Part shown: one piece after another, positions 1-64,000 of the stretch
Layout: every line of letters begins with the position of its first letter
How positions within the stretch are numbered: position 1 is the stretch's first letter
NCBI GenBank assembly: GCA_948468385.1
Contig: CAOKHZ010000001.1
Location: 124,001-188,000 of the forward strand
Origin: an uncultured Faecalicatena sp.
GTDB taxonomy: Bacteria; Bacillota; Clostridia; Lachnospirales; Lachnospiraceae
Reading direction: 5' to 3'
Length of the DNA: 64,000 nucleotides
Translations under genes and position numbers: made by a program
The notes under the pieces: model-generated
Told to the model about the DNA's origin: nothing
What the model saw: the letters and a program-made list of their open reading frames with translations, nothing else
Databases searched by the model: none

Positions 1-108
1 GCATTGTTCCCGCAGGTGGCAACGGACTTCTTCAAATATCGTGAAGCGCAGCAGACGAAAGTCGACGCGACAGTCGCGGACACGGAAAACGGGGCTTACC
101 CGGTATAA
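1..108 (+). CDS. C-terminal end of an unrecognised protein (cut by window edge)
   Basis: An open frame runs from the first base to a TAA at 106-108 and encodes the last 35 residues of a protein, ending in ENGAYPV. The short piece has an aromatic, hydrophobic start (ALFPQVATDFF) followed by a polar tail, which could be the end of a membrane transporter, but this is a guess. I do not recognise the family. Confidence 0.5.
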   Translation, partial: ALFPQVATDFFKYREAQQTKVDATVADTENGAYPV

Positions 109-210
109 GATTTTATGAGCACATGCCCAAGGAACGTCCCAAAACCCAGGGGATTCCAGGGTGAGCGATAATAACCCTTTTTAGGGAGAAGCATTAAAAT
201 TCAATCCAAT

Positions 211-575
211 CTTCGAAGGTCGAAAACCAACCCCTTTCGGCTTTCGATGAAAAATAAACGAGATATTCGAGGGCCGAAAACCAACCCCCTTTTGGCTTTC
301 GATGAAAAATAAACGAGATATTCGAGGGCCGAAAACCAACCCCTTTCGGCCTTCAGTGAAAAATGAACGAGATATTCGAAGGCTGAAAACCAACCCCTTT
401 TGGCTTTCGATGAAAAATGAACGAGATATTCGAAAGCCAAAAACCAACCCCTTTCGGCTTTCGATGAAAAATGAACGAGATATTCGAAGGCCGAAAACCA
501 ACCCCTTTTGGTCTTACTTGAAGAATGAACGTGATATTTCGAAGGCTGAAAACCAACCCCTTTTGGCCTTTGACA
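211..575 (+). repeat. Tandem array of seven ~54-bp stem-loop units
   Basis: The core ccaacccc recurs at 227, 281, 336, 390, 444, 498 and 553, a spacing of 54-55 bp. Each unit has a left arm resembling tcgaaggccgaaa, a nearly constant loop accaacccc, and a right arm resembling tttcggctttcga, so each folds into a stem of about 11-13 bp. Units are joined by A-rich linkers resembling tgaaaaatgaacgagat. Differences between units are mostly G-U compatible when read as plus-strand RNA. Open frames cross the array on both strands but look like by-products of the period being a multiple of three; two units are 55 bp and break them. The array lies directly upstream of the aminopeptidase gene. Confidence 0.85.
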
Positions 576-587
576 AAAAATGGCAAA

Positions 588-616
588 GGGCGGCAGGGAG
601 TATATCTCTGCCGTCC
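588..616 (+). promoter_or_regulatory. Stem-loop in the leader just upstream of pepP
   Basis: gggcggcaggga (588-599) pairs with tctctgccgtcc (605-616) over 12 bp including two G-U pairs, around a 5-nt loop. No T-run follows, so it is not an obvious terminator. It lies between the 54-bp repeat array and the aminopeptidase ribosome binding site (about 638-643) and differs in sequence from the array units. Confidence 0.5.
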
Positions 617-652
617 GCTTGTTTGAGCGATACAAGAAAGGAGTGGAAGGTG

Positions 653-2452
653 ATGGAAGTAACCGAGAAGATTGCGGCGTTGCGGTCGTTGATGGACGAA
701 TATAAAATGGATGCCTACATCGTACCGACGGCGGATTACCATCAAAGTGAATACGTGGGAGAGCATTTCATGGCCAGGGCGTTTTTGACCGGATTTACCG
801 GTTCGGCCGGCACTGTGGTGGTGACAAAGACGAAAAGCTGCTTATGGACGGACGGACGCTATTTTTTACAAGCTGCCGCGCAGCTTGAAGGAAGTGGGAT
901 CGCCTTGATGAAGAGCGGGGAAGAGGGGGTGCCGGAGATTCCCCAATTTTTAGAAAACGAACTCGGCGAGGGCGCGGTGATTGGCTTTGACGGGCGCACG
1001 GTGGGCATTCGCCAAGGGAAAGAATATGAGGAAATCGCCCGCAAGAAAGGCGGAAGAATCATTTATCAGGGAGACCTCGTGGATAAAATCTGGGAAAATC
1101 GTCCATCCCTGCCGCAGAGTCCGGCGTTTGCCTTGGATTTGTGTTATGCGGGGGAAGACGTCGCGTCCAAATTGAAGCGCATTCGGGAAAAAATGGGAGA
1201 GTACCAGGCAAGCGCGTTGCTCTTGACGGGACTCGACGACATTGGCTGGATGTTAAACATTCGTGGACGGGACGTGGAGTATTTTCCATTACTTTTGTCT
1301 TATGCGGTGGTGACGATGGAAGAAGTGGAATTGTACGTGGATGCTCAAAAACTTGATTCTTCCATAAAAAAGCGGCTTGAGGATAATTGTATACAAGTAT
1401 GCGATTACGATTTGATTTACGAGAGAATGAAAAAGTTTACCAAGGAGGAGCGAATCTGGCTGGACGAGACACAAGTAAATTATGCGTTGTCCCGAAATCT
1501 TGCTCCTGACGTGCCGGTCGTAATCGGAGAGAATCCGTTGATTTTGATGAAGGCAGTGAAAAACGATGTCGAAGTCGAAAATATCCGTATGGCACATGTC
1601 AAGGACGGTGTTGCACATACGAAATTCATATACTGGCTGAAGCAGAATGTCGGGATAATCCAAATCACGGAAATGAGTGCGTCAAAGAAGTTGGAAGAAC
1701 TGCGTGCCGAACAAGGCGACTTTATTTCCCCCAGCTTTGGGCCAATTAGCGCCTATAAGGAACATGCGGCAATCGTGCACTATTCTTCCACGCCGGAGAC
1801 AAACGTGGAGTTAAGTCCAAAGGGGCTGTTTTTGATCGATACGGGCGGAAATTATTTCCAGGGTTCCACGGACATTACGAGAACCGTGGCGCTTGGCCCT
1901 ATCACGGAGGAGGAGCGAACCCATTTCACGACGGTCGTTGCAAGCATGCTGAATTTGGCGGACGCGGTGTTTTTGCATGGCGTGACCGGGATGAACCTGG
2001 ATTATGCGGCAAGGGAGCCTTTCTGGCGACAACATTTAAATTATAATCACGGCACCGGGCATGGCGTGGGGTATCTTGGCAACATCCACGAGCCACCGCA
2101 ACGGTTCATGTGGAAGCCGCCTGCAGACGGAAACGTCGCCCAGGCGTTGGAAAAAAACATGGTGATTACAGACGAGCCGGGAATTTACATTGAAGGCTCC
2201 CACGGAATCCGTATCGAAAACGAGTTGCTGGTTTGCGAGGATGAGAAAAATGAATATGGCAGGTTCATGCGTTTTGAACATCTTACATTCGTGCCAATAG
2301 ATTTGGACGCGTTGAAGCCGGAATTATTGACGGAGAGGGAACTGGGGCTTTTGAATGCGTACCATAAGCAGGTTTATGAGAAGATTGCGCCATATCTTGA
2401 CGAAGAGGAACGCAAGTGGTTAAAGAGATACACCCGCGAGATTACGGCGTGA
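653..2452 (+). CDS. Aminopeptidase P family protein (Xaa-Pro aminopeptidase, M24)
   Basis: 599 residues. It matches the long three-domain aminopeptidase P type: two creatinase-like N-terminal domains and a C-terminal pita-bread metallopeptidase domain. Metal-site signatures are visible in order: LIDTGGNYFQGSTDITRT (two Asp), HGTGHGVGYLGNIHE (His) and ITDEPGIYIEG followed by IRIENELLV (two Glu). The enzyme should remove N-terminal residues that precede proline, in the cytoplasm. I chose the ATG at 653 because AAGGAG lies about 10 nt upstream and family homology starts there; an upstream in-frame start at 302 would add only translated repeat sequence. An RpiR regulator follows behind its own promoter. 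Confidence 0.93.
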   Translation: MEVTEKIAALRSLMDEYKMDAYIVPTADYHQSEYVGEHFMARAFLTGFTGSAGTVVVTKTKSCLWTDGRYFLQAAAQLEGSGIALMKSGEEGVPEIPQFLENELGEGAVIGFDGRTVGIRQGKEYEEIARKKGGRIIYQGDLVDKIWENRPSLPQSPAFALDLCYAGEDVASKLKRIREKMGEYQASALLLTGLDDIGWMLNIRGRDVEYFPLLLSYAVVTMEEVELYVDAQKLDSSIKKRLEDNCIQVCDYDLIYERMKKFTKEERIWLDETQVNYALSRNLAPDVPVVIGENPLILMKAVKNDVEVENIRMAHVKDGVAHTKFIYWLKQNVGIIQITEMSASKKLEELRAEQGDFISPSFGPISAYKEHAAIVHYSSTPETNVELSPKGLFLIDTGGNYFQGSTDITRTVALGPITEEERTHFTTVVASMLNLADAVFLHGVTGMNLDYAAREPFWRQHLNYNHGTGHGVGYLGNIHEPPQRFMWKPPADGNVAQALEKNMVITDEPGIYIEGSHGIRIENELLVCEDEKNEYGRFMRFEHLTFVPIDLDALKPELLTERELGLLNAYHKQVYEKIAPYLDEEERKWLKRYTREITA

Positions 2453-2498
2453 GTCCTATTCCCGATTCTTTTGGCGGTTTTGCCTTGAAACGAGGTAC

Positions 2499-2527
2499 TT
2501 GCAAAACGGCGACTTCTAGGGTATACT
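2499..2527 (+). promoter_or_regulatory. Sigma-A promoter for the RpiR regulator
   Basis: TTGCAA at 2499-2504 and TATACT at 2522-2527 are separated by 17 nt, a near-consensus vegetative promoter 37 nt before the regulator's start codon. It suggests the regulator and the downstream flavoprotein are transcribed separately from pepP. Confidence 0.7.
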
Positions 2528-2563
2528 TAGGGACGTGGCATTTTCGAAACTTATGCGACAAGT

Positions 2564-3487
2564 ATGGAAAAAGAGGTTTTGGACGTGGGGGAAAGTAGTA
2601 CGAATGAACTTTTGCTTCATATCGAGGATAAATATCAGGGATTGAGCAAGGGACAGAAGCGTTTGGCGGATTATGTGGTGGAAAATTATGACAAGGCGGT
2701 CTTTTTGACCGCCGCCAAATTGGGCGAAGTGGTCGGGGTTAGCGAATCCACGGTCGTGCGCTTCGCGACGCAGCTGGGGTATAAGGGCTATCCGGGATTC
2801 CAGAAAGCGTTGGAGGAATTGGTGCGCAACCGCCTCAATTCCATCCAGCGAATGGAGGTGACGTTTGGGCGTATCAGCCAGTCGCAGATATTGGAGGCCG
2901 TGCTGCAGTCGGACATTGAAAAAATCAAGCTGACTTTGGGAACAATTGATCACGACGCATTTAACATGGCGATTGACACGATTCTTGCCGCCCGCAAGAT
3001 TTACATCGTGGGGATCCGCAGCTGCGCGCCGCTTGCGTCATTTCTCGCCTTTTATTTGAACCTGATTTGCGAGAACGTGGTGACGGTCAACACGAACAGT
3101 GCCAGCGAGGTGTTCGAGCAGCTCATCCGCATTGACGAGCAAGACGTGATTATCGGAATCAGTTTTCCGCGCTATTCCATGCGCACGCTCAAGGCGTTGG
3201 AATTTGCCAGTAACCGCAAGGCGAAAGTGATTACTTTGACGGACAGCATACATTCGCCGATGAATTTGTATTCTTCTTGTAACTTGATTGCCAGGAGCGA
3301 CATGGCGTCCATCGTCGATTCTCTGGTGGCGCCGTTGAGCGTCATCAACGCGTTGGTCGTGGCGTTGTGCATGAAAAAGAAGAAAGAAGTCGTGACCACG
3401 TTGGAAATGCTGGAGCGGTTGTGGGGAGAATACCAGGTTTACAGCGCGGATGAGCTAAACCCGTTATCCGACATGGGAGAAGAATGA
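2564..3487 (+). CDS. MurR/RpiR family transcriptional regulator
   Basis: 307 residues with the standard architecture: an N-terminal helix-turn-helix (about residues 20-100, with SESTVVRFATQLGYKGYPGF as recognition region) and a C-terminal SIS sugar-phosphate-binding domain (about residues 130-260, with IYIVGIRSC and ISFPRYSMRT). Family members sense phosphosugars and control sugar or amino-sugar catabolism. No sugar operon adjoins it, so its targets cannot be told from context. Its stop overlaps the next start by ATGA, so it is probably cotranscribed and translationally coupled with the flavoprotein. Confidence 0.9.
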   Translation: MEKEVLDVGESSTNELLLHIEDKYQGLSKGQKRLADYVVENYDKAVFLTAAKLGEVVGVSESTVVRFATQLGYKGYPGFQKALEELVRNRLNSIQRMEVTFGRISQSQILEAVLQSDIEKIKLTLGTIDHDAFNMAIDTILAARKIYIVGIRSCAPLASFLAFYLNLICENVVTVNTNSASEVFEQLIRIDEQDVIIGISFPRYSMRTLKALEFASNRKAKVITLTDSIHSPMNLYSSCNLIARSDMASIVDSLVAPLSVINALVVALCMKKKKEVVTTLEMLERLWGEYQVYSADELNPLSDMGEE

Positions 3488-4770
3488 TTGTTAGTGCGGG
3501 GATGAATCATGATGGTTTGAGAATGGGAGATTTGGAAGTGAGCAGGGTCATTGTCGTGGGCGGCGGAGCCGCAGGGAGCCTGGCGGCCATATTCGCGGCC
3601 AGAAACGGGCGGGAAGTATATCTGCTGGAAAAAAATGAAAAGATCGGGAAAAAGCTTTATATCACGGGCAAGGGACGTTGCAACCTGACAAACGCCGGGG
3701 ACATGGAAGAATTGTTCGCGGCGGTGGCCTCGAACCCGAAGTTTTTATACAGCGCGTTTTATGGTTTTACGAATTGGCAGGCGATGGGGTTTTTTGAGAA
3801 TCTGGGGGTCGCCTTGAAAACGGAGCGAGGAAACCGCGTGTTTCCGGTGTCGGATCACTCTTCCGACATTATCCGGGCGTTGCAAAAGGAATTGGAACGC
3901 CTGAAGGTGCATGTGCGTTTCCATACGGCCGTGGCGGAAATCCTCACAGAGGATGGACGGTTTCGGGGCGTGCGCCTGAAAAATGAAGACATTCTGACCG
4001 GGGACGCCTGCATCGTGGCGACCGGAGGGCTTTCCTATCCTTCTACCGGCGCTACCGGCGACGGGTACCGGTTCGCCAGAAAGGTTGGCCACGAAGTGGT
4101 AGAAACAGCTCCGGCCTTGGTACCGATGAACGTAAGGGAGGATTATGCGAAGGAATTGCAGGGGTTGTCACTGAAAAACGTGTCCGCCTCCATTTATGAC
4201 GGGAAGAAAAAGCTGTTTGAAGAGTTCGGGGAAATGCTGTTTACCCATTTTGGGGTCAGCGGCCCTTTGATGATTGGTGCCAGCAGCGTCGTTGGTCGCA
4301 TCTTGGCCAAAAAGGAGTTGACGCTTCACATCGACTTGAAACCGGCACTTTCGAAGGAACAATTGGATCAGCGGATTTTGCGCGATTTCGGACAAAATAA
4401 GAATAAGAAATTTAAGAATGTATTGGACGGGCTGTTTCCGGCCAAACTGCGGCCAATCATGATAGAACGAAGCGAAATCGCTCCGGACAAGCCGATCAAC
4501 GACATTTCGCGCGAGGAACGGACGAGGCTTGTGAACCTTGTCAAGAATTTTGAGATGACGTTGACCGGCCTGCGCGGATACGACGAGGCGGTGATTACCA
4601 AAGGCGGGGTCTGCGTCAAGGAGGTCAATCCACAGACGATGGAGTCGAAGCGCGTGAAGGGGCTTTATTTTGCCGGCGAGGTTTTGGACTTGGACGCGCG
4701 GACGGGCGGTTTCAACTTGCAGATTGCATGGTCCACGGGATATTTGGCCGGGATGCACGCAGGAGGCTGA
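3484..4770 (+). CDS. HI0933/YhiN-family NAD(P)/FAD-dependent oxidoreductase
   Basis: 428 residues. A Rossmann FAD-binding motif VVGGGAAGSLAA lies near residue 25, followed by the family hallmark GKGRCNLTNAG, and the C-terminal FAD motif GFNLQIAWSTG. It belongs to the HI0933-like (BaiN/RdsA) flavoproteins, whose substrate is unsettled; some gut relatives have been linked to bile-acid dehydroxylation, which cannot be inferred here. The chosen ATG overlaps the RpiR stop codon and has GGGAGAAG just upstream; an internal start closer to the FAD motif is possible because the first 20 residues are atypical. cmk follows in the same direction. Confidence 0.9.
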   Translation: MIVSAGMNHDGLRMGDLEVSRVIVVGGGAAGSLAAIFAARNGREVYLLEKNEKIGKKLYITGKGRCNLTNAGDMEELFAAVASNPKFLYSAFYGFTNWQAMGFFENLGVALKTERGNRVFPVSDHSSDIIRALQKELERLKVHVRFHTAVAEILTEDGRFRGVRLKNEDILTGDACIVATGGLSYPSTGATGDGYRFARKVGHEVVETAPALVPMNVREDYAKELQGLSLKNVSASIYDGKKKLFEEFGEMLFTHFGVSGPLMIGASSVVGRILAKKELTLHIDLKPALSKEQLDQRILRDFGQNKNKKFKNVLDGLFPAKLRPIMIERSEIAPDKPINDISREERTRLVNLVKNFEMTLTGLRGYDEAVITKGGVCVKEVNPQTMESKRVKGLYFAGEVLDLDARTGGFNLQIAWSTGYLAGMHAGG

Positions 4771-4824
4771 GCGTTCCCAGGCGGGAGCGGAAAGGTCAGT
4801 ATAGATAATCAGGAGGGAATTTTC

Positions 4825-5481
4825 ATGGGATACAACGTGGCGGTAGACGGTCCGGCAGGAGCCGGGAAAAGCACGATTGCGAAGTTGGTGGCGAAGAAGA
4901 AGGGCTATATTTACGTGGACACGGGGGCAATGTACCGCGCCATGGCCATTCATTTTCTGGGGAAAGGAATCGACCCGGAAAATATGAAAGCGGTGGCAGA
5001 GGCCTGCGTGGACGCGAACGTGACGATTGATTACGAGGACGGTGTTCAGCAGGTTTATTTGAACGGGGAAAACGTCACCGACAAGCTGCGCACGGAGGAG
5101 GTCGGCAACATGGCCTCCAAGACGTCGCAAATCCCGGCCGTGCGGGAAAAACTTTTGGAATTGCAGCGGGGGCTGGCGAGGGAAAAGGACGTCATCATGG
5201 ACGGGCGCGACATTGGAACTTGCATTTTACCGGATGCCGACGTGAAAATTTATCTTACCGCGAGCGTTGAGACCCGCGCGACACGCAGGTTTGAGGAGTT
5301 GAAGGAAAAAGGTGTCCCTTGTGATTATGAGGAAATTGCCAAGGACATTAAGGAGCGGGACGCGCGCGACATGAACCGTGAGACGGCTCCGCTTCGCAAG
5401 GCCGAAGACGCGCATTTGGTGGACAGTTCCGAAATGACGATAGAGGAAGTCGTAAACGCCATCTGTGAATACTGCAGATGA
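4825..5481 (+). CDS. cmk: Cytidylate kinase
   Basis: 218 residues. It phosphorylates CMP and dCMP to the diphosphates in pyrimidine nucleotide supply. The P-loop GPAGAGKST is at residues 9-17, followed by YVDTGAMYRA, typical of Cmk, and the substrate-binding DGRDIGT. Length is normal. AGGAGG precedes the ATG. The order cmk, ispH, S1-domain protein is a classical Clostridia neighbourhood. Confidence 0.96.
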   Translation: MGYNVAVDGPAGAGKSTIAKLVAKKKGYIYVDTGAMYRAMAIHFLGKGIDPENMKAVAEACVDANVTIDYEDGVQQVYLNGENVTDKLRTEEVGNMASKTSQIPAVREKLLELQRGLAREKDVIMDGRDIGTCILPDADVKIYLTASVETRATRRFEELKEKGVPCDYEEIAKDIKERDARDMNRETAPLRKAEDAHLVDSSEMTIEEVVNAICEYCR

Positions 5482-5586
5482 CGGGCGGCATGTGGATTAA
5501 GTCGACGAGAACCACAGTCCACGCTTGCGAAAAACGCAGGCGAGAATGCAAGGCGGAACGAGCAAAGCCACAAGGGAGGAGTTATT

Positions 5587-6441
5587 GTGAAAGTAATCAG
5601 GGCGAAGAGGGCGGGATTTTGCCCCGGCGTGAAACGTGCGGTAGAGATGGTATATGAACAAGTGGAAAAAAATGCCGGGGTGAAAACTTATACTTACGGC
5701 CCCATCATTCACAACGAAGAGGTCGTCAAGGATTTGCGGTCGAAGGGGATTTGCGTCATACAAGACGAGGAGGAGCTCGACGGCGTGAAAGAGGGCACCG
5801 TCATCATCCGTTCCCATGGCGTGGAGAGGCGGATTTACGAAAAGATGAAAGGCAAGGGGCTGACAATCGTGGATGCCACCTGCCCGTTCGTCAAAAAAAT
5901 CCACGACATCGTGGAAAAGGAAAGCGCGCGCGGATGCTTTATCCTGATTATCGGCAATCCGACACATCCCGAGGTAATTGGCATCCGGGGCTGGGCAGGA
6001 GAGCGTTCGACGGTCATCCAGAATGTGGAAGATGTCGAAAATCTCCCCATAAATCCCGGGGAAAACGTGTGCGTCGTCTCCCAAACGACATTTAATTACA
6101 ATAAATTTAAAGATTTAGTTGAAATTATCTCGAAAAAGAGTTATGATGTTAATGTTGTAAACACCATCTGTAATGCGACGAAAGAGCGTCAGGCCGAAGC
6201 TCTGGAGATTGCACGACATGCGGATGCCATGATTGTGATTGGCGACAAGCATAGCTCCAACACCCAGAAGCTATATGAAATATGCGGAAGGGAATGTAAG
6301 GATACGTACTACATACAGACACTTGACGATTTGAATTTGAATCAATTAAGGTCCGTGGAAACAGTAGGTATTACAGCAGGGGCATCCACGCCCAACAATA
6401 TAATTGAGGAGGTTCAAAATAATGTCAGAATTATCATTTGA
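5587..6441 (+). CDS. ispH: 4-hydroxy-3-methylbut-2-enyl diphosphate reductase
   Basis: 284 residues. It catalyses the last step of the non-mevalonate isoprenoid pathway, forming IPP and DMAPP with an oxygen-sensitive iron-sulfur cluster. Three conserved cysteines are visible, in AGFCPGVKRA, DATCPFV and NTICNATKERQ, as are the motifs SHGV and NPTHPEV. The start is GTG, seven nucleotides after GGGAGG. The gene overlaps the S1-domain gene by 20 bp; in several Clostridia these two genes are fused, whereas here they remain separate but overlapping. Confidence 0.96.
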   Translation: MKVIRAKRAGFCPGVKRAVEMVYEQVEKNAGVKTYTYGPIIHNEEVVKDLRSKGICVIQDEEELDGVKEGTVIIRSHGVERRIYEKMKGKGLTIVDATCPFVKKIHDIVEKESARGCFILIIGNPTHPEVIGIRGWAGERSTVIQNVEDVENLPINPGENVCVVSQTTFNYNKFKDLVEIISKKSYDVNVVNTICNATKERQAEALEIARHADAMIVIGDKHSSNTQKLYEICGRECKDTYYIQTLDDLNLNQLRSVETVGITAGASTPNNIIEEVQNNVRIII

Positions 6442-7504
6442 ACAGATGTTAGACGAGTCAATTAAGACAATTCATAACGGCGAGGTCGTGGAAGGGACGG
6501 TCATTGACGTGAAACCGGAAGAGATTATTCTCAACATCGGGTACAAGTCGGACGGTATCCTCTCCAAGGGCGAGTATACCAACGATTCGTCCGTCGACTT
6601 GATTCAGGCCGTGAAAGTCGGGGACACGATGACCGTGAAAGTATTGAAGGTAAACGACGGGGAAGGTCAGGTGCTTTTGACCTACAAACGTCTTGCAATG
6701 GAAAAGGGGAACGAGAGGCTTCGGGAGGCTTTTGAAAATAAAGAGACGCTAAAAGCGCCCGTGACGCAGATTTTGGGCGGCGGCCTTGGAGTAGAAGTGG
6801 AAGGCGCGAGGGTGTTCATCCCGGCGAGCCTGGTGTCCGATTCTTATGAGAAGGACTTGGGCAAGTTTGCGAACCAGGAAATCGAGTTCGTGATTAGCGA
6901 GTTTAATCCGCGAAGGAACCGCATCATCGGAGACAGAAGACAGCTCTTGGTAGCCGAGAGGGCTCAGAAGCAGAAAGAACTTTTCGCGAGACTCAACATC
7001 GGGGACACCATCGAGGGTACTGTGAAGAACGTGACGGATTTTGGCGCGTTCGTTGATTTGGGCGGCGTGGACGGCCTGCTTCATATTTCTGAGATGTCCT
7101 GGGGCAGGGTGGAGCACCCGAAGAAGGTATTTAAGACGGGACAGCCTTTGAAAGTATTGGTAAAGGACATTCGTGACACGAAGATTGCCCTGAGTTTGAA
7201 GTTTCCGGAGACCAATCCATGGGTGGATGCCGAAGAGGAGTTCGCGGTTGGCTCCATCGTGGAAGGAAAGGTTGCCCGCATGACGGATTTTGGCGCGTTC
7301 GTGGAGTTGAAGCCGGGCGTGGACGCGTTGCTCCATGTATCCCAGATTTCCCGGGCACACGTGGAAAAACCGTCGGACGTTCTTTCCGTTGGACAGGAAG
7401 TGACGGCGAAAATTGTGGATTTGAATGTGGCGGACAAGAAAATCAGCCTTAGCATGAAAGCCTTGGAGCTGCAGGATGACGCGAGGGGCAGAGAGGACGA
7501 GTAA
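6422..7504 (+). CDS. S1 RNA-binding domain protein (ribosomal protein S1-like)
   Basis: 360 residues made of four S1 (OB-fold) repeats: about residues 13-80, a diverged second repeat at 90-165, and two highly similar repeats at about 180-255 and 265-335, each with the core DFGAFV and LLH(I/V)S. Proteins of this size and context in low-GC Gram-positives bind mRNA and the ribosome, though they are not always equivalent to Proteobacterial S1. I chose the ATG at 6422 because GAGGAGG is 9 nt upstream; an in-frame TTG at 6404 would overlap that ribosome binding site. A strong terminator follows at 7518. Confidence 0.92.
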   Translation: MSELSFEQMLDESIKTIHNGEVVEGTVIDVKPEEIILNIGYKSDGILSKGEYTNDSSVDLIQAVKVGDTMTVKVLKVNDGEGQVLLTYKRLAMEKGNERLREAFENKETLKAPVTQILGGGLGVEVEGARVFIPASLVSDSYEKDLGKFANQEIEFVISEFNPRRNRIIGDRRQLLVAERAQKQKELFARLNIGDTIEGTVKNVTDFGAFVDLGGVDGLLHISEMSWGRVEHPKKVFKTGQPLKVLVKDIRDTKIALSLKFPETNPWVDAEEEFAVGSIVEGKVARMTDFGAFVELKPGVDALLHVSQISRAHVEKPSDVLSVGQEVTAKIVDLNVADKKISLSMKALELQDDARGREDE

Positions 7505-7517
7505 GAGTGAGAAACGG

Positions 7518-7567
7518 GGCTGTTACACCGGCGATTGAAAAATCCAACGGTGTGGCGGCCTCTTTTT
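7518..7567 (+). terminator. Rho-independent terminator of the cmk-ispH-S1 cluster
   Basis: ggctgttacaccg (7518-7530) pairs with cggtgtggcggcc (7548-7560) over 13 bp, with three G-U pairs, and is followed by TCTTTTT. Confidence 0.88.
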
Positions 7568-7625
7568 GTTATGAATTTACATGGTTCTTTTCGATTGCCG
7601 TCACTTTGGCCGGCACAAAAAAGGC

Positions 7626-7653
7626 TTCTTTTTTGACTCTTGTCAAAAAAGAA
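7626..7653. promoter_or_regulatory. Perfect 12-bp inverted repeat upstream of rnfC
   Basis: ttcttttttgac (7626-7637) and gtcaaaaaagaa (7642-7653) are exact reverse complements around tctt. It lies about 120 bp before rnfC. It could be an operator, or an RNA hairpin in the Rnf leader. The arms are A/T-rich, and no clear T-run follows on the plus strand. Confidence 0.5.
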
Positions 7654-7775
7654 ACGTTAAAATTTCGACAAGATGTTCGATAAAAGATACAAGAAATATA
7701 TGTCTTTTACTGGATTTTCTGCATATGGTCTAGTAAAATAGAGAAAGTAGGAGACGTAAAGAAAGGAGAGTACAA

Positions 7776-9095
7776 ATGGCACTTTTTACATTTAAAGGCG
7801 GAATCCATCCCGACGATGGAAAGAGCCTTGCCAAGGACCAGCCAATCAGGAAAATTTTGCCCACGGGAATTTTAATGTATCCGCTTTCCCAGCATATCGG
7901 GGCACCTGCGGTGGCGGTGGTCAAAAAGGGGGACCACGTCCTTAGGGGACAAAAAATCGCGGATGCCGGCGGGTTCGTGTCCGCCCCGATTTATGCCTCG
8001 GTGTCCGGGCAGGTGAAGGCGATTGAGAAGCACTTAAACCCGACCGGGAGCAGCATGGACTGCATCCTGATTGAAAACGACGGCGATTACCAGGAGGTGG
8101 AGTATCCGCCGGTCAAGCCGCTTGACCAGATGGCGCGGGAGGAAATTATCAGACAGATCGGGGACGCGGGGATAGTCGGCATGGGCGGAGCGGGATTCCC
8201 GACCCGTGTGAAGCTGTCGCCGAAGGAACCGGAAAAGATTGACTACATCATTGCGAATTGTGCGGAATGCGAGCCTTACATTACGGCGGACTATCGTCGG
8301 ATGTTGGAACATACGGAGGAACTAATCGGCGGCATGCGGGTCGTGTTATCTCTGTTCGAGCATGCCAAGGGTGTCTTTGCCGTGGAGGACAATAAGAAGG
8401 ACTGTATCGAGAAGCTTCGAGAAGCAATCAAGGACGAGCCGCGCATGGAGGTTTGCGAGTTGGTGACGAAGTACCCGCAAGGGGCAGAGCGCCAGTTGAT
8501 TTACGCCGTCACCAAGCGCGCCATCAATTCCACGATGCTTCCGGCCGACGCGGGCTGCATCGTGGACAACGTGGAGACGCTTGTCGCCATTTATCAGGCG
8601 GTGATAAAGGGAAGGCCTTTGATGGAACGTATCGTGACGGTGAGCGGAGACGCGGTGAATGCGCCCGGGAATTTCCGTGTACTCTTAGGCACGAACCACG
8701 ACGAGCTGATCGCGGCCGCGGGCGGCTTTAAGACGGAACCGGAGAAAGTCATTTCTGGTGGCCCGATGATGGGATTTGCCATGATTACGACCGATACCCC
8801 GGTCACGAAGACTTCCTCGGCATTGCTCGCCTTTACGAAGGACGTCGTGGCGCGAAGTGCGGAAAGTGCTTGTATTAACTGCGGCCGCTGCGTGGAAGTA
8901 TGTCCAAGCCGCATCATTCCCTCCCGCCTGGCGGATTACGCCAAGCGTCAAGACGAGGAAACCTTCGTTACACAAAACGGTCTGGAGTGCGTGGAATGCG
9001 GTTCCTGCAGTTACGTGTGTCCTGCCAAGCGCCAGCTGAAGCAGGCCATCGGTTCCATGCGAAAGACCGCGTTGGCGAACAAAAAGAAGAAATAG
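7776..9095 (+). CDS. rnfC: Rnf electron transport complex subunit C
   Basis: 439 residues. RnfC is the peripheral NADH-binding subunit of the ferredoxin:NAD+ oxidoreductase that couples electron transfer to ion pumping across the membrane. An N-terminal barrel-sandwich domain (GGIHPDDGKSLAK), the nucleotide/flavin-binding motif GMGGAGFPTRVKL near residue 130, and two C-terminal 4Fe-4S motifs (CINCGRCVEVCP and CVECGSCSYVCP) are visible. AAAGGAG precedes the ATG. It is the first of six rnf genes packed without terminators. Confidence 0.97.
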   Translation: MALFTFKGGIHPDDGKSLAKDQPIRKILPTGILMYPLSQHIGAPAVAVVKKGDHVLRGQKIADAGGFVSAPIYASVSGQVKAIEKHLNPTGSSMDCILIENDGDYQEVEYPPVKPLDQMAREEIIRQIGDAGIVGMGGAGFPTRVKLSPKEPEKIDYIIANCAECEPYITADYRRMLEHTEELIGGMRVVLSLFEHAKGVFAVEDNKKDCIEKLREAIKDEPRMEVCELVTKYPQGAERQLIYAVTKRAINSTMLPADAGCIVDNVETLVAIYQAVIKGRPLMERIVTVSGDAVNAPGNFRVLLGTNHDELIAAAGGFKTEPEKVISGGPMMGFAMITTDTPVTKTSSALLAFTKDVVARSAESACINCGRCVEVCPSRIIPSRLADYAKRQDEETFVTQNGLECVECGSCSYVCPAKRQLKQAIGSMRKTALANKKKK

Positions 9096-9109
9096 AGAGG
9101 TGAGAGACA

Positions 9110-10042
9110 GTGAATAACAAATTGAGAGTATCATCTTCGCCCCACGTCCGGGACAAGGTGACCACCGGCAACATCATGTTGATGGTAGTGATCGCGCTCT
9201 TGCCGGCTACCATATTCGGAATTTACAATTTCCGTCATGAACATGCGTGGCTTCTGGTTCTCGTGACGACGGCGTCTGCCGTTTTGACGGAGTACATATA
9301 TGAACGTGCGTTGCACAAGCCCGTCACGGTGAAAGATTGCAGCGCGCTCGTGACGGGACTTTTGCTCGCCTTGAACCTACCGCCGACATTGCCGGTCTGG
9401 ATGGGTGCCTTGGGAGCGGTGTTCGCGATACTGGTCGTGAAACAGTTGTTTGGCGGACTGGGGCAGAATTTCATGAACCCCGCGCTGGGAGCCCGCTGCT
9501 TCCTACTGATTTGCTTCACGGGACGGATGACGACCTTTACCTATGACACCGTGACGGGGGCGACCCCATTGGCGACGTTAAAGGCGGGGGAGTCCGTTGA
9601 CACCATGAGCATGCTGCTTGGCAATACGGCAGGCACGATCGGCGAGACTTCGGTAATCGCCCTTTTGATTGGTGCCATCCTTTTGTTGTGGATCGGGGTC
9701 ATTGATTTGCGCATCCCCGGAACGTATCTTGTGACGTTCGTGATTTTTATCCTTTTGTTTAGTGGACGCGGGCTGGATTTGCAGTACGTTACCGCCCACC
9801 TTTGCGGCGGCGGCCTGATGCTTGGGGCATGGTTCATGGCCACGGATTACGTGACTTCCCCGATTACGAAACGGGGACAAATTGTATATGGGATTTGCCT
9901 TGGCATATTGACAGGATTGTTTCGGCTTTTCGGCGGCTCCGCCGAGGGCGTGTCCTACGCCATCATCATCAGTAACCTTCTGGTTCCATTGATTGAAAAG
10001 GTTACTCTTCCAAAACCATTTGGTAAAGGAGGAGAAAAATAA
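9110..10042 (+). CDS. rnfD: Rnf electron transport complex subunit D
   Basis: 310 residues, an integral membrane protein with about nine hydrophobic segments. Family members carry FMN covalently bound to Thr in an (S/T)GAT motif; here it is TGATPLATL with the candidate Thr at residue 152. The tail ends in a short basic stretch. The stop codon overlaps the rnfG start (TAATG). The flavin would be attached by ApbE, encoded convergently at 12945-13958. Confidence 0.96.
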   Translation: MNNKLRVSSSPHVRDKVTTGNIMLMVVIALLPATIFGIYNFRHEHAWLLVLVTTASAVLTEYIYERALHKPVTVKDCSALVTGLLLALNLPPTLPVWMGALGAVFAILVVKQLFGGLGQNFMNPALGARCFLLICFTGRMTTFTYDTVTGATPLATLKAGESVDTMSMLLGNTAGTIGETSVIALLIGAILLLWIGVIDLRIPGTYLVTFVIFILLFSGRGLDLQYVTAHLCGGGLMLGAWFMATDYVTSPITKRGQIVYGICLGILTGLFRLFGGSAEGVSYAIIISNLLVPLIEKVTLPKPFGKGGEK

Positions 10043-10653
10043 TGAATAAAATTATAAAAAACGCATTGATTCTGACGGCCATTACCTTAATATCCGGATG
10101 CCTTTTGGGACTCGTCTACGAAATTACCAAGGAGCCCATCGCGCAGGCGCAGGAAAACGCCAAGCAGACCGCGTACAAGACGGTCCTTGCGGACGCGGAT
10201 TCGTTTGAGGACATGGAGGTGGATGAGGAGAAAGCGTTCGAACCTCTCGCGGCGGCCGGGTATGACGCGGATTCCATCACGGGGGTCGCCGTCGCCAAGG
10301 ACAAGGGCGGCAGGGAGATTGGCTATGTCATCACCGTGACCTCGCACGAAGGGTATGGCGGCGACATTAAGATTTCCGTAGGCATTTTAAACGACGGGAC
10401 GGTAAAGGGCATCGAGATGCTCTCCATATCCGAGACGGCGGGACTGGGCATGAAGGCCAAGGAGCCGGAGTTCAAGAGCCAATTCCAAGATAAACAAGTA
10501 AGCAAGTTTTTCTATACCAAGAGCGGCGAGAGCGGGGAGGACAAAATTGACGCGCTAAGTGGCGCGACCATTACCACGAACGCCGTGACGAACGGCGTAA
10601 ATTCGGCACTTGTATATTTTCGTGACGTGTTAGGAGGTGGCAGTGGTGAATAA
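10042..10653 (+). CDS. rnfG: Rnf electron transport complex subunit G
   Basis: 203 residues with one N-terminal membrane anchor (about residues 8-26) and an extracytoplasmic FMN-binding domain. The flavinylation site is DALSGATITT with candidate Thr176, matching the ApbE target motif DxxSGAT. The redox-domain signature ETAGLGMKAKEPEF is present. It overlaps rnfE by 17 bp, which implies coupled translation. Confidence 0.95.
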   Translation: MNKIIKNALILTAITLISGCLLGLVYEITKEPIAQAQENAKQTAYKTVLADADSFEDMEVDEEKAFEPLAAAGYDADSITGVAVAKDKGGREIGYVITVTSHEGYGGDIKISVGILNDGTVKGIEMLSISETAGLGMKAKEPEFKSQFQDKQVSKFFYTKSGESGEDKIDALSGATITTNAVTNGVNSALVYFRDVLGGGSGE

Positions 10654-11425
10654 ATATATGGAACGGCTGTATAACGGCCTGATTAAGGAAAATCCCACCT
10701 TCGTACTGATGTTGGGAATGTGCCCGACGCTGGCGGTCACGACGTCCGCCATCAACGGTGTCGGCATGGGCTTGTCTACGACGGTGGTACTGGTGCTATC
10801 CAACATGTTGATTTCCATGTTGCGCAAGATTATCCCGAATTCCGTGCGCGTGCCGGCTTTCATCGTGGTCGTGGCTTCTTTCGTGACCATCGTGCAATTT
10901 TTGATGGAAGGGTTCGTGCCAAGTTTGTATGATTCCCTCGGAATCTATATCCCTCTTATCGTGGTAAACTGCATCATCCTCGGCAGGGCCGAAAGCTATG
11001 CCTCGAAAAACCCCGTTCTTTTGTCCATCATGGACGGCATCGGCATGGGTCTTGGGTTTACCGTGGGACTGACCGCGATTGGCTTCGTCAGGGAGTTGAT
11101 TGGTGCCGGAACGGTGTTCGGTTTCCATGTGATGCCAAACGCTTACGAACCGCTCACGATATTCATCCTGGCTCCGGGCGCGTTCTTCGTCCTGGCCATG
11201 CTGACGGCACTGCAAAACGTTTTTAAGAACAAGGCACAGGCGAAGCAAAGGGCGGCCGCTGCGGCCGGCTGCGTAAGCGGCGCGGGCTGCGAGAACTGTA
11301 AGAGCCGGGAGACGTGCGGTGGCAAGATGGTATTTTCGGAGTTGGTAAGCGACGCGAAACATGATGCCAAAAACGGCGTGCAAAAGGATACGAAAAACGA
11401 GGCGGAAGGAGGGGAAGTGAAATGA
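10637..11425 (+). CDS. rnfE: Rnf electron transport complex subunit E
   Basis: 262 residues. The first 200 or so form the six-helix membrane core shared with RnfA. The C-terminus is extended by about 60 hydrophilic residues with a cysteine cluster (GCVSGAGCENCKSRETCGGK) and a charged Lys/Asp/Glu tail. RnfE and RnfA together hold a 2Fe-2S centre in the membrane; the extra cysteines are beyond the conserved core, and whether they bind metal is unknown. The stop overlaps the rnfA start (ATGA). Confidence 0.95.
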   Translation: MAVVNKYMERLYNGLIKENPTFVLMLGMCPTLAVTTSAINGVGMGLSTTVVLVLSNMLISMLRKIIPNSVRVPAFIVVVASFVTIVQFLMEGFVPSLYDSLGIYIPLIVVNCIILGRAESYASKNPVLLSIMDGIGMGLGFTVGLTAIGFVRELIGAGTVFGFHVMPNAYEPLTIFILAPGAFFVLAMLTALQNVFKNKAQAKQRAAAAAGCVSGAGCENCKSRETCGGKMVFSELVSDAKHDAKNGVQKDTKNEAEGGEVK

Positions 11426-11997
11426 AAGAACTGCTATTGATCGCGGTGGGATCCGCGCTGGTAAATAATGTCGTGCTCAGTCAGTTCCTTGGTATTTGCC
11501 CGTTTCTGGGTGTTTCCAAGAACGTGAAGACGGCGGCCGGCATGGGTGGGGCCGTGGTGTTCGTCATTACGATTGCCTCTTTTGTGGCGAGCGTGATTTA
11601 CAAGTTCATCCTCGTCCCGACCGGGTTTGAATATTTACAGACCATCGTGTTCATCCTCGTGATCGCGGCATTGGTGCAATTCGTGGAAATGTTTTTGAAA
11701 AAGTCAATGCCCCCGTTGTACAACGCGTTGGGCGTTTACCTTCCGCTGATTACCACCAACTGTGCGGTGCTTGGCGTGGCGCTGACGAACGTGCAGAAGT
11801 CTTACAGCGTTTTGGAGAGCGTGGTGAACGGCATCGCGGTAGCGGTCGGATTTTTAATCGCGATCGTCCTGATGGCGGGCATCCGTGAAAAAACGGAGCA
11901 TAACGACATTCCGAAAGCGTTTCAAGGAACACCGATCGTGCTCGTGACGGCGGGGTTGATGGCAATTGCCTTTTTCGGATTTTCGGGGCTGATTTAG
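11422..11997 (+). CDS. rnfA: Rnf electron transport complex subunit A
   Basis: 191 residues, six predicted membrane helices, the inverted-topology partner of RnfE. Diagnostic motifs are VLSQFLGICPFLGVSK near the N-terminus and LPLITTNCAVLGVAL in the middle, whose cysteines are thought to ligate the intramembrane iron-sulfur centre. Its ATG overlaps the rnfE stop. rnfB follows after a short gap with GGGAGGA. Confidence 0.97.
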   Translation: MKELLLIAVGSALVNNVVLSQFLGICPFLGVSKNVKTAAGMGGAVVFVITIASFVASVIYKFILVPTGFEYLQTIVFILVIAALVQFVEMFLKKSMPPLYNALGVYLPLITTNCAVLGVALTNVQKSYSVLESVVNGIAVAVGFLIAIVLMAGIREKTEHNDIPKAFQGTPIVLVTAGLMAIAFFGFSGLI

Positions 11998-12016
11998 AGA
12001 ACGGGAGGAAACATAT

Positions 12017-12826
12017 ATGATTACAGGAATTGTTATAGCGGCAGTGATTGTCGGCGGGGTCGGACTGTTTATCGGTATTTTCCTCGGCTTTTCGGGAAAG
12101 GCGTTCGCGGTGGAAGTCGATGAACGCGAGGAAGCGATTCTGGGCGTCTTGCCTGGCAATAACTGCGGCGGATGCGGTTACGCGGGATGTTCCGGTCTGG
12201 CCTCGGCCATCGTGGCGGGCGAGGCGGAAGTCGGTGCTTGTCCGGTCGGTGGCGCGCCGGTGGCGGCAAAAATCGGTGCCATCATGGGGCAGGAGGCCGG
12301 CGAGCAGGAACGCATGGTGGCGTTCGTGAAATGTGCCGGGACTTGTGAGAAAGCGCAAAATGAATATGAGTATTATGGAATCAAGGACTGCGGCATGGTG
12401 AACATGATGCAGGACGGAGGGCCGAAGGGCTGTGATTATGGATGCTTGGGATTCGGGAATTGTGTGAAGGCATGTCCGTTCGATGCCATCCACATTGTGG
12501 AGGGCATTGCCGTCGTGGATAAGGAGCAGTGCAAGGCATGTGGAAAATGTATCGCCGCTTGTCCGAAGAAGCTGATCGAGTTGCTCCCGTATGACCAGAA
12601 GACGTTCGTGCAGTGCAACTCCCACGATAAGGGCAAATCGTTGATGGACGTTTGTCTGGTGGGGTGCATCGGCTGCCGCATGTGCGTGAAGAACTGCGAG
12701 GCGGGAGCCATTACGGTGACGGACTTTCTGGCGCACATTGACCCGGCGAAGTGTACGAACTGCGGCGTGTGCGCGGACAAATGTCCGCGGAAAATTATTA
12801 CGCCGCGTAAGATACCAGTGTCGTAA
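12017..12826 (+). CDS. rnfB: Rnf electron transport complex subunit B
   Basis: 269 residues. RnfB is the ferredoxin-accepting iron-sulfur subunit. An N-terminal membrane helix (residues 3-25) is followed by a 4Fe-4S domain with NNCGGCGYAGCSGL and a downstream cysteine pair, then ferredoxin-like motifs CVKACPFDAI, CKACGKCIAACP, CIGCRMCVKNC and CTNCGVCADKCP. It ends the operon, which terminates in the hairpin at 12867 shared with apbE. Confidence 0.96.
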   Translation: MITGIVIAAVIVGGVGLFIGIFLGFSGKAFAVEVDEREEAILGVLPGNNCGGCGYAGCSGLASAIVAGEAEVGACPVGGAPVAAKIGAIMGQEAGEQERMVAFVKCAGTCEKAQNEYEYYGIKDCGMVNMMQDGGPKGCDYGCLGFGNCVKACPFDAIHIVEGIAVVDKEQCKACGKCIAACPKKLIELLPYDQKTFVQCNSHDKGKSLMDVCLVGCIGCRMCVKNCEAGAITVTDFLAHIDPAKCTNCGVCADKCPRKIITPRKIPVS

Positions 12827-12866
12827 GTTCCCGGCTGCTTTTGGCGAAATGGTTGTGAATGTAAAG

Positions 12867-12906
12867 AAAGGCCGGTCAGGCAATCAGTCCCTGACCGGTC
12901 TTTCCT
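12867..12906. terminator. Bidirectional terminator between rnfB and apbE
   Basis: aaaggccggtcagg (12867-12880) pairs with cctgaccggtcttt (12890-12903), 14 bp with one G-U pair. T-rich sequence on the plus strand and A-rich sequence on the other side let it serve both convergent genes. Confidence 0.9.
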
Positions 12907-12944
12907 TGACTTTGTTTGCGGATTAATAAACGAGAAAATTTTTG

Positions 12945-13958
12945 TCATGGGGCGTGCTTTCGCTCTCCGGCATAGTGAAGTTCGTAATCTTTCGTGATAA
13001 AGATGGCCTCCACGTTTTCTAATGATTCGACTAATTTTGTTCCGTCTTCAAGCCCCAGCGCGAAGCAGCAAGTGCTAAGGGCGTCTCCCATCGTGGAACT
13101 GTCGGAGAGGATGGTGACTTGCAAAAGGTCGTTTTCATAGGGCATCCCGTTTTGGGGATTTAATATGTGGTGGTAAAGTTGTCCGTCTTTTTCAAAATAG
13201 CGTTGGTCAATTCCAGACGAGACAATCGAGCAATCGCGCACCTCAAGCGTGGTGATGGTTTGTCCGCTCTCGGCGAATGGTTTTTGGATGCCGATGCGGT
13301 AATCGCTTCCGTCATATTTTCCCCCGATTAAAAGAACGTTGCCGCCTAGGTTGATATAACCATGCTCCACGCCTTCGCCAAGGAGGTATTCTTTCAGGCG
13401 GTCGGCAATGTAACCTTTGGCGATGCCGCCGAGGTCGAGTTCCATGCCGGGCATCAGCAACGTGACCGTGTTATCCTCTACAAGAACGTTTTGATAATTT
13501 ACGAGGGAACAAGCGGCATTTCTTGCTTCTTCGGATGGAATGACGGTATTTTTTGTGTCGTGAAAATCCCACAAATCGCTTACTGGGGCAATTGTGACGT
13601 CAAATTTTCCGTCTGATAATTCACTATAATAAAGTCCCTGCCGTACTAAGTCCGCCGTCTCGGGGGAAACATCTACCGCGACTTGCAAAGAGGCATTGAT
13701 ACGTGAAATTTCACTGGTGGGAATTTCCTTGCTGAACAACCCTTCATAGTAGGCGCACAATTCTTTGCATGTTTCCAAAATTTCGGGCGTTCCGCCTTGG
13801 ATGCGGATTTGTATGACCGTGTCAAAATAAAGTTCCGTCATTGAAAACTCCTCGGGTTCTTCCTTGGCACTACAGCCACCAAGAAGTGGCATGGCAGAGA
13901 GAAAAAGAAAGAACGGCAAAAAGTGTAATATGCGGAAGGCAGAAAACATTTTTCTCAT
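12945..13958 (-). CDS. apbE: FAD:protein FMN transferase (ApbE)
   Basis: 337 residues. ApbE transfers FMN from FAD onto Thr of target proteins; RnfD and RnfG encoded just upstream both carry its target motif. The N-terminus has a signal peptide and a lipobox (LLGGC, Cys near residue 29), so it should be a membrane-anchored lipoprotein acting outside the membrane. Typical motifs: LDLGGIAKGYIADRL, GYINLGGNVLLIGGK and HHILNPQNGMP. It is convergent with the rnf operon, an arrangement that supports dedicated service to Rnf. Confidence 0.95.
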   Translation of the reverse strand: MRKMFSAFRILHFLPFFLFLSAMPLLGGCSAKEEPEEFSMTELYFDTVIQIRIQGGTPEILETCKELCAYYEGLFSKEIPTSEISRINASLQVAVDVSPETADLVRQGLYYSELSDGKFDVTIAPVSDLWDFHDTKNTVIPSEEARNAACSLVNYQNVLVEDNTVTLLMPGMELDLGGIAKGYIADRLKEYLLGEGVEHGYINLGGNVLLIGGKYDGSDYRIGIQKPFAESGQTITTLEVRDCSIVSSGIDQRYFEKDGQLYHHILNPQNGMPYENDLLQVTILSDSSTMGDALSTCCFALGLEDGTKLVESLENVEAIFITKDYELHYAGERKHAP

Positions 13959-14091
13959 TTTTTCATACTACCTCGTTTCGGTTAAAATGGTATTATGCTT
14001 CGCCATCCTTTCAAAGGGAATGCGTTTTGCATCCTGGATTTGAAAAGCAACGGCCACCTTATTATAAACAAGAACCGGGGAAAATACAATC

Positions 14092-14105
14092 GAACATGTG
14101 ATTGC
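14092..14105 (+). promoter_or_regulatory. LexA-like (SOS) box candidate upstream of ruvA
   Basis: CGAACATGTGATTG resembles the Gram-positive LexA site GAAC-N4-GTTY with one mismatch in the second half-site. It touches the -35 hexamer of the ruvA promoter. ruvAB is SOS-controlled in many bacteria, but the imperfect half-site keeps confidence low. Confidence 0.35.
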
Positions 14106-14130
14106 ATTCATGGGAATTGTGTGTTATGAT
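14102..14130 (+). promoter_or_regulatory. Sigma-A promoter of ruvAB
   Basis: TTGCAT (14102-14107) and TATGAT (14125-14130) with a 17-nt spacer, about 90 nt upstream of the ruvA start. Confidence 0.65.
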
Positions 14131-14219
14131 GTTAGGGTACGTCGCATGGTTTGGAAGCTGGCGTGGAATAAGGCGGCTTTTATGTCATTGCATGATGAAG
14201 TTTAAAGGAGATTTCTTGT

Positions 14220-14834
14220 ATGATTTCTTATGTAAAAGGAGAATTGGCCGGACTTGAGCGTGACAAGGTGATTGTTGACGTCCACGGGATTGGTTATGGG
14301 ATTTTTATGCCGGAGCGTTCGATGGGGCGGTTGCCACAGGCGGGAAGCGAGGTCAAGATTTATACATATTTGAACGTCCGTGAGGACGCGATGCATTTGT
14401 TCGGGTTTCTGACGCAGGACGAAGTTCGGTTGTTCAAGCTGTTGATCGGGGTGAGCGGGATTGGTCCCAAGGGCGGGCTTGGCATCCTTTCTGCCTTGTC
14501 GGCGGATGACTTGCGTTTTGCCGTGCTTTCGGGAGACGCGAAGGCCATTTGTGCCGCGCCGGGCATCGGAAAAAAGACGGCGGAAAAGTTGATTATCGAG
14601 TTAAAGGACAAGCTGGATCTGGAGGAGGTGCTCGATCGTTCCCAGGGAGCGGGAGAGGACGTGCTTGCAGGTGCCAAGGACTTTTCCGTCAGCGATATCC
14701 AGTCGGATGCCGTACAAGCCCTGGTGGCTCTTGGGTATGGCAGCACGGAGAGCATGAAGGCCGTCAAAAAGGCGGGTGACCAGTACACGACCGTGGAAGA
14801 ATTGCTCAAAGAGGCGTTGAAAAAGATGTTTTGA
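14220..14834 (+). CDS. ruvA: Holliday junction DNA helicase subunit RuvA
   Basis: 204 residues. It binds four-way DNA junctions and loads the RuvB motor for branch migration. The N-terminal OB fold (MISYVKGELAGL) is followed by helix-hairpin-helix motifs (LIGVSGIGPKGGL and APGIGKKTAEKLIIELK) and a C-terminal RuvB-contact domain (DAVQALVALGYGS). AAAGGAG precedes the ATG. ruvB follows 83 bp downstream. Confidence 0.97.
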   Translation: MISYVKGELAGLERDKVIVDVHGIGYGIFMPERSMGRLPQAGSEVKIYTYLNVREDAMHLFGFLTQDEVRLFKLLIGVSGIGPKGGLGILSALSADDLRFAVLSGDAKAICAAPGIGKKTAEKLIIELKDKLDLEEVLDRSQGAGEDVLAGAKDFSVSDIQSDAVQALVALGYGSTESMKAVKKAGDQYTTVEELLKEALKKMF

Positions 14835-14917
14835 TTCGATTTATGACGAGTGCCGTTCTCAAAGGCGGCGAAGGAGTCACGATTGTCAGACGATACGAGG
14901 AGATTTAAGGAAATTAT

Positions 14918-15922
14918 ATGGGTAAGAGAATCATCACGACAGAAAACCTGGAAGAGGATCAAAAAATTGAAAACCACCTGCGCCCGCAGTATTTGAAAGA
15001 CTATATCGGGCAGGAAAAGGCAAAAAACATGCTGGACGTCTATATCAAGGCGGCAAAGGAGCGAAACGACGCGCTCGACCACGTGCTGTTTTACGGTCCC
15101 CCCGGACTGGGGAAGACGACCCTTTCCGGCATCATTGCCAATGAGATGGGGGTGAACATCAAGATTACGTCCGGCCCCGCCATTGAGAAGCCGGGAGAGA
15201 TGGCGGCCATTTTAAACAACCTGCAGGAGCACGACATTTTGTTTGTCGACGAGATTCATCGTCTGAACCGACAAGTGGAGGAAGTTTTGTACCCGGCCAT
15301 GGAGGACTTTGCCATCGACATTTTGATTGGGAAGGGGGCGACCGCCCGTTCCATCCGCCTGGACTTGCCGAGGTTCACGCTGATTGGAGCCACCACCCGG
15401 GCAGGGATGCTGACCGCGCCGTTGCGCGATCGGTTCGGGGTCATTCATCGACTGGAGTTTTATACCGAGCGTGAACTGACGACCATCGTGCTTCGTTCGG
15501 CCAAGGTGCTGCAGGTGGAGATTGAGGAAAAGGGCGCGAGGGAGTTGGCCAAACGTTCGCGGGGAACGCCGCGTCTGGCAAACAGGCTTTTAAAGCGCGT
15601 GCGGGATTTCGCCCAAGTCCAATATGACGGCGTGATTACGGAAAACGTTGCCAATTACGCGCTTGACCTTTTGGACGTTGACAAATATGGTTTGGATCAT
15701 ACGGATCGCAACATATTGTCCACGATGATTGAACGGTTCCACGGCGGGCCGGTGGGATTGGACACGTTGGCCGCCTCGATTTCCGAGGATGCCGGGACGT
15801 TGGAGGACGTTTATGAACCTTATTTGTTAAAGAACGGATTCATTCAAAGGACACCTAGGGGACGCGTCGCTACCGAGCTCTCATACCGGCATTTGGGAAT
15901 TCCCATGGATGAGAAGTCGTGA
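14918..15922 (+). CDS. ruvB: Holliday junction branch migration ATPase RuvB
   Basis: 334 residues, normal length. AAA+ ATPase with Walker [10 protein letters not shown] near residue 64, Walker B DEIHR, sensor motif [10 protein letters not shown] and arginine-finger region RDRFGV, then a C-terminal winged helix (RTPRGRVAT). It forms the hexameric motor with RuvA. Confidence 0.98.
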
Positions 15923-15957
15923 AAATGATTACAATGGTTACGTTACTGTTCAGCCCT

Positions 15958-15983
15958 GAGCCAGTCAGCTCAGTGACTGGTTC
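15958..15983 (+). terminator. Stem-loop after ruvB, possible terminator
   Basis: gagccagtca (15958-15967) pairs with tgactggttc (15974-15983) over 10 bp with a 6-nt loop. There is no T-run directly after it, so termination is uncertain; it may stabilise the 3' end of ruvAB mRNA. Confidence 0.35.
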
Positions 15984-16034
15984 GGAGAATGCACGTAAAT
16001 CTGGTTACTTACTGAAAATAAAATAAAAAAATAG

Positions 16035-16063
16035 TTGGTTTTTATGCAAGGATAGTTTATAAT
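16035..16063 (+). promoter_or_regulatory. Sigma-A promoter of zapA
   Basis: TTGGTT (16035-16040) and TATAAT (16058-16063) are separated by 17 nt in an A/T-rich region, 33 nt before the zapA start. Confidence 0.65.
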
Positions 16064-16095
16064 GAGAGGAAGGTAGGAAACGCAAGGAGGAAGCT

Positions 16096-16506
16096 ATGAG
16101 TTCAGCAAAGCACATTACGGAAGTTCTAATCGGAGGAAAGGTCTATACTTTAAGCGGTTTTGAGGGCGAGGAATATTTGCAGAAGATTGCCTCTTATCTG
16201 AATCATAAGATTACGGAGTGCACGAACAGTGAAGGCTACCGGAAACAGAGCGCAGACACACGAAACGTTCTCCTTGCACTAAATATCGCGGATGATTATT
16301 TCAAAGCCAAAAAGCAGGGGGACTCGTTGGAGAGCGACATCGAATTGAAAGACAAGGAGATGTATGACCTGAAGCATGAATTGATATCGGTTCAGATCAA
16401 GCTTGAGAACGCCGAGAAGGAGCTGGCCAAGATGAAGGAAGAGAACAACAACCTGCAGATGCAGATCGTGAAGCTCGAGACGGAAATGAAGAATCGCAGA
16501 AAGTAA
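16096..16506 (+). CDS. zapA: Cell division protein ZapA
   Basis: 136 residues. ZapA bundles FtsZ filaments at the division ring. The N-terminal ZapA domain (TEVLIGGKVYTLSGFEGEEY, then the NVLLALNIADDYFKA helix) is followed by a long charged coiled coil (about residues 75-136). The extended coil is typical of Firmicute ZapA. AAGGAGG precedes the ATG, and a terminator follows. Confidence 0.88.
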   Translation: MSSAKHITEVLIGGKVYTLSGFEGEEYLQKIASYLNHKITECTNSEGYRKQSADTRNVLLALNIADDYFKAKKQGDSLESDIELKDKEMYDLKHELISVQIKLENAEKELAKMKEENNNLQMQIVKLETEMKNRRK

Positions 16507-16516
16507 AACGCGCATG

Positions 16517-16544
16517 GGCTGTCTGTAAGTGACAGCCTATTTAT
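16517..16544 (+). terminator. Rho-independent terminator of zapA
   Basis: ggctgtc (16517-16523) pairs with gacagcc (16531-16537) and is followed by TATTTATTA. The stem is short and the tail is imperfect. Confidence 0.6.
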
Positions 16545-16600
16545 TAGTAAACGCATTAATTATAAAGGTTTTGGAGATGACACCATGAAGGGAAACGTGG

Positions 16601-19006
16601 ATGATTAAGGGAAAGAACGGGGAAAAGACGATAGAGGTGCTTGCGCCGGCAGGATCATGCGAGAGTTTAAAGGCGGCGGTGGCCGCCGGGGCGGACGCGG
16701 TTTATGCCGGTGGCCCGCGTTTTGGTGCCCGTGCTTTTGCGCAAAATTTTTCAAATGACGAGTTACTCGAAGCCATAGATTACGCCCATTTGCACGGATG
16801 TCGTTTTTACCTGACCGTTAATACCCTTCTCAAAGACGAGGAGATCTGCCAGTTGCCCGGTTTTTTGACCCCCTTGTATGAATGCGGCCTTGACGCGGTA
16901 ATCGTGCAGGACGTCGGGGTACTTAAGGTGGTGCGGGGGTGTTTTCCTGATTTGGAAGTCCATGCCAGTACGCAGATGACCATTACCGGGGAGTATGGGG
17001 CGCGATTTTTAAAACAAGCGGGCGTGGCGCGCGTAGTACCGGCCCGTGAGTTGTCCCTGCCGGAAATTCGCCGCTTAAAGGAACGAACCGGAATGGAAGT
17101 GGAATGCTTCGTACATGGCGCATTGTGTTACTGTTACTCAGGACAGTGCCTGATGAGCAGCATGATTGGCGGGCGGAGCGGCAATCGGGGGCAGTGCGCC
17201 CAACCATGCCGGCTCTCTTATCGGTCGGAGGGGAAAAGCGGGCATCTTTTAAGCCTGAAGGACATTTGCACGTTAGAGTTGATTCCTGAACTGGTTGAAG
17301 CGGGGATTGACTCGTTCAAGATCGAAGGACGCATGAAACGGCCGGAGTACGTGGCGGGGGTGACGGCGGCATACCGAAAATATACGGACTTATACTTACG
17401 ACGCGGGAAACAAGGATTTCATGTGGAGGAAGAAGACAAGGTTCGATTGTTGGATTTATATAATAGGGGAGGGTTCCACGGCGGTTATTATAGGCAGAGA
17501 AACGGGAGGGACATGGTTTCCATAAAACGTCCCGACCACGCCGGCGTGGCGGCCGTCAAAGTACGTTCGCAAAAAGGGCGTGAACTGGAAGGAATCGCCC
17601 TGACGCGGATTTCGGTCGGGGACGTGATAGACTTCGATTCTTGGAACTATACGTTCGGGGCTTCGGCGGAGAAGGGGGACGAGGTAAGGCTTTTGGCGCC
17701 AAGGCATCAAAAGGTGCCGGCAGGGCGCGTGCTTTATCGGGTCAGGAGCCAACAATTACTAGAGGAGCTTGACAAGGCATATGTTTTTGCAAAAAAACAA
17801 GAAAAAGTTTATGGAATTTTAAAGCTTTCCGTCGGAAAACCTGCTACACTAGAAGTGTCGTGCGGCGAGGTACGCGTGGAGGCATGCACTTCCTTGAACG
17901 TGGAGGCGGCGACGGGCATCCCCCTTGAAGAGGCTCGGGTGCGCAAACAGATAAGTAAGACAAACGAGACGGAATTTGTGTTTGAAAAATTGGACGTCAT
18001 GTTGGAGGGAGACGTATTTCTTCCTATGCGGCAACTTAACGAGTTGCGAAGGGACGCGTTGGCGGCTCTGGCCAGACAGATGCAAAAGGTGCACCATCGT
18101 AAGCCTTTGCCGGATTTGGAGAAGGAGGCGGCTCATCCTTTTGATGTTTCTTTTGATGGTTCAAGTCATGCAGGGGAAACCAAAGAGGAAAGCGTCCGAA
18201 GTAGGGAAAGGCTAAGCGTCCTGGTGGAAACGATGGAACAGCTGAAAGTTGTTTTAAAATTCCCCCGAGTGGAAAGAATCTATTTAGACTTTGATTTGGC
18301 CGAAGCCGGTCAGGATACGATACGAAGGTTGTGTGTCGGGGTGGCCGGTCGGACAAGTAAGATTCTTCCCAAGCTTTACGTGGCATTGCCGTTTATCGTG
18401 CGGGAGCAGGCGGCAAGGCGAATGGAGGGGCTATACGGGGCATTGACGGATGGGACGTTTGACGGAGTCTTGGCGCGCAATTATGAGAGCGTCCAGTTTT
18501 TGAAAGAGCGCGGATTTACAAAGCCCATCGTTTTGGATTCTTCACTATACGTGATGAACAAGCAGGCCATGGAGTTTTGGGGCGGGCAGAAGATTGCCGC
18601 GTTCACGCTGCCGTTTGAGTTGAACCACCACGAACTGGCGGCCCTGGACGCGGACCATTGCGAACTGGTCGTCTATGGTCGTTATCCGGTCATGATTTCG
18701 GCGCAATGTATTGAAAAGATGGTGGTGGGATGTGCCCATGAAAGTCGCTACACTCATCTTCTTGACCGTTATAAAAATCAATTTCCGGTGCGGCTGTGCT
18801 GTACAGACTGCCATAACGTGATTTATAATACGAAGCCTTTATATTTATATGACTTGACGGAAGAACTTGGCAGAATCGCCCCGCAGTGGGTTCGTTTCCA
18901 GTTTACCGTCGAGGACGGCGTCCGCACGGAAGAAGTGCTTAAATGGCACGAAGACGGAGGTTTTGAAGGGTATACGAGGGGACATTTCTACCGTGGAGTA
19001 ACATAG
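16601..19006 (+). CDS. Peptidase U32 family protein with C-terminal DUF3656-type region
   Basis: 801 residues. The N-terminal half is a U32 catalytic-type domain with APAGSCESLKAAVAAGADAVY, the cysteine cluster around CYCYSGQCLMSSMIGG and RGQCAQPCR, and the signature FKIEGRMKRPEYVA. The C-terminal half (after about residue 400) matches the extended form found in Clostridia, ending in a second barrel-like segment with LCCTDCHNVI. Members such as RlhA and TrhP act in RNA hydroxylation rather than proteolysis, so the peptidase name may mislead. It lies between zapA and a RodA/FtsW gene. Confidence 0.85.
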   Translation: MIKGKNGEKTIEVLAPAGSCESLKAAVAAGADAVYAGGPRFGARAFAQNFSNDELLEAIDYAHLHGCRFYLTVNTLLKDEEICQLPGFLTPLYECGLDAVIVQDVGVLKVVRGCFPDLEVHASTQMTITGEYGARFLKQAGVARVVPARELSLPEIRRLKERTGMEVECFVHGALCYCYSGQCLMSSMIGGRSGNRGQCAQPCRLSYRSEGKSGHLLSLKDICTLELIPELVEAGIDSFKIEGRMKRPEYVAGVTAAYRKYTDLYLRRGKQGFHVEEEDKVRLLDLYNRGGFHGGYYRQRNGRDMVSIKRPDHAGVAAVKVRSQKGRELEGIALTRISVGDVIDFDSWNYTFGASAEKGDEVRLLAPRHQKVPAGRVLYRVRSQQLLEELDKAYVFAKKQEKVYGILKLSVGKPATLEVSCGEVRVEACTSLNVEAATGIPLEEARVRKQISKTNETEFVFEKLDVMLEGDVFLPMRQLNELRRDALAALARQMQKVHHRKPLPDLEKEAAHPFDVSFDGSSHAGETKEESVRSRERLSVLVETMEQLKVVLKFPRVERIYLDFDLAEAGQDTIRRLCVGVAGRTSKILPKLYVALPFIVREQAARRMEGLYGALTDGTFDGVLARNYESVQFLKERGFTKPIVLDSSLYVMNKQAMEFWGGQKIAAFTLPFELNHHELAALDADHCELVVYGRYPVMISAQCIEKMVVGCAHESRYTHLLDRYKNQFPVRLCCTDCHNVIYNTKPLYLYDLTEELGRIAPQWVRFQFTVEDGVRTEEVLKWHEDGGFEGYTRGHFYRGVT

Positions 19007-19020
19007 GAGTTTGTGAACGA

Positions 19021-20439
19021 ATGGTTAATATTATCGTGGAATTGGCTAAATATGTCATTATCATATTGATGGGCGCTTACACCTTTTCTTGTTTCTCGGT
19101 TTTCGTCCAGAAAGAGGAACGAGACGAGAAACGAGTGTTGCTTCGTCAGAACATTTTGATGTTCGGCGTCCACTTTGTGGCTTACGCGGTCTTGTATTTA
19201 AAGACCGAGGAGCGGCGCATGCTTGTTTTTTATTTGGCACAAGTCGTGTTCCTTGCCGCCGTGGTCATATTAAATAACGTGATTTATCCCAACGTCTCCC
19301 GTTTGGTCGTGAACAATATGTGCATGTTGCTTTGTGTCGGCTTTATCATACTTGGTAGATTGTCCTTTGGCAGTGCGGTCAAGCAATTCGTGTTTGCCGT
19401 GTTGGGCTCCATCATCGGGCTGGTGGTGCCGGTTATCATCCGTAAAGTGAAAATATTGACGGACATGACCTACGTTTACGCCGGAGCCGGCTTTATGGCG
19501 TTGGCCGTCGTGGCGGTATTCGCCGTGAGTTCGGGCGGGGCCAAGCTGGGATTCGAGATTGCCGGGTTTGGCATCCAGCCTTCCGAGTTCGTGAAGATTT
19601 TGTTCGTGTTTTTCGTGGCATCCAGCCTGCGTGGCGATACCAGCTTTAAACGGGTGGTCATTACGACGATGATTGCGGCAGCGCATGTGCTGATACTGGT
19701 GCTTTCCACGGATTTGGGGGCGGCCTTGATTTTCTTCGTCGTCTACCTGGTCATGTTGTACGTGGCGACCAGGCAGCCTCTGTACGCGGTGGCGGGACTT
19801 GGGGCGGGCAGCGTGGCGGCAGTGGCGGGCTACCACTTGTTTTCCCACATCAAGGTGCGTGTCTCTATCTGGCAGGATCCTTTTGCTTCTTATAGCGAAG
19901 GCGGATACCAGATTGCACAATCATTGTTCGCCATTGGCACGGGAAGCTGGTTTGGCATGGGACTTTGTCAGGGAAGTCCGGAACTCATCCCCGTGCGCGA
20001 GACGGACTTCGTGTTCGCGGCGATTTCGGAGGAGCTTGGCTTGATATTCGCCCTCTGCCTGATTCTGATTTGCGTCAGTTGCTACGTGATGTTTTTAAAC
20101 ATCGCGATGGAAATCCGCAACCAGTTTTACAAGCTGGTCGCGTTGGGACTGGGGACGTGTTATGTTTTCCAAGTGTTTTTGACAATCGGGGGCGTGACCA
20201 AGTTCATCCCGATGACCGGAGTGACATTGCCGCTCGTAAGCTATGGCGGCAGTTCCTTGTTGAGCACCATGATTATGTTCGGCATCATACAAGGGTTGTA
20301 CATTATCAGGGAAGACGAAGAAAAGAAAGATAGGACAAGGGAGAGAAAGGAAAATCATGGCGTGGGAAGAACTGCAGACAGGAAGGCCAAAAAGACAAAA
20401 GGAAATTTCGAGGAAATCCCAAAACAAAGAGTTCGCTAG
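19021..20439 (+). CDS. FtsW/RodA/SpoVE family peptidoglycan glycosyltransferase
   Basis: 472 residues, multi-pass membrane protein. An N-terminal membrane part of about 160 residues precedes the SEDS core with FGIQPSEFVKILFV, STDLGAALIFF, the long loop containing DPF, QSLFAIGTGSWFGMGL, ETDFVFAAISEELG and GVTLPLVSYGGSS. SEDS proteins polymerise lipid II and work with a class B transpeptidase. That partner is encoded next and overlaps by 83 bp in another frame, strong evidence of a cognate pair. RodA, FtsW and SpoVE cannot be told apart from this alone. Confidence 0.9.
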   Translation: MVNIIVELAKYVIIILMGAYTFSCFSVFVQKEERDEKRVLLRQNILMFGVHFVAYAVLYLKTEERRMLVFYLAQVVFLAAVVILNNVIYPNVSRLVVNNMCMLLCVGFIILGRLSFGSAVKQFVFAVLGSIIGLVVPVIIRKVKILTDMTYVYAGAGFMALAVVAVFAVSSGGAKLGFEIAGFGIQPSEFVKILFVFFVASSLRGDTSFKRVVITTMIAAAHVLILVLSTDLGAALIFFVVYLVMLYVATRQPLYAVAGLGAGSVAAVAGYHLFSHIKVRVSIWQDPFASYSEGGYQIAQSLFAIGTGSWFGMGLCQGSPELIPVRETDFVFAAISEELGLIFALCLILICVSCYVMFLNIAMEIRNQFYKLVALGLGTCYVFQVFLTIGGVTKFIPMTGVTLPLVSYGGSSLLSTMIMFGIIQGLYIIREDEEKKDRTRERKENHGVGRTADRKAKKTKGNFEEIPKQRVR

Positions 20440-21829
20440 AGTGACCTATTTTTTCGTGTTTCTGTTTTTGGCACTGATGATTTACCTGGTATATTTCAAC
20501 ACGGTACAAGCCAGGGACATTATCAACAGCCCTTATAATGAACGGCAGGACAATTTTGCCGACCGTGTCATTCGCGGGGCGATTACCGACCGGAACGGAA
20601 ACGTGCTGGCAGAAACGCAAGTGCTGGAGGATGGAACGGAAGTTCGCCACTACCCCCAGGGGGCGTTGTTCGCCCACGTGGTCGGGTACAGCAGTCAGGA
20701 GTTTGGAAAGACGGGGCTGGAATCGGTGGGCAATTTTAACTTGTTGACATCGAACGCCTTTTTCGTGGAAAAAATACGGAATGAATTTCAAAATCAGAAA
20801 AATAGGGGCGACACGCTCGTAACCACCTTAGACCTCCCAATGCAACAGGCCGCGTCCGACGCCTTGGGGGACAACAAGGGAGCCGTCTTTGTGATGGAAG
20901 CCTCGACCGGAAAGATTTTGGTCATGCTCTCGAAGCCCTCTTATGACCCAAACGAGGTGGAAGAGTTGTGGTACGTATTAAATTCGGACGAGGAAAATTC
21001 ACCGTTCCTCAACCGGGTGACGCAAGGACTGTACGCGCCCGGGTCGACGTTTAAAATCGTCACGGCGCTGGAATATATGCGGGAGAACGCGGATTATGCG
21101 AATTATTCCTTTGATTGTACGGGAACGTTCGAGCATCAGAATTTCGTCATGACGTGCTGGACCAAGTCCGCGCAGGGACTTTTGGATTTGCGCGGGTCAT
21201 TCGCCCAGTCATGTAACTGTTCTTTTGCCAACATCGCGCTGACCCTTGACCGGACGGCTTACCGTGATACTGCCGAGGAATTGTTGTTTAACAAAAAACT
21301 GCCGTCTTTGCTCGATTATTCCAAGAGCTCTTTCGTGGTGACGGAAAACACGGGTGACGCGGAACTGATGATGACCGCCATGGGGCAGGGAAATACGCTG
21401 GCCAGCCCTTATCACATGGGACTTATATGCGCGGCGATTGCAAACGGCGGAACGCTGATGGAACCATATTTGGTAGACAAAGTCACGAACTACACGGGTA
21501 CGGAAATCAGTAAAAACGTGCCACAAAGCTATCGCAGGCTGATGAGCGTACAGGAGGCGGCGCAATTGAAGGATTACATGTGCGCGGTCGTGAGCGAAGG
21601 GACGGCGACGGCACTAGGCCAGGGCGGCTATAGCGTGGCTGGCAAGACGGGTACGGCGGAGTATAGCCTGGTTGACGGGGAAAAGATGCATTCCTGGTTC
21701 GTCGGTTTTACCAACGTGGACAATCCGGAACTGGTAATCTGCGTCACGGTAGAAGGGTATGACGGAAATGCGTCCGCGTTGGCGGTTCCGATTGCCAAGC
21801 AGGTATTGGATGCGTATTACAACAAATGA
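20357..21829 (+). CDS. Class B penicillin-binding protein (peptidoglycan transpeptidase)
   Basis: 490 residues. A cytoplasmic tail and one membrane anchor (about residues 29-47) precede a dimerisation region (RGAITDRNGNVLAET) and the transpeptidase domain. Catalytic motifs are S230-TF-K, S285-C-N and K430-TG. It crosslinks peptidoglycan made by the SEDS partner. The start overlaps the SEDS gene by 83 bp with GAGAAAGGA upstream. Size and form resemble the PbpA type of penicillin-binding protein. Its neighbours suggest elongation, division or sporulation; which of these is not resolved. Confidence 0.92.
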   Translation: MAWEELQTGRPKRQKEISRKSQNKEFARVTYFFVFLFLALMIYLVYFNTVQARDIINSPYNERQDNFADRVIRGAITDRNGNVLAETQVLEDGTEVRHYPQGALFAHVVGYSSQEFGKTGLESVGNFNLLTSNAFFVEKIRNEFQNQKNRGDTLVTTLDLPMQQAASDALGDNKGAVFVMEASTGKILVMLSKPSYDPNEVEELWYVLNSDEENSPFLNRVTQGLYAPGSTFKIVTALEYMRENADYANYSFDCTGTFEHQNFVMTCWTKSAQGLLDLRGSFAQSCNCSFANIALTLDRTAYRDTAEELLFNKKLPSLLDYSKSSFVVTENTGDAELMMTAMGQGNTLASPYHMGLICAAIANGGTLMEPYLVDKVTNYTGTEISKNVPQSYRRLMSVQEAAQLKDYMCAVVSEGTATALGQGGYSVAGKTGTAEYSLVDGEKMHSWFVGFTNVDNPELVICVTVEGYDGNASALAVPIAKQVLDAYYNK

Positions 21830-21881
21830 TGCATTTTGTTCGTTCGCCGTAAAATATTATGACAGACAAGGTGAGGGTAAG

Positions 21882-22223
21882 ATGAGGATCAAATGTTTTT
21901 GTGATTTATATGTGAGTGAAGAGTTGAAAGACAAAAAAGAACAAGTCTTGGAACGGTTGATGGATACATCTTCCTTTCATATGCCGGTGTTTGTCCTTAC
22001 GCTGACAAGGGGAGAACAAAATCAAATGGAATTTTTTTCTTCCGTACTTTTGAGACAACCGTATTATGAAGACAAGGAAATTTTCGTGGTGGGACTGGCA
22101 GGGAGTTATTTCACCGCCGCGGAACTGGTGAAACAGATTACGTGCGAGGTGCTTGAAAAGACCGGTGACACAAAAATTCGCGAATATATTTTGGAACGGC
22201 AAAGAGTTTTCGAGGAAAGCTGA
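21882..22223 (+). CDS. Conserved hypothetical protein, 113 residues
   Basis: Starts MRIKCFCDLYVSEELKDKK and has no recognisable motif, signal peptide or membrane helix. The sequence looks globular, with a hydrophobic core and a helical, charged C-terminus. I chose the ATG at 21882 over an upstream in-frame one at 21759, which lies inside the penicillin-binding protein gene. It sits between the wall-synthesis pair and the DUF2953-gerW pair, a position consistent with a sporulation or envelope role, but no function can be assigned. Confidence 0.7.
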   Translation: MRIKCFCDLYVSEELKDKKEQVLERLMDTSSFHMPVFVLTLTRGEQNQMEFFSSVLLRQPYYEDKEIFVVGLAGSYFTAAELVKQITCEVLEKTGDTKIREYILERQRVFEES

Positions 22224-22242
22224 ACAAAGCAGGAGGTTACAA

Positions 22243-23349
22243 ATGCATATCCTATTTTTGATATTAAAAATCATCGGTTGGATTCTTTTGGTGGTTCTTG
22301 GCTTGATCGTGCTGACGGTGTTCCTGGTTTTGTTAACACCCCTCAGATACCAGGTTCGGGCAAAATGCGACGGGGACGTGTCAAGTTTGTCGGCCGAGGC
22401 GGACTTTTCCGTATTCTTTCGACTCGTTCGAGCCTCCGTTTGCTACGTGGATCAGAAGCTTTCGTGGCAGCTTCGACTGGCCTGGAAAAAGTTTTCCAGC
22501 GAACCGACGCATGTGGATGAGCAGACACGACAAGCCGAGACCGCGGCTGAGCGCGCCACGATATCGTCTTTCGAAAAAGCTTCGGAAAGTTCAAAAGACG
22601 TCGCGCAGAAAAGCATTGTCAAGGCCGAAGCCGCAGATGTGGTTTGGGAAGACGGCAACGAACCGGAGTCAGAGCTTGGTCAAAAGCAGGAAGCGGAACA
22701 AGATCAGGAACCAGAGCATGAGCAGGAACCGGAGCATGAGCAGGAACCGGAACATGAGCAGGAATCGGAGCATGAGCCGCAATGCGAACCAAAGAACAAA
22801 CAAAGCACGGTTCAGAAGCAGGAAGTTCGCGCCGAGCTTCCCCCGCCGAAAGAGCCGGAGAAACCCAAACAGAAGGAACCCAAACAGAAAGAATCTTTAT
22901 TCGCGAAAATAAGCGGCCTCGTGGAAAAGTTAAAATGTACATTTGAGGAAATCTGTGGTAAAATGGAGACGTTACAGAAGAAAAAGGACGTTCTCGTGGA
23001 CTTTATCACGGACGACTCGCACGTTGGCGCTTTAAAGAAGATACTATATGAGACAAAAAAACTGTTCCGGCGATTATTGCCGAAAAAATTTCAGGTGGAC
23101 ATCCATTTCGGCTTCGAGGATCCATCGTTGACGGGCAGGGTATTGGCTGGCATTAGCATGGTCTATCCGACGATTTGCGAACACGCGAACATCCGTCCCG
23201 ATTTTCAGCAGAGGGTTCTGGAAGGAAGCGTGTTCGTGAAAGGACGAGTCAGGGCATGTATTTTTGCCGCCATGTTATGCAACTTGTTGTTAAATGCAAA
23301 CTGCAGGCGCACGTTGCTGGATGTCAAAAACTTCAGCTTGGACGTTTGA
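22243..23349 (+). CDS. DUF2953 family membrane-anchored protein with acidic repeat insert
   Basis: 368 residues. One strong N-terminal membrane helix (about residues 2-26) is followed by LLTPLRYQV, typical of DUF2953. The middle third is low complexity, with a Gln-Glu-Pro-Glu-His-Glu repeat (four 18-bp units) and Lys/Pro-rich sequence; the conserved domain resumes with VDIHFGFEDPSLTGR. The family travels with gerW (YtfJ) in spore formers, as here. I chose the ATG at 22243, 7 nt after AGGAGG, over an upstream in-frame start at 22153. Confidence 0.85.
   Translation: MHILFLILKIIGWILLVVLGLIVLTVFLVLLTPLRYQVRAKCDGDVSSLSAEADFSVFFRLVRASVCYVDQKLSWQLRLAWKKFSSEPTHVDEQTRQAETAAERATISSFEKASESSKDVAQKSIVKAEAADVVWEDGNEPESELGQKQEAEQDQEPEHEQEPEHEQEPEHEQESEHEPQCEPKNKQSTVQKQEVRAELPPPKEPEKPKQKEPKQKESLFAKISGLVEKLKCTFEEICGKMETLQKKKDVLVDFITDDSHVGALKKILYETKKLFRRLLPKKFQVDIHFGFEDPSLTGRVLAGISMVYPTICEHANIRPDFQQRVLEGSVFVKGRVRACIFAAMLCNLLLNANCRRTLLDVKNFSLDV
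22705..22776 (+). repeat. Four tandem 18-bp coding repeats (QEPEHE)
   Basis: Units resembling caggaaccggagcatgag occur at 22705, 22723, 22741 and 22759 with one or two substitutions each. They encode the hexapeptide QEPEHE or QESEHE in the DUF2953 protein linker. Whole-codon unit length means copy-number changes would keep the frame. Confidence 0.9.
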
Positions 23350-23431
23350 ATATTTTGCCGCTTGCTTTCTGTGATATGCGGTATTCATATGAAGTACTAT
23401 ACAATTATTAAATTTCAGGAGGAAACAAAAA

Positions 23432-23824
23432 ATGGTAGGAACGAATAGTCTGGCAAGTACGGTAGAGGCATTGTTTAAGGGAATGGACGGCATCGTGTCC
23501 ACGAAGACCGTCGTGGGAGACGCGATCAAGGTCGACAACGTGACCATCCTCCCGCTGATTGACGTATCTTTCGGCATAGGTGCCGGGGAGTTTGACGGGG
23601 AAAAGAAAGAGAAGGGCGGCGGCGGACTTGGGGGAAAGATTACGCCAAGTTCCGTGCTGGTCATCAAAGACGGAAACGCGCGCCTCGTCAACATCAAGAA
23701 CCAGGATACAATCACCAAGCTTTTGGACATGGTGCCGGAGCTGCTTGACAAGTTCACGACGCCCAAGGAAGACAAAGTGACAGAAAGCGACGTGTCTGAG
23801 ATGCTTGACTCCGTCGAAAAGTAG
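23432..23824 (+). CDS. gerW: GerW family sporulation protein (YtfJ)
   Basis: 130 residues. The family is a small forespore-expressed protein needed for normal germination responses in Bacillus. Diagnostic features: NSLASTVEALFKGMDGIVSTKTVVGD at the N-terminus, ILPLIDVSFGIGAGEF, a glycine-rich stretch KGGGGLGGKITPSSVLVI, and the C-terminal helix VPELLDKF. AGGAGG precedes the ATG. It follows DUF2953 as in other spore formers. Confidence 0.9.
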   Translation: MVGTNSLASTVEALFKGMDGIVSTKTVVGDAIKVDNVTILPLIDVSFGIGAGEFDGEKKEKGGGGLGGKITPSSVLVIKDGNARLVNIKNQDTITKLLDMVPELLDKFTTPKEDKVTESDVSEMLDSVEK

Positions 23825-23899
23825 ACAGAATCATTTTCGTCGTTTTTGCATATCATGATATTATAACGTGGAAATGGACGAAAGCGATGGACAGTATCT

Positions 23900-24040
23900 A
23901 TGAAACGAGTGGTTGGTTTTGCCCTGCTGTGTGCCGGAAGCGGGATGCTGTGTATTTTGATGATACCGGTGACGTCCTTCCTGCGGGTGATTTTGTTAAT
24001 TGGATGCATAGCGGCAGGGTACGTGTTATTTTGTAAATGA
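23900..24040 (+). CDS. Small hydrophobic membrane protein, 46 residues
   Basis: MKRVVGFALLCAGSGMLCILMI and the rest are almost entirely hydrophobic, enough for one or two membrane helices, with a glycine in mid-helix and ending YVLFCK. Short proteins with this pattern are common in Lachnospiraceae genomes, in my recollection. The ribosome binding site is weak (GATGGA). It follows gerW by 75 bp. Function unknown. Confidence 0.5.
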   Translation: MKRVVGFALLCAGSGMLCILMIPVTSFLRVILLIGCIAAGYVLFCK

Positions 24041-24042
24041 TT

Positions 24043-24167
24043 GTTATAAGTTAAGCCCGCGTCAACGTGGGAACTTGTAAGAAATGATTATCATCTACGA
24101 GAACGGCATGTGGATGGGTGGTAGAGGGCGTGTCACCGCCCAGGATGTCGTTACTATTAAAAAATAA
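24043..24167 (+). other. Structured intergenic segment with a doubtful 27-codon frame
   Basis: ttataagtt (24043-24051) pairs with aacttgtaa around an inner stem cccgcg/cgtggg, forming a near-continuous hairpin. A second hairpin gggcg/cgccc lies near 24126-24141. A 27-codon frame (24084-24167, MIIIYENGMWMGG...) lacks a good ribosome binding site. The segment may be the 3' end of the gerW transcript or a small RNA ending at the terminator at 24178. Confidence 0.3.
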
Positions 24168-24177
24168 GAAAAAGAAA

Positions 24178-24210
24178 AAAGACTCGGTATCATTTTGATA
24201 TGGAGTCTTT
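24178..24210. terminator. Terminator after rpmB, probably bidirectional
   Basis: aaagactc (24178-24185) pairs with gagtcttt (24203-24210) with an inner tatca/tgata extension. A long A-run on the plus strand gives the T-tail for the minus-strand rpmB transcript; the other side is moderately T-rich. Confidence 0.8.
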
Positions 24211-24261
24211 CACTTTTGTTTGATTGAGTTTCGAATCATGCGCGCCGTATGGCACCTGCCT

Positions 24262-24447
24262 TTACGCACGTTCCACGCGGCCGGATCTTAAGCAAGACGT
24301 GCATACGTACATCTTCTTGGAACCGCCTTCCGTCTTCACACGTACGGACTTGATATTCGATCTCCACATTTTGGGTGATTTTCTATTAGAGTGACTTACG
24401 TTGTTTCCAAAATGGACACTCTTTTCACAAATAGCGCATTTAGCCAT
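24262..24447 (-). CDS. rpmB: 50S ribosomal protein L28
   Basis: 61 residues beginning MAKCAICEKSVHFGNNVSHSNRKS, a clear L28 with the basic RKSPKMWRSN region and two CxxC pairs (CAIC and CTSC), so the zinc-binding form. Two consecutive ATG codons exist; I chose the second, 7 nt from AGGAGG, because family members start MAKC. It is transcribed alone, away from asp23. Confidence 0.97.
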   Translation of the reverse strand: MAKCAICEKSVHFGNNVSHSNRKSPKMWRSNIKSVRVKTEGGSKKMYVCTSCLRSGRVERA

Positions 24448-24500
24448 CATTGCACCTCCTAACAATCTGAAATCGTCCTCGCGGACTCACAACACTAAGT

Positions 24501-24529
24501 ATTCTATCAGAAAGAAAGGGTGAATGCAA
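24501..24529 (-). promoter_or_regulatory. Sigma-A promoter of rpmB
   Basis: On the minus strand TTGCAT (24529-24524) and TAGAAT (24506-24501) are separated by 17 nt. It is divergent from the asp23 promoter about 30 bp away. Confidence 0.7.
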
Positions 24530-24557
24530 GAGTTTTTTATAATTCTGACTAATTTTC

Positions 24558-24586
24558 TTGCAATGTTTGGAAGAAAATAGTATACT
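24558..24586 (+). promoter_or_regulatory. Sigma-A promoter of asp23-fakA-recG
   Basis: TTGCAA (24558-24563) and TATACT (24581-24586) with a 17-nt spacer, 50 nt before the asp23 start. Confidence 0.7.
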
Positions 24587-24635
24587 GTATTAGAAAATTT
24601 CTGCCAAAAACCATTTAGAATGGAGGGAATATAGG

Positions 24636-24995
24636 ATGAAAGGTAGTATGAGCACAGATTTGGGCATGATAACCATCAGCCCGGAAGTCATTGCCAAGTA
24701 TGCGGGTTCCGTCGCCGTGGAGTGTTTTGGAATCGTCGGCATGGCGGCCGTCAACATGAAAGACGGGCTTGTCCGGCTTTTGAAAAAAGAGAGCCTGACC
24801 CATGGCATTCACATGGAGATTACAAATGACAATGAGATTACGTTGGATTTCCATGTGATCGTTTCCTACGGGGTGAACATCCTTTCGGTTTCGGACAACC
24901 TGGTGAACAATGTCAAGTACAAGGTAGAGGAATTCACCGGCATGAAAGTGGAAAAAATCAACATCTTCGTCGAAGGTGTAAGAGTGATTGATTAA
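24636..24995 (+). CDS. Asp23/Gls24 family protein (YloU-like)
   Basis: 119 residues. The Asp23 fold is recognisable from GMITISPEVIAKYAGSVAVE, CFGIVGMA and the C-terminal VEKINIFVEGVRV. YloU-type proteins are small cytoplasmic or membrane-associated factors, found next to the fatty acid kinase gene as in Bacillus. The fakA start lies 15 bp downstream. Cellular role is still poorly defined. Confidence 0.9.
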   Translation: MKGSMSTDLGMITISPEVIAKYAGSVAVECFGIVGMAAVNMKDGLVRLLKKESLTHGIHMEITNDNEITLDFHVIVSYGVNILSVSDNLVNNVKYKVEEFTGMKVEKINIFVEGVRVID

Positions 24996-25009
24996 GGAGG
25001 ATAATTATC

Positions 25010-26674
25010 GTGGCAACAAAGACGATAAATGCGGAACTGTTTACGAAAATGTTTCTTGCCGGGGCAGCCAGCCTGGAAGCAAAAAAAGAGATGATTAACG
25101 AGTTAAACGTGTTTCCGGTTCCGGACGGGGATACGGGCACGAACATGACGCTTACGATCATGTCGGCCGCAAAAGAGGTGACTTCATTGGAATCCGCCGA
25201 CATGCTTACCGTGTCCAAGGCAATTTCTTCCGGGTCGCTGCGCGGCGCGCGGGGAAATTCCGGCGTTATTTTATCCCAGCTTTTGCGCGGGTTTACGAAA
25301 GTGATTCGCGAGCATAAGGAAATTGACGTGCAGATTTTGGCTTCCGCTGCGGAGCGCGCGACGGCAACCGCTTACAAGGCGGTCATGAAGCCGAAAGAGG
25401 GCACGATTTTGACCGTTGCAAGGGGCGCGTCCGAGAAAGCGAGGGAGTTGGCGGAAACGACGGATGATTTGGAAATCTTCATTCCGGAGGTCATCGCCTA
25501 CGCCAAGGAAGTTCTTTTAAAGACTCCGGAAATGTTGCCGGTGCTCAAGGAGGCGGGCGTTGTCGATTCTGGAGGCCAGGGACTGATCGAGGTGCTGAAC
25601 GGGGCATATGACGCGTTTTTGGGAAAGGAAATCGATTACAGTGCGATCAAGTCCGCTCCCGGCACGACGATGGTGAAGCCACAGGCACAAGCCGAGGCGG
25701 ACATCAAGTTCGGCTATTGTACCGAATTCATCATCATGACGGAAAGGGAGTTCACGCAGCAGGACGAAAACGGCTTCAAGGCCTATCTGGAGTCCATCGG
25801 GGATTCCATCGTCTGCGTGGCGGACGACGATGTCGTGAAGGTTCACGTGCATACCAACGACCCGGGGCTGGCGATTCAAAAAGCGCTTACGTTTGGCCAG
25901 CTTTCCCGCATGAAAATTGACAACATGCGGGAAGAACACCAGGAAAAACTGATTCGAGACGCTTCAAAGCTTGCGGCGGAAGAAGCCCAGAAAGCGAAAA
26001 AGCAAGAACCGCGCAAGGAAGTTGGCTTTATCGCCGTATCCATCGGGGCGGGACTGAATGACATCTTCCGCGAGTTGGGCGTGGACTATATCATAGAAGG
26101 CGGACAGACGATGAATCCAAGCACGGACGACATGCTGACTGCCATCGACCAGGTCAACGCGGATCACATTTTCATTTTGCCGAACAATAAAAACATCATC
26201 CTGGCGGCCAACCAGGCACAGTCCTTGACAAAGGACAAGGACATCATCGTGATTCCGACCAAGACGGTTCCGCAGGGAATCACGGCGGTCATTAACTACA
26301 TGCCGGACGAAGGCGTCGAGGCGAACGCGGAGTTAATGAAGGAAGAAATCACGAACGTCAAGACCGGCCAAGTTACCTACGCGGTGCGTGACACGCATAT
26401 TGACGACAAGGAAATCCACGAGGGCGACATCATGGGCATTGGCGACGACGGTATTTTGGCAGTCGGAAAGTCCGTGGAAAAGACGACGCTGGAGATGCTG
26501 TCCGTGATGGCCGACGAGGATGCCGAATTAATCAGTCTTTATTACGGGGAGGACGTTGACGAGGAGGATGCGGGGAAGTTTGCAGAGGAAGTGCAGAAAG
26601 CGTACCCGGACGCGGACGTGGACATGCATTTTGGCGGACAACCGATTTATTATTACGTGATTTCGGTAGAGTGA
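25010..26674 (+). CDS. fakA: Fatty acid kinase catalytic subunit-type DAK2 protein (YloV)
   Basis: 554 residues. The N-terminal DAK2 kinase domain carries FPVPDGDTGTNM near residue 35 and LRGARGNSGVILSQ near residue 80; a middle domain and a C-terminal DegV-like region (GAGLNDIFRELG and the following segment) complete the FakA layout. FakA phosphorylates fatty acids held by a FakB (DegV) protein so they can enter phospholipid synthesis; no fakB is in this window. The start is GTG after AAGGAGG. It lies between asp23 and recG, as in Bacillus yloU-yloV. Confidence 0.92.
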   Translation: MATKTINAELFTKMFLAGAASLEAKKEMINELNVFPVPDGDTGTNMTLTIMSAAKEVTSLESADMLTVSKAISSGSLRGARGNSGVILSQLLRGFTKVIREHKEIDVQILASAAERATATAYKAVMKPKEGTILTVARGASEKARELAETTDDLEIFIPEVIAYAKEVLLKTPEMLPVLKEAGVVDSGGQGLIEVLNGAYDAFLGKEIDYSAIKSAPGTTMVKPQAQAEADIKFGYCTEFIIMTEREFTQQDENGFKAYLESIGDSIVCVADDDVVKVHVHTNDPGLAIQKALTFGQLSRMKIDNMREEHQEKLIRDASKLAAEEAQKAKKQEPRKEVGFIAVSIGAGLNDIFRELGVDYIIEGGQTMNPSTDDMLTAIDQVNADHIFILPNNKNIILAANQAQSLTKDKDIIVIPTKTVPQGITAVINYMPDEGVEANAELMKEEITNVKTGQVTYAVRDTHIDDKEIHEGDIMGIGDDGILAVGKSVEKTTLEMLSVMADEDAELISLYYGEDVDEEDAGKFAEEVQKAYPDADVDMHFGGQPIYYYVISVE

Positions 26675-26774
26675 ATTTGATTCGCACGCAAGGCGGTTTG
26701 GCTTGTTGCTCACAAGAATAAAGTTACATTTTACGACAACGCCGATGCGGGGATGGTAACGGAATAAAAGACTT

Positions 26775-28835
26775 ATGAAAGAAAATGAAAGAATTTGCTC
26801 GCTGAAGGGGATTGGCGAAAAAACGGAAGGATTGTTTCATAAACTGGGCGTTTATACGGTGGGGGACTTGGTTCGTTATTTTCCACAAGGGTATAATGTT
26901 TATGAACAGCCGGTTCTCATCAGCGAGTTGGAAGAAGATCACGTCATGACGGTTGGCGGGGCCATTTATGGCAAGGTTCAGGTCGGGGGAAATCCGAAGC
27001 TGCAGGTTACGACGCTGTACGTAAAAGATTTGACGGGAACCTTGAAGGTCATTTGGTTTCGGATGCCGTTTTTAAAAAACATGTTGGCCGGAGGCGGGCA
27101 AATTATCCTTCGGGGCAAGGTCGTCCGCAAAGGGGACGGCCTTTTAATGGAACATCCGGAAATTTTCTATCCGTCTACGAAGTATCAGGAAAAACTTGAT
27201 TCCCTGCAGCCGGTATACTCCCTGACAAAGGGTCTGACAAATAACGGAATCCAAAAGGCGGTAAAACAAGCCTTGCTGGCCGTGGAATTTTCAGGGGACA
27301 CGCTTCCTGAAAACATAAGGCGGGCGTATGGCCTCATGGGCTATCAAGAGGCCATGCGGGGAGTGCATTTCCCTCAGGAAAAGGAAGAGTTTTACGAGGC
27401 GCGCGCCCGTCTGGTGTTCGAAGAATTTTTCTCGTTTATCTTGTCTTTGCGTTTGTCGGCAGAGCAGAAGGAACGGATGTTGAATGCTTACTGCATGCGC
27501 GCGCAGCCAATGATGGATCAATTTTTGCAAAAACTCCCGTTTGATTTGACCGCCGCCCAAAAGAACGCATGGTGCGACATTAAAAATGACATGGACGGGA
27601 TTCATGTGATGTCAAGACTGGTTCAAGGCGACGTGGGATCCGGAAAAACAATCGTGGCATTGCTTGCGATGATGTATGCGGGCCTAAACGGATGTCAGGC
27701 GGTGATGATGGCTCCGACGGAGGTTCTGGCGCGGCAGCATTACCAGACGTTTGAAACGATGTTCCGGCAATACGACGTCCCGCTGGAGGTGGAACTCTTG
27801 ACCGGTTCGATGACCGCCGCGCAAAAAAGGGCGGCATATCGGCGCATTGAATCGGGAGAGGCACAAATCATCGTCGGTACGCACGCTCTGATTCAAAAAG
27901 GCGTGACGTATTGTCGGCTCGCCTTGGTGGTGACGGACGAACAACATCGTTTTGGCGTAAGGCAACGGGAGACGTTGGCCAAAAAGGGGGACACTCCGCA
28001 CGTCCTCGTGATGAGCGCCACCCCGATTCCGCGTACCCTGGCCATCATCTTATATGGGGACTTGGACGTTTCCGTCATAAACGAGTTGCCAAAAAACCGT
28101 CTTCCGATAAAAAATTGCGTGGTGGATACCGGGTATCGCGCCACCGCTTATGCATTTATGAAAAAACAGATTACAAAAGGGCGGCAATGCTACGTGATTT
28201 GCCCGATGGTCGAGGAAAGCGATGCCTTAGAGGCTGAAAACGTGACGGACTATGCCAGAAACCTGCAGGATATTCTGGGTGAAAGCGTCAAGGTAGGATG
28301 TTTGCACGGGAAGATGAAGCAGGATAAAAAGGACGAGGTCATGCTCGCGTTCTCTCAAAATGAAATTCAGGTGCTGGTATCGACGACGGTCATCGAGGTG
28401 GGCATCGACGTTCCAAACGCCACAGTAATGCTGATAGAAAATTCCGAACGGTTCGGGCTCGCCCAACTCCACCAATTGCGTGGCCGGGTAGGACGTGGAA
28501 AACATCAGTCCTATTGTATTTTTATGACGGCTTCAAAATCAAAAGAAACGAAAGAACGCTTGGATATCTTGAACCATTCCAATGATGGATTTCACATCGC
28601 CAGCGAGGATTTGCGCCTGCGCGGTCCCGGCGACGTGTTCGGCATCCGTCAAAGCGGCGTGATGAATTTCAAGTTAGGCGACGTTTATCAGGACGCGGCG
28701 ATTTTACAAAAAGCCAACGAGGCGGCCACGGAAATTTTGCAAAAGGATCCGTATTTAAAGGAAAAAGAAAATATACTGCTCCATGGGGTGATAGAAACCA
28801 TGCAAAACAAGATGAATTTGGAAACGACATTATAG
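26775..28835 (+). CDS. recG: ATP-dependent DNA helicase RecG
   Basis: 686 residues, normal length. An N-terminal wedge/OB domain (residues about 50-150) is followed by superfamily 2 helicase motifs: GDVGSGKT (motif I, near residue 280), MAPTEVLARQH, DEQHRFGVRQR (motif II), VMSATPIPRTLA (motif III) and QLHQLRGRVGRG (motif VI). RecG remodels stalled forks and recombination intermediates. The ribosome binding site is weak. The order after fakA is conserved in many Firmicutes. Confidence 0.97.
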   Translation: MKENERICSLKGIGEKTEGLFHKLGVYTVGDLVRYFPQGYNVYEQPVLISELEEDHVMTVGGAIYGKVQVGGNPKLQVTTLYVKDLTGTLKVIWFRMPFLKNMLAGGGQIILRGKVVRKGDGLLMEHPEIFYPSTKYQEKLDSLQPVYSLTKGLTNNGIQKAVKQALLAVEFSGDTLPENIRRAYGLMGYQEAMRGVHFPQEKEEFYEARARLVFEEFFSFILSLRLSAEQKERMLNAYCMRAQPMMDQFLQKLPFDLTAAQKNAWCDIKNDMDGIHVMSRLVQGDVGSGKTIVALLAMMYAGLNGCQAVMMAPTEVLARQHYQTFETMFRQYDVPLEVELLTGSMTAAQKRAAYRRIESGEAQIIVGTHALIQKGVTYCRLALVVTDEQHRFGVRQRETLAKKGDTPHVLVMSATPIPRTLAIILYGDLDVSVINELPKNRLPIKNCVVDTGYRATAYAFMKKQITKGRQCYVICPMVEESDALEAENVTDYARNLQDILGESVKVGCLHGKMKQDKKDEVMLAFSQNEIQVLVSTTVIEVGIDVPNATVMLIENSERFGLAQLHQLRGRVGRGKHQSYCIFMTASKSKETKERLDILNHSNDGFHIASEDLRLRGPGDVFGIRQSGVMNFKLGDVYQDAAILQKANEAATEILQKDPYLKEKENILLHGVIETMQNKMNLETTL

Positions 28836-28876
28836 AAAAAGGAAGAATGTTCCAGTGTAAAAGAAAGATTCCTCCG

Positions 28877-28883
28877 CATACTA
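28877..28883 (+). promoter_or_regulatory. Possible forespore (sigma-G) -10 element before the SASP gene
   Basis: CATACTA matches the sigma-G -10 consensus CATNHTA. A convincing -35 (GHATR) at 17-18 nt is not present; TGTAA lies 16 nt upstream. It is about 100 nt before the SASP start, reasonable for a forespore gene. Confidence 0.3.
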
Positions 28884-28980
28884 TGGTTGTAACGTAAAGT
28901 TACAAAACAATAGAAAATAAAAAAGCAAAAAACGTAACGAAAAAGAAAAGTTACAAAAGTTGCAAAAGGAGGAAACAAAA

Positions 28981-29187
28981 ATGGCAAATCGTTCATCTAA
29001 CCGTGCAGCAGTGCCGGAAGCCAAGGGCGCATTGGACAGATTCAAGTATGAGGTGGCAAATGAGTTGGGAGTACCGTTGACGGATGGTTACAACGGAGAC
29101 CTGACCTCCAAGCAGAATGGTTCTGTTGGTGGTTATATGGTAAAGAAAATGATCGAACAGCAGGAGAAGCAGATGGCCGGCAAATAG
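28981..29187 (+). CDS. Alpha/beta-type small acid-soluble spore protein
   Basis: 68 residues. SASPs coat and protect DNA in dormant spores. The family pattern is clear: ALDRFKYEVANELGV in the first half, with the glutamate of the germination-protease cleavage region, and NGSVGGYMVKKMIEQQEKQ in the second. AAAGGAGG precedes the ATG. It is monocistronic, ended by the terminator at 29262. It is direct evidence that the organism sporulates. Confidence 0.95.
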   Translation: MANRSSNRAAVPEAKGALDRFKYEVANELGVPLTDGYNGDLTSKQNGSVGGYMVKKMIEQQEKQMAGK

Positions 29188-29261
29188 CCTGAACTTGCAA
29201 ATCTTGCGAATTTGAGTAAAAACAGAAAAAAATTGTCATAAAGACAAGAAAAAAAGAAAAG

Positions 29262-29296
29262 AAAAAAGCGTCAAGGATTGACCTTGGCGCTTTTTT
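29262..29296 (+). terminator. Terminator of the SASP gene
   Basis: gcgtcaagg (29268-29276) pairs with ccttggcgc (29282-29290) with one G-U pair, is preceded by an A-run and followed by six T. The descending arm also holds the -35 hexamer of the next promoter. Confidence 0.92.
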
Positions 29297-29306
29297 CTGT
29301 TAAAAT
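29278..29306 (+). promoter_or_regulatory. Sigma-A promoter inside the SASP terminator
   Basis: TTGACC (29278-29283) and TAAAAT (29301-29306) separated by exactly 17 nt. A start near 29313 would begin right at the structured RNA and lead on towards rsmD. Confidence 0.65.
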
Positions 29307-29312
29307 TTGTAT

Positions 29313-29446
29313 GTTCCCGTAGGTAGGAAGCCAAGGTCATGAATTTCCCTCTCTAGTCGCGGGGTGTCCATACCACCTCGTGCTTGCATGGCTTTGGCGA
29401 CTACCCGCGAAAGACGCATCGACCAGACGGTGCATGCATCTTTTTT
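29313..29446 (+). ncRNA. Structured RNA of unknown class upstream of rsmD
   Basis: About 134 nt between a promoter and a hairpin-plus-T6 end. A long hairpin forms from gccaaggtcatg (29330-29341) with catggctttggc (29387-29398), extended outward by ggtag/ctacc (29322-29326/29401-29405) and cgt/gcg. Inside it cgcggggtg (29358-29366) pairs with cacctcgtg (29374-29382). Several pairs are G-U in the plus strand. The terminal stem gcatcg/cggtgc (29416-29433) precedes TTTTTT at 29441-29446. I do not recognise it as SRP, 6S, RNase P, tmRNA or a common riboswitch. It could be an independent small RNA or an attenuator for rsmD-coaD, whose coding begins 69 nt downstream. Confidence 0.55.
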
Positions 29447-29514
29447 GTATTACCGGCGTTGTGATTGGCGGGAATTAAACGGTTATGAATCTTTGACTGC
29501 GAGGTGGAAAAAGC

Positions 29515-30069
29515 ATGCGTGTCATTGCCGGAAGTGCAAAACGCCTACAACTGAAAACGCCAAACGGACGCGATACCCGGCCGACGACCGACCGGATTAA
29601 GGAGACGTTGTTCAATATGCTGGCACCGAACTTGTACGATTGCACTTTTTTGGATTTGTTTGCCGGCAGCGGCGCGATTGGCATCGAGGCACTAAGCCGT
29701 GGGGCGCGCAAGGCGGTCTTCGTGGAGCATGACCCCAGAGCGGCGGCCTGCATTTATGAAAACCTGCGACACACGCATTTGGAAGAACGCGCGGAAGTGC
29801 AAAAAGGGGACGTGCTTTTTGCATTGCGGCAGCTGGAGGGAAGAGAGAAGTTCGACTTCATTTTCATGGATCCTCCTTATGGGCAGGACTTGGAAGAGAA
29901 GGTACTAAACTATTTGTCGGCCTCCACCCTTTTAAATAAGGACGCGCTCATCATTGTCGAAGCGGCACTTTCGACTTCGTTCCCATATCTGCAGGAGGAC
30001 GGCTATGTCCTTGACAAGGAAAAGAAATACAAGACGAACAAGCACGTTTTTTTGCGTCATGGCTTATAG
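29515..30069 (+). CDS. rsmD: 16S rRNA (guanine966-N2)-methyltransferase
   Basis: 184 residues. The family opening MRVIAGSAKRLQL, then TRPTTDRIKETLFNML, the SAM-binding LDLFAGSGAIGIEALSRGA and the catalytic DPPYG are all present. It methylates G966 in 16S rRNA during 30S assembly. coaD follows 42 bp downstream, the same pairing as Bacillus ylbH-coaD. The start codon has GCGAGGTGG upstream. Confidence 0.95.
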   Translation: MRVIAGSAKRLQLKTPNGRDTRPTTDRIKETLFNMLAPNLYDCTFLDLFAGSGAIGIEALSRGARKAVFVEHDPRAAACIYENLRHTHLEERAEVQKGDVLFALRQLEGREKFDFIFMDPPYGQDLEEKVLNYLSASTLLNKDALIIVEAALSTSFPYLQEDGYVLDKEKKYKTNKHVFLRHGL

Positions 30070-30111
30070 GGCGGGGGAACGTGCCTTGTATGGAAATAGA
30101 AAGGAAACTAT

Positions 30112-30609
30112 ATGTTAAGAGCGATATACCCGGGCAGTTTCGACCCGGTCACGTACGGACATTTAGACATCATTCGACGTTCCGCGAAACTAGTCGACCA
30201 TTTAATTGTCGGCGTATTGAATAATAATGCAAAAATGCCGTTGTTTTCTGCAAAAGAACGTGTTAAAATGTTAAAGGACGTAACCACGGCTCTGCCAAAT
30301 GTCGAAATTGCCTTGTTTGACGGCCTGCTTGTCGATTTTGCAAAGAAGATGGAAGCTAGAGTCATCATTCGCGGCCTGCGGGCGATTACGGATTTTGAGT
30401 ATGAGTTACAGATGTCCCAGACGAACCATAAGTTGGGACCAGAGTTGGAAACCATTTTTTTAACAACAAGTATCGAGTATTCATATTTGAGTTCTACCAC
30501 GGTAAAGGAGATTGCCGCTTTTGGGGGAGACGTCACGCAGTTCGTCCCTGACGAGGTAAGGAGGAAATTGGAAGTTGCATTTCAGACCCCGCCCAATCAC
30601 CTAAGCTGA
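30112..30609 (+). CDS. coaD: Pantetheine-phosphate adenylyltransferase
   Basis: 165 residues. It converts 4'-phosphopantetheine and ATP to dephospho-CoA, the penultimate step of coenzyme A synthesis. The nucleotidyltransferase motif [14 protein letters not shown] (with T-x-G-H) is at the N-terminus, [12 protein letters not shown] lies mid-protein, and the ATP-binding [11 protein letters not shown] is near the C-terminus. Operon partner of rsmD. Confidence 0.97.
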
Positions 30610-30680
30610 TTGACCGGGGTGATGCACATGACCCCAGCCAATTAGAGCAAAAGATGAATGCCAGGAGGAGAATGTAGATT

Positions 30681-31256
30681 ATGAGCAGCCGTATTGAACA
30701 GATTATTGAAGAAATCGAGGAATATATCGACAGAGACTGTAAATACCAGCCGCTGTCCACGACAAGGATCATCGTGAACAAGGAGCACCTCGACGAATTG
30801 CTAAGGGAATTACGCATGAAGACGCCCGACGAGATTAAACGTTACCAGAAAATCATTGCGAACCGGGACGCGATTTTGGCAGACGCGCAGGCAAAGGCTG
30901 ATGCCATGATTGAGGAGGCACAAGTACAGACCACGGAATTGGTCAGCGAGCATGAAATCATGCAGCAGGCGTACGCCCAGGCAAACGAGATTGTGACCCA
31001 GGCGACCGCGCAGGCGCAGGAAATCGTAGATCAGGCGACCGCCGATGCCAATGCCATCCGCATCGGGGCGATTCAGTATACGGATGACTTACTTGCCAAC
31101 GCGGAAAGCATTATCGGCCATACGCTCGACAGTTATACGACCAAATATGACGGCTTGATTAACTCCCTTCAAGAGTGCTACGACGTGGTAAGAACGAACC
31201 GCGCCGAACTTTCCGTGTCGCAGGACGACGGGCTAGACGGCTACCCGATAGAGTAG
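30681..31256 (+). CDS. Coiled-coil protein of unknown function
   Basis: 191 residues. A short N-terminal domain (RIEQIIEEIEEYIDRDCKYQPLS split by a turn, then HLDELLRELRMKTPDEI) is followed by a long Ala/Gln-rich coiled coil with eleven-like spacing (about residues 65-140: QAQEIVDQATADANAI) and a helical tail. The coil resembles subunit b/H of rotary ATPases or DivIVA-like proteins, but no specific family is certain. AGGAGG precedes the ATG. A terminator for it lies inside the convergent ylbJ gene. Confidence 0.75.
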   Translation: MSSRIEQIIEEIEEYIDRDCKYQPLSTTRIIVNKEHLDELLRELRMKTPDEIKRYQKIIANRDAILADAQAKADAMIEEAQVQTTELVSEHEIMQQAYAQANEIVTQATAQAQEIVDQATADANAIRIGAIQYTDDLLANAESIIGHTLDSYTTKYDGLINSLQECYDVVRTNRAELSVSQDDGLDGYPIE

Positions 31257-31267
31257 GCAAAGGGCGT

Positions 31268-32200
31268 TCAGCATATTGATAGATAAAGGATACCTAGTAG
31301 ACTGGCAGTCAGGGCGGCTGCCAGTTTTTGCATGAGATAGGGGCCGATGGGAAAACCGGCCCTTTGTACCATGCATTGCGTCTGTGCAGCGGCACACAGC
31401 CCGCCAAAGGCGGTCAGTCCCAGCATCAGGGGATAGGAGAGCGTCATGGGCAAATGCAAAGAACCCAGCATTGCCAGCCCGTTCGTGACCTCCAAAAAAG
31501 AAAGGGCGCAATCAAGCCATGTCGGCGTGTCCATTACCTGCAGCAAGGAAAGGATGACGGAAAACAAGATGATGTAGCCGCCCACCTTGAGAAGAGTCTC
31601 AAAGCTATTCATGATACAAGCGTCGATTTCGTGAAAATTCCAGTTGTTTTCGGGGATGCCTTGCGGGGCGTTTTTGTGACCTTGCGCACGGTTGGCGTTC
31701 AAATGGTAAAGGCGGCGGGTAAGGAAGCTTACGATGACAGGCGCCGCCGTCAAGATGAGAAGAGAAGGCAGCAAGAGCGTCTGGTCGCCAAGCGTCTGCA
31801 ATACAAGAAAATTCATGATGAAAGAGGGGCTGGTATTATTGCAGAAGGACAATAGATAACGGCCTTCCTCATGGGAAATGTATCCGGACTCATACAAATC
31901 TGCCGCGGTCTTCGCCCCCATGGGGTATCCGCATAAAAAGCCGGTCAGTACGACGAAGCTGCCGTTTCTGGAAACGCCAAAGACACGGGAACATATACCG
32001 CCTAGCAAAGAAGAGATGACGTGCAGGTTTCCTGTCACAAGCAAAAAGCCGCTCAGCAATAAAAAGGGATACAAGGTTGGCAATACCACTTCAAACCACA
32101 GCATGAGCCCTTTCGAGGCTCCCGAAAACACGGCTTGTGGACATAAAAGCATGAAGAGAAAGAGGCACACCGGGAGAATGTTTTTAAGTCGGGTTTGCAT
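31268..32200 (-). CDS. ylbJ: Sporulation integral membrane protein YlbJ-like
   Basis: 310 residues with about eight membrane segments. The nucleoside-transporter gate-like motif GFLCGYPMGAKTAADLYESG and the second SGYISHEEGRYLLSFCNNTSPSF are typical of YlbJ, a sigma-E-controlled protein required for normal spore cortex. I chose the ATG at 32200 (GGGGGAC upstream on the minus strand); an in-frame one at 32284 is possible. In Bacillus the order is ylbH(rsmD)-coaD-ylbJ; here ylbJ is nearby but inverted. Confidence 0.88.
   Translation of the reverse strand: MQTRLKNILPVCLFLFMLLCPQAVFSGASKGLMLWFEVVLPTLYPFLLLSGFLLVTGNLHVISSLLGGICSRVFGVSRNGSFVVLTGFLCGYPMGAKTAADLYESGYISHEEGRYLLSFCNNTSPSFIMNFLVLQTLGDQTLLLPSLLILTAAPVIVSFLTRRLYHLNANRAQGHKNAPQGIPENNWNFHEIDACIMNSFETLLKVGGYIILFSVILSLLQVMDTPTWLDCALSFLEVTNGLAMLGSLHLPMTLSYPLMLGLTAFGGLCAAAQTQCMVQRAGFPIGPYLMQKLAAALTASLLGILYLSIC
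31301..31329 (+). terminator. Plus-strand terminator located inside the ylbJ coding region
   Basis: actggcag (31301-31308) pairs with ctgccagt (31318-31325) followed by five T. It would end the rsmD-coaD-coiled-coil transcript 45 nt after the last stop codon, yet the bases also encode the C-terminal end of the convergent YlbJ. Confidence 0.75.
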
Positions 32201-32376
32201 AATGTCCCCCAAGAAAAAGTTTCCGTCAGGAAAGATATATGAAACCAGTTGATTTTTTATGCGTATTGTGCCACAATGATACATGGGCGGGACGGTAGTC
32301 GTTTATGAGCGCGACCGCCAAGGGGCATACGCCCCACGAATCATGACGGGCATTTTAAGGAAAGGTGGAGCAAGAC

Positions 32377-33828
32377 ATGTCAGAGATTTCAGAATTAGAG
32401 CCAAGGGAAGTCTTTTACTGGTTTGAAAAAATCAGTGAAATTCCAAGAGGCTCCTATCATACAAAGGATATCAGCGATTACTGCGTGGCGTTTGCCAAAA
32501 AGCGGGGACTTTGGGCGGTTCAGGACGCGCAAAACAACGTCATCATCAAAAAGCCGGCCACGAAAGGGTACGAGGATTGCGAACCGATCATCCTGCAAGG
32601 GCATTTGGACATGGTTTGTGAAAAACGCGCGGATTCGGCACATGATTTTTCAAAGGATTCTTTGGACTTGTACGTGGAGGACGGTTTTTTAAAGGCAAAG
32701 GACACCACGCTGGGGGCAGACGACGGCGTCGCGGTGGCCTATGCGCTTGCGTTGCTTGACGGCGACGTGGTGGAACACCCTCCGCTCGAGGTCGTGTTTA
32801 CCACGGACGAAGAGGTCGGCATGCTGGGGGCGGACAAGCTGGATTTGTCGCCGCTTGAGGGACGCATGCTCTTAAATCTGGATTCGGACGAGGAGGGCGT
32901 TTTACTGGCCGGATGCGCGGGCGGCTTTGACTTTACCATGGACATGCCGCTTGCGTGGGAACGGTTGGACGGCTTCGCGATGGATTTGCAAATCGGCGGG
33001 TTGCAAGGCGGCCATTCCGGGGCGCAAATTCACCAACAACACGGAAATGCCAATAAGTTGGCCGGGCGGCTTATTTCCTATTTGGACAAACAAGCGAACA
33101 TCCGTTTGTACCAGGTCGCGGGAGGGACGAAGGACAACGTCATCCCGTCGCAGTGCGACATCAAAATCGTGGCCGGGGACGCACGAAAGGTGAAATCTCT
33201 TTGTGAGACGGTACTTGCCACATGGAAGGCGGAATTTGGTTCGGACGAGCCGGGTTTGTTTTTGCAGGTGAAGACGGGCGAAGAAGGGACGCATACGGTG
33301 ATGGAAGCGAAGTCCATGGAAAAGGTCGTATGCTTCCTTCTGAATTGTCCGGACGGGGTGCACGAATACAGCCGCTTTTTGAAAGGACTGGTGGAAACCT
33401 CCGACAACCTCGGGGTCGTCGCCACGAACGAGCAAGGTTTGCACTGCAAAATCCTGACCCGGAGCGGCACACGTTCCAAATTGGAGGAATTCAAAGAGCG
33501 TCTTTCTTCTTTTGCAAAGGTTTTGGGTGCTTCTTTCCATATAGAGGGCGAATATCCTGCGTGGTCGTACGAGGAAACGTCGCGTATTCGTCCCATCGTG
33601 GCGGCCGCGTATGAAAAGGTTACTGGCAGGGAGCCCGTCGTCACCACGATTCACGCGGGATTGGAGTGCGGTCTGTTCTGCGGGAAAAAGCCGGAGCTTG
33701 ACTGCATTTCTTTCGGGCCGCAAATGTTTGACATTCATTCCGTGAATGAACGGCTTGACATCGCGTCGACACGCCGGACGTGGGAACTGTTAAAAGAAAT
33801 TTTAAGACAATGCGGGAGAATGGGATGA
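32377..33828 (+). CDS. pepD: Aminoacyl-histidine dipeptidase (PepD, M20 family)
   Basis: 483 residues. M20 metallopeptidase hydrolysing Xaa-His and related dipeptides. Metal-site motifs: LQGHLDMVCEK, LGADDGVAVAYAL, TTDEEVGMLGADKL, LNLDSDEEG and, near the end, HAGLECGLF. The lid domain lies around residues 200-380 (GGLQGGHSGAQIH). Start ATG at 32377 with AAAGGTGG upstream; a GTG at 32365 is also in frame. The stop overlaps the next start (ATGA), so it is coupled to rsmF. Confidence 0.94.
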   Translation: MSEISELEPREVFYWFEKISEIPRGSYHTKDISDYCVAFAKKRGLWAVQDAQNNVIIKKPATKGYEDCEPIILQGHLDMVCEKRADSAHDFSKDSLDLYVEDGFLKAKDTTLGADDGVAVAYALALLDGDVVEHPPLEVVFTTDEEVGMLGADKLDLSPLEGRMLLNLDSDEEGVLLAGCAGGFDFTMDMPLAWERLDGFAMDLQIGGLQGGHSGAQIHQQHGNANKLAGRLISYLDKQANIRLYQVAGGTKDNVIPSQCDIKIVAGDARKVKSLCETVLATWKAEFGSDEPGLFLQVKTGEEGTHTVMEAKSMEKVVCFLLNCPDGVHEYSRFLKGLVETSDNLGVVATNEQGLHCKILTRSGTRSKLEEFKERLSSFAKVLGASFHIEGEYPAWSYEETSRIRPIVAAAYEKVTGREPVVTTIHAGLECGLFCGKKPELDCISFGPQMFDIHSVNERLDIASTRRTWELLKEILRQCGRMG

Positions 33829-35279
33829 TTTCATTACCAGGCGCCTTCAAGGAGAAAATGAAGGAACTCCTTGAAGCGGACTATGAAAATTATATCAATT
33901 GTTTTGAAGAGCCACGGCATTTTGGATTGCGGGTGAACACGTCCAAAATTTCCGTGGAGGACTTTCAAAAAATCGCCCCATGGCCGCTTGAGCCGATAGA
34001 ATGGATTCCAAACGGCTTTTACTATGATGGGACAAATGTCAGTCCGGCCAAGCACCCTTATTATTATGCCGGCCTTTACTATTTGCAGGAGCCAAGCGCG
34101 ATGACCCCGGCCGACCGGCTTTTCGTGGAGGAGGGAGATCGGGTGCTTGACCTTTGCGCTGCTCCTGGCGGGAAAGCCACCGAACTGGGAGCGAGGCTTT
34201 CGGGGAGCGGCCTTTTGGTCGCCAACGACATCAGTCATTCCCGGGCGAAAGGCCTTTTGAAAAACTTGGAGCTGTTCGGTATCGGAAACGTCCTGGTCAC
34301 CAGCGAGGAACCGGGGAAGCTAACGGAATATTTCCCTGAATATTTCGACAAGATTTTGATTGACGCGCCTTGTTCCGGTGAAGGGATGTTTCGCAAGGAA
34401 CGGCGAATGGTCAAGGCTTGGGAGGAACACGGCCCGCAATTTTTTTCCAAGCTGCAAAGAAGCATCCTCACGCAGGCGGCGGACATGCTTCGTCCGGGCG
34501 GGATGCTCTTATATTCCACTTGCACGTTTGATCCGTTGGAAAATGAACGGGCGGTGGAATACCTTCTCACGTGTCATCCCGAGTTCAAGATTTGTGACAT
34601 GAAAGGATATGCCGGGTTTTCCAAAGGAATGCCGCGATTTACCGAGAGCGGGAGTCCTGCTTTTGAGAAAACCGTACGCATTTTCCCACATCGTATGCGA
34701 GGGGAGGGACATTATCTGGCGTTATTGAAAAAAGGCGGGTGCTTCGCATGGGATGGCGAGAAATCCGATCAGAATCCTGACGTGGAATTTGACCGAAATG
34801 ATGGCAGGGCGGGAAAAGGAAAGGCGGGAACCGGCTTGTCCTATATGGGAAGGAAAGGCGTCCCGGAGGAACTGGCCGCCTTTTTGGAAGGGGTGTCCTG
34901 GAACATGGATGAACGGCAAGTCAAAATATATGACGGGCGAGCTTACTGCATGCCGAAGGATTTGCCGGACTTAAAAGGGATTCGCTTCTTGCGTTCGGGA
35001 TTGTTGCTTGGGGAAATCAAGAAGAACCGGTTCGAGCCGAGTCAGGCCTTGGCCATGTGCCTGAAAAAGGAGGAATATGCCCACGTTCTGGACTTTCCAC
35101 TGCGTGACGAGAGGGCCGTCCGTTATCTGAAAGGAGAGACTTTGAACGTGGAGGACATGACGTCTCCCACGGAGAAGGGATGGTATCTCGTCTGCGTGGA
35201 CGGATATCCGCTGGGATTTGGCAAGCTTGCCGGCCAGGTGTTAAAAAACAAATATTTGCCGGGTTGGCGGTGGACGTAA
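33825..35279 (+). CDS. rsmF: RsmF/NOL1-NOP2-Sun family rRNA cytosine-C5 methyltransferase
   Basis: 484 residues. N-terminal RNA-binding segment, then the SAM-binding motif VLDLCAAPGGKATELGARL near residue 108, NDIS, the conserved cysteine motifs DAPCSGEGMFRK and YSTCTFDPLENE (nucleophile and release Cys), and a C-terminal PUA-like RNA-binding region ending PLGFGKLAGQVLKN. The exact target base in 16S rRNA is inferred only from similarity to RsmF. Translationally coupled to pepD. Confidence 0.9.
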   Translation: MISLPGAFKEKMKELLEADYENYINCFEEPRHFGLRVNTSKISVEDFQKIAPWPLEPIEWIPNGFYYDGTNVSPAKHPYYYAGLYYLQEPSAMTPADRLFVEEGDRVLDLCAAPGGKATELGARLSGSGLLVANDISHSRAKGLLKNLELFGIGNVLVTSEEPGKLTEYFPEYFDKILIDAPCSGEGMFRKERRMVKAWEEHGPQFFSKLQRSILTQAADMLRPGGMLLYSTCTFDPLENERAVEYLLTCHPEFKICDMKGYAGFSKGMPRFTESGSPAFEKTVRIFPHRMRGEGHYLALLKKGGCFAWDGEKSDQNPDVEFDRNDGRAGKGKAGTGLSYMGRKGVPEELAAFLEGVSWNMDERQVKIYDGRAYCMPKDLPDLKGIRFLRSGLLLGEIKKNRFEPSQALAMCLKKEEYAHVLDFPLRDERAVRYLKGETLNVEDMTSPTEKGWYLVCVDGYPLGFGKLAGQVLKNKYLPGWRWT

Positions 35280-35340
35280 AACGCGCATATACGTTGACGG
35301 TACAAGATGACGTTCGCGGTGGCGATGTAAAGGAAGCGAA

Positions 35341-36051
35341 ATGAAAATCAGACTGGACAAATATCTGGCCGACATGGGGGTCGGCACGCGCACGGAAGTC
35401 CGAAAAATGATTGCCAAGGGGCAGGTGCGCGTAAATGGAACGACGGCTTTGAAGGCGGAACAGAAAGTGGATATCAAGAGCGACGAGGTGTCGGTAAACG
35501 GTCTCCTTGTCGGGTATGAGGAATTTGAGTATTACATGCTCAACAAGCCGGCGGGAATCATTTCCGCCAGCGAGGACAAGCGGGAAAAAACCGTGGTGGA
35601 CTTGATTGAAAGCAGGCGGCGGAAAGACCTTTTTCCGGTCGGCCGGCTTGACCGGGACACGGAAGGATTGCTTTTGATTACGAACGACGGGGCGCTTTCG
35701 CATCGTCTCTTATCCCCCAAAAAGCATGTGGATAAAGTGTATTTCGCCCGCGTACAAGGGGTGGTCACCACGGATGACGTGCGGCGGTTTGAAGAAGGCG
35801 TGGACATTGGGGATGAAAAAAGGACGTTGCCGGCAAAGCTCGTCATACGTTCGGTTGACGAGTCAGAAAAAAGGTCGGAAATCCTGCTGACCATCCGGGA
35901 GGGAAGGTTCCACCAGGTGAAGAGGATGTTTCAGGCGGTGGGAAAGGAAGTCGTGTATTTGAAGCGGCTTCAGATGGGAAACCTCGTGCTGGATCCGTCC
36001 CTGAAGCCGGGGGAATACAAAAAACTGGACAGAAAAGAGTTGGAAGAATGA
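35341..36051 (+). CDS. RsuA/RluB family pseudouridine synthase
   Basis: 236 residues. An N-terminal S4 RNA-binding domain (MKIRLDKYLADMGVGTRTEVRK) is followed by the catalytic domain with the family motif VGRLDRDTEGLLLITNDG, whose Asp is the catalytic residue, and EGRFHQVKRMFQAVG. It makes pseudouridine in rRNA, most likely a 16S Psi516 (RsuA) or 23S (RluB) site. The stop overlaps the ygiQ start. Confidence 0.93.
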   Translation: MKIRLDKYLADMGVGTRTEVRKMIAKGQVRVNGTTALKAEQKVDIKSDEVSVNGLLVGYEEFEYYMLNKPAGIISASEDKREKTVVDLIESRRRKDLFPVGRLDRDTEGLLLITNDGALSHRLLSPKKHVDKVYFARVQGVVTTDDVRRFEEGVDIGDEKRTLPAKLVIRSVDESEKRSEILLTIREGRFHQVKRMFQAVGKEVVYLKRLQMGNLVLDPSLKPGEYKKLDRKELEE

Positions 36052-38081
36052 AGGTGACCGATGCAGGAATGGAAAAGAGCAGATGCTTCTTGCCCTTGTG
36101 CAGGGCGGACATGGACGCGCGGGGCTGGACGCAAGTGGACTTCGTTTACGTGACGGGGGATGCCTACGTCGACCATCCGTCGTTCGGGGCGGCCATCATC
36201 ACCCGCCTTCTGCAGGCGCATGGTTACAAGGTCGGCATCATCTCCCAGCCGGACTGGAAAGACAAGGAGAGCGTTACGACATATGGAGAACCGAGGCTTG
36301 CCTTTCTCGTCTCGTCGGGAAACATGGATTCGATGGTGAACCATTACGGCGTGTCAAAAAAACGACGCGAAACGGATGCCTATACGCCGGGCGGCGTGAC
36401 GGGAAAGCGCCCGGATTACGCGGTTGTCGTTTATGGCAATTTGATTCGCCAAACCTATAAAAAGACACCCGTGATATTGGGGGGAATCGAGGCCAGCCTG
36501 CGGCGGATGGCGCATTACGATTACTGGTCGGACAAATTAAAGCGTTCCATCCTCCTCGATTCCGGCGCGGACTTGATTTCCTACGGGATGGGGGAACGCT
36601 CCATCGTGGAAATCGCCGAGGCGTTGGATTCTGGAATTTCCGTGGAGGATTTGACCTACATTGACGGAACCGTGGTAAAAGTAAAAAATTTGGACGCGGT
36701 TTATGACGCGGTGTTATTACCGTCTTTTGAGGAATTGAAAGCGGACAAGAAAAACTACGCGCGAAGTTTTTACACGCAATACTGCAACGCGGATCCCTTC
36801 AGCGGGAAACGGATGGTCGAACGCTACGGGGAACATGTATACGTCGTACAAAACCCTCCGGCGAAACCATTAAGCCAGACGGAGTTGGACGACGTGTACG
36901 ACTTGCCTTATACGCGCGCCTACCACCCGTCCTATGAAGAACAAGGAGGCGTTCCCGCCATTTCGGAAGTCAAATTCAGCCTGACCAGCAACCGGGGATG
37001 CTTTGGCGGCTGTAGCTTTTGCGCCCTGACCTTCCACCAGGGGCGAATCGTGCAGGCGCGCAGCAAGGAGTCGCTGGTACGGGAGGCCGAAAAATGCATC
37101 GCGGACGTGGATTTCAAGGGCTATATCCACGACGTGGGCGGTCCGACGGCCAATTTCCGCCATCCCGCTTGTGAAAAGCAAAACACCTACGGGGCCTGCC
37201 CGCAAAAGCAATGCCTATATCCCGCGCCATGTCAGAACTTAAAGGCAGAGCATCGGGAGTATATTGACATCCTGCGCGCCTTGCGCTCGCTCCCCAAAGT
37301 GAAGAAAGTCTTTATCCGTTCGGGAATCCGTTTCGATTACTTATTGGCGGACAAAGATCAAACGTTTTTGCGGGAATTATGCGAACACCACGTAAGCGGC
37401 CAGCTCAAGGTGGCGCCCGAGCACGTATCGGACGCGGTGCTCCAAAAAATGGGAAAACCACGAAACGACGTTTACCAAAAATTCGTGAAAGCTTTTGAAC
37501 GGACGAACGAACGGCTTCACAAGAAGCAGTTCCTCGTGCCGTACCTGATGTCCTCCCATCCTGGCTCCACCCTTAAGGAGGCTGTCGAATTGGCCGAGTA
37601 CTGCCGCGACCTTGGCTACATGCCGGAGCAGGTACAAGACTTTTATCCGACCCCCTCCACCTTGTCTACCTGCATGTACTATACGGGTCTGGATCCGCGC
37701 ACGATGACCCCGGTTTACGTGCCGAAGAACCCACATGAAAAAGCGATGCAACGCGCGCTTATCCAATACAAAGATCCGGCAAATTACCAATTAGTTAAGG
37801 AGGCCCTCGCAAGAGCGGGGCGTACCGACCTGATCGGATTTGGCAAGGAATGCCTGATTCGCCCTCGTCAAATGGTGAAGGAACGGCAGGCTGCCAAAGG
37901 AACGCGGCGCACGCAAAAGGAGGCGCATGCCCGAAAGTCAACGCGCGGGACGGAGATGGAACGCGTCAAAAAGGCAAAGCGCAGAACGGAGACGGCGCAC
38001 GTCAAAAAGGCAAAGCGTACGCCAGAAGGGGTGCATGTGAAACAGACACGAAATACAAAGAGAAGGACGAAAGACCGATGA
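36048..38081 (+). CDS. YgiQ family radical SAM protein
   Basis: 677 residues. N-terminal region DFVYVTGDAYVDHPSFG is family-defining. The radical SAM cluster motif is CFGGCSFCAL (Cx3Cx2C) near residue 320, followed by HDVGGPTANFRHPAC. The last 70 residues are low complexity, Lys/Arg/Thr-rich with repeated VKKAKR. Function of the family is unknown. ATGA overlap at both ends ties it to the pseudouridine synthase upstream and the membrane protein downstream. Confidence 0.93.
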   Translation: MKVTDAGMEKSRCFLPLCRADMDARGWTQVDFVYVTGDAYVDHPSFGAAIITRLLQAHGYKVGIISQPDWKDKESVTTYGEPRLAFLVSSGNMDSMVNHYGVSKKRRETDAYTPGGVTGKRPDYAVVVYGNLIRQTYKKTPVILGGIEASLRRMAHYDYWSDKLKRSILLDSGADLISYGMGERSIVEIAEALDSGISVEDLTYIDGTVVKVKNLDAVYDAVLLPSFEELKADKKNYARSFYTQYCNADPFSGKRMVERYGEHVYVVQNPPAKPLSQTELDDVYDLPYTRAYHPSYEEQGGVPAISEVKFSLTSNRGCFGGCSFCALTFHQGRIVQARSKESLVREAEKCIADVDFKGYIHDVGGPTANFRHPACEKQNTYGACPQKQCLYPAPCQNLKAEHREYIDILRALRSLPKVKKVFIRSGIRFDYLLADKDQTFLRELCEHHVSGQLKVAPEHVSDAVLQKMGKPRNDVYQKFVKAFERTNERLHKKQFLVPYLMSSHPGSTLKEAVELAEYCRDLGYMPEQVQDFYPTPSTLSTCMYYTGLDPRTMTPVYVPKNPHEKAMQRALIQYKDPANYQLVKEALARAGRTDLIGFGKECLIRPRQMVKERQAAKGTRRTQKEAHARKSTRGTEMERVKKAKRRTETAHVKKAKRTPEGVHVKQTRNTKRRTKDR

Positions 38082-38695
38082 ACAGATTCATGGAAAAATG
38101 CAAGAAATGGTTTCGAATTCGCAAGAAAGTAAAAAAAGGAAAACCCGGATATTTGGAGTACAAGCTACAGATGGAAATTTTGCGGACGGTGCTCTACTTT
38201 GCCATCGTGGCCGCCTTGTTCTGGCTCGGATACAGCCAGACAAACTCCAATAAAAATCTTTTGACCATCGTCGCCGTGGTCGGATGCCTTCCGGCGAGCA
38301 AGGCGTTGGTGGGAGTCATTACCCGTTTGCCATATAGGTCCATAGAGAAAAAAATGGCCCGGGAAATCAGGGAAAAGAGCCCGGGGCTAACAATGGTTTA
38401 CGACCTCGTGCTGACTAGCAAGGAAAAAATCATGCCGGTGGGATGCGTGGCGATTTCGGGGAACAAGGTATTTGGCTACGCGCCCAGTGACAAGGTGGAC
38501 TTAGACTATGCAGCCAAGTTCGTCCGGCAAATGCTTTCGCAAAACGAATTTCGCAAGGTAGACGTGCGCCTCGTCCACCAATACGGCGACTTTCTTGCGA
38601 AAGTGGAAGGAATGAACAAAGCCGCCGAGGGGAAAGAGGGGCAAAAAGAACACGAACGGCAAATCGCAAACGTGATTATGAACATATCGTTATGA
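38078..38695 (+). CDS. Conserved membrane protein of unknown function
   Basis: 205 residues. A basic N-terminus (KKWFRIRKKVKKGKPGYLEYK) is followed by two predicted membrane helices (about residues 37-52 and 60-80), then a soluble domain with PVGCVAISGNKVFGYAP and the helical tail HERQIANVIMNISL. I do not recognise a named family. It overlaps ygiQ (ATGA) and precedes a pseudouridine synthase. Confidence 0.75.
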   Translation: MNRFMEKCKKWFRIRKKVKKGKPGYLEYKLQMEILRTVLYFAIVAALFWLGYSQTNSNKNLLTIVAVVGCLPASKALVGVITRLPYRSIEKKMAREIREKSPGLTMVYDLVLTSKEKIMPVGCVAISGNKVFGYAPSDKVDLDYAAKFVRQMLSQNEFRKVDVRLVHQYGDFLAKVEGMNKAAEGKEGQKEHERQIANVIMNISL

Positions 38696-38755
38696 AAGAG
38701 CGTGCAGTAATTCGTGGAAAACGTGCTGATTGAAAGGACAATGCGAGGAAAATCT

Positions 38756-39838
38756 ATGCAGGAACGTATCGTATCGAAAAACGAGGCGGGACAGCGGCTT
38801 GACAAGCTGCTGTCAAAGTACTTGAAACTCGCGCCGCAGGGATTTCTCTATAAAATGTTGAGAAAGAAAAACATCACGCTGAACGCGAAAAAGGCGTGCG
38901 GGGCAGAACGGGTGGAGGCCGGGGACGTGATTCGTTTCTTTCTCTCCGATGAGACGATGGAAAAGTTTACAAAACCAACCCCGAGGGCACCCCTTAACGC
39001 ATGCCCCGGAGGGGCGGGCGGACTCTTCGAGTCCGTCAAGGTATACCCGTCCGGGCATACCACATCAAATGCGCTTCGCGCCAGCGGACTCTTCGAGTCC
39101 GTTAAGGTGTATGAGGACGAACACGTCATACTTATGAACAAGCCGGTCGGGATGTTGTCGCAAAAGGCCAAAGAGACGGACGTTTCTGCCGTGGAACTTT
39201 TGATATCCTATTTGCTGGAGTCGGGACAGTTAAGCGTTGAGGAATTAAAAACGTTTCGTCCCTCGGTATGCAATCGATTGGACCGCAACACGAGCGGACT
39301 TTTGGCGGCCGGAAAGTCGCTTGCCGGCCTTCAGGAGCTGAGTCGCTTTTTTAAAGAACGTTCCATTGAAAAGTGGTACCTTTGTCTGGTTTCGGGGCAA
39401 ATAGACGAAGGAGGAACCATGGACGGATGGATTCAAAAGGACGAAAGGACGAACAAGGTGCGGATTCGTTATTTGCATGAAGGCCTTGCGGATGAAATGG
39501 CGGGCTTTAGCCAGATTCAAACGGAATATGTCCCGCTTTGGCACGCGAAGGAAACCACTCTTTTAAAGGTGCACCTGATTACCGGAAAGAGCCATCAGAT
39601 TCGCGCGCACCTCGCGTCAATCAAGCATCCGATCATCGGGGATTATAAATACGGCAATCGAAAGATTAACGACCGCTACCGTGACGCATACGGCCTTCGC
39701 TCCCAGCTTTTGCATGCGTACGAGCTAACGATGCCACAGACAAAAGGACCGCTTTCCCATCTTTCCGGCAGGACGTTCAAGGCCGAGGTGCCAAAATTGT
39801 TCCGTGAAATCTGCGAAGGGCAGGGAATTTCACTTTAA
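38756..39838 (+). CDS. RluA/RluC/RluD family pseudouridine synthase with in-frame repeat insertion
   Basis: 360 residues. N-terminal S4 domain (RIVSKNEAGQRLDKLLSKYLK), then the catalytic domain with CNRLDRNTSGLLAAGK (catalytic Asp), AKETTLLKVHLITGKSHQIRAHLASI and HPIIGDYKYG. Between the S4 domain and the strand VYEDEHVILMNKPVG sits about 44 residues of foreign sequence (roughly 75-118) encoded by palindromic repeat DNA; homologues normally have a short linker here. The catalytic domain is intact, so the enzyme is probably active. Start ATG at 38756 after GAGGAAA. Confidence 0.88.
   Translation: MQERIVSKNEAGQRLDKLLSKYLKLAPQGFLYKMLRKKNITLNAKKACGAERVEAGDVIRFFLSDETMEKFTKPTPRAPLNACPGGAGGLFESVKVYPSGHTTSNALRASGLFESVKVYEDEHVILMNKPVGMLSQKAKETDVSAVELLISYLLESGQLSVEELKTFRPSVCNRLDRNTSGLLAAGKSLAGLQELSRFFKERSIEKWYLCLVSGQIDEGGTMDGWIQKDERTNKVRIRYLHEGLADEMAGFSQIQTEYVPLWHAKETTLLKVHLITGKSHQIRAHLASIKHPIIGDYKYGNRKINDRYRDAYGLRSQLLHAYELTMPQTKGPLSHLSGRTFKAEVPKLFREICEGQGISL
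38978..39109. repeat. Two-module palindromic repeat inside the pseudouridine synthase gene
   Basis: Both modules contain the palindrome ggactcttcgagtcc (39020-39034 and 39086-39100) followed by gt(c/t)aaggt. Module 1 also holds gccccggaggggc; module 2 holds gcgcttcgcgc. Together they form a run of small hairpins and read without stop codons in the host frame. Related modules occur inverted and in swapped order at 57299-57412. Confidence 0.85.
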
Positions 39839-39871
39839 CAAAGATTTCACTTTAACAAAGGAGAGTCAGAA

Positions 39872-40423
39872 ATGGGAACATGGAATTCCAGGGGGCTTCG
39901 CGGCTCCACGTTGGAGGATTTGTTAAATCGCACGAATGAACATTATGAGGAGAAAGGACTGGCATTGATACAAAAAATTCCCACCCCGATTACCCCGGTG
40001 CAGATTGACAAGGAGCACCGCCATATCACGCTGGCCTATTTTGACAAAATCAGCACGGTGGACTATATCGGGGCGGTACAAGGGATTCCCGTCTGCTTTG
40101 ACGCCAAGGAATGTTCAACCGACACCTTTCCCTTACAGAACATCCACGAGCACCAGGTGGCGTTCATGGAAAAATTTGAGAGGCAGGGCGGCATCTCCTT
40201 TTTGATGATTTATTTCAGCGGCAGGGACGTTTTGTACTACATGCAGTTTAAGGAAATGAAAAAGTTCTGGGATCGGGCGCTTAACGGAGGGAGGAAAAGC
40301 TTTCGGATCGAGGAGCTTCGCCCCGAATATTTCGTGTCGTGGAAGCAAGGCGCTTTCATTCCTTACTTGAATTATATTCAAATGGATTTGGACGAGCGTG
40401 AGGAGAAGGCAACTGGGGATTGA
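39872..40423 (+). CDS. recU: Holliday junction resolvase RecU
   Basis: 183 residues. RecU cleaves four-way junctions in Firmicutes, the partner of RuvAB. The family pattern is visible: N-terminal TLEDLLNRTNEHYEEKGLALI, PTPITPVQID, DYIGAVQGIPVCFDAKECSTDTFPL (nuclease Asp and Glu-x-Lys) and HEHQVAFMEKF. Normal length. A 17-bp tandem duplication (tttcactttaacaaag) lies between the previous stop and the ribosome binding site. Its stop codon overlaps the -35 box of the his promoter. Confidence 0.93.
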   Translation: MGTWNSRGLRGSTLEDLLNRTNEHYEEKGLALIQKIPTPITPVQIDKEHRHITLAYFDKISTVDYIGAVQGIPVCFDAKECSTDTFPLQNIHEHQVAFMEKFERQGGISFLMIYFSGRDVLYYMQFKEMKKFWDRALNGGRKSFRIEELRPEYFVSWKQGAFIPYLNYIQMDLDEREEKATGD

Positions 40424-40448
40424 CATTTCAAAAGAAACTTCGTATAAT
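40420..40448 (+). promoter_or_regulatory. Consensus sigma-A promoter of the his operon
   Basis: TTGACA (40420-40425) and TATAAT (40443-40448), both perfect hexamers with a 17-nt spacer. It leaves a leader of about 115 nt before hisZ. I see no run of His codons and no T-box motif in that leader. Confidence 0.88.
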
Positions 40449-40569
40449 AATCAAGATTTTTAATGTAGTAGCGTGTTAAAGTGAAACCGTTCGCCACATC
40501 GCGTTTTGTGCGCGCGGCATTCAAGAAATGGATTGAAAGTGAAGTACGGTGAAAGGAATTAAACTATAA

Positions 40570-41826
40570 ATGGAACAAAAATTACATACGCCAGAAGGCG
40601 TGAGAGATATCTGCCACATGGAGTGCAAAAGGAAGCTGGCTGTTTCCAAGAAACTGCAGGACACCCTGCATTTGTATGGGTATCAGGACATCCAGACTCC
40701 GACGTTTGAATTTTTTGACGTATTCCGCAAGGAAATCGGCACGATTTCCACGCGGGAGTTATATAAATTCTTCGACAAAGAGGGGAACACGCTGGTTCTG
40801 CGTCCTGATTTCACCCCCTCCATCGCGCGAGCGGCGGCGACGCTGTTTACGGACGAAGAATTCCTTGTACGGCTTTGTTATGCCGGAAATACCTTTATCA
40901 ATCATTCCAGTTACAAGGGGCATTTGAAGGAGAGCACCCAGCTCGGTGCCGAGTTGATTGGCGAGGATTCACCAGAGGCGGACGCGGAGATGATTGCTAT
41001 GGTGATTGACGGCCTGCGCTCGGCGGGGCTAGAGAAGTTTCAGGTCAATATTGGGCACGTGGACTTCATCCACAGCCTGACCGAGTCGGCGAACCTTTCC
41101 GTGGAGGAGACGGAGCAGGTTTATACGCTGATTGCCAATCGCAATTATTTTGGAGTGGAAGAAGTTCTTTTGGAGGAAAAGGTCGGTTCGGACGTTTTGG
41201 AGGCGTTTCGCTTGTTGCCGGACCTACTTGGGGACGTGGAAATTTTATCTGCCGCCATGGAGGCAGCACCGAGCGACCTTGCAAGGCAGGCAATCACGCG
41301 ACTTATGGCAATTCATAAAATTTTGAAGCTTTACGGCGTGGAAGATTTTGTGACATATGACCTGAGCATGAGTGGAAGCTATGGATATTACAGCGGCATT
41401 GTTTTTCGCGCGTACACGTATGGAACCGGGGACGCCGTCGTGCGCGGCGGCCGTTATGACCACATGTTGGAAAAGTTTGGGAAAAGTACGCCGTCCATCG
41501 GGTTCGCCATCCTGCTTGACGATTTGCTCAGTGCCATGAGCCGACAAAAGATCCAGATTGCCACCGCCTCAAACAACCTGGTTGTCTATGACGAGAAAAC
41601 ACAAAAATGGGCGCTTTCTTTGGCAAGGGATTTCCGGGCGAAAGGCAAATGCATCGAACTTTTAAAACGAAAAGACACGGACACGAAGGAAGACTTCGTA
41701 GAATACGGAAAACGTACGCAGGCATTTTGCGTACTGGAACTAAGGGACGAGGACAATATCCGCATGATTAACCTATACAGCGGGCAGGAAAAGACCTTGC
41801 ACGTGAAAAAGGGGGAAGTGGTATGA
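40570..41826 (+). CDS. hisZ: ATP phosphoribosyltransferase regulatory subunit
   Basis: 418 residues. A histidyl-tRNA synthetase paralogue that activates the short form of HisG. HisRS-like motifs: FEFFDVFRKEIG, LVLRPDFTPSIAR (motif 2 region) and GYYSGIVFRAYTYG. It lacks a clear anticodon domain match; the C-terminal 90 residues are diverged. hisG overlaps its stop (ATGA), as expected for the HisZ-HisG heteromeric enzyme. Confidence 0.93.
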   Translation: MEQKLHTPEGVRDICHMECKRKLAVSKKLQDTLHLYGYQDIQTPTFEFFDVFRKEIGTISTRELYKFFDKEGNTLVLRPDFTPSIARAAATLFTDEEFLVRLCYAGNTFINHSSYKGHLKESTQLGAELIGEDSPEADAEMIAMVIDGLRSAGLEKFQVNIGHVDFIHSLTESANLSVEETEQVYTLIANRNYFGVEEVLLEEKVGSDVLEAFRLLPDLLGDVEILSAAMEAAPSDLARQAITRLMAIHKILKLYGVEDFVTYDLSMSGSYGYYSGIVFRAYTYGTGDAVVRGGRYDHMLEKFGKSTPSIGFAILLDDLLSAMSRQKIQIATASNNLVVYDEKTQKWALSLARDFRAKGKCIELLKRKDTDTKEDFVEYGKRTQAFCVLELRDEDNIRMINLYSGQEKTLHVKKGEVV

Positions 41827-42476
41827 AGTATCTGACATTTGCCCTGACGAAGGGGCGGCTGGCCAAGAAAACTCTGGAAATGTTAGAAAATTTGGGAATC
41901 ACCTGCGAGGAAATGAAAGAAAAGGACTCGCGGAAGCTGATTTTTGTAAACGATGAGTTGAAGTTGAAATTCTTTCTCGCCAAGGGGCCGGACGTACCGA
42001 CCTATGTGGAGTATGGCGCGGCGGACATCGGGGTGGTGGGGCGCGATACCGTCGTGGAGGAAAACCGCAAGGTGCACGAAGTACTTGACCTTGGCTTTGG
42101 AAAGTGCAGGATGTGCGTGTGCGGTTACGAGGACGCGCGCGAACTCTTAAAGCATCGTGAATTGATTCGGGTGGCGACCAAGTATCCGAATATCGCCAAG
42201 GATTATTTTTATAATAAAAGACATCAGACGGTGGAGATTATCAAGATGAACGGTTCCATCGAACTGGCGCCGATTGTCGGGTTGTCGGAGGTCATCGTGG
42301 ACATCGTGGAGACGGGTTCCACCTTGAAGGAAAACGGACTCGTGGTACTGGAGGAAGTGTGTCCTTTGTCTGCCCGCATGATTGTCAATCCGGTCAGCAT
42401 GCGGATGGAAAACGACCGAGTTAAAGAGCTGATTAGCGGGCTTAAGAATCTGGTGACGGAAACAGAAAATGCATAA
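41823..42476 (+). CDS. hisG: ATP phosphoribosyltransferase, short form
   Basis: 217 residues, the short HisG that needs HisZ. First step of histidine synthesis, ATP plus PRPP. Motifs: FALTKGRLAKKTLEML, AADIGVVGRDTVVEE, RVATKYPNIAKDYF and the phosphate loop DIVETGSTLKENGL. Overlaps hisZ and is followed 13 bp later by hisD. Confidence 0.96.
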   Translation: MKYLTFALTKGRLAKKTLEMLENLGITCEEMKEKDSRKLIFVNDELKLKFFLAKGPDVPTYVEYGAADIGVVGRDTVVEENRKVHEVLDLGFGKCRMCVCGYEDARELLKHRELIRVATKYPNIAKDYFYNKRHQTVEIIKMNGSIELAPIVGLSEVIVDIVETGSTLKENGLVVLEEVCPLSARMIVNPVSMRMENDRVKELISGLKNLVTETENA

Positions 42477-42489
42477 ATGGGAGAGAATC

Positions 42490-43785
42490 ATGAGAATCGA
42501 GACTTTGGATGAAACGACAAAGAATAATTTGTTAAAGGATTTGCTTCGTAGAAGCCCTGACAGCTACGGCGAGTACGAGGCGGGCGTGCAAAGCATTTTG
42601 CAGGACGTGCGCGAAAAGCGCGACAGTGCCGTCTTTGCCTATACGGAGAAGTTTGACGGGGTGAAGATTGACGCGGACAATATCAAGGTGACCGAGGAGG
42701 AAATTGCCGAGGCCTATGAACAAGTGGATGCCGGTCTATTAGAAATTATCCGCAAGGCCCTGAAAAATATCGAGGAGTATCATGCCAAGCAGATGCAGTA
42801 CAGTTGGTTTGACAGTAAGCCGGACGGGACGATGCTGGGACAAAAGGTGACTCCGCTGTGGCGGGTCGGCGTCTACGTGCCAGGCGGAAAGGCGGTCTAT
42901 CCGTCGTCCGTGTTGATGAACATCATGCCGGCCAAGGTGGCAGGCGTCCATGAAATCGTCATGGTGACCCCGCCGGGAAAAGATGGAAAAGTCAACCCGA
43001 CGACGCTGGTCGCCGCGAAAGAGGCCGGGGCCGACGTGGTATACAAGGTCGGCGGCGCGCAGGCGATTGCCGCATTGGCTTACGGGACCGAGAGCATTCC
43101 CAAGGTGGATAAAATCGTGGGGCCGGGAAATATTTACGTCGCGCTGGCAAAAAAGGCGGTCTACGGGCATGTCAGCATTGACTCCATCGCCGGGCCGAGC
43201 GAAATCCTGGTACTCGCAGACGAGACGGCCAATCCCCGCTACGTGGCGGCCGACTTGCTTTCCCAGGCGGAGCATGACGAGCTGGCAAGTGCCATTCTCG
43301 TGACGACGAGCCGGGAGCTGGCGGAAAAAGTGTCCGACGAGGCCGATGCCTTCATAAAGCAGCTTTCCCGGGCGGAAATCATCCAAAAGTCGCTTGACAA
43401 TTACGGGCACATCCTGGTGGCGGACAGTCTGGAGGACGCGATTGAGGCCGTCAACGAGATTGCCTCGGAGCATTTGGAAATCATGACCGCCGACCCGTAC
43501 CAGGCGATGATGAAGGTGAGAAACGCCGGAGCCATCTTTATCGGGGAATACAGCAGCGAACCACTGGGTGACTATTTTGCCGGACCGAACCATATTTTGC
43601 CGACGAACGGGACGGCCAAGTTTTTCTCCCCGCTGTCCGTCGACGATTTTCTGAAGAAATCCAGTCTCATCGCCTATTCAAAAGAGGCCTTGGAGAAAGT
43701 GCACGAAGACATCGAACGATTCGCCGAGGCAGAACAACTGACCGCACATGCAAATTCCATTCGAGTAAGGTTCGCCCGAAAGTAA
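42490..43785 (+). CDS. hisD: Histidinol dehydrogenase
   Basis: 431 residues. Oxidises histidinol to histidine in two NAD-dependent steps. Family signatures: VGVYVPGGKAVYPSSVLMN, IAGPSEILVLAD, DLLSQAEHDELA, the C-terminal PNHILPTNGTAKF and SSLIAYSKEALE. Zinc-ligand Gln and His are in SQAEH. I chose the ATG at 42490, after GGGAGAG, over an in-frame start at 42469 that overlaps hisG. Confidence 0.96.
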   Translation: MRIETLDETTKNNLLKDLLRRSPDSYGEYEAGVQSILQDVREKRDSAVFAYTEKFDGVKIDADNIKVTEEEIAEAYEQVDAGLLEIIRKALKNIEEYHAKQMQYSWFDSKPDGTMLGQKVTPLWRVGVYVPGGKAVYPSSVLMNIMPAKVAGVHEIVMVTPPGKDGKVNPTTLVAAKEAGADVVYKVGGAQAIAALAYGTESIPKVDKIVGPGNIYVALAKKAVYGHVSIDSIAGPSEILVLADETANPRYVAADLLSQAEHDELASAILVTTSRELAEKVSDEADAFIKQLSRAEIIQKSLDNYGHILVADSLEDAIEAVNEIASEHLEIMTADPYQAMMKVRNAGAIFIGEYSSEPLGDYFAGPNHILPTNGTAKFFSPLSVDDFLKKSSLIAYSKEALEKVHEDIERFAEAEQLTAHANSIRVRFARK

Positions 43786-43794
43786 CTGGCATTG

Positions 43795-43950
43795 AACGCT
43801 TAACGAGCACAAAAGTGCGAGTTTAGCGAGAAAGCCCATCCCGAAACTTGGCGAGGTATTTTACGAGCCTAGTTGAGTGGATGTTACATTGTTAGTGCGA
43901 GGGCGTTCTTTGAGATTAATGAGGCCGCAAGGCCGAATTTAGCGAAAAGA
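43795..43950. repeat. Hairpin-bearing intergenic repeat between hisD and hisB
   Basis: Two similar modules flank the segment: taacgag-cacaaaagtg-cgagtttagcga near 43800-43828 and taatgag-gccgcaaggcc-gaatttagcga near 43917-43946. Each consists of a small stem (gcacaaaagtgc and ggccgcaaggcc) between a shared TAAyGAG start and GA(G/A)TTTAGCGA end. The 197-bp gap holds no credible gene. The operon presumably continues across it. Confidence 0.55.
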
Positions 43951-43982
43951 ACTTCCTTAAAGAAGAAAGTGAGGATGAACCC

Positions 43983-44573
43983 ATGCAGCAAAGAAAGGCA
44001 GAATGTAGCAGAAAAACAAAGGAAACAAACATTGCGCTCTCCATCAATCTGGACGGGCGGGGACATAATCAAATTGACACCGGCATCGCCTTTTTTGACC
44101 ACATGCTGGACGGGTTCGCCCGCCATGGCTTGTTTGATCTGGAGGTCAAGGTGACGGGCGATTTGGAGGTGGACTGCCACCACACGGTGGAGGATACCGG
44201 AATCGTATTGGGGCAGGCCATACTTAAGGCGTTGGGGGAGAAGGCGGGAATCCGCAGGTACGGGCATTTTTTGCTCCCCATGGACGAAGTGCTGGCGTTG
44301 TGTGCCATTGACTTGTCCGGACGGCCGTATCTTAAATATGACGCGGAATTTACCGTGCCGCGCCTTGGCGGGCTGGACACGGAGATGATAAAGGAATTTT
44401 TCTATGCAGTCAGCTATAGCGCACAAATGAACCTGCACTTGAAAATTTTGGATGCGGGAAACAACCATCACATGGCGGAAGCCTTGTTCAAGGCGTTTGG
44501 AAAGACCCTGGATGCGGCAGTCATGGAAGAACCGCGGATAAAAGACGTGTGGTCCACGAAAGGGACACTGTAA
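43983..44573 (+). CDS. hisB: Imidazoleglycerol-phosphate dehydratase
   Basis: 196 residues, the monofunctional IGPD type. Sixth step of histidine synthesis, manganese-dependent. Metal-binding motifs FFDHMLDGFARHG, DCHHTVEDTGIVLGQA and NNHHMAEALFKAFG are intact. AGGATG precedes the ATG. It follows hisD after a 197-bp repeat-bearing gap. Confidence 0.96.
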   Translation: MQQRKAECSRKTKETNIALSINLDGRGHNQIDTGIAFFDHMLDGFARHGLFDLEVKVTGDLEVDCHHTVEDTGIVLGQAILKALGEKAGIRRYGHFLLPMDEVLALCAIDLSGRPYLKYDAEFTVPRLGGLDTEMIKEFFYAVSYSAQMNLHLKILDAGNNHHMAEALFKAFGKTLDAAVMEEPRIKDVWSTKGTL

Positions 44574-44620
44574 AAAATTTGCACCGCCGAGTGGCCATTG
44601 CAAAGAAAGGGAAATGAAAC

Positions 44621-45904
44621 ATGAGTTATAAAAGATTGACACCATGTATTTTTATAAAAAACGGAAAAGCGATTAAGTGGTTTGACGACCACACGGTGAT
44701 TGCCAATGACGTAATCGCCCTTGCTAAAAGTTACGGAGAGCACGGTGCGGATGAATTGCTGATTTTTGACTTGTCGGACAATGACAAGGAGCATGACCAG
44801 ACGATTGGCATCCTGAAAAAAATCAACCGGGTCATCGGCATTCCGATGACGGCGGGCGGAAATATCCATAGGCTCGAGGATGTCAAGAAAATCCTTTATG
44901 CCGGAGCCAAGCGGGCGATGCTGAACCTTTCCAAGACGGATTCGGAAAATCTGATTGAAGAAGTGTCGACACGTTTTGGAAAAGCGCGGATTGCCGTGTC
45001 ATTAAATGATTTTGATACCTTGTTCAAAAAACACCACTGCGTGGAAAAATGGTGCTCCGAGGTGGTGTTCATGCATCGGCTGGACTTGAATTCCGTGGAG
45101 TATTTGACGGAGATTCCTTGCGTGGTCTTGACGGACACGATGGAGCAATCCGAGATTTTGAAGATTCTCAAATCAGACAGGGTAAAAGGCGTTTCCGGCA
45201 TGTTTGTCAGCCACGAGGACATGGATTTCAACGAGTTTAAGGAAATCTGTGCCGGCGAGGGAATCCGCATGACTTCTTTTGAAAGCATTTTGGATTTTTC
45301 GGAATTGAAGGTCAACGAACAAGGACTGATTCCCGTCATCACGCAGGATTACCAGACCAAGGACGTGCTGATGATGGCGTACATGAACGAGGAGGCATTC
45401 GAGCATACGGTCAAAACCGGACGGATGACCTACTACAGCCGCAGCCGCAAGCAGCAGTGGGTGAAAGGGGAAACGTCCGGACATTTCCAGTATGTAAAAA
45501 GTCTGACGGTGGACTGTGACAAGGACACGATTCTGGCCAGGGTGGAACAGATTGGAGCCGCCTGCCATACGGGCAACCGAACATGCTTTTTCCAGACCAT
45601 CATTGGAAATGACGCGGAATATCGAAATCCGCAACAGATTTTGGAGTCCGTATACCGAACGATCCAAGACCGGAAAAAGAATCCGAAGGAAGGCTCTTAC
45701 ACCAATTATCTGTTCGATAAAGGAATCGACAAGATTTTGAAGAAGGTGGGAGAGGAAGCGACCGAAATCGTGATTGCGGCCAAGAATTCGGATCCGGAGG
45801 AAATTAAGTACGAAATCTCTGACTTCCTCTATCACGCCATGGTACTGATGGTGGAAAAAGGAATTACCTGGGAGGACGTTGCGGAAGAACTGGCGAATCG
45901 ATAA
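44621..45904 (+). CDS. hisIE: HisF-like domain fused to HisI-HisE (phosphoribosyl-AMP cyclohydrolase/phosphoribosyl-ATP pyrophosphatase)
   Basis: 427 residues. Residues 1-220 resemble HisF ([43 protein letters not shown]). Residues about 225-325 are HisI with [11 protein letters not shown] and the zinc cysteines of [11 protein letters not shown] and [12 protein letters not shown]. Residues about 335-427 are HisE with [15 protein letters not shown]. HisI and HisE do steps 2-3 of the pathway and look intact. The HisF-like part lacks the catalytic Asp11 of HisF (Phe11 here) and has no obvious Asp130 equivalent, so it is probably not a cyclase. No hisA, hisF, hisH or hisC is present in the window. 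Confidence 0.9.
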
Positions 45905-45955
45905 CAATTCATACGACAATGCTCATGTACGGTAAAGAAGCAAGCGTATTCCGAA

Positions 45956-45983
45956 TTGCCGTCATTGAAAACGAACATATAAT
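45956..45983 (+). promoter_or_regulatory. Promoter of the CPBP protease gene
   Basis: TTGCCG (45956-45961) and TATAAT (45978-45983) with a 16-nt spacer, 44 nt before the coding start. Confidence 0.55.
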
Positions 45984-46027
45984 AAAGCAATGACAAATCA
46001 ATCGGTGTTTAAGGAGATATGAGAAAT

Positions 46028-46792
46028 ATGAGCAAGCTAAACAAAAATTATTTGAGCTTTACCTTTCTGATTATGTTGATTGGTTGGGGAATATGCTTAT
46101 TATGCAGTTTCAACGGAACTTCGTTAAATGATAACAAATGGCTATATGTGCCATACTTGTTAGGTGGATGGTCACCTACAATCGCATCCTATTTATCATT
46201 AAGGAGCAACAACAAAGTTGCAGATATTAAAGAATGGTTAAAAAATTGCTTTGATTTGAAACATAATATTTTTTCCTACCTTATGGTAGCGATTATGGCA
46301 ATCATATTTATTTTACCCCAATGCTTTATTTCTGGGTACGAAAACGGAGCGCCTATTTTTGCGATTATTGTTATGATTCCTATGATGCTTGTTATGGGTG
46401 GACTAGAAGAAGCGGGCTGGCGTTATATTCTTCAAACAGAATTGGAGAAAAAGTATTCATTCACTATATCAACTATTATAGTCAGTATTATTTGGTGGTT
46501 GTGGCATTTACCGTTATTTTACATACAAGGAGTAGGTCAACATGGGCAAAATTATTTTGCATTTGGAATAAACGTATTTGGATTAAGTTTTGCTTTGGCA
46601 AGTATAAGAAAAAATACGGGCAGTGTATGGCTTTGTATATTGTTTCACTGTATTGTAAATTCTTTATTGGGAATCTATGTCATTAATGACAATGATAATA
46701 TAAGGGGGAATATAACTGCAGCCATAATTGTGATTTTATGTTCCTACGCTTTAGTAAAAATCAATGACAAGATAAAAATATTTAATAAATAA
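46028..46792 (+). CDS. CPBP family intramembrane glutamic endopeptidase
   Basis: 254 residues with about eight hydrophobic segments. The CPBP (Abi/CAAX) motifs are visible: GGLEEAGWRYIL (EExxxR), WWLWHLPLF and LFHCIVNSLLG. Members process prenylated or peptide substrates, or protect against bacteriocins. I chose the ATG at 46028, 11 nt after AAGGAG, over one at 46019 that sits too close to it. The gene is visibly more A/T-rich than the his operon before it, consistent with acquisition from elsewhere. It opens the accessory region. Confidence 0.85.
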   Translation: MSKLNKNYLSFTFLIMLIGWGICLLCSFNGTSLNDNKWLYVPYLLGGWSPTIASYLSLRSNNKVADIKEWLKNCFDLKHNIFSYLMVAIMAIIFILPQCFISGYENGAPIFAIIVMIPMMLVMGGLEEAGWRYILQTELEKKYSFTISTIIVSIIWWLWHLPLFYIQGVGQHGQNYFAFGINVFGLSFALASIRKNTGSVWLCILFHCIVNSLLGIYVINDNDNIRGNITAAIIVILCSYALVKINDKIKIFNK

Positions 46793-46860
46793 ATCCCGAT
46801 TGAACAAAATCGCTGCGCGATGACCTTCCGAGGCTGTGGCGCAGTTTTACTTTAGCAACA

Positions 46861-47048
46861 ATGACTATGAAGTGCCTGGAGGGCAGATCCCCCGAGACTC
46901 ATAACCACTATCGTTCGTCTATCAAGTTTCTCTACAAAAAAGTTCTGAAGATTGCCTGGGATGACGAGGAAGTTCCTGCCATGAAGCGTGAGCCAAATCT
47001 TTCAACCGTGCTTACGCCACAGGAAATCAAGAAAAGGTTTCCTGTTTT
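46861..47048 (+). pseudogene. Tyrosine recombinase/integrase fragment (core-binding domain)
   Basis: The translation SPETHNHYRSSIKFLYKKV followed by LSTVLTPQEIKK resembles the SAM-like N-terminal domain of a phage-type integrase and the start of its catalytic domain. The catalytic Arg-His-Arg-Tyr part is missing: near 47045 the sequence switches to an AAA-ATPase fragment in another frame. It is a remnant of a mobile element. Confidence 0.6.
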
Positions 47049-47330
47049 TCTCCGTGAAATATGCAGGACGGACAGATTTGTTTGAGGGCTTGTCGATTTG
47101 GAAGGAAGAAAAATATCGGGATTTACAAGGAACTTATCCCGTCATCAGCCTCTCCTTCGCAAATATAAAAGAAAAAGACTATGTCACGGCCAGAAAAAAG
47201 ATTTGCCAGATACTGGCTGAGTTGTATGTTTCAGGGCATGGTCAGTGACAGGTTCTCTGAAGTTGAGGATGATTATAATGATTTTATTTGAAGTTTGCTT
47301 TCAGGTGACGTGGAAGGCATGAACGTATAT
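47049..47330 (+). pseudogene. AAA-ATPase/DUF1703 remnant A
   Basis: A frame reading DLFEGLSIWKEEKYRDLQG, then YPVISLSFANIKEKDY and KKICQILAELY matches residues about 70-120 of the intact AAA-ATPase at 48852. It then breaks into short frames (FSEVEDDYNDFI, LLSGDVEGMNVYMNQ). Only small parts remain, fused behind the integrase fragment. Confidence 0.65.
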
Positions 47331-47387
47331 ATGAACCAGGTCGCGCTTACTTGTGGACAACGTCTGCCAGGTAAGAAGGGCTGTTCT

Positions 47388-47600
47388 AAATTACGACTAC
47401 GAGGCATAAGATATGACATACATAAAAGGACTGGCGTGTCATGTCCTTATTTCACCAAACGGCGGTAAAAGACATGCCGGTTTACGTGTGTCAGGAGGCA
47501 TTATGGACGATTCGGCTTTGCGAAGACAGCAGTTACTGAAAGATACCAGGAGAATGTACGACAGCGGCATCCCGGCGATTCACCCGAGATACCGCCCCTA
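47388..47600 (+). repeat. Truncated copy of the 52710-52925 segment
   Basis: From about 47388 to 47600 the sequence is nearly identical to 52710-52925, including gcataagatatgacatac and the start of a small membrane protein gene. Identity stops abruptly after the codons for HPRYR. Confidence 0.85.
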
Positions 47601-47667
47601 TTTGGAACTATCCATTTCCCGACAGCCCCTTTCTTATCCCATTTTTCATTGCTTTTTCAATTCTTAA
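47503..47667 (+). pseudogene. Truncated duplicate of the small membrane protein gene at 52830
   Basis: Starts MDDSALRRQQLLKDTRRMYDS like the intact copy and keeps the AGGAGG 4 nt before the ATG. It lacks one of two Gly codons and, after HPRYR, runs into unrelated sequence ending in a stop at 47667. The transmembrane and C-terminal parts are absent. Confidence 0.75.
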
Positions 47668-47939
47668 CGTGTTCCGCCCAAATGGATGGAAAAAACGGCC
47701 ACCTTTCCAGGAATTGGAAAGTCATTCATAAGTCCCTTTTGCAGGTTTGCTTCCATTTGTTCGATCATATCATAAAGATCAATATAATGCGCATAAAAAG
47801 TGGAGCGATTGACACCGGCCGTTTCACAGATCAGGCGTACCGTGATTTTGTCAAATGATATCTTGTTCATTAACTCCAACATGGCTTGTTCCATGCGGGA
47901 GGCAGAGTCTTGAAACTGCTTATTGTTTTTCTTGTTCAT
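47664..47939 (-). pseudogene. TetR family regulator, C-terminally truncated
   Basis: 91 residues starting MNKKNNKQFQDSASRMEQAML. The DNA-binding domain is intact (LICETAGVNRSTFYAHYIDLYDMI), but the ligand-binding domain expected in a protein of about 190 residues is missing; the sequence ends at the junction with the duplicated segment. It is divergent from a broken alcohol dehydrogenase gene, presumably its former target. A short DNA-binding product could still be made. Confidence 0.75.
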
Positions 47940-48047
47940 AAAAGATTTCCCTCTCAAAGTTCCAACACATATTCTAAGATTGATGGTTGTCATTGTTATT
48001 TTAGCTTATTGTAATAAAAAAAACAAGGAAATCAGGAGGCAAAAATA

Positions 48048-48665
48048 ATGAAAGCAGCGATTTATTTAGGACAAGAAGACGTTGTGGTCCGAGAACTGCC
48101 GAATCCGGTTTGTGGTGATAATGACGTGCTAATTAAAAATATTTATTCCAGCGTTTGTGGAACTGACGTGGCGGTTTATGCCAAGGGTCCAAACATAGGA
48201 CATAAGGTGACCGTTGGTGGTGAATTCGGGCATGAAACGATTTCACGCGTCGTGGAAGTTGGAAAGAACGTAACGGAATTTAAAGTAGGAGAACGCGTAT
48301 ATCCCTATCCCCTTTATGCCCAAAATGACACTTCCCGAGCGGGAACGATTGGTCTGGCCGCGGCCGTGCTCCTGAAGTATTTTGGAATGGACAAGGTCAT
48401 GCTCTGTGACGTATCGGATTTCCGCCTAAACATTGCAAAAAATCTCGGATTTGCCGTCTGCAATACAGAAAAAGACAATTTCATTGAAAAAGCAACGGAT
48501 TACTTTTCAACCGCCTTTTCTCTAAACGGTATGGTGCCAGACATAGACTGTTGGATTGATGCCGCCGGTTCGGAAAGCATTTTGGACCTCTTCATGCAAC
48601 ATGGAAAAATTATCAGTCGTTTTGTAGTGGTGGCCGTGAATAACAAACCCATCCGAGGCTTTTAA
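48048..48665 (+). pseudogene. Zinc-type alcohol dehydrogenase with internal and C-terminal deletions
   Basis: 205 residues in one frame against about 350 in the family. The N-terminal catalytic domain starts normally (SSVCGTDVAVY, EFGHE, VGERVYPYPLY). At TSRAGTIGLAAAVLLKYFG the frame jumps from the SRAGTIG of the catalytic domain to the nucleotide-binding GTIGLAAA, losing roughly 80 residues. The C-terminus stops early after VAVNNKP. AGGAGG precedes the ATG. Both deletions should inactivate it. Confidence 0.85.
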
Positions 48666-48747
48666 CGTGATAATCAGGTTTTAAGAAAGAGATTTTAAGT
48701 TTATTCAACTCAAGCTTCCCATTTTTTGTTGAAATATGATTTAATGT

Positions 48748-48776
48748 TTGTATCCTCCGCGAAAATCAGTTATACT
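48748..48776 (+). promoter_or_regulatory. Promoter of the intact AAA-ATPase/DUF1703 gene
   Basis: TTGTAT (48748-48753), 17-nt spacer ending aaaatcagt, TATACT (48771-48776). The same arrangement with the same spacer end recurs at 54151-54179 and 57268-57296. Confidence 0.7.
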
Positions 48777-48851
48777 ATCTATAAATGCACAAAACATTTG
48801 GGGGGACTGGCGCATGCAGGCAAGCAACTCCTAGGAAGGGAAGTGTGGAGG

Positions 48852-50555
48852 ATGGGAACGAAAAAGAAGCTTCCGATTGGGATTGAATTTTTTGAACACT
48901 TTAAGCGGGACGACTTTTACTACGTAGACAAGACGGGATTTATCCGTGATCTAATCAACACGCGGGGGAGCGTAAACCTATTTACAAGGCCGCGCCGTTT
49001 TGGCAAGAGCCTGAATATGGACATGTTGAAAACCTTTTTTGAGATTGGGACGGATCCGACCTTGTTTGACGGCCTGGAAATTTCCAGGGAGACGGCGATT
49101 TGTGAACGGCATTTGGGAAAATATCCCATCATTTCCATCAGCTTGAAGGACGTGGAAGGAACAGATTTTCAGACAGCATATGATACGTTGTGCATCATAA
49201 TCAGTGACGAAGCCGCAAGGCATGAGTTTCTCATCGAGAGTGACAATTTAACGCTCTATGACAAAGAAAAGTTTCGTCGTTTGATTGAAAACAACTTGGA
49301 AAAACCGGCGGATCTCCATAATAGTTTGAAAATGCTGACACAGTTACTTTGCAAACATTATAACATGCCTATCATTATGTTGATTGATGAATATGACGTA
49401 CCCTTGGATAAAGCGTATCAAAACGGCTATTATCCGGAGATGGTGGCATTGATTCGTTCCCTATTCAGTCAGGCGTTAAAAACAAATAACGGTTTATATT
49501 TCGCCGTTATCACCGGATGCTTGCGAATCGCGCGGGAGAGCATTTTCACGGGACTCAACAACTTCAAGGTACGGACGATATCGGATGTTCGCTTTGCGGA
49601 ATATTTTGGTTTTACAAATCAGGAAGTGAAGGAATTGCTCGCCTACTATGGCTTGGAAGAAAAATTTGAACTTTTCAAGGAATGGTATGATGGATATCGT
49701 TTTGGAAATGTGGACGTATATTGTCCATGGGACGTGTTGAATCAATGTGACAAGTTCCGCGAGTCAAAAACTGCACAGATGGAATCCCATTGGGAAAACA
49801 GCAGTAGTAATTCGATTGTCAAGGACATTGTCGAGGAGGCGACAGAAAGTACGAGGGCAGAAATTGAAACCCTGATTTCCGGCGGTCATGTGGAAAAGCC
49901 CATTTTTCCAGAGCTGACCTACACCGATTTGGACAATGGGGATGCCAACATCCGCCAGACATATTTGTGGAGCGTGCTCTTTGCCACCGGGTACCTGACG
50001 GACTTCGCCGAACCGGTGGGCAAGATTCACAAGTTGGTCATTCCCAACAAGGAAGTGCTTGGCATCTACCGGGATCGGATTTATTCCTGGTTTCGGGTCA
50101 AGGTGACGAGCCATACGGAACAATGGCAACAATTTTGTACGGCCGTGGAGAATGGAAACGCCAAGGAAGTAGAAAAGTTGTTGAATGAATTTATGGATGA
50201 TTCCATCAGCATCCGTGACACCGCCGTGAGGAAAGAAATGAAAGAGAACTATTATCACGGCCTTTTGCTTGGCCTGCTGACGGCCGATGGAAGGTGGGTC
50301 GTAAAGTCCAACGCGGAATCAGGTATCGGATACGCGGACATCCGAATTGAAATCCCAAGAAAAGAAATCGGATGTGTCGTGGAAATGAAATATGCGGAAA
50401 ATGGCGCGTTTGATGAGGCATGCGAGGAAGCCATGGAACAGATTGAAAAGAATGGATATGCGGCAAGTCTCAGGAAGGAAGGCATGCAGACGATTCATAA
50501 ATTCGGAATCGCGTGTTATAAGAAAAGCTGCAAGGTAGTGTGCCGGGAAGGGTAG
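48852..50555 (+). CDS. AAA-ATPase-like protein with C-terminal PD-(D/E)XK nuclease domain (DUF1703)
   Basis: 567 residues. The N-terminal AAA-like domain starts LPIGIEFFEHFKRDDFYYVDKT, with LFTRPRRFGKSLNMDML as an atypical P-loop, LIDEYDVPLDKA as Walker B and WYDGYRFG later. The C-terminal DUF1703 region has SGIGYADIRIEI and CVVEMKYAENG (the D and ExK of PD-(D/E)XK nucleases). Such proteins are abundant and often multicopy in gut anaerobes; a defence or mobile-element role is suspected but unproven. Start ATG at 48852 (GTGGAGG just upstream). Three degraded relatives lie within 10 kb. Confidence 0.9.
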   Translation: MGTKKKLPIGIEFFEHFKRDDFYYVDKTGFIRDLINTRGSVNLFTRPRRFGKSLNMDMLKTFFEIGTDPTLFDGLEISRETAICERHLGKYPIISISLKDVEGTDFQTAYDTLCIIISDEAARHEFLIESDNLTLYDKEKFRRLIENNLEKPADLHNSLKMLTQLLCKHYNMPIIMLIDEYDVPLDKAYQNGYYPEMVALIRSLFSQALKTNNGLYFAVITGCLRIARESIFTGLNNFKVRTISDVRFAEYFGFTNQEVKELLAYYGLEEKFELFKEWYDGYRFGNVDVYCPWDVLNQCDKFRESKTAQMESHWENSSSNSIVKDIVEEATESTRAEIETLISGGHVEKPIFPELTYTDLDNGDANIRQTYLWSVLFATGYLTDFAEPVGKIHKLVIPNKEVLGIYRDRIYSWFRVKVTSHTEQWQQFCTAVENGNAKEVEKLLNEFMDDSISIRDTAVRKEMKENYYHGLLLGLLTADGRWVVKSNAESGIGYADIRIEIPRKEIGCVVEMKYAENGAFDEACEEAMEQIEKNGYAASLRKEGMQTIHKFGIACYKKSCKVVCREG

Positions 50556-50590
50556 ATAGTGATTCATTCATTTGTAGGGGAGGCGAAGCG

Positions 50591-50854
50591 ATGGCACGCA
50601 CAATCGGAATTGGCATGAACATATATATGAAGCTTGCAAAAGAGGGAGTTGCTTTTAAACGACATAAGGATACTCTTGGTTACTTTAATAAAAACTACAT
50701 TAGTACAGAAATATTTCCGAGAGAATTGGGAAGAAAAATAGTAAAAGCAGAAGAAATACGCCATGCCAGCGATTACGATGCATTTTATATTGCTTCAACA
50801 GATAAAAACAGCATAGACATTATTAAAATTGGTAAAAGAATATTTAAACTGTAA
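50591..50854 (+). pseudogene. HEPN-domain protein fragment
   Basis: 87 residues. The part FKRHKDTLGYFNKNYIST, then RELGRKIVKAEEIRHASDYDAFY matches the C-terminal two thirds of HEPN proteins that pair with MNT nucleotidyltransferases. The expected N-terminal helix with the YYAxFY pattern is replaced by unrelated sequence, although GGGAGG 7 nt before the ATG would allow translation. No nucleotidyltransferase partner is adjacent. Probably a broken toxin-antitoxin component. Confidence 0.6.
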
Positions 50855-50994
50855 TGATTTGACTACTAATTCATAAAAATAGAGACGGAATTGTGAATCC
50901 GATTCAAATCAATTGTCATGTGGCGTATCAAGGCGGGGCGCAAACGATATCGAGCAGGCTGTAAGTGAATGTATCACCTACATCCTGCTCGATT

Positions 50995-52002
50995 TTAATC
51001 CGCGTAGAAATTGGTCAGAGCCAGTGTCTCTTTCGTAATCACATGGCACGTGGCATTGATGGATTTTTCCGGCACCGTGTGCCGGAGCAAATATTCCGTC
51101 ATGGTCATAATGGCTTTCTGCCACTGGCTGCATGGATTTTGATAGACCGTGGCGGTAAGGGAGCCGTCTAAAAGATATTCCTTTATATTGCGAAAGCATT
51201 CATGTCCGAAGACTTGAATCCCTTTTCTGCCGGAAGTTTTGACCATGTCACAAACCGGTTGGACGAACCCGTTGGTAATATACAGCGCGTCCAAATGGGA
51301 GAACTTGTCCAGTATTTTTTCCGTTTCATTTCCCAGCATGCGGTAAGCAATATCCGGCGTTTTCGCAATGACGGGCATGACCTGCAAAATATGGATGTCT
51401 TGCAACTCATTGTTCACCTTGTTAATAAATCCGCTGATTCGGTTATGTGTACCGTCCAATTCGATACTGGGCGCAATCAGGGCGATATAGGACGGCTTCC
51501 TGCAGTAAAGCGACACCAGCTTTGCCATGAGCGACCCCATGGCCTCGTCATTGGGACCGACATGGAAAAGATAATCGTCGCTCCAGGGCTTGTTGACTAC
51601 GGTGGCGTAAGGAATTTGGGACGGAATCAAATTTGTGAACTGAAATTCCGTGCTACTGTCAAACGCGGTCGTGACAATGGCATCCACGCCTTGGTCAATC
51701 AAATTTTGGATGGATTTTTTTTGCTGTTCAAAATGAAATGAAGGGGAGCATTCCCGCACGATGCTGACACCGGTATCCTTTAATCGTTCTTCTGCCAGGG
51801 CGACACCCCTGGCCGCGCTTTCCCAAAAGGAATCCGCTGTAGAATCCAATGGGTAATTCACACCAATCTTAATGTGCGGAGTATTTGCCCAAAATGTGGT
51901 GGCGGCATGTTTGGGCGTGTAATCGAGCCTTTGCATGGCATCCTTGATTTTTCGCTCCGTTTCAGGAGAAAAGCGCCCCCTCTGGTGAAGAACCCGATCC
52001 AC
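50995..52002 (-). pseudogene. LacI family regulator lacking its DNA-binding domain
   Basis: 335 residues. The periplasmic-binding-like sensor domain is complete, but the frame begins at DRVLHQRGRFSPETERKIKD, which normally lies at the end of the LacI helix-turn-helix. The first 20-25 residues with the recognition helix are gone, and the sequence meets a truncated aldolase within about 10 bp. The GTG at 52002 has no ribosome binding site. It cannot act as a normal repressor. Confidence 0.8.
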
Positions 52003-52010
52003 CGGGTTGA

Positions 52011-52676
52011 TTGGGAAAGATTTTTGGAACGGGTGATTCTTACGAGGAAAATGTACGCAAGGTCAGGGAAATGGTAAAGATTGCACATTCCTATGGATCC
52101 ACCATAGAAGGGGAACTCGGACACGTGGGGGACAATGAAGGTTTTGCCGGGGGGGATTCTCATCTGGTGAATCCATCGGATTTTTTTACGGATCCCAAAA
52201 TCGCCAAGGACTACGTGGACAAGACGGGCGTTGATGCGCTTGCCATTGCCGTGGGTAATGCGCATGGAGCTTATAAGCTGCCCCCAAAGTTAGATTTTGA
52301 AAGAATACGAACGATTGCCCATACGGTGGAAGTGCCGTTAGTGTTACACGGCGGATCAGGACTTTCGGAACAAGATTTTAAACGGGCAATTCAAGAAGGG
52401 ATTAGTAAAGTAAATATTTTTACGGATATCAACGTAGCGGCGGTGAAGGCGGAGTTTGAAAAGTTTTCTGACATGAACAAGGGAATCATTGACTTGATTC
52501 CGGCGGCAGTAGAGGCGGTAAAACAAGAAAGCATGAAGAAAATGAAATTATTTGGCAGTGACGGCAAGGCAGATTTCTGTCTTGGTGAAAATATAGGGAA
52601 AGGGCATCTAAATCCCGGGGAACTACAGCGTTTGACAGAACTTGTCGCGGCCGAGGTCAGAAGACAGTTACGGTGA
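52011..52676 (+). pseudogene. Class II fructose/ketose-bisphosphate aldolase, 5'-truncated
   Basis: 221 residues covering the C-terminal two thirds of the enzyme: YGSTIEGELGHVGDNEG, VGNAHGAYKLPP and LVLHGGSGLSEQDFK (zinc-ligand His residues), then VNIFTDINVA. The N-terminal part with the first zinc His and catalytic Asp is missing. Upstream is the equally truncated lacI, so one deletion removed both 5' ends and the shared regulatory region. Confidence 0.85.
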
Positions 52677-52709
52677 CTTTTGTGAAAAACTCTGTAGGTG
52701 AAAGGGTCG

Positions 52710-52925
52710 TTCTAAATCACGGCGTCAAGGCATAAGATATGACATACATAAAAGGACTGGCGTGTCATGTCCTTATTCCATCAAAACGGCGGTAAAAGAC
52801 ATGCCGGTTTACGTGTGTCAGGAGGCATTATGGACAATTCGGCTTTGCGCAGACAACAGTTACTGAAAGATACCAGGAGAATGTACGACAGCGGCGGCAT
52901 CCCGGCGATTCACCCGAGATACCGC
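52710..52925 (+). repeat. Segment duplicated at 47388-47600
   Basis: Contains gcataagatatgacatac, a hairpin ggcgtgtc/gacatgcc (about 52760-52805) and the 5' part of the small membrane protein gene. The hairpin with one G-U pair lies in the leader just upstream of the start and is kept in both copies. Confidence 0.8.
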
Positions 52926-53138
52926 CATATTTACAACGATTTATACGATGAGCCTTCCGCCCCGGCAGCAGGAAGCTTTTATCTCAGGCTGGCCATCGGC
53001 ATCCTCTGTTTTGTCTGCTATGTGTGGGCGGATTACAAGGACATGACGGTGGCCGGGGTCAACAGCAGCATGATTGTAAACCAGATCGAGCAGCAAACAG
53101 ATTTGGAAGAAGTGATGGAGACATTTGGGGCGAAGTAA
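52830..53138 (+). CDS. Small single-pass membrane protein of unknown function
   Basis: 102 residues. A basic N-terminus (LRRQQLLKDTRRMYDS), the motif GIPAIHPRYRHIYNDLY, one membrane helix (about residues 52-70, LAIGILCFVCYVWADYK) and an acidic tail. Proteins of this type recur in Lachnospiraceae, but I know no function. AGGAGG lies 4 nt before the ATG; an in-frame ATG at 52767 would extend it through the leader hairpin and is less likely. A truncated duplicate is at 47503. Confidence 0.75.
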   Translation: MDNSALRRQQLLKDTRRMYDSGGIPAIHPRYRHIYNDLYDEPSAPAAGSFYLRLAIGILCFVCYVWADYKDMTVAGVNSSMIVNQIEQQTDLEEVMETFGAK

Positions 53139-53142
53139 AACA

Positions 53143-53166
53143 AAGAGTCCGGCAAGCCGGACTCTT
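53143..53166 (+). terminator. Perfect 11-bp hairpin after the small membrane protein
   Basis: aagagtccggc (53143-53153) and gccggactctt (53156-53166) pair exactly, 4 bp after the stop codon. The T-run is weak because a repeat-like block begins directly after it. Confidence 0.6.
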
Positions 53167-53271
53167 GCGCCGGAGCGCGGCTGCGTCAGCAGCCATTTTC
53201 CTTAGGCGCGAAGTGCGCATCCCCCGGAGGGTTTTGCTTTATAGGGAACGAAGTTTCCTATAAAGCAACAG
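53167..53271. repeat. Block of nested hairpins, probable palindromic mobile repeat
   Basis: Contains ggctgc-gtca-gcagcc, gcgc-gaagt-gcgc and a 16-bp stem ttgctttatagggaac (53234-53249) / gtttcctataaagcaa (53253-53268) with one G-U pair and a 3-nt loop. In reverse complement it shares GATGCGC and TAAGGAAA with the element at 60331-60390. No gene fits here. Confidence 0.55.
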
Positions 53272-53303
53272 AAAGTCGGATGAACTACATATCCGGCTTT
53301 TTT
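53272..53303 (+). terminator. Rho-independent terminator
   Basis: aagtcggat (53273-53281) pairs with atccggctt (53291-53299) with one G-U pair, followed by TTTTTT. It probably terminates transcripts from the small membrane protein gene. Confidence 0.75.
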
Positions 53304-53523
53304 CATGCTATTTTTAAAAGAACAGTCCCGTCCAATGGCCATGTTATTGCGGATGCAAGCATCCTCCATAACATAACCGCTGTCCGGGACTTTTACAGTA
53401 AAATGTGACAATTTCCTTACGTTTTTGTAAGGGGAAAATGGAAAAATGTAAGCCGAATCTATGGAAGCGGGAATGGGTTTCGGCTACAATAATGACAACT
53501 CAAATGGAAAGGAGAATGAAGAC

Positions 53524-53862
53524 ATGAAAGGAAAAATATTCGCCGTTATCGCAATCGTGCTGATTATAGGGGGCTGCCTGGTGGGAGGATTGAATCATCT
53601 GGAAAATTATGACGAGTTCTTTTATGCGAAGGTCGATAACAGTAAGAAGAAGGCGTTACCTTCAAACGAGGACATGAACTACGAATACACTCTGGAGTGT
53701 TACAATGAAAACGGCAAAAAACGTGAATTGAAATTTAAAACCTTCGAGGAATTGGAAGAAGGGGCTTATATATCGTTGGAAGTCAGAATCTCGGGAGTTC
53801 ACAAGTACGAGGAAGTTGAATACGGCGATTTACCGAAAAAAGTGCAAGAAAACATCAAATGA
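53524..53862 (+). CDS. YxeA family (DUF1093) small secreted or anchored protein
   Basis: 112 residues. N-terminal membrane/signal helix (GKIFAVIAIVLIIGGCLVGGL), then the family pattern YEYTLECYNENGKKRELKFKT, EGAYISLEV and the ending YEEVEYGDLPKKVQE. Some members are lantibiotic-immunity-like or stress-induced; no role can be assigned. Start ATG at 53524 with AAAGGAG; an upstream in-frame ATG at 53461 lacks a ribosome binding site. Confidence 0.82.
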   Translation: MKGKIFAVIAIVLIIGGCLVGGLNHLENYDEFFYAKVDNSKKKALPSNEDMNYEYTLECYNENGKKRELKFKTFEELEEGAYISLEVRISGVHKYEEVEYGDLPKKVQENIK

Positions 53863-54079
53863 AACGGATTCCATGGCGGCGCAGAACTTGTTTGTCTCAA
53901 AAGGATATGAAGAAACTTCCGTTTCCGACATCATGGAAGTGGCAGGCTGGGCAAAGGGAATGTTTTATCGCTGTTTTCGAAGTAAAGAGGAAGTAATGTA
54001 CGCATTGGGAAAACAAATGTTTTATTCCGATGGGTATCATAGCGTGTGCCATCGGCTTGTCTGCAACGGGATTTTTTAG
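53861..54079 (+). pseudogene. TetR family regulator fragment
   Basis: The helix-turn-helix part AAQNLFVSKGYEETSVSDIMEVAGWAKGMFY followed by SKEEVMYALGKQMF is clearly TetR, but the frame runs directly from the YxeA gene, carries likely damage (GWAKGMFY where GVAKGTFY is typical), and stops after about 70 residues. The ligand-binding domain is absent. Confidence 0.75.
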
Positions 54080-54150
54080 AAATATGGAGGATGAGCAATA
54101 ACTCCAAAATCCCATTTCATGTTGGAAATGTTGGAAATATGATTTAATGT

Positions 54151-54179
54151 TTGTATCTTCCGCCAAAATCAGTTATGCT
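54151..54179 (+). promoter_or_regulatory. Copy of the AAA-ATPase promoter upstream of remnant B
   Basis: TTGTAT (54151-54156), 17-nt spacer ending aaaatcagt, TATGCT (54174-54179). The flanking gatttaatgtttgtatc is shared with 48740-48754. Confidence 0.55.
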
Positions 54180-54255
54180 AAAAGGACAAATTCCCCGCAT
54201 CATACCGATGCGAGAATCATAAAAAGAGTGTTACCCGAAAAGGAGAACATAGATA

Positions 54256-54754
54256 ATGGAATTAATGAAAAAAAATTACCTATTAGCATCGAAGATTTCG
54301 CAAAACTTTAAGAAGAAAATTTTTATTATATTGACAAAACAAAGTTTATCAGGGAACTTCTTTATAATTGACGAGCAAGGCGTGGAGAGCGGATTCGAAA
54401 CATATCTGAAAAAGACAATCAGCATCCGTGACACCTTTGTGAGAAAGGAAATGAAAGAAAATTATTTCCACGGTATCCTGATCGGACTTCTTGGGGTCAA
54501 AGAGACTTGGGGAGTGTCTTCTAACCCAGATATGGGAGATGGTACGCTGATATACTTGTGGAGCCGGACGATGATATGGGAATTATCATTGAAATGCCCA
54601 AGACGGAAATTTGGATACGGCTTGTGAAAAGGTGTTAAAACAAGTGGATGAGACGAAGTACGAAGAAGAACTTGTAGACGAGGGAGTCACGACGATTTTA
54701 AAATATGGAATCGCGTGTTATAAGCGTCATTGTAAAGTCATACTGGGAGTATGA
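54256..54754 (+). pseudogene. AAA-ATPase/DUF1703 remnant B, frameshifted with large internal deletion
   Basis: The start reads KKLPISIEDFAKL, an in-frame stop, then EENFYYIDKTKFIRELLYN, like the start of the intact gene at 48852. It then jumps to the C-terminal part (SIRDTFVRKEMKENYFHGILIGLL) and, after another frameshift, to EKVLKQVDETKYEEELVDEG and ILKYGIACYKRHCKVI, stopping at 54754. More than half of the gene is missing. Confidence 0.8.
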
Positions 54755-54850
54755 GATAATGAAAAACGTCTAATCGTATTTAATTTCAAGGAATGGAGAG
54801 TGTTGAGTTGATACGAATATTATACTCTAATGGAAAAGGAGGACGAAACG

Positions 54851-55110
54851 ATGCTGAAAATTGTATTTGGGGAAATAGAGAATTCTGTCTATCATCCGCC
54901 CACTTATTTTGACAATCAATATGAGGACGAGTGGATTACGAATCCCTTGTCAGTTGCAATGATTAAAGACATTGATAAATCAAAGGTGATTGGTACACAC
55001 CTGATTCAAAGTCCGGTACTTGACCCGATTTCCACAAAAGAAATTTCGGGGAAGGTTCGGGCATTGAAGTCCTCTGTGAGCGTCCATGCAGAACGCTTGG
55101 CGGAAATGAC
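54851..55110 (+). pseudogene. DUF4869 family protein fragment
   Basis: The start MLKIVFGEIENSVYHPPTYF and WITNPLSVAMIKDIDKSKVIG, SPVLDPISTKEISG match the N-terminal half of DUF4869 proteins as I recall the family. Homology ends near 55050 and the sequence passes into an unrelated gene fragment. GGAGG lies 8 nt before the ATG. Confidence 0.55.
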
Positions 55111-55356
55111 TGGAATCTTCCGTTGCCCAATATTCATGAACAGATTATCTTTTTGGACGAAGAAAATAAATTTGTAAAATCAAGAGAATTTGCCGCCGCC
55201 GTAAAAGCCTCGGACAATTATTTCGTGATTATCACAAGAGAGGATTTGCCGAATCTGCCATATTCCGTGGACGAGATTTACGGTATCCACACTTCTGGTA
55301 AGTATCATGACTTGAAAAGAACCTATAATGAAATGTACCACATTTATAGTACATAA
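55105..55356 (+). pseudogene. C-terminal fragment of an ATP-binding protein
   Basis: A second frame reads WNLPLPNIHEQIIFLDEEN, FVKSREFAAAVKASDNYFVI, ITREDLPNLPYSVDEIYGI and ends at 55356. This resembles the tail of a family of gut Firmicute ATP-binding proteins whose name I cannot give with confidence. It is joined in a different frame to the DUF4869 fragment. Confidence 0.5.
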
Positions 55357-55383
55357 GTTGGTGTGAATAACATGCATTAACAT

Positions 55384-55405
55384 CTACTTGACTTACGACA
55401 AGTAG
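55384..55405. promoter_or_regulatory. Operator-like inverted repeat over the hipA-like promoter
   Basis: ctacttg (55384-55390) and caagtag (55399-55405) are exact reverse complements separated by 8 nt and overlap the -35 hexamer, as expected for an autoregulatory operator. Confidence 0.5.
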
Positions 55406-55415
55406 GTGCTATAAT
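55388..55415 (+). promoter_or_regulatory. Promoter of the HipA-like module
   Basis: TTGACT (55388-55393) and TATAAT (55410-55415) with a 16-nt spacer. The transcript would start near 55422, leaving almost no leader before the first ATG at 55431. Confidence 0.7.
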
Positions 55416-55438
55416 ATAGTCGGAGGTGTTATGCCGAA

Positions 55439-56263
55439 ATGAACGATCAACTTATTTTGGAAAAACAAGATCTTACTTATCTGACCTGGGCAAAGATTCG
55501 AAATTCATCGGGAACGGCCGGTTCTTTCTTGAAGGCGTATTCTGACTTGGGCAAGGATAAACGATACTACAAGCTGTCTAACTATGATGCGTTTCAGGGA
55601 ATCATCGGACATGAATGTGTGAATGAATTGATTGTGGATCGGCTGCTGACGCTTCTTGGCGTTCCTCATTTGTCTTATCGGCTAATCCATGCGGATGTTC
55701 TGATTGATGGAAGAAAATATGAAACGTATTTATGTGCTTCCCGTGATTTTAAACAGCCGGGAGAAAGCAAAATTGCATTGGACGTATACTATCAGGCGGA
55801 GCGAAAGGAAATAGAAAGTCCGTTGGATTTCTGTATCCGCTGTGGATGGGAAAAATATATCCATCAAATGTTGGTAGTGGATTTCCTCATATTGAATCGG
55901 GACAGACATGGTGCCAACATCGAAGTGTTGCGGAATAAGAAAAACAAAACGCTTCGTCTTGCCCCACTATTTGATCATGGCCTTTCGCTCATCTTCAACT
56001 GTCTGGAGGAAGAGGCAGTCAAGGCAGCCTATGTGATGGAGGATAGGCCCGTGCAGTCGTTTGTGGGGTCAAGATCCGCACAGGAGAATCTCAAACTGAT
56101 TCCGGCGGGAAGAGAGCCGGTGCTTTGGCCGTTGCAAGAATCAGACCGCGAGTTTATTTTTGAAGGACTGGATACGGTATTACCGCAAATATGGCGTGAT
56201 AAGATATGGGAGATGATTTGGAAAAGGTGGAATTATTATGAAGATTTTCGCAATCAGAGATGA
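55439..56263 (+). CDS. HipA-like Ser/Thr kinase domain protein
   Basis: 274 residues. Kinase-like features in order: SGTAGSFLKAY (glycine-rich loop position, residues 24-34), YYKLSNYDAF, GHECVNELIVDRLL, the catalytic NRDRHGANI (N153, D155, H157, N160) and the metal-binding APLFDHGLSL (D179). HipA-type kinases phosphorylate translation factors such as glutamyl-tRNA synthetase and are held in check by a DNA-binding partner. This short form lacks the HipA N-terminal subdomain. A three-codon frame ATG-CCG-AAA-TGA (55431-55442), which holds the closer ribosome-binding-site spacing, overlaps its start. The following gene overlaps by 26 bp. Kinase activity is inferred. Confidence 0.75.
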   Translation: MNDQLILEKQDLTYLTWAKIRNSSGTAGSFLKAYSDLGKDKRYYKLSNYDAFQGIIGHECVNELIVDRLLTLLGVPHLSYRLIHADVLIDGRKYETYLCASRDFKQPGESKIALDVYYQAERKEIESPLDFCIRCGWEKYIHQMLVVDFLILNRDRHGANIEVLRNKKNKTLRLAPLFDHGLSLIFNCLEEEAVKAAYVMEDRPVQSFVGSRSAQENLKLIPAGREPVLWPLQESDREFIFEGLDTVLPQIWRDKIWEMIWKRWNYYEDFRNQR

Positions 56264-57053
56264 GGAAGCATCTGTTCAAAAAGATCTTGCGTATCTTATA
56301 TACTATGAACAAGAGAAACGATTTTATATTGAACTTCCGACGGATGCGGATGAGTGGGAAACACCGCTTCTTTTATCCTCATTTGTAAAGCAAGGAGAGA
56401 AAACTGTAAATGCTTATTGGAGTAAGTTATGGGTTCAGCAGCGTATCGTGCCAACAGACAGACAGAATCTGGGACAGATTTTAAAGGTAAATGGACTTGA
56501 CGAGTACGATGAATTCTCACTTTTGATGCTGGCGGAGGGGCGATGTGCGCAGGACAGTTACTATCTGACGCCGATTTCCAAAGAGGAGTTACCGGAAGAC
56601 TTTTCACAACGTTATGAAGAAAAAGTGGAGGATATAATCCCCTTGTCTGGTCATAGCCTGCTGGTGTTTTTCCGGGATGGCCTTGCGCGTAAATGCAACG
56701 TGGAAACGCTTCTAAAGGACAAGGCGTTTTCAAGCCCCGTCTTAAAGGATGAGAAGCTGTTTTGCAGTGTGAGCGTTCAAACGGGCGGATATGGTGTATG
56801 CTGGGGAGAGGGTTTGACCATTGACGATCATACCTTGCATGAGTGTGGAGAAGTGGTTCCTCTTACTATGGATGACTTCAAGCGATTTATTTCCTGCCGG
56901 ATTGTGAATACGATGGAAGCCGCAGAATTGTTGGAGTGTTCCAAGCAGAATATAGAGGATCTGATCCGGAGAGATAAACTTCATCCGATAAAGACCAATG
57001 CAAGAAATAAGCTCTTTTTAAAAAGCGAAATCCTGCAGAGGAAATGGCAGTAG
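56238..57053 (+). CDS. DUF2442-like protein with C-terminal helix-turn-helix
   Basis: 271 residues. An N-terminal region of about 100 residues of unknown fold is followed by two DUF2442-like stretches (VEDIIPLSGHSLLVFFRDG near 125-150 and YGVCWGEGLTIDDHTLHECG near 190) and a C-terminal excisionase/MerR-like DNA-binding helix pair (TMEAAELLECSKQNIEDLI). It starts inside the kinase gene (AAAGGTGG upstream). By position it may be the antitoxin or autorepressor of the HipA-like kinase; this is inference. Confidence 0.7.
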   Translation: MKIFAIRDEEASVQKDLAYLIYYEQEKRFYIELPTDADEWETPLLLSSFVKQGEKTVNAYWSKLWVQQRIVPTDRQNLGQILKVNGLDEYDEFSLLMLAEGRCAQDSYYLTPISKEELPEDFSQRYEEKVEDIIPLSGHSLLVFFRDGLARKCNVETLLKDKAFSSPVLKDEKLFCSVSVQTGGYGVCWGEGLTIDDHTLHECGEVVPLTMDDFKRFISCRIVNTMEAAELLECSKQNIEDLIRRDKLHPIKTNARNKLFLKSEILQRKWQ

Positions 57054-57190
57054 CTTGATGCATGCCGCAAATACCATCATGCTGGCTGATGCAGCTTTTG
57101 GAGCAGAATACACCGGATGGAATTAAAAATCCACAGAAATATAGAAATGCACAAGCGGTAAAATAACAGGATACCATAAGTGATGGTTAG

Positions 57191-57222
57191 AGCGGGAGGT
57201 TTGAATCAAGCCTTCCGCTTTT
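57191..57222 (+). terminator. Terminator of the HipA-like module
   Basis: agcgggagg (57191-57199) pairs with ccttccgct (57211-57219) with one G-U pair, followed by TTT. Confidence 0.75.
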
Positions 57223-57267
57223 GACATGTTTACCTTGGAAATGGGCATCAATTCATCAAAAATATAT

Positions 57268-57296
57268 TTGTATCTGTCACCAAAATCAGTTATACT
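57268..57296 (+). promoter_or_regulatory. Third copy of the AAA-ATPase promoter
   Basis: TTGTAT (57268-57273), 17-nt spacer ending aaaatcagt, TATACT (57291-57296). A palindromic repeat starts 3 bp after it, and remnant C follows. Confidence 0.6.
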
Positions 57297-57298
57297 AT

Positions 57299-57412
57299 AC
57301 CTTGACGGACTTGAAGAGTCCGCCCGCCCCGCAAGGGCATGCGTTAAGGGGTGCCCTCGGGCATACTTTGACGAACTCGAAGAGTCTGCTGGCGCGAAGC
57401 GCGTTTGACGGG
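57299..57412. repeat. Inverted, module-swapped copy of the palindromic repeat at 38978-39109
   Basis: Contains cttgacggacttgaagagtc and, after the shared gcgttaaggggtgccctcgg, tttgacgaactcgaagagtc then ctggcgcgaagcgc. Relative to the other locus it is reverse complemented and the order of the two modules is exchanged. It interrupts the start of an AAA-ATPase remnant. Confidence 0.85.
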
Positions 57413-57419
57413 ATATCGC

Positions 57420-57739
57420 TTAGCTCGTTGTATGTAAGCCGTGACGGGCTTCGCCTTTGTTATGACGGATATCAAACCATGTTCGGTGAACGATTGTATA
57501 ATCCCAGATCCATGGTTGGCGCGTTATCATTTAACCAGTTGGGAAATTATTGGACCAGCTCAGGTCCCTATGACGAAATCCATTCGGCAATGGTGGTCTA
57601 TGGTTTTTTGACCTATCATGAAGGACGGGTCTCCATTCCAAACAAGGAGTTGACGGACAAGTTTAAAATCGCCTACGACAAAAACATTCCAAACAAAAAA
57701 CACAGTTGCAAAGTTGAACTATTAAGGGAGAAATTATGA
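57420..57739 (+). pseudogene. AAA-ATPase/DUF1703 remnant C
   Basis: The frame reads LRLCYDGYQTMFGERLYNPRS, GNYWTSSGPYDEI, VVYGFLTYHEGRVSIPNKEL and matches the middle of the AAA-ATPase family (the YDGY, YNP and NYW segments). It is a different subtype from the copy at 48852, has lost the P-loop half and the nuclease half, and its stop overlaps the next gene by 4 bp. Confidence 0.75.
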
Positions 57740-59601
57740 GAAAACTAGCGTTAAATGATGAAATATTACTAAAGATTGAGAAGCCCGCCAGATACATTGG
57801 CAACGAGGCGGGCAGCGTGACGAAAGACTTAAACGAGGTTGAGGTTCGTTTCGCCATGTGTTTTCCCGACGTGTACGAGATCGGCATGTCGCATCTGGGA
57901 ATCCAGATTCTCTACGACATGTTCAACCAGCGAAAGGATACATGGTGTGAGCGTGTCTATTCCCCGTGGAGGGATCTTGACCAGATTATGAGAGAGCAAC
58001 ACATCCCGCTCTTTGCCCTGGAATCGCAGGATCCCATTAAGAACTTTGATTTCCTCGGCATCACCTTGCAGTATGAAATGTGCTACACCAACGTCTTGCA
58101 GATTCTGGACTTGAGCGGCATCGCGCTGCACGCGGCGGAGCGAACCAAAGACGACCCCATTGTGATTGGCGGCGGTCCTTGTGCCTACAATCCGGAGCCG
58201 TTGGCGGAGTTTTTTGACTTGTTTTACATTGGGGAGGGGGAAACTTCTTACGACGAGTTGCTCACATGCTATAAAGAATACCGTGACGCTGGGAAATCCA
58301 GACGGGAATTTCTCGAGCGGGCGGCGCAAGTGCCGGGTATTTACGTGCCGCAATTGTACGAGCCTTCCTACCACGACGACGGCACGCTTGCCGCATTTAC
58401 TCCGGTAAGTCCACACGCACCGCGCACCGTCAGAAAGCAAGTCGCGATGGACATCACCCACACGACCTATCCGTTAAGACCGGTCGTCCCCTTTATCAAG
58501 GCCACACAGGATCGGGTAGTCTTAGAAATCCAGCGCGGATGCATCCGGGGATGCCGTTTTTGCCAGGCGGGAATGATTTATCGCCCGACAAGGGAGCGTG
58601 ACGTGGAAGTACTGAAAGAATACGCGCGGGCGATGCTTGAAAATACCGGACACGAAGAAATTTCCTTGAATTCGTTAAGTTCCAGCGACTATTCCCAGTT
58701 GGAAGAGCTGGTCAACTTTTTGATTGAAGAATTTCAGGATAAAAAAATCAACATCCAATTGCCGTCCCTGCGGATTGACGCATTTTCACTGGACGTGATG
58801 AGCAAGGTGCAGGACATCAAAAAGAGTAGCCTGACCTTTGCCCCGGAAGCGGGCAGCCAGCGCATGCGGGACGTGATAAACAAAGGATTGACCGAGGAGG
58901 ACATTTTAGATGGGGCCGGACAAGCGTTCGAGGGCGGCTGGACGAAGGTCAAGCTTTATTTCATGTTGGGACTCCCGACCGAGACGGAGGAGGACATGAA
59001 GGAAATCGCCCGCCTTTGTGACCGCGTGGCAAGGCGTTATTATGAGATTCCGAAGGAACAACGGAACGGCAAATGCCAGATTACGGCCAGTTCGTCCTTT
59101 TTCGTGCCAAAGCCCTTCACCCCGTTCCAATGGGCCACGATGTGCACGTCGGAAGAATACGTGCGCCGGGCCGCCCTCGTAAAACATGAATTTATGGAAC
59201 AGTTAAACCGTAAAAGTATGAAATATAACTGGCACGAGGCAGATGAGACGATTTTGGAGGGCGTGTTCGCCAGAGGGGATCGGCGGACGGGAAAGGTCAT
59301 CGAGGAAGCGTATCGGCTGGGTTGTCTTTTTGATTCCTGGACGGAGTCCTTTGATTACCAGAAATGGCTTGCCGCCTTTGAAAACACGGGCGTGGACGCG
59401 GACTTTTACACCTTGCGCGAGCGGAGTACAAACGAGCTTTTGCCGTGGGACTTTATTGATATCGGAGTCACGCGGAAGTTTTTGGAGCGCGAGTGGGAGA
59501 GGGCGATGCGAGCCGAGGTGACGCAAAACTGTCGTCAGCAATGTGCGGGCTGCGGCGCGGTCAGTTTTGGAGGAGGTGTCTGTTTTGAAGGTAAGAATTA
59601 A
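57736..59601 (+). CDS. TIGR03960 family B12-binding-type radical SAM protein
   Basis: 621 residues. The N-terminal part resembles a B12-binding fold (FPDVYEIGMSHLGIQILYD, IVIGGGPCAYNPEPLAEFFD). The radical SAM motif CIRGCRFCQAG (Cx3Cx2C) is near residue 272, followed by SLSSSDYSQLEELV and APEAGSQRMRDVINKG. The C-terminus carries CRQQCAGCGAVSFGG. Function unknown, but it is nearly always followed by the TIGR03936 gene, as here. AAGGGAG precedes the ATG. Confidence 0.93.
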   Translation: MRKLALNDEILLKIEKPARYIGNEAGSVTKDLNEVEVRFAMCFPDVYEIGMSHLGIQILYDMFNQRKDTWCERVYSPWRDLDQIMREQHIPLFALESQDPIKNFDFLGITLQYEMCYTNVLQILDLSGIALHAAERTKDDPIVIGGGPCAYNPEPLAEFFDLFYIGEGETSYDELLTCYKEYRDAGKSRREFLERAAQVPGIYVPQLYEPSYHDDGTLAAFTPVSPHAPRTVRKQVAMDITHTTYPLRPVVPFIKATQDRVVLEIQRGCIRGCRFCQAGMIYRPTRERDVEVLKEYARAMLENTGHEEISLNSLSSSDYSQLEELVNFLIEEFQDKKINIQLPSLRIDAFSLDVMSKVQDIKKSSLTFAPEAGSQRMRDVINKGLTEEDILDGAGQAFEGGWTKVKLYFMLGLPTETEEDMKEIARLCDRVARRYYEIPKEQRNGKCQITASSSFFVPKPFTPFQWATMCTSEEYVRRAALVKHEFMEQLNRKSMKYNWHEADETILEGVFARGDRRTGKVIEEAYRLGCLFDSWTESFDYQKWLAAFENTGVDADFYTLRERSTNELLPWDFIDIGVTRKFLEREWERAMRAEVTQNCRQQCAGCGAVSFGGGVCFEGKN

Positions 59602-60301
59602 ATTCAAAAAATATGGTGTTCTGCGTTTTATCGGACATTTGGACGTGATGCGCCATTTCCAGAAAATGATGCGCCGGGCGGAAATTCCCATCGCCTTTAC
59701 GGGCGGCTACAGCCCGCATATGATTATGTCGTTTGCAAGTCCCCTGGGAATTGGGCTGACAAGCGACGGGGAATATGCGGACATCGAGTTGAGCGAGCCG
59801 ATACAAAGCGAGGAGGCCATCCGCCGCTTAAATGCCGTGGCGGCCGACGGAATCGAGATTGTGAGCTTCCGTCAAATTTCCGAAGAGAAAAAAATGACCG
59901 GGATGGCCATCGTGGCCGCCGCGGATTATCTTGTATACGATCGGGAAAATCATCCGTTTTTCGAAGGCTGGGAGGACTGCTTGACCCAGTTTGCGGCGCA
60001 GAAGGAAATCTGCGTGCTCAAGCAAACAAAACGAAGCGAGGCGAACGTGGACATCCGCCCGATGATTTACCGTCTTGAGGCACGAGAAAATGCCATTTAC
60101 ATGCAGCTTGCGGCCGGGAGCGTAAAAAATTTGAAACCAGACTTGGTGATGGACGCATTTTTCACATTTGCAAAGTCACGAACCAATCAAGAGGTTTGCG
60201 TTCCCCTCGCCTACCATCGATTGGAGCTGTATGCTAACATGGGGAATGAAACGGAGCGAAACCTGATGACACTGGAATCACTGGGAGAAACGATAGACTG
60301 A
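59585..60301 (+). CDS. TIGR03936 family protein (DUF2344)
   Basis: 238 residues. The family pattern KVRIKFKKYGVLRFIGHLDVMRHF at the start, then RRAEIPIAFTGGYSPHMIMSFASPLGIG. I chose the TTG at 59585, 6 nt after GGAGGTG, because homology begins at KVRIKF; it overlaps the end of the radical SAM gene by 17 bp. Partner protein of TIGR03960; role unknown. A 12-bp inverted repeat overlaps the stop codon. Confidence 0.9.
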   Translation: MKVRIKFKKYGVLRFIGHLDVMRHFQKMMRRAEIPIAFTGGYSPHMIMSFASPLGIGLTSDGEYADIELSEPIQSEEAIRRLNAVAADGIEIVSFRQISEEKKMTGMAIVAAADYLVYDRENHPFFEGWEDCLTQFAAQKEICVLKQTKRSEANVDIRPMIYRLEARENAIYMQLAAGSVKNLKPDLVMDAFFTFAKSRTNQEVCVPLAYHRLELYANMGNETERNLMTLESLGETID

Positions 60302-60328
60302 GGGACAAAAATATTTTCCCTCAGTCTA
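60294..60328 (+). terminator. Inverted repeat at the end of the TIGR03936 gene
   Basis: tagactgaggga (60294-60305) and tccctcagtcta (60317-60328) pair perfectly over 12 bp with an 11-nt loop. The stop codon is within the left arm. No T-run follows, so it may be an incomplete terminator or an mRNA end stabiliser. Confidence 0.5.
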
Positions 60329-60330
60329 AG

Positions 60331-60416
60331 AAGATGCGCGCAGCCGCATAAGGAAATATACCGCTTTGCGGTTGCGGCTGGCGCGATACTCACGGCCGAT
60401 GAAATCTACCGTGAGT
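60331..60416 (+). repeat. Hairpin-rich element in the leader of the RNase G gene
   Basis: cgcgcagccgca pairs with ttgcggct-ggcgcg (about 60337-60386, one bulge) around an inner ccgc-ttt-gcgg. A second stem actcacgg (60388-60395) / ccgtgagt (60409-60416) follows, 27 nt before the RNase G start. The block shares short motifs with 53167-53271 in reverse orientation. It could be a repeat or an RNA control element. Confidence 0.5.
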
Positions 60417-60442
60417 ACAGATTAAATAACGGGAGAATTGTC

Positions 60443-61642
60443 ATGGTAAGAAAAGTCTTGATGACAAAGGAAAAGGGCTGCGTCTGGACGTATTTTCTGG
60501 AAGATTCGCAAGTCGTGGAGATTCATTGCGCCAAGGAAGAGGACGAGGGAAAAAATGTGGCCGCGCTCGGTAATATTTATATCGGCAAGGTGGAGCGCAT
60601 TGTCAAAAACATCGGCGCGGCATTCATCGATGTTGGCGGCGTGAAATGTTATTATGATACCAGCCAGAGCGGCAGTGCCTTGTTTACAAAAAAAGGCGGT
60701 AGCAAGGATTTATGCGCGGGAGACGAGCTGGTGGTGCAGGTAAGCCGGGAAGCCGTAAAGACCAAGGCGCCGACCGTCAGCAGCAATTTAAGCTTCAACG
60801 GGCGTTTTTGCATACTGACCACCGGAAACACGCGCATCGGGGTCTCGGCCAAGATTCCCAAGTCCTTGCGGGAAGAATACAAAGAATGCTTGGAATCCAA
60901 GAAGAACGAAGAATTTGGCATCATCGTGCGCACGAACGCCAAGGACGTGCCGTTTGAAATGGTCATCCAGGAAATCGAACAATTACAAAAACGATACGAA
61001 ACATTAAAGGAACATTGCTGCCACCATACTTGCTTTTCTTGCTTGGAGTCGGCTCCGCCTTCCTACATTTCTGATTTAAAGAACGTGTACTTGGAAGGCC
61101 TGGAAGAAATTTTAGTGGAAGATAGGGACTTGCATGCGAAGGTGCAAAGTTATTTTGAACAAGCACAGCCGGAAATGCTTTCGCTGCTAAAAAAATACGC
61201 GGATCCACAGCTTTCCATGTCCGCGCTCTACAATTTAAAGTCCGCGCTTTCCGGGGCACTTGACGAGCGCATCTGGCTTAAATGCGGCGGATATCTGGTC
61301 ATCCAGCCCACGGAGGGAATGACGGTCATCGACGTAAATTCCGGGAAATGCATACTCGGCAAAAATCGCCTGGCCACATACCAGAAAATCAACCTGGAAG
61401 CGGCCGCCGAGATTGCCAGACAGATGCGCCTTCGAAACCTCTCTGGCATCATCATCGTGGATTTTATCAACATGGACGATGAAAATGCGCTTCAGGAGCT
61501 TTTGCACAAACTGCGGTACTTCCTTTCCAAAGACCCGATTCCGGCCAGGGTGGTGGACATCACGGCTCTGCAACTCGTGGAATTGACACGAAAAAAGGTG
61601 CGCAAGCCACTTTATGAATGTTGGCGGGAAGATCGGATATGA
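60443..61642 (+). CDS. rng: Ribonuclease G/E family endoribonuclease
   Basis: 399 residues. An S1-like domain at the N-terminus (GNIYIGKVERIVKNIGAAFIDVG) is followed by the RNase H-like and DNase I-like catalytic regions; the magnesium-binding aspartates lie in MTVIDVNSGK and IIIVDFINMDDE. It is about 100 residues shorter than E. coli RNase G, usual for Clostridia. It should cleave AU-rich single-stranded RNA and process rRNA. Two hairpins precede the gene; RNase E autoregulates through its leader, so leader control is possible but unproven. Confidence 0.92.
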   Translation: MVRKVLMTKEKGCVWTYFLEDSQVVEIHCAKEEDEGKNVAALGNIYIGKVERIVKNIGAAFIDVGGVKCYYDTSQSGSALFTKKGGSKDLCAGDELVVQVSREAVKTKAPTVSSNLSFNGRFCILTTGNTRIGVSAKIPKSLREEYKECLESKKNEEFGIIVRTNAKDVPFEMVIQEIEQLQKRYETLKEHCCHHTCFSCLESAPPSYISDLKNVYLEGLEEILVEDRDLHAKVQSYFEQAQPEMLSLLKKYADPQLSMSALYNLKSALSGALDERIWLKCGGYLVIQPTEGMTVIDVNSGKCILGKNRLATYQKINLEAAAEIARQMRLRNLSGIIIVDFINMDDENALQELLHKLRYFLSKDPIPARVVDITALQLVELTRKKVRKPLYECWREDRI

Positions 61643-61716
61643 GAACCAGCCAAAAATAGACAAGAGGATTCTTGGGAAACAAAAATCGGGCATAAAAACG
61701 ATCGGAGGGTAGAAAC

Positions 61717-62559
61717 ATGAGCAATAAAAAAGAAATTGTGCGGATGGATCCCAACCTCCCGGCATCCGTTCGGTTGCTTACCAGAAAGTCTTTCCGCAAT
61801 TGTGAGAGCCATTGGCACAGAAGTTTGGAAATCAATTTCTTTCTGGAAGGCGAAATGAACATTTATGTCAATGGGGTGAAAAATCTTTGCATGCCGGGCT
61901 CCGTCTGCCTCATCAACAGCGAGGAAGTACATAGCTTTGAAGTAAGGAAAGATTTTGAAATCAAGGACAAAAAGGTGGTCATGCTCATCTTGCTAATCGG
62001 ATATGACTTTATCCAGAGCTTGTTTCCTCAAATTGAGGAAACGTTTTTCCAAGTGCCAGACATGGAAACGGAAATCCGGTTAAAAAATTTGCTACTTCGT
62101 TTATTGAGAGAACGGGAAGATGAGTCCTTCGAGTTTAATAACATTCGAATGCTGCATACGGTATGTGAAATCCTTTTACTATTGTGTCAAAATTGTAGAA
62201 TGAACAAAGAAATCATCCATATCAACACACAGCGGGACGCGGAACGAATTCGGTGTATGCTTTCCTACATCCATGAAAATTATGCGCAAAATTTACCGAT
62301 ATCGGAAATGGCTGAAAAATTTCATTTTTCCAGGGAGTATTTCTCAAAATTTTTCAAAAAATATACCGGCATGAGCTGCAAAGAATATATTACCAGATAT
62401 CGCTTAGGCAAGTCAGAACAACAATTGAAAGACACCGACCACACCGTTTTGGAAATCGCGCTGGACAATGGATTTAGTGATGAAAGGCAATTCATCGCCT
62501 CGTTTAAAAAATATTATGACACGACGCCGAGTCAATATCGGAAAAAGCAAAAATCATAA
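61717..62559 (+). CDS. AraC family transcriptional regulator
   Basis: 280 residues. A cupin-like sensor domain (residues about 20-100, NFFLEGEMNIYVNG and LINSEEVHSFEV) is followed by two helix-turn-helix motifs (PISEMAEKFHFSREYFSKFFKKYTG and VLEIALDNGFSDERQFIASFKKYY). GGAGGG precedes the ATG. It is upstream of, and in line with, a sugar symporter gene, which it probably activates; the inverted repeat at 62797 is a candidate binding site. Confidence 0.92.
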   Translation: MSNKKEIVRMDPNLPASVRLLTRKSFRNCESHWHRSLEINFFLEGEMNIYVNGVKNLCMPGSVCLINSEEVHSFEVRKDFEIKDKKVVMLILLIGYDFIQSLFPQIEETFFQVPDMETEIRLKNLLLRLLREREDESFEFNNIRMLHTVCEILLLLCQNCRMNKEIIHINTQRDAERIRCMLSYIHENYAQNLPISEMAEKFHFSREYFSKFFKKYTGMSCKEYITRYRLGKSEQQLKDTDHTVLEIALDNGFSDERQFIASFKKYYDTTPSQYRKKQKS

Positions 62560-62660
62560 ATCATTCGGATTTTAAATCGTTAAGGTCTCCTTATGTCGAC
62601 GTGAAGGAATCGCAGCTTAAAAATCACAAAAATGACATTTCTAAAACAAATTTAGGTATC

Positions 62661-62708
62661 GGCCTCTGTAAATTTTGCAAAAAACAAAATCTACAGAGGC
62701 CGTTTCTG
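62661..62708 (+). terminator. Terminator after the AraC regulator
   Basis: ggcctctgtaaattttg (62661-62677) pairs with caaaatctacagaggcc (62685-62701) over 17 positions with one A-C mismatch, followed by GTTTCTG. The stem is long but the tail is short. The rest of the 308-bp gap holds only the inverted repeat at 62797 and a ribosome binding site. Confidence 0.7.
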
Positions 62709-62796
62709 CCAAGTATCCGTTCTATTTCCCATCCTAAAGACAAACAGAACAAAAAAACGCCGTAAATCTACTATTTTTTGCAAAGAAAGGGACGTT

Positions 62797-62815
62797 CCAT
62801 ATTGTTACAATATGG
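62797..62815. promoter_or_regulatory. Operator-like inverted repeat upstream of the symporter gene
   Basis: ccatattg (62797-62804) and caatatgg (62808-62815) are exact reverse complements with a 3-nt spacer, about 50 bp before the symporter start. Two TTGACAA-type sequences lie just after it. It may bind the adjacent AraC regulator or another repressor. Confidence 0.5.
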
Positions 62816-62867
62816 TTATCAAGTTGACAAGGGAAAGATCACGTTGACAAAAGAAAGGAGAAAGGAA

Positions 62868-64000
62868 ATGAAACAAACAAAACATGATGTTGATTTGAAG
62901 GGGAGGATTGGTTACGGATTCTGTAACGCGGGCGTAAACATTGTCCAGACAATCGTGGGGTCATTTGTCACGATGTATTATACGGACAACGTGATGCTGA
63001 GCGCGGCGTTCGTAGGAAGCATGATGATGGTGGCCCGTATCCTGGACGGGGTGTCCGACTTGGCCATGGGGGCGATTGTCGACCGCACGCACACGCGTCT
63101 GGGAAAGGCAAGACCCTGGGTTTTAATCGGGGCCGTATTATTTTCATTGAGTATGTTCTTCGTATTTAACGTTCCGGCCGGAATCACCGGGACGGCGGCC
63201 AAATTGTATTGCTCCTTCATGTACGTGATGAACACCGTGATTTGCGGAACCATCGTCAACGTGTCCTGGAGCGCGTTGGCAGTAAAAATGAGCCGGAACC
63301 CGGATACCAGGGCCGGCATGGTAAGCATTGCACAGTTCTTCGCACAATTTGCCGGGCTCGTGGCAGGAAGCTACGCCATTCCAGTCATCATGGTATTCGG
63401 CGGATACGAAAAAGGATATCGCGGCATGACCATCGTTTTCGGAATCGTGGCACTTGTCAGCATGTTGCTCACGGGAATTCTCTGCAAGGAATACGAAGTG
63501 GAGGAAAAGGACGAGGCAGAGGCAAAGGCCTTGAAACCAGAAAAGAAACAAAGCGCGAAGGAATTGCTTGGCTATATGTTCCAGAACAAATATACGGTTC
63601 CGCTTATCATCGCCTTCGTGGTAAACTGGTTTGCAACAATGTTGTTTTCCTCCGCCACCATCTATTATGCGAGGGACATCATGGGAAATGGTGACTTCAT
63701 GAAGATTTTGAATAACGCGAGATCCCTTCCAGCCATGTTTTTACTGGTAATCGGTGTCGTTCCGCTCTTTGCCACAAAATTCGGGAAACGTAAAGCATTG
63801 GTATTTGCATTTATCTCTCATTTAGTATCCGGAGTCATTTTGTTCGTCGCTGGTCAAAACCTCATACTCCTTGTGCTGGGCCAAGTACTTCGAAGTGTCG
63901 GATCCGCGTTTGGAAGCACCATGCTGATGGCGATGGTATCGGATACCGCCGATTATATCAATTTGAAAAACAATATTGACATCTCGGGAATGACCAGCAG
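62868..64000 (+). CDS. GPH family sugar:cation symporter (MelB-like), 3' end beyond window
   Basis: The first 377 residues are visible. The glycoside-pentoside-hexuronide signatures are present: KGRIGYGFCNAGVN at the N-terminus, MYYTDNVM, RILDGVSDLAMGAIVDRT with the cation-site Asp residues, and RLGKARPWVLIGA. Ten or so membrane helices are visible. AAAGGAG precedes the ATG. The transported sugar cannot be told. The preceding AraC regulator is a probable controller. Confidence 0.93.
   Translation, partial: MKQTKHDVDLKGRIGYGFCNAGVNIVQTIVGSFVTMYYTDNVMLSAAFVGSMMMVARILDGVSDLAMGAIVDRTHTRLGKARPWVLIGAVLFSLSMFFVFNVPAGITGTAAKLYCSFMYVMNTVICGTIVNVSWSALAVKMSRNPDTRAGMVSIAQFFAQFAGLVAGSYAIPVIMVFGGYEKGYRGMTIVFGIVALVSMLLTGILCKEYEVEEKDEAEAKALKPEKKQSAKELLGYMFQNKYTVPLIIAFVVNWFATMLFSSATIYYARDIMGNGDFMKILNNARSLPAMFLLVIGVVPLFATKFGKRKALVFAFISHLVSGVILFVAGQNLILLVLGQVLRSVGSAFGSTMLMAMVSDTADYINLKNNIDISGMTS

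Follow-up and report, generated by a model that had tools for sequence, protein, structure and literature searches.

A structured segment in the rsmD-coaD leader of an uncultured Faecalicatena sp. resembles a diverged copy of a dispersed two-hairpin repeat of Lachnospiraceae

The segment at about positions 29313-29443 of the window, which is the whole stretch of 64,000 nucleotides that was analysed, is probably an old and diverged copy of a non-autonomous PATE-like mobile element that lies in the leader of the genes rsmD and coaD. PATE-like is used here for an element that has no terminal inverted repeats, carries a hairpin near each end and makes no target duplication, and the present family is dispersed in Lachnospiraceae. 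What the analysis demonstrates is the repeat family with its dispersal, its covarying pair of hairpins and three empty insertion sites, and the mobile-DNA explanation replaces a candidate riboregulator of CoA synthesis. The family is of more general interest than the locus: it is widespread in gut Lachnospiraceae, its insertions fall in intergenic and leader DNA, and the strong covariation of its hairpins means that it can pass for a structured RNA.

The left end of the family reads TTTATTCCCGCGAGCAACGAGCC and the right end TTT(C/G)A(C/T)T; the left hairpin begins with TTTATTCCCGCGAGCAACGAGCCAA and is closed by TTGGCGACTGCCGCGAGGG, and the right hairpin finishes with the right-end motif. The ends TTATTCCC and TTTGACT/TTTCACT are not complementary, so the element has no terminal inverted repeats. 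Most elements are 92-130 nt long and the longest one parsed is about 210 nt, which is too short to encode a transposase. Long forms, the window copy included, carry an extra block in the apex of the left hairpin, which looks by sequence as if it were a second small repeat that targeted the first. The block, CCCAGGGC..CCTCTCTTGCCGC..GCGGCAATTCACCTTGT, is seen alone in L093 (G005, C46) and nested in hairpin 1 of the long forms. Other long members (L085, L087, L094, L095, L196, L211 and L224) have an extra domain of the GTGCCGGTGGCACACGTTTAGCACCGACCGAAACGGAGTGTAGA type between the two hairpins. The short copy L025 (G008, C6:41100-42200), which sits by eye in coding DNA resembling YD repeats, has a different right hairpin, GACGAAATAGTC..GACTATTTCGTC, which starts with GAGACG, the closest match to the foot of hairpin 2 in the window.

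The common structure consists of two hairpins with 37 pairs, and 96.2% of the cells are paired in an alignment of 25 copies, which comprises 24 of the 48 listed short forms and L025; the other 24 short forms were omitted by eye, with no formal rule, as cut by the end pattern, near-duplicate or irregular. Twenty of the 37 pairs are changed on both sides, against 10.0 in shuffled alignments, and none of 500 shuffles reaches 20, the structure scored being derived from the same alignment. Slid versions of the structure give at most 10 double-sided pairs. The letters ACGA/GAC of the internal loop in the left hairpin are conserved, and the RNA folds of two short forms have z scores of -7.6 and -7.75.

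Near-copies of the segment are dispersed elsewhere in its own genome and in that of the sister species G008, where a composite query made from these near-copies finds 23 and 36 places, respectively. For wider surveys two covariance models were used, R1, built from six long forms, and R2, a two-hairpin model of the short form. Truncated copies and copies with extra domains were left out of R1 (L035/L075, L064, L065, L069, L072, L078, L079, L080, L113 and L115). At E values up to 0.01, R1 matches 21 of 61 genomes, namely every one of the 12 genus genomes, 9 of 25 from the rest of the family and none of 24 from the rest of the order. With a cutoff of E 1e-5, R2 matches at least 46 of 150 Lachnospiraceae genomes, the counts being lower bounds with one genome per genus and at most 26 candidates scored in each. 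An exact search with the 24-nt left end finds at least 119 stretches in named genomes; among the matches listed are Dorea sp. 5-2, Blautia parvula, Acetatifactor muris, Muricomes intestini and Eisenbergiella porci, together with a few MAG records that are labelled, by record label only, Muribaculaceae or Oscillospiraceae. Among the copies listed, 38 of 101 overlap a long open reading frame (at least 120 aa, called mechanically) by more than 40 nt; of 2380 random places, 2040 do so. The exact left end gave no match in viral contigs, and the short form none in plasmids.

A 141-nt query matched three genomes outside the family (G048, G049 and G053); the one such match that was read, L101, was rejected as a copy, as it holds only the palindrome of hairpin 2, and R1 matches 0 of 24 genomes outside the family. 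Four loci (L026, L027, L029 and L030) share a common stretch of 22-33 nt with the right arm and were set aside, being a different element by eye. These loci, in G008 and G001, appear to represent another dispersed element, in which CATGCTTGCATGGATTTGGCGGACTG is flanked by CAGCCAGAC..GGTCTG. Four 14-nt core strings of the family have no occurrence in the literature searched, and no description of the repeat family was found there.

Mobility of the family is indicated by empty sites. Four loci of the genome under study (L022, L067, L068 and L063) were compared with relatives, and clean empty sites were found for three of them, all in G001 (L022 in C345, L068 in C7 and L067 in C106). At L068 the full site reads CCTTTAT-element-TGCCCGG and the empty one CCTTTATTGCCCGG; at L022 the full site is CCCTTTTAT-element-TGATGCG and the empty one CCCTTTTATTGATACG; at L067 the full site is TATGTTTTAT-element-TTTTACC and the empty one TATGTTTTACTTTTACC, with one base that differs between full and empty at the left junction. 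L063 has no clean empty site in the relatives and the junctions of L022 are not clean in G008, while an all-against-all comparison of 129 copies gives clean empty sites for L022 and L068 only. The insertion point follows TTTAT at two of the three empty sites and TTTAC at the other; none of the three has a target duplication, and the ambiguity of the junctions is at most 1 nt, apart from the one base at L067. Insertion after a fixed TTTA(T/C) with neither duplication nor inverted repeats is the behaviour of IS200/IS605 elements (PMC7290912).

Among known systems, the PATEs of Haloquadratum walsbyi are the nearest in form. They are miniature elements whose movement is ascribed to IS200/IS605 transposases; they have palindromes near both ends, no terminal inverted repeats and no target duplication, are too short for a transposase, and include internal deletion forms and small repeats nested in palindromes (PMC3119063). 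The present family shares the lack of inverted repeats and of duplication, the end palindromes, the short length, the deletion forms and the nested repeats, but it is bacterial (Lachnospiraceae), no parent element of the IS605 type with matching ends was found for it, and it is set apart by strong covariation and by the conserved internal loop of its left hairpin. IS200/IS605 elements themselves are described as inserting 3' of a fixed short motif, with hairpins at the ends and without inverted repeats or duplication (PMC7290912, PMC8266576), and one PATE-like element that consists of ends only is reported from Halanaerobium (PMC7290912). The family shares the fixed-motif insertion, the hairpins at both ends and the lack of inverted repeats and of duplication; unlike IS200/IS605 elements, it has neither tnpA nor tnpB inside. 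REP and REPIN sequences with RAYT (TnpA-REP) are extragenic hairpins in high copy number whose movement is ascribed to an enzyme of the Y1 type (PMC8266576). The family likewise consists of high-copy extragenic hairpins, but its elements are 92-130 nt long with two unlike hairpins. REP sequences reportedly carry a GTAG/CGTC tag tetranucleotide at the hairpin foot, whereas the core of the family has no GTAG tag and its foot reads TTATTCCCGCGAG; in the window copy, sequence change has produced a GTAG at 29319-29322.

The window copy is recognized by models built without it. An nhmmer profile made from six long forms, with the window copy excluded, finds positions 29313-29405 in the 64-kb window with an E value of 1e-7 and 27.8 bits, while the best match in the reversed window has an E value of 2.6, and the alignment score of the copy is reached by none of 2000 shuffles. 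R1, which was built from the same six long forms, matches 29310-29413 from end to end with 25.6 bits and an E value of 3.5e-4 per 64 kb, or about 0.02 when scaled to 4.25 Mb. The copy aligns with the long forms over the full length, and in the alignment two pairs differ from the family in both partners (A.C to G.U and C-G to U-A), changes that keep or restore pairing. It has GTATGTTCCCG where the family has TTTATTCCCG, its left end is GTATGTTCCC and its right end ATGCATCTTTTTT, and the canonical ends TTTATTCCC and TTT(C/G)A(C/T)T are absent from it. R2 finds no match in the window at E values up to 10, and with its filters off it scores 10.7 bits in the window, in another register. The segment is thus matched by the profile and by R1 but missed by R2, and it therefore looks like a diverged member of the dispersed Lachnospiraceae repeat with non-canonical ends. 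A chance resemblance of an unrelated hairpin to the repeat, as the miss by R2 and the two non-canonical ends might suggest, is hardly credible given the profile E value of 1e-7, the 0 of 2000 shuffles and the finding that every one of the best places at E below 1e-3, whether in its own genome or in G008, is a family copy.

Two further places in the window resemble the family faintly. In the gap before recG, positions 26689-26722 on the minus strand (TTTATTCTTGTGAGCAACAAGCCAA) resemble the left end of the family and possibly belong to a deleted copy, with an E value of only 0.15, and an R1 match at 63440-63481, also on the minus strand, has an E value of only 2.8. L012/L102 was considered as a relative of the left half of the segment and was rejected, its 44-nt match sitting in DNA that reads as coding by eye.

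The segment follows an alpha/beta-type SASP gene (28981..29187, plus strand as are all features of the locus; PF00269, E 2e-31), whose terminator at 29262..29296 has 15-nt stem halves around ATTGA, 29262-29276 pairing with 29282-29296 as read from the sequence, and then six T; this terminator site is kept across the members of the genus whose genomes were read. A promoter at 29278..29306 consists of TTGACC (29278-29283), a 17-nt spacer and TAAAAT (29301-29306), with a TG before the -10 box (extended -10), and the scan scores it with 10 of 12 matches, in agreement with the preliminary description, which had placed a promoter of this form starting in the SASP terminator. Its -35 region occupies the loop and the 3' arm of the terminator (29262-29306), an overlap that is maintained in the genus genomes read. 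It is the sole promoter-like site of the plus strand that the scan lists upstream of rsmD, a further one being absent from 29307-29514. Downstream are rsmD (29515..30069; PF03602, E 2.1e-53) and coaD (30112..30609; PF01467, E 1.4e-27), both named from family and gene order; coaD is regarded as essential in bacteria generally.

The RNA fold of 29309-29449 has a minimum free energy of -56.6 kcal/mol, against a mean of -40.1 (sd 3.6) for shuffles, which gives a z score of -4.57, and none of 200 shuffles is equal to it. Hairpin 1 (29313..29409) corresponds, by profile, R1 and fold, to a diverged left hairpin of the long form with the block in its apical part; its fold spans 29318-29409, with a 12-bp stem GCCAAGGUCAUG/CAUGGCUUUGGC that includes two G-U pairs, outer extensions of 5 bp and 3 bp and an inner 9-bp stem. 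The apical block, at 29345..29389 with approximate limits, aligns as a diverged relative of the CCCAGGGCACCTTCTCTTGCCGC..CACCTTGTG block of the long forms. Hairpin 2 (29410..29443) runs into TTTTTT at 29441-29446 and occupies the position of the right-end hairpin of the family with a different sequence; it may be homologous to that hairpin by position. Both the long hairpin and the terminator-like end of a hairpin followed by six T, which the preliminary description had drawn by eye, are present in the fold. Folded as DNA, the same segment has a z score of -2.25, with 6 of 200 shuffles as good, and the minus strand gives -1.74. The longer leader 29309-29530 has a z score of -1.89, with 11 of 200 shuffles as good.

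TTGACC-N17-TAAAAT with the -35 box in the SASP terminator is found in the nine genus genomes parsed, the one under study included, and by eye in a tenth, G005; the parsed set leaves out G009, and no SASP-rsmD locus was located in G001. Behind the promoter the leaders vary in length and sequence. The hairpin is absent from the rsmD leader in all 10 relatives whose locus was found, G001 being the eleventh, and R1 at E values up to 10 has no match in the SASP-rsmD loci of these 10. At the place of the hairpin the sister species G008 has TTTGTTCCCGCGAAAGTTGACGGG and keeps only TTCCCGCGAAAG; TTCCCG and CGAAAG, short pieces that flank hairpin 1 in the window, are retained there, and the G008 sequence may be a remnant left by deletion between CCCG repeats. 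Because it is conserved here in genus members without the hairpin, the promoter is that of rsmD. This does not support an RNA gene driven by a promoter of its own, one of two proposals made earlier. The other proposal, taken as a conserved attenuator leader, is not supported either: the hairpin is absent in 10 of 10 relatives, and the segment resembles a dispersed mobile repeat. Absence of conservation had been named beforehand as ending the claim, and by this criterion the claim of a conserved RNA fails; the structured segment is not a conserved leader.

In the preferred explanation, that of a diverged mobile element, the element would be cut and joined as single-stranded DNA by a transposase of the IS200/IS605 type (Y1, HUH) acting in trans, which would recognize the two hairpins and insert the element after TTTAT. 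The window copy would have entered in an ancestor common to its own species and the sister species G008, would now be immobile through loss of the canonical target and right end, and would be passively transcribed at the head of the rsmD-coaD mRNA, where hairpin 2 and its six T would act as a leaky terminator at most.

A co-opted leader or attenuator, the main rival, seems unlikely. On this reading, a repeat that was once mobile would fold within the rsmD-coaD mRNA as it is made, and hairpin 2 with its T6 would terminate some of the transcripts, whether or not a signal is involved. The segment does sit directly behind the sole plus-strand promoter-like site upstream of rsmD, its RNA fold is strong (z -4.57) and a T6 follows hairpin 2. 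In a simulation of neutral decay, in which the same number of changes was placed on a family copy, the simulations average -17.3 kcal/mol and the window arms have -31.0, and an equally good fold arises in only 1.5% of 5000 transition-biased simulations and 0.07% of 3000 uniform ones; by energy, the copy folds better than most of the simulated decay. By pair number, however, 15% of the simulations match the window arms, which is not unusual. The copy may have been under selection, either while its subfamily was mobile or after insertion, and one copy cannot tell these apart. Against co-option, there is no orthologue in 10 relatives, and hairpin 2 with its T is weak and mismatched (-12.8 kcal/mol), is missing from the minimum-energy structure of the longer leader 29309-29530, and is not listed by a simple terminator scan. 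A strong terminator would silence the operon because no other promoter-like site precedes rsmD (29307-29514), and harm would follow if coaD, farther downstream, is essential.

Rather improbable is a wider version, in which a large undescribed family of two-hairpin miniature elements has hairpins that are also active as RNA, and one copy has been captured as the rsmD-coaD leader, where hairpin 1 and the T6 hairpin would set the read-through into a gene of CoA synthesis; more boldly, the RNA of the family might serve a TnpB-like protein in trans. That the whole family is an RNA-level mobile element or a carrier of guide RNA, for example a compact omega-like RNA for a TnpB-like protein in trans, with hairpins selected as RNA beyond their role as transposase-binding DNA, is very unlikely. 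The very strong covariation, the conserved internal-loop letters ACGA/GAC and the folds of the two short forms speak for it, as does the target motif of the family that adjoins the left end, IS200/IS605 elements having transposon-adjacent motifs next to their left end. Clean insertion at a fixed motif without duplication is, on the other hand, a DNA hallmark of IS200/IS605, neither long nor short forms of the repeat have an Rfam match, and no partner protein was identified at the Y1_Tnp places scanned.

That the segment is an independent small RNA of about 134 nt is highly improbable. Its promoter, structure and T-run do stand in series, but the promoter is kept upstream of rsmD in hairpin-free genomes, the segment has no orthologue, and the Rfam search is negative. 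With Rfam 15 there is no match at the gathering score in the 64-kb window; between 29240 and 29530, at E values up to 10, there are 17 sub-threshold matches, all of which start in or beside the SASP terminator and none of which extends beyond 29337. Eight family loci likewise give no match at the gathering threshold, and in a search of eight loci at E values up to 1 there is none either. On these negative results for the window and the family loci, known RNA classes were ruled out for the segment, and the impression by eye that it belongs to no known class held in the covariance check, which matched no family.

A mobiliser for the diverged element and its relatives was sought among Y1_Tnp genes, which are found in 8 of the 12 genus genomes and in 9 of 10 other genomes rich in the family; G000 has no Y1_Tnp match. 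Around the 54 scanned of 65 Y1_Tnp places there is no tnpA between family ends, and an autonomous partner was not found. The IS200 copies seen in the genus have left and right ends unlike those of the family; copies in G007 have, near one end, a 26-nt palindrome identical to one in hairpin 2 of the family, their ends being otherwise different. If a transposase that acts in trans is found, the family would be a natural test case in gut Clostridia, both for the single-strand transposition of miniature elements and for how such elements turn into leaders or terminators. In Blautia parvula, a complete family copy (L282) adjoins a decayed fragment of a Y1 transposase, which is a lead to the mobiliser.
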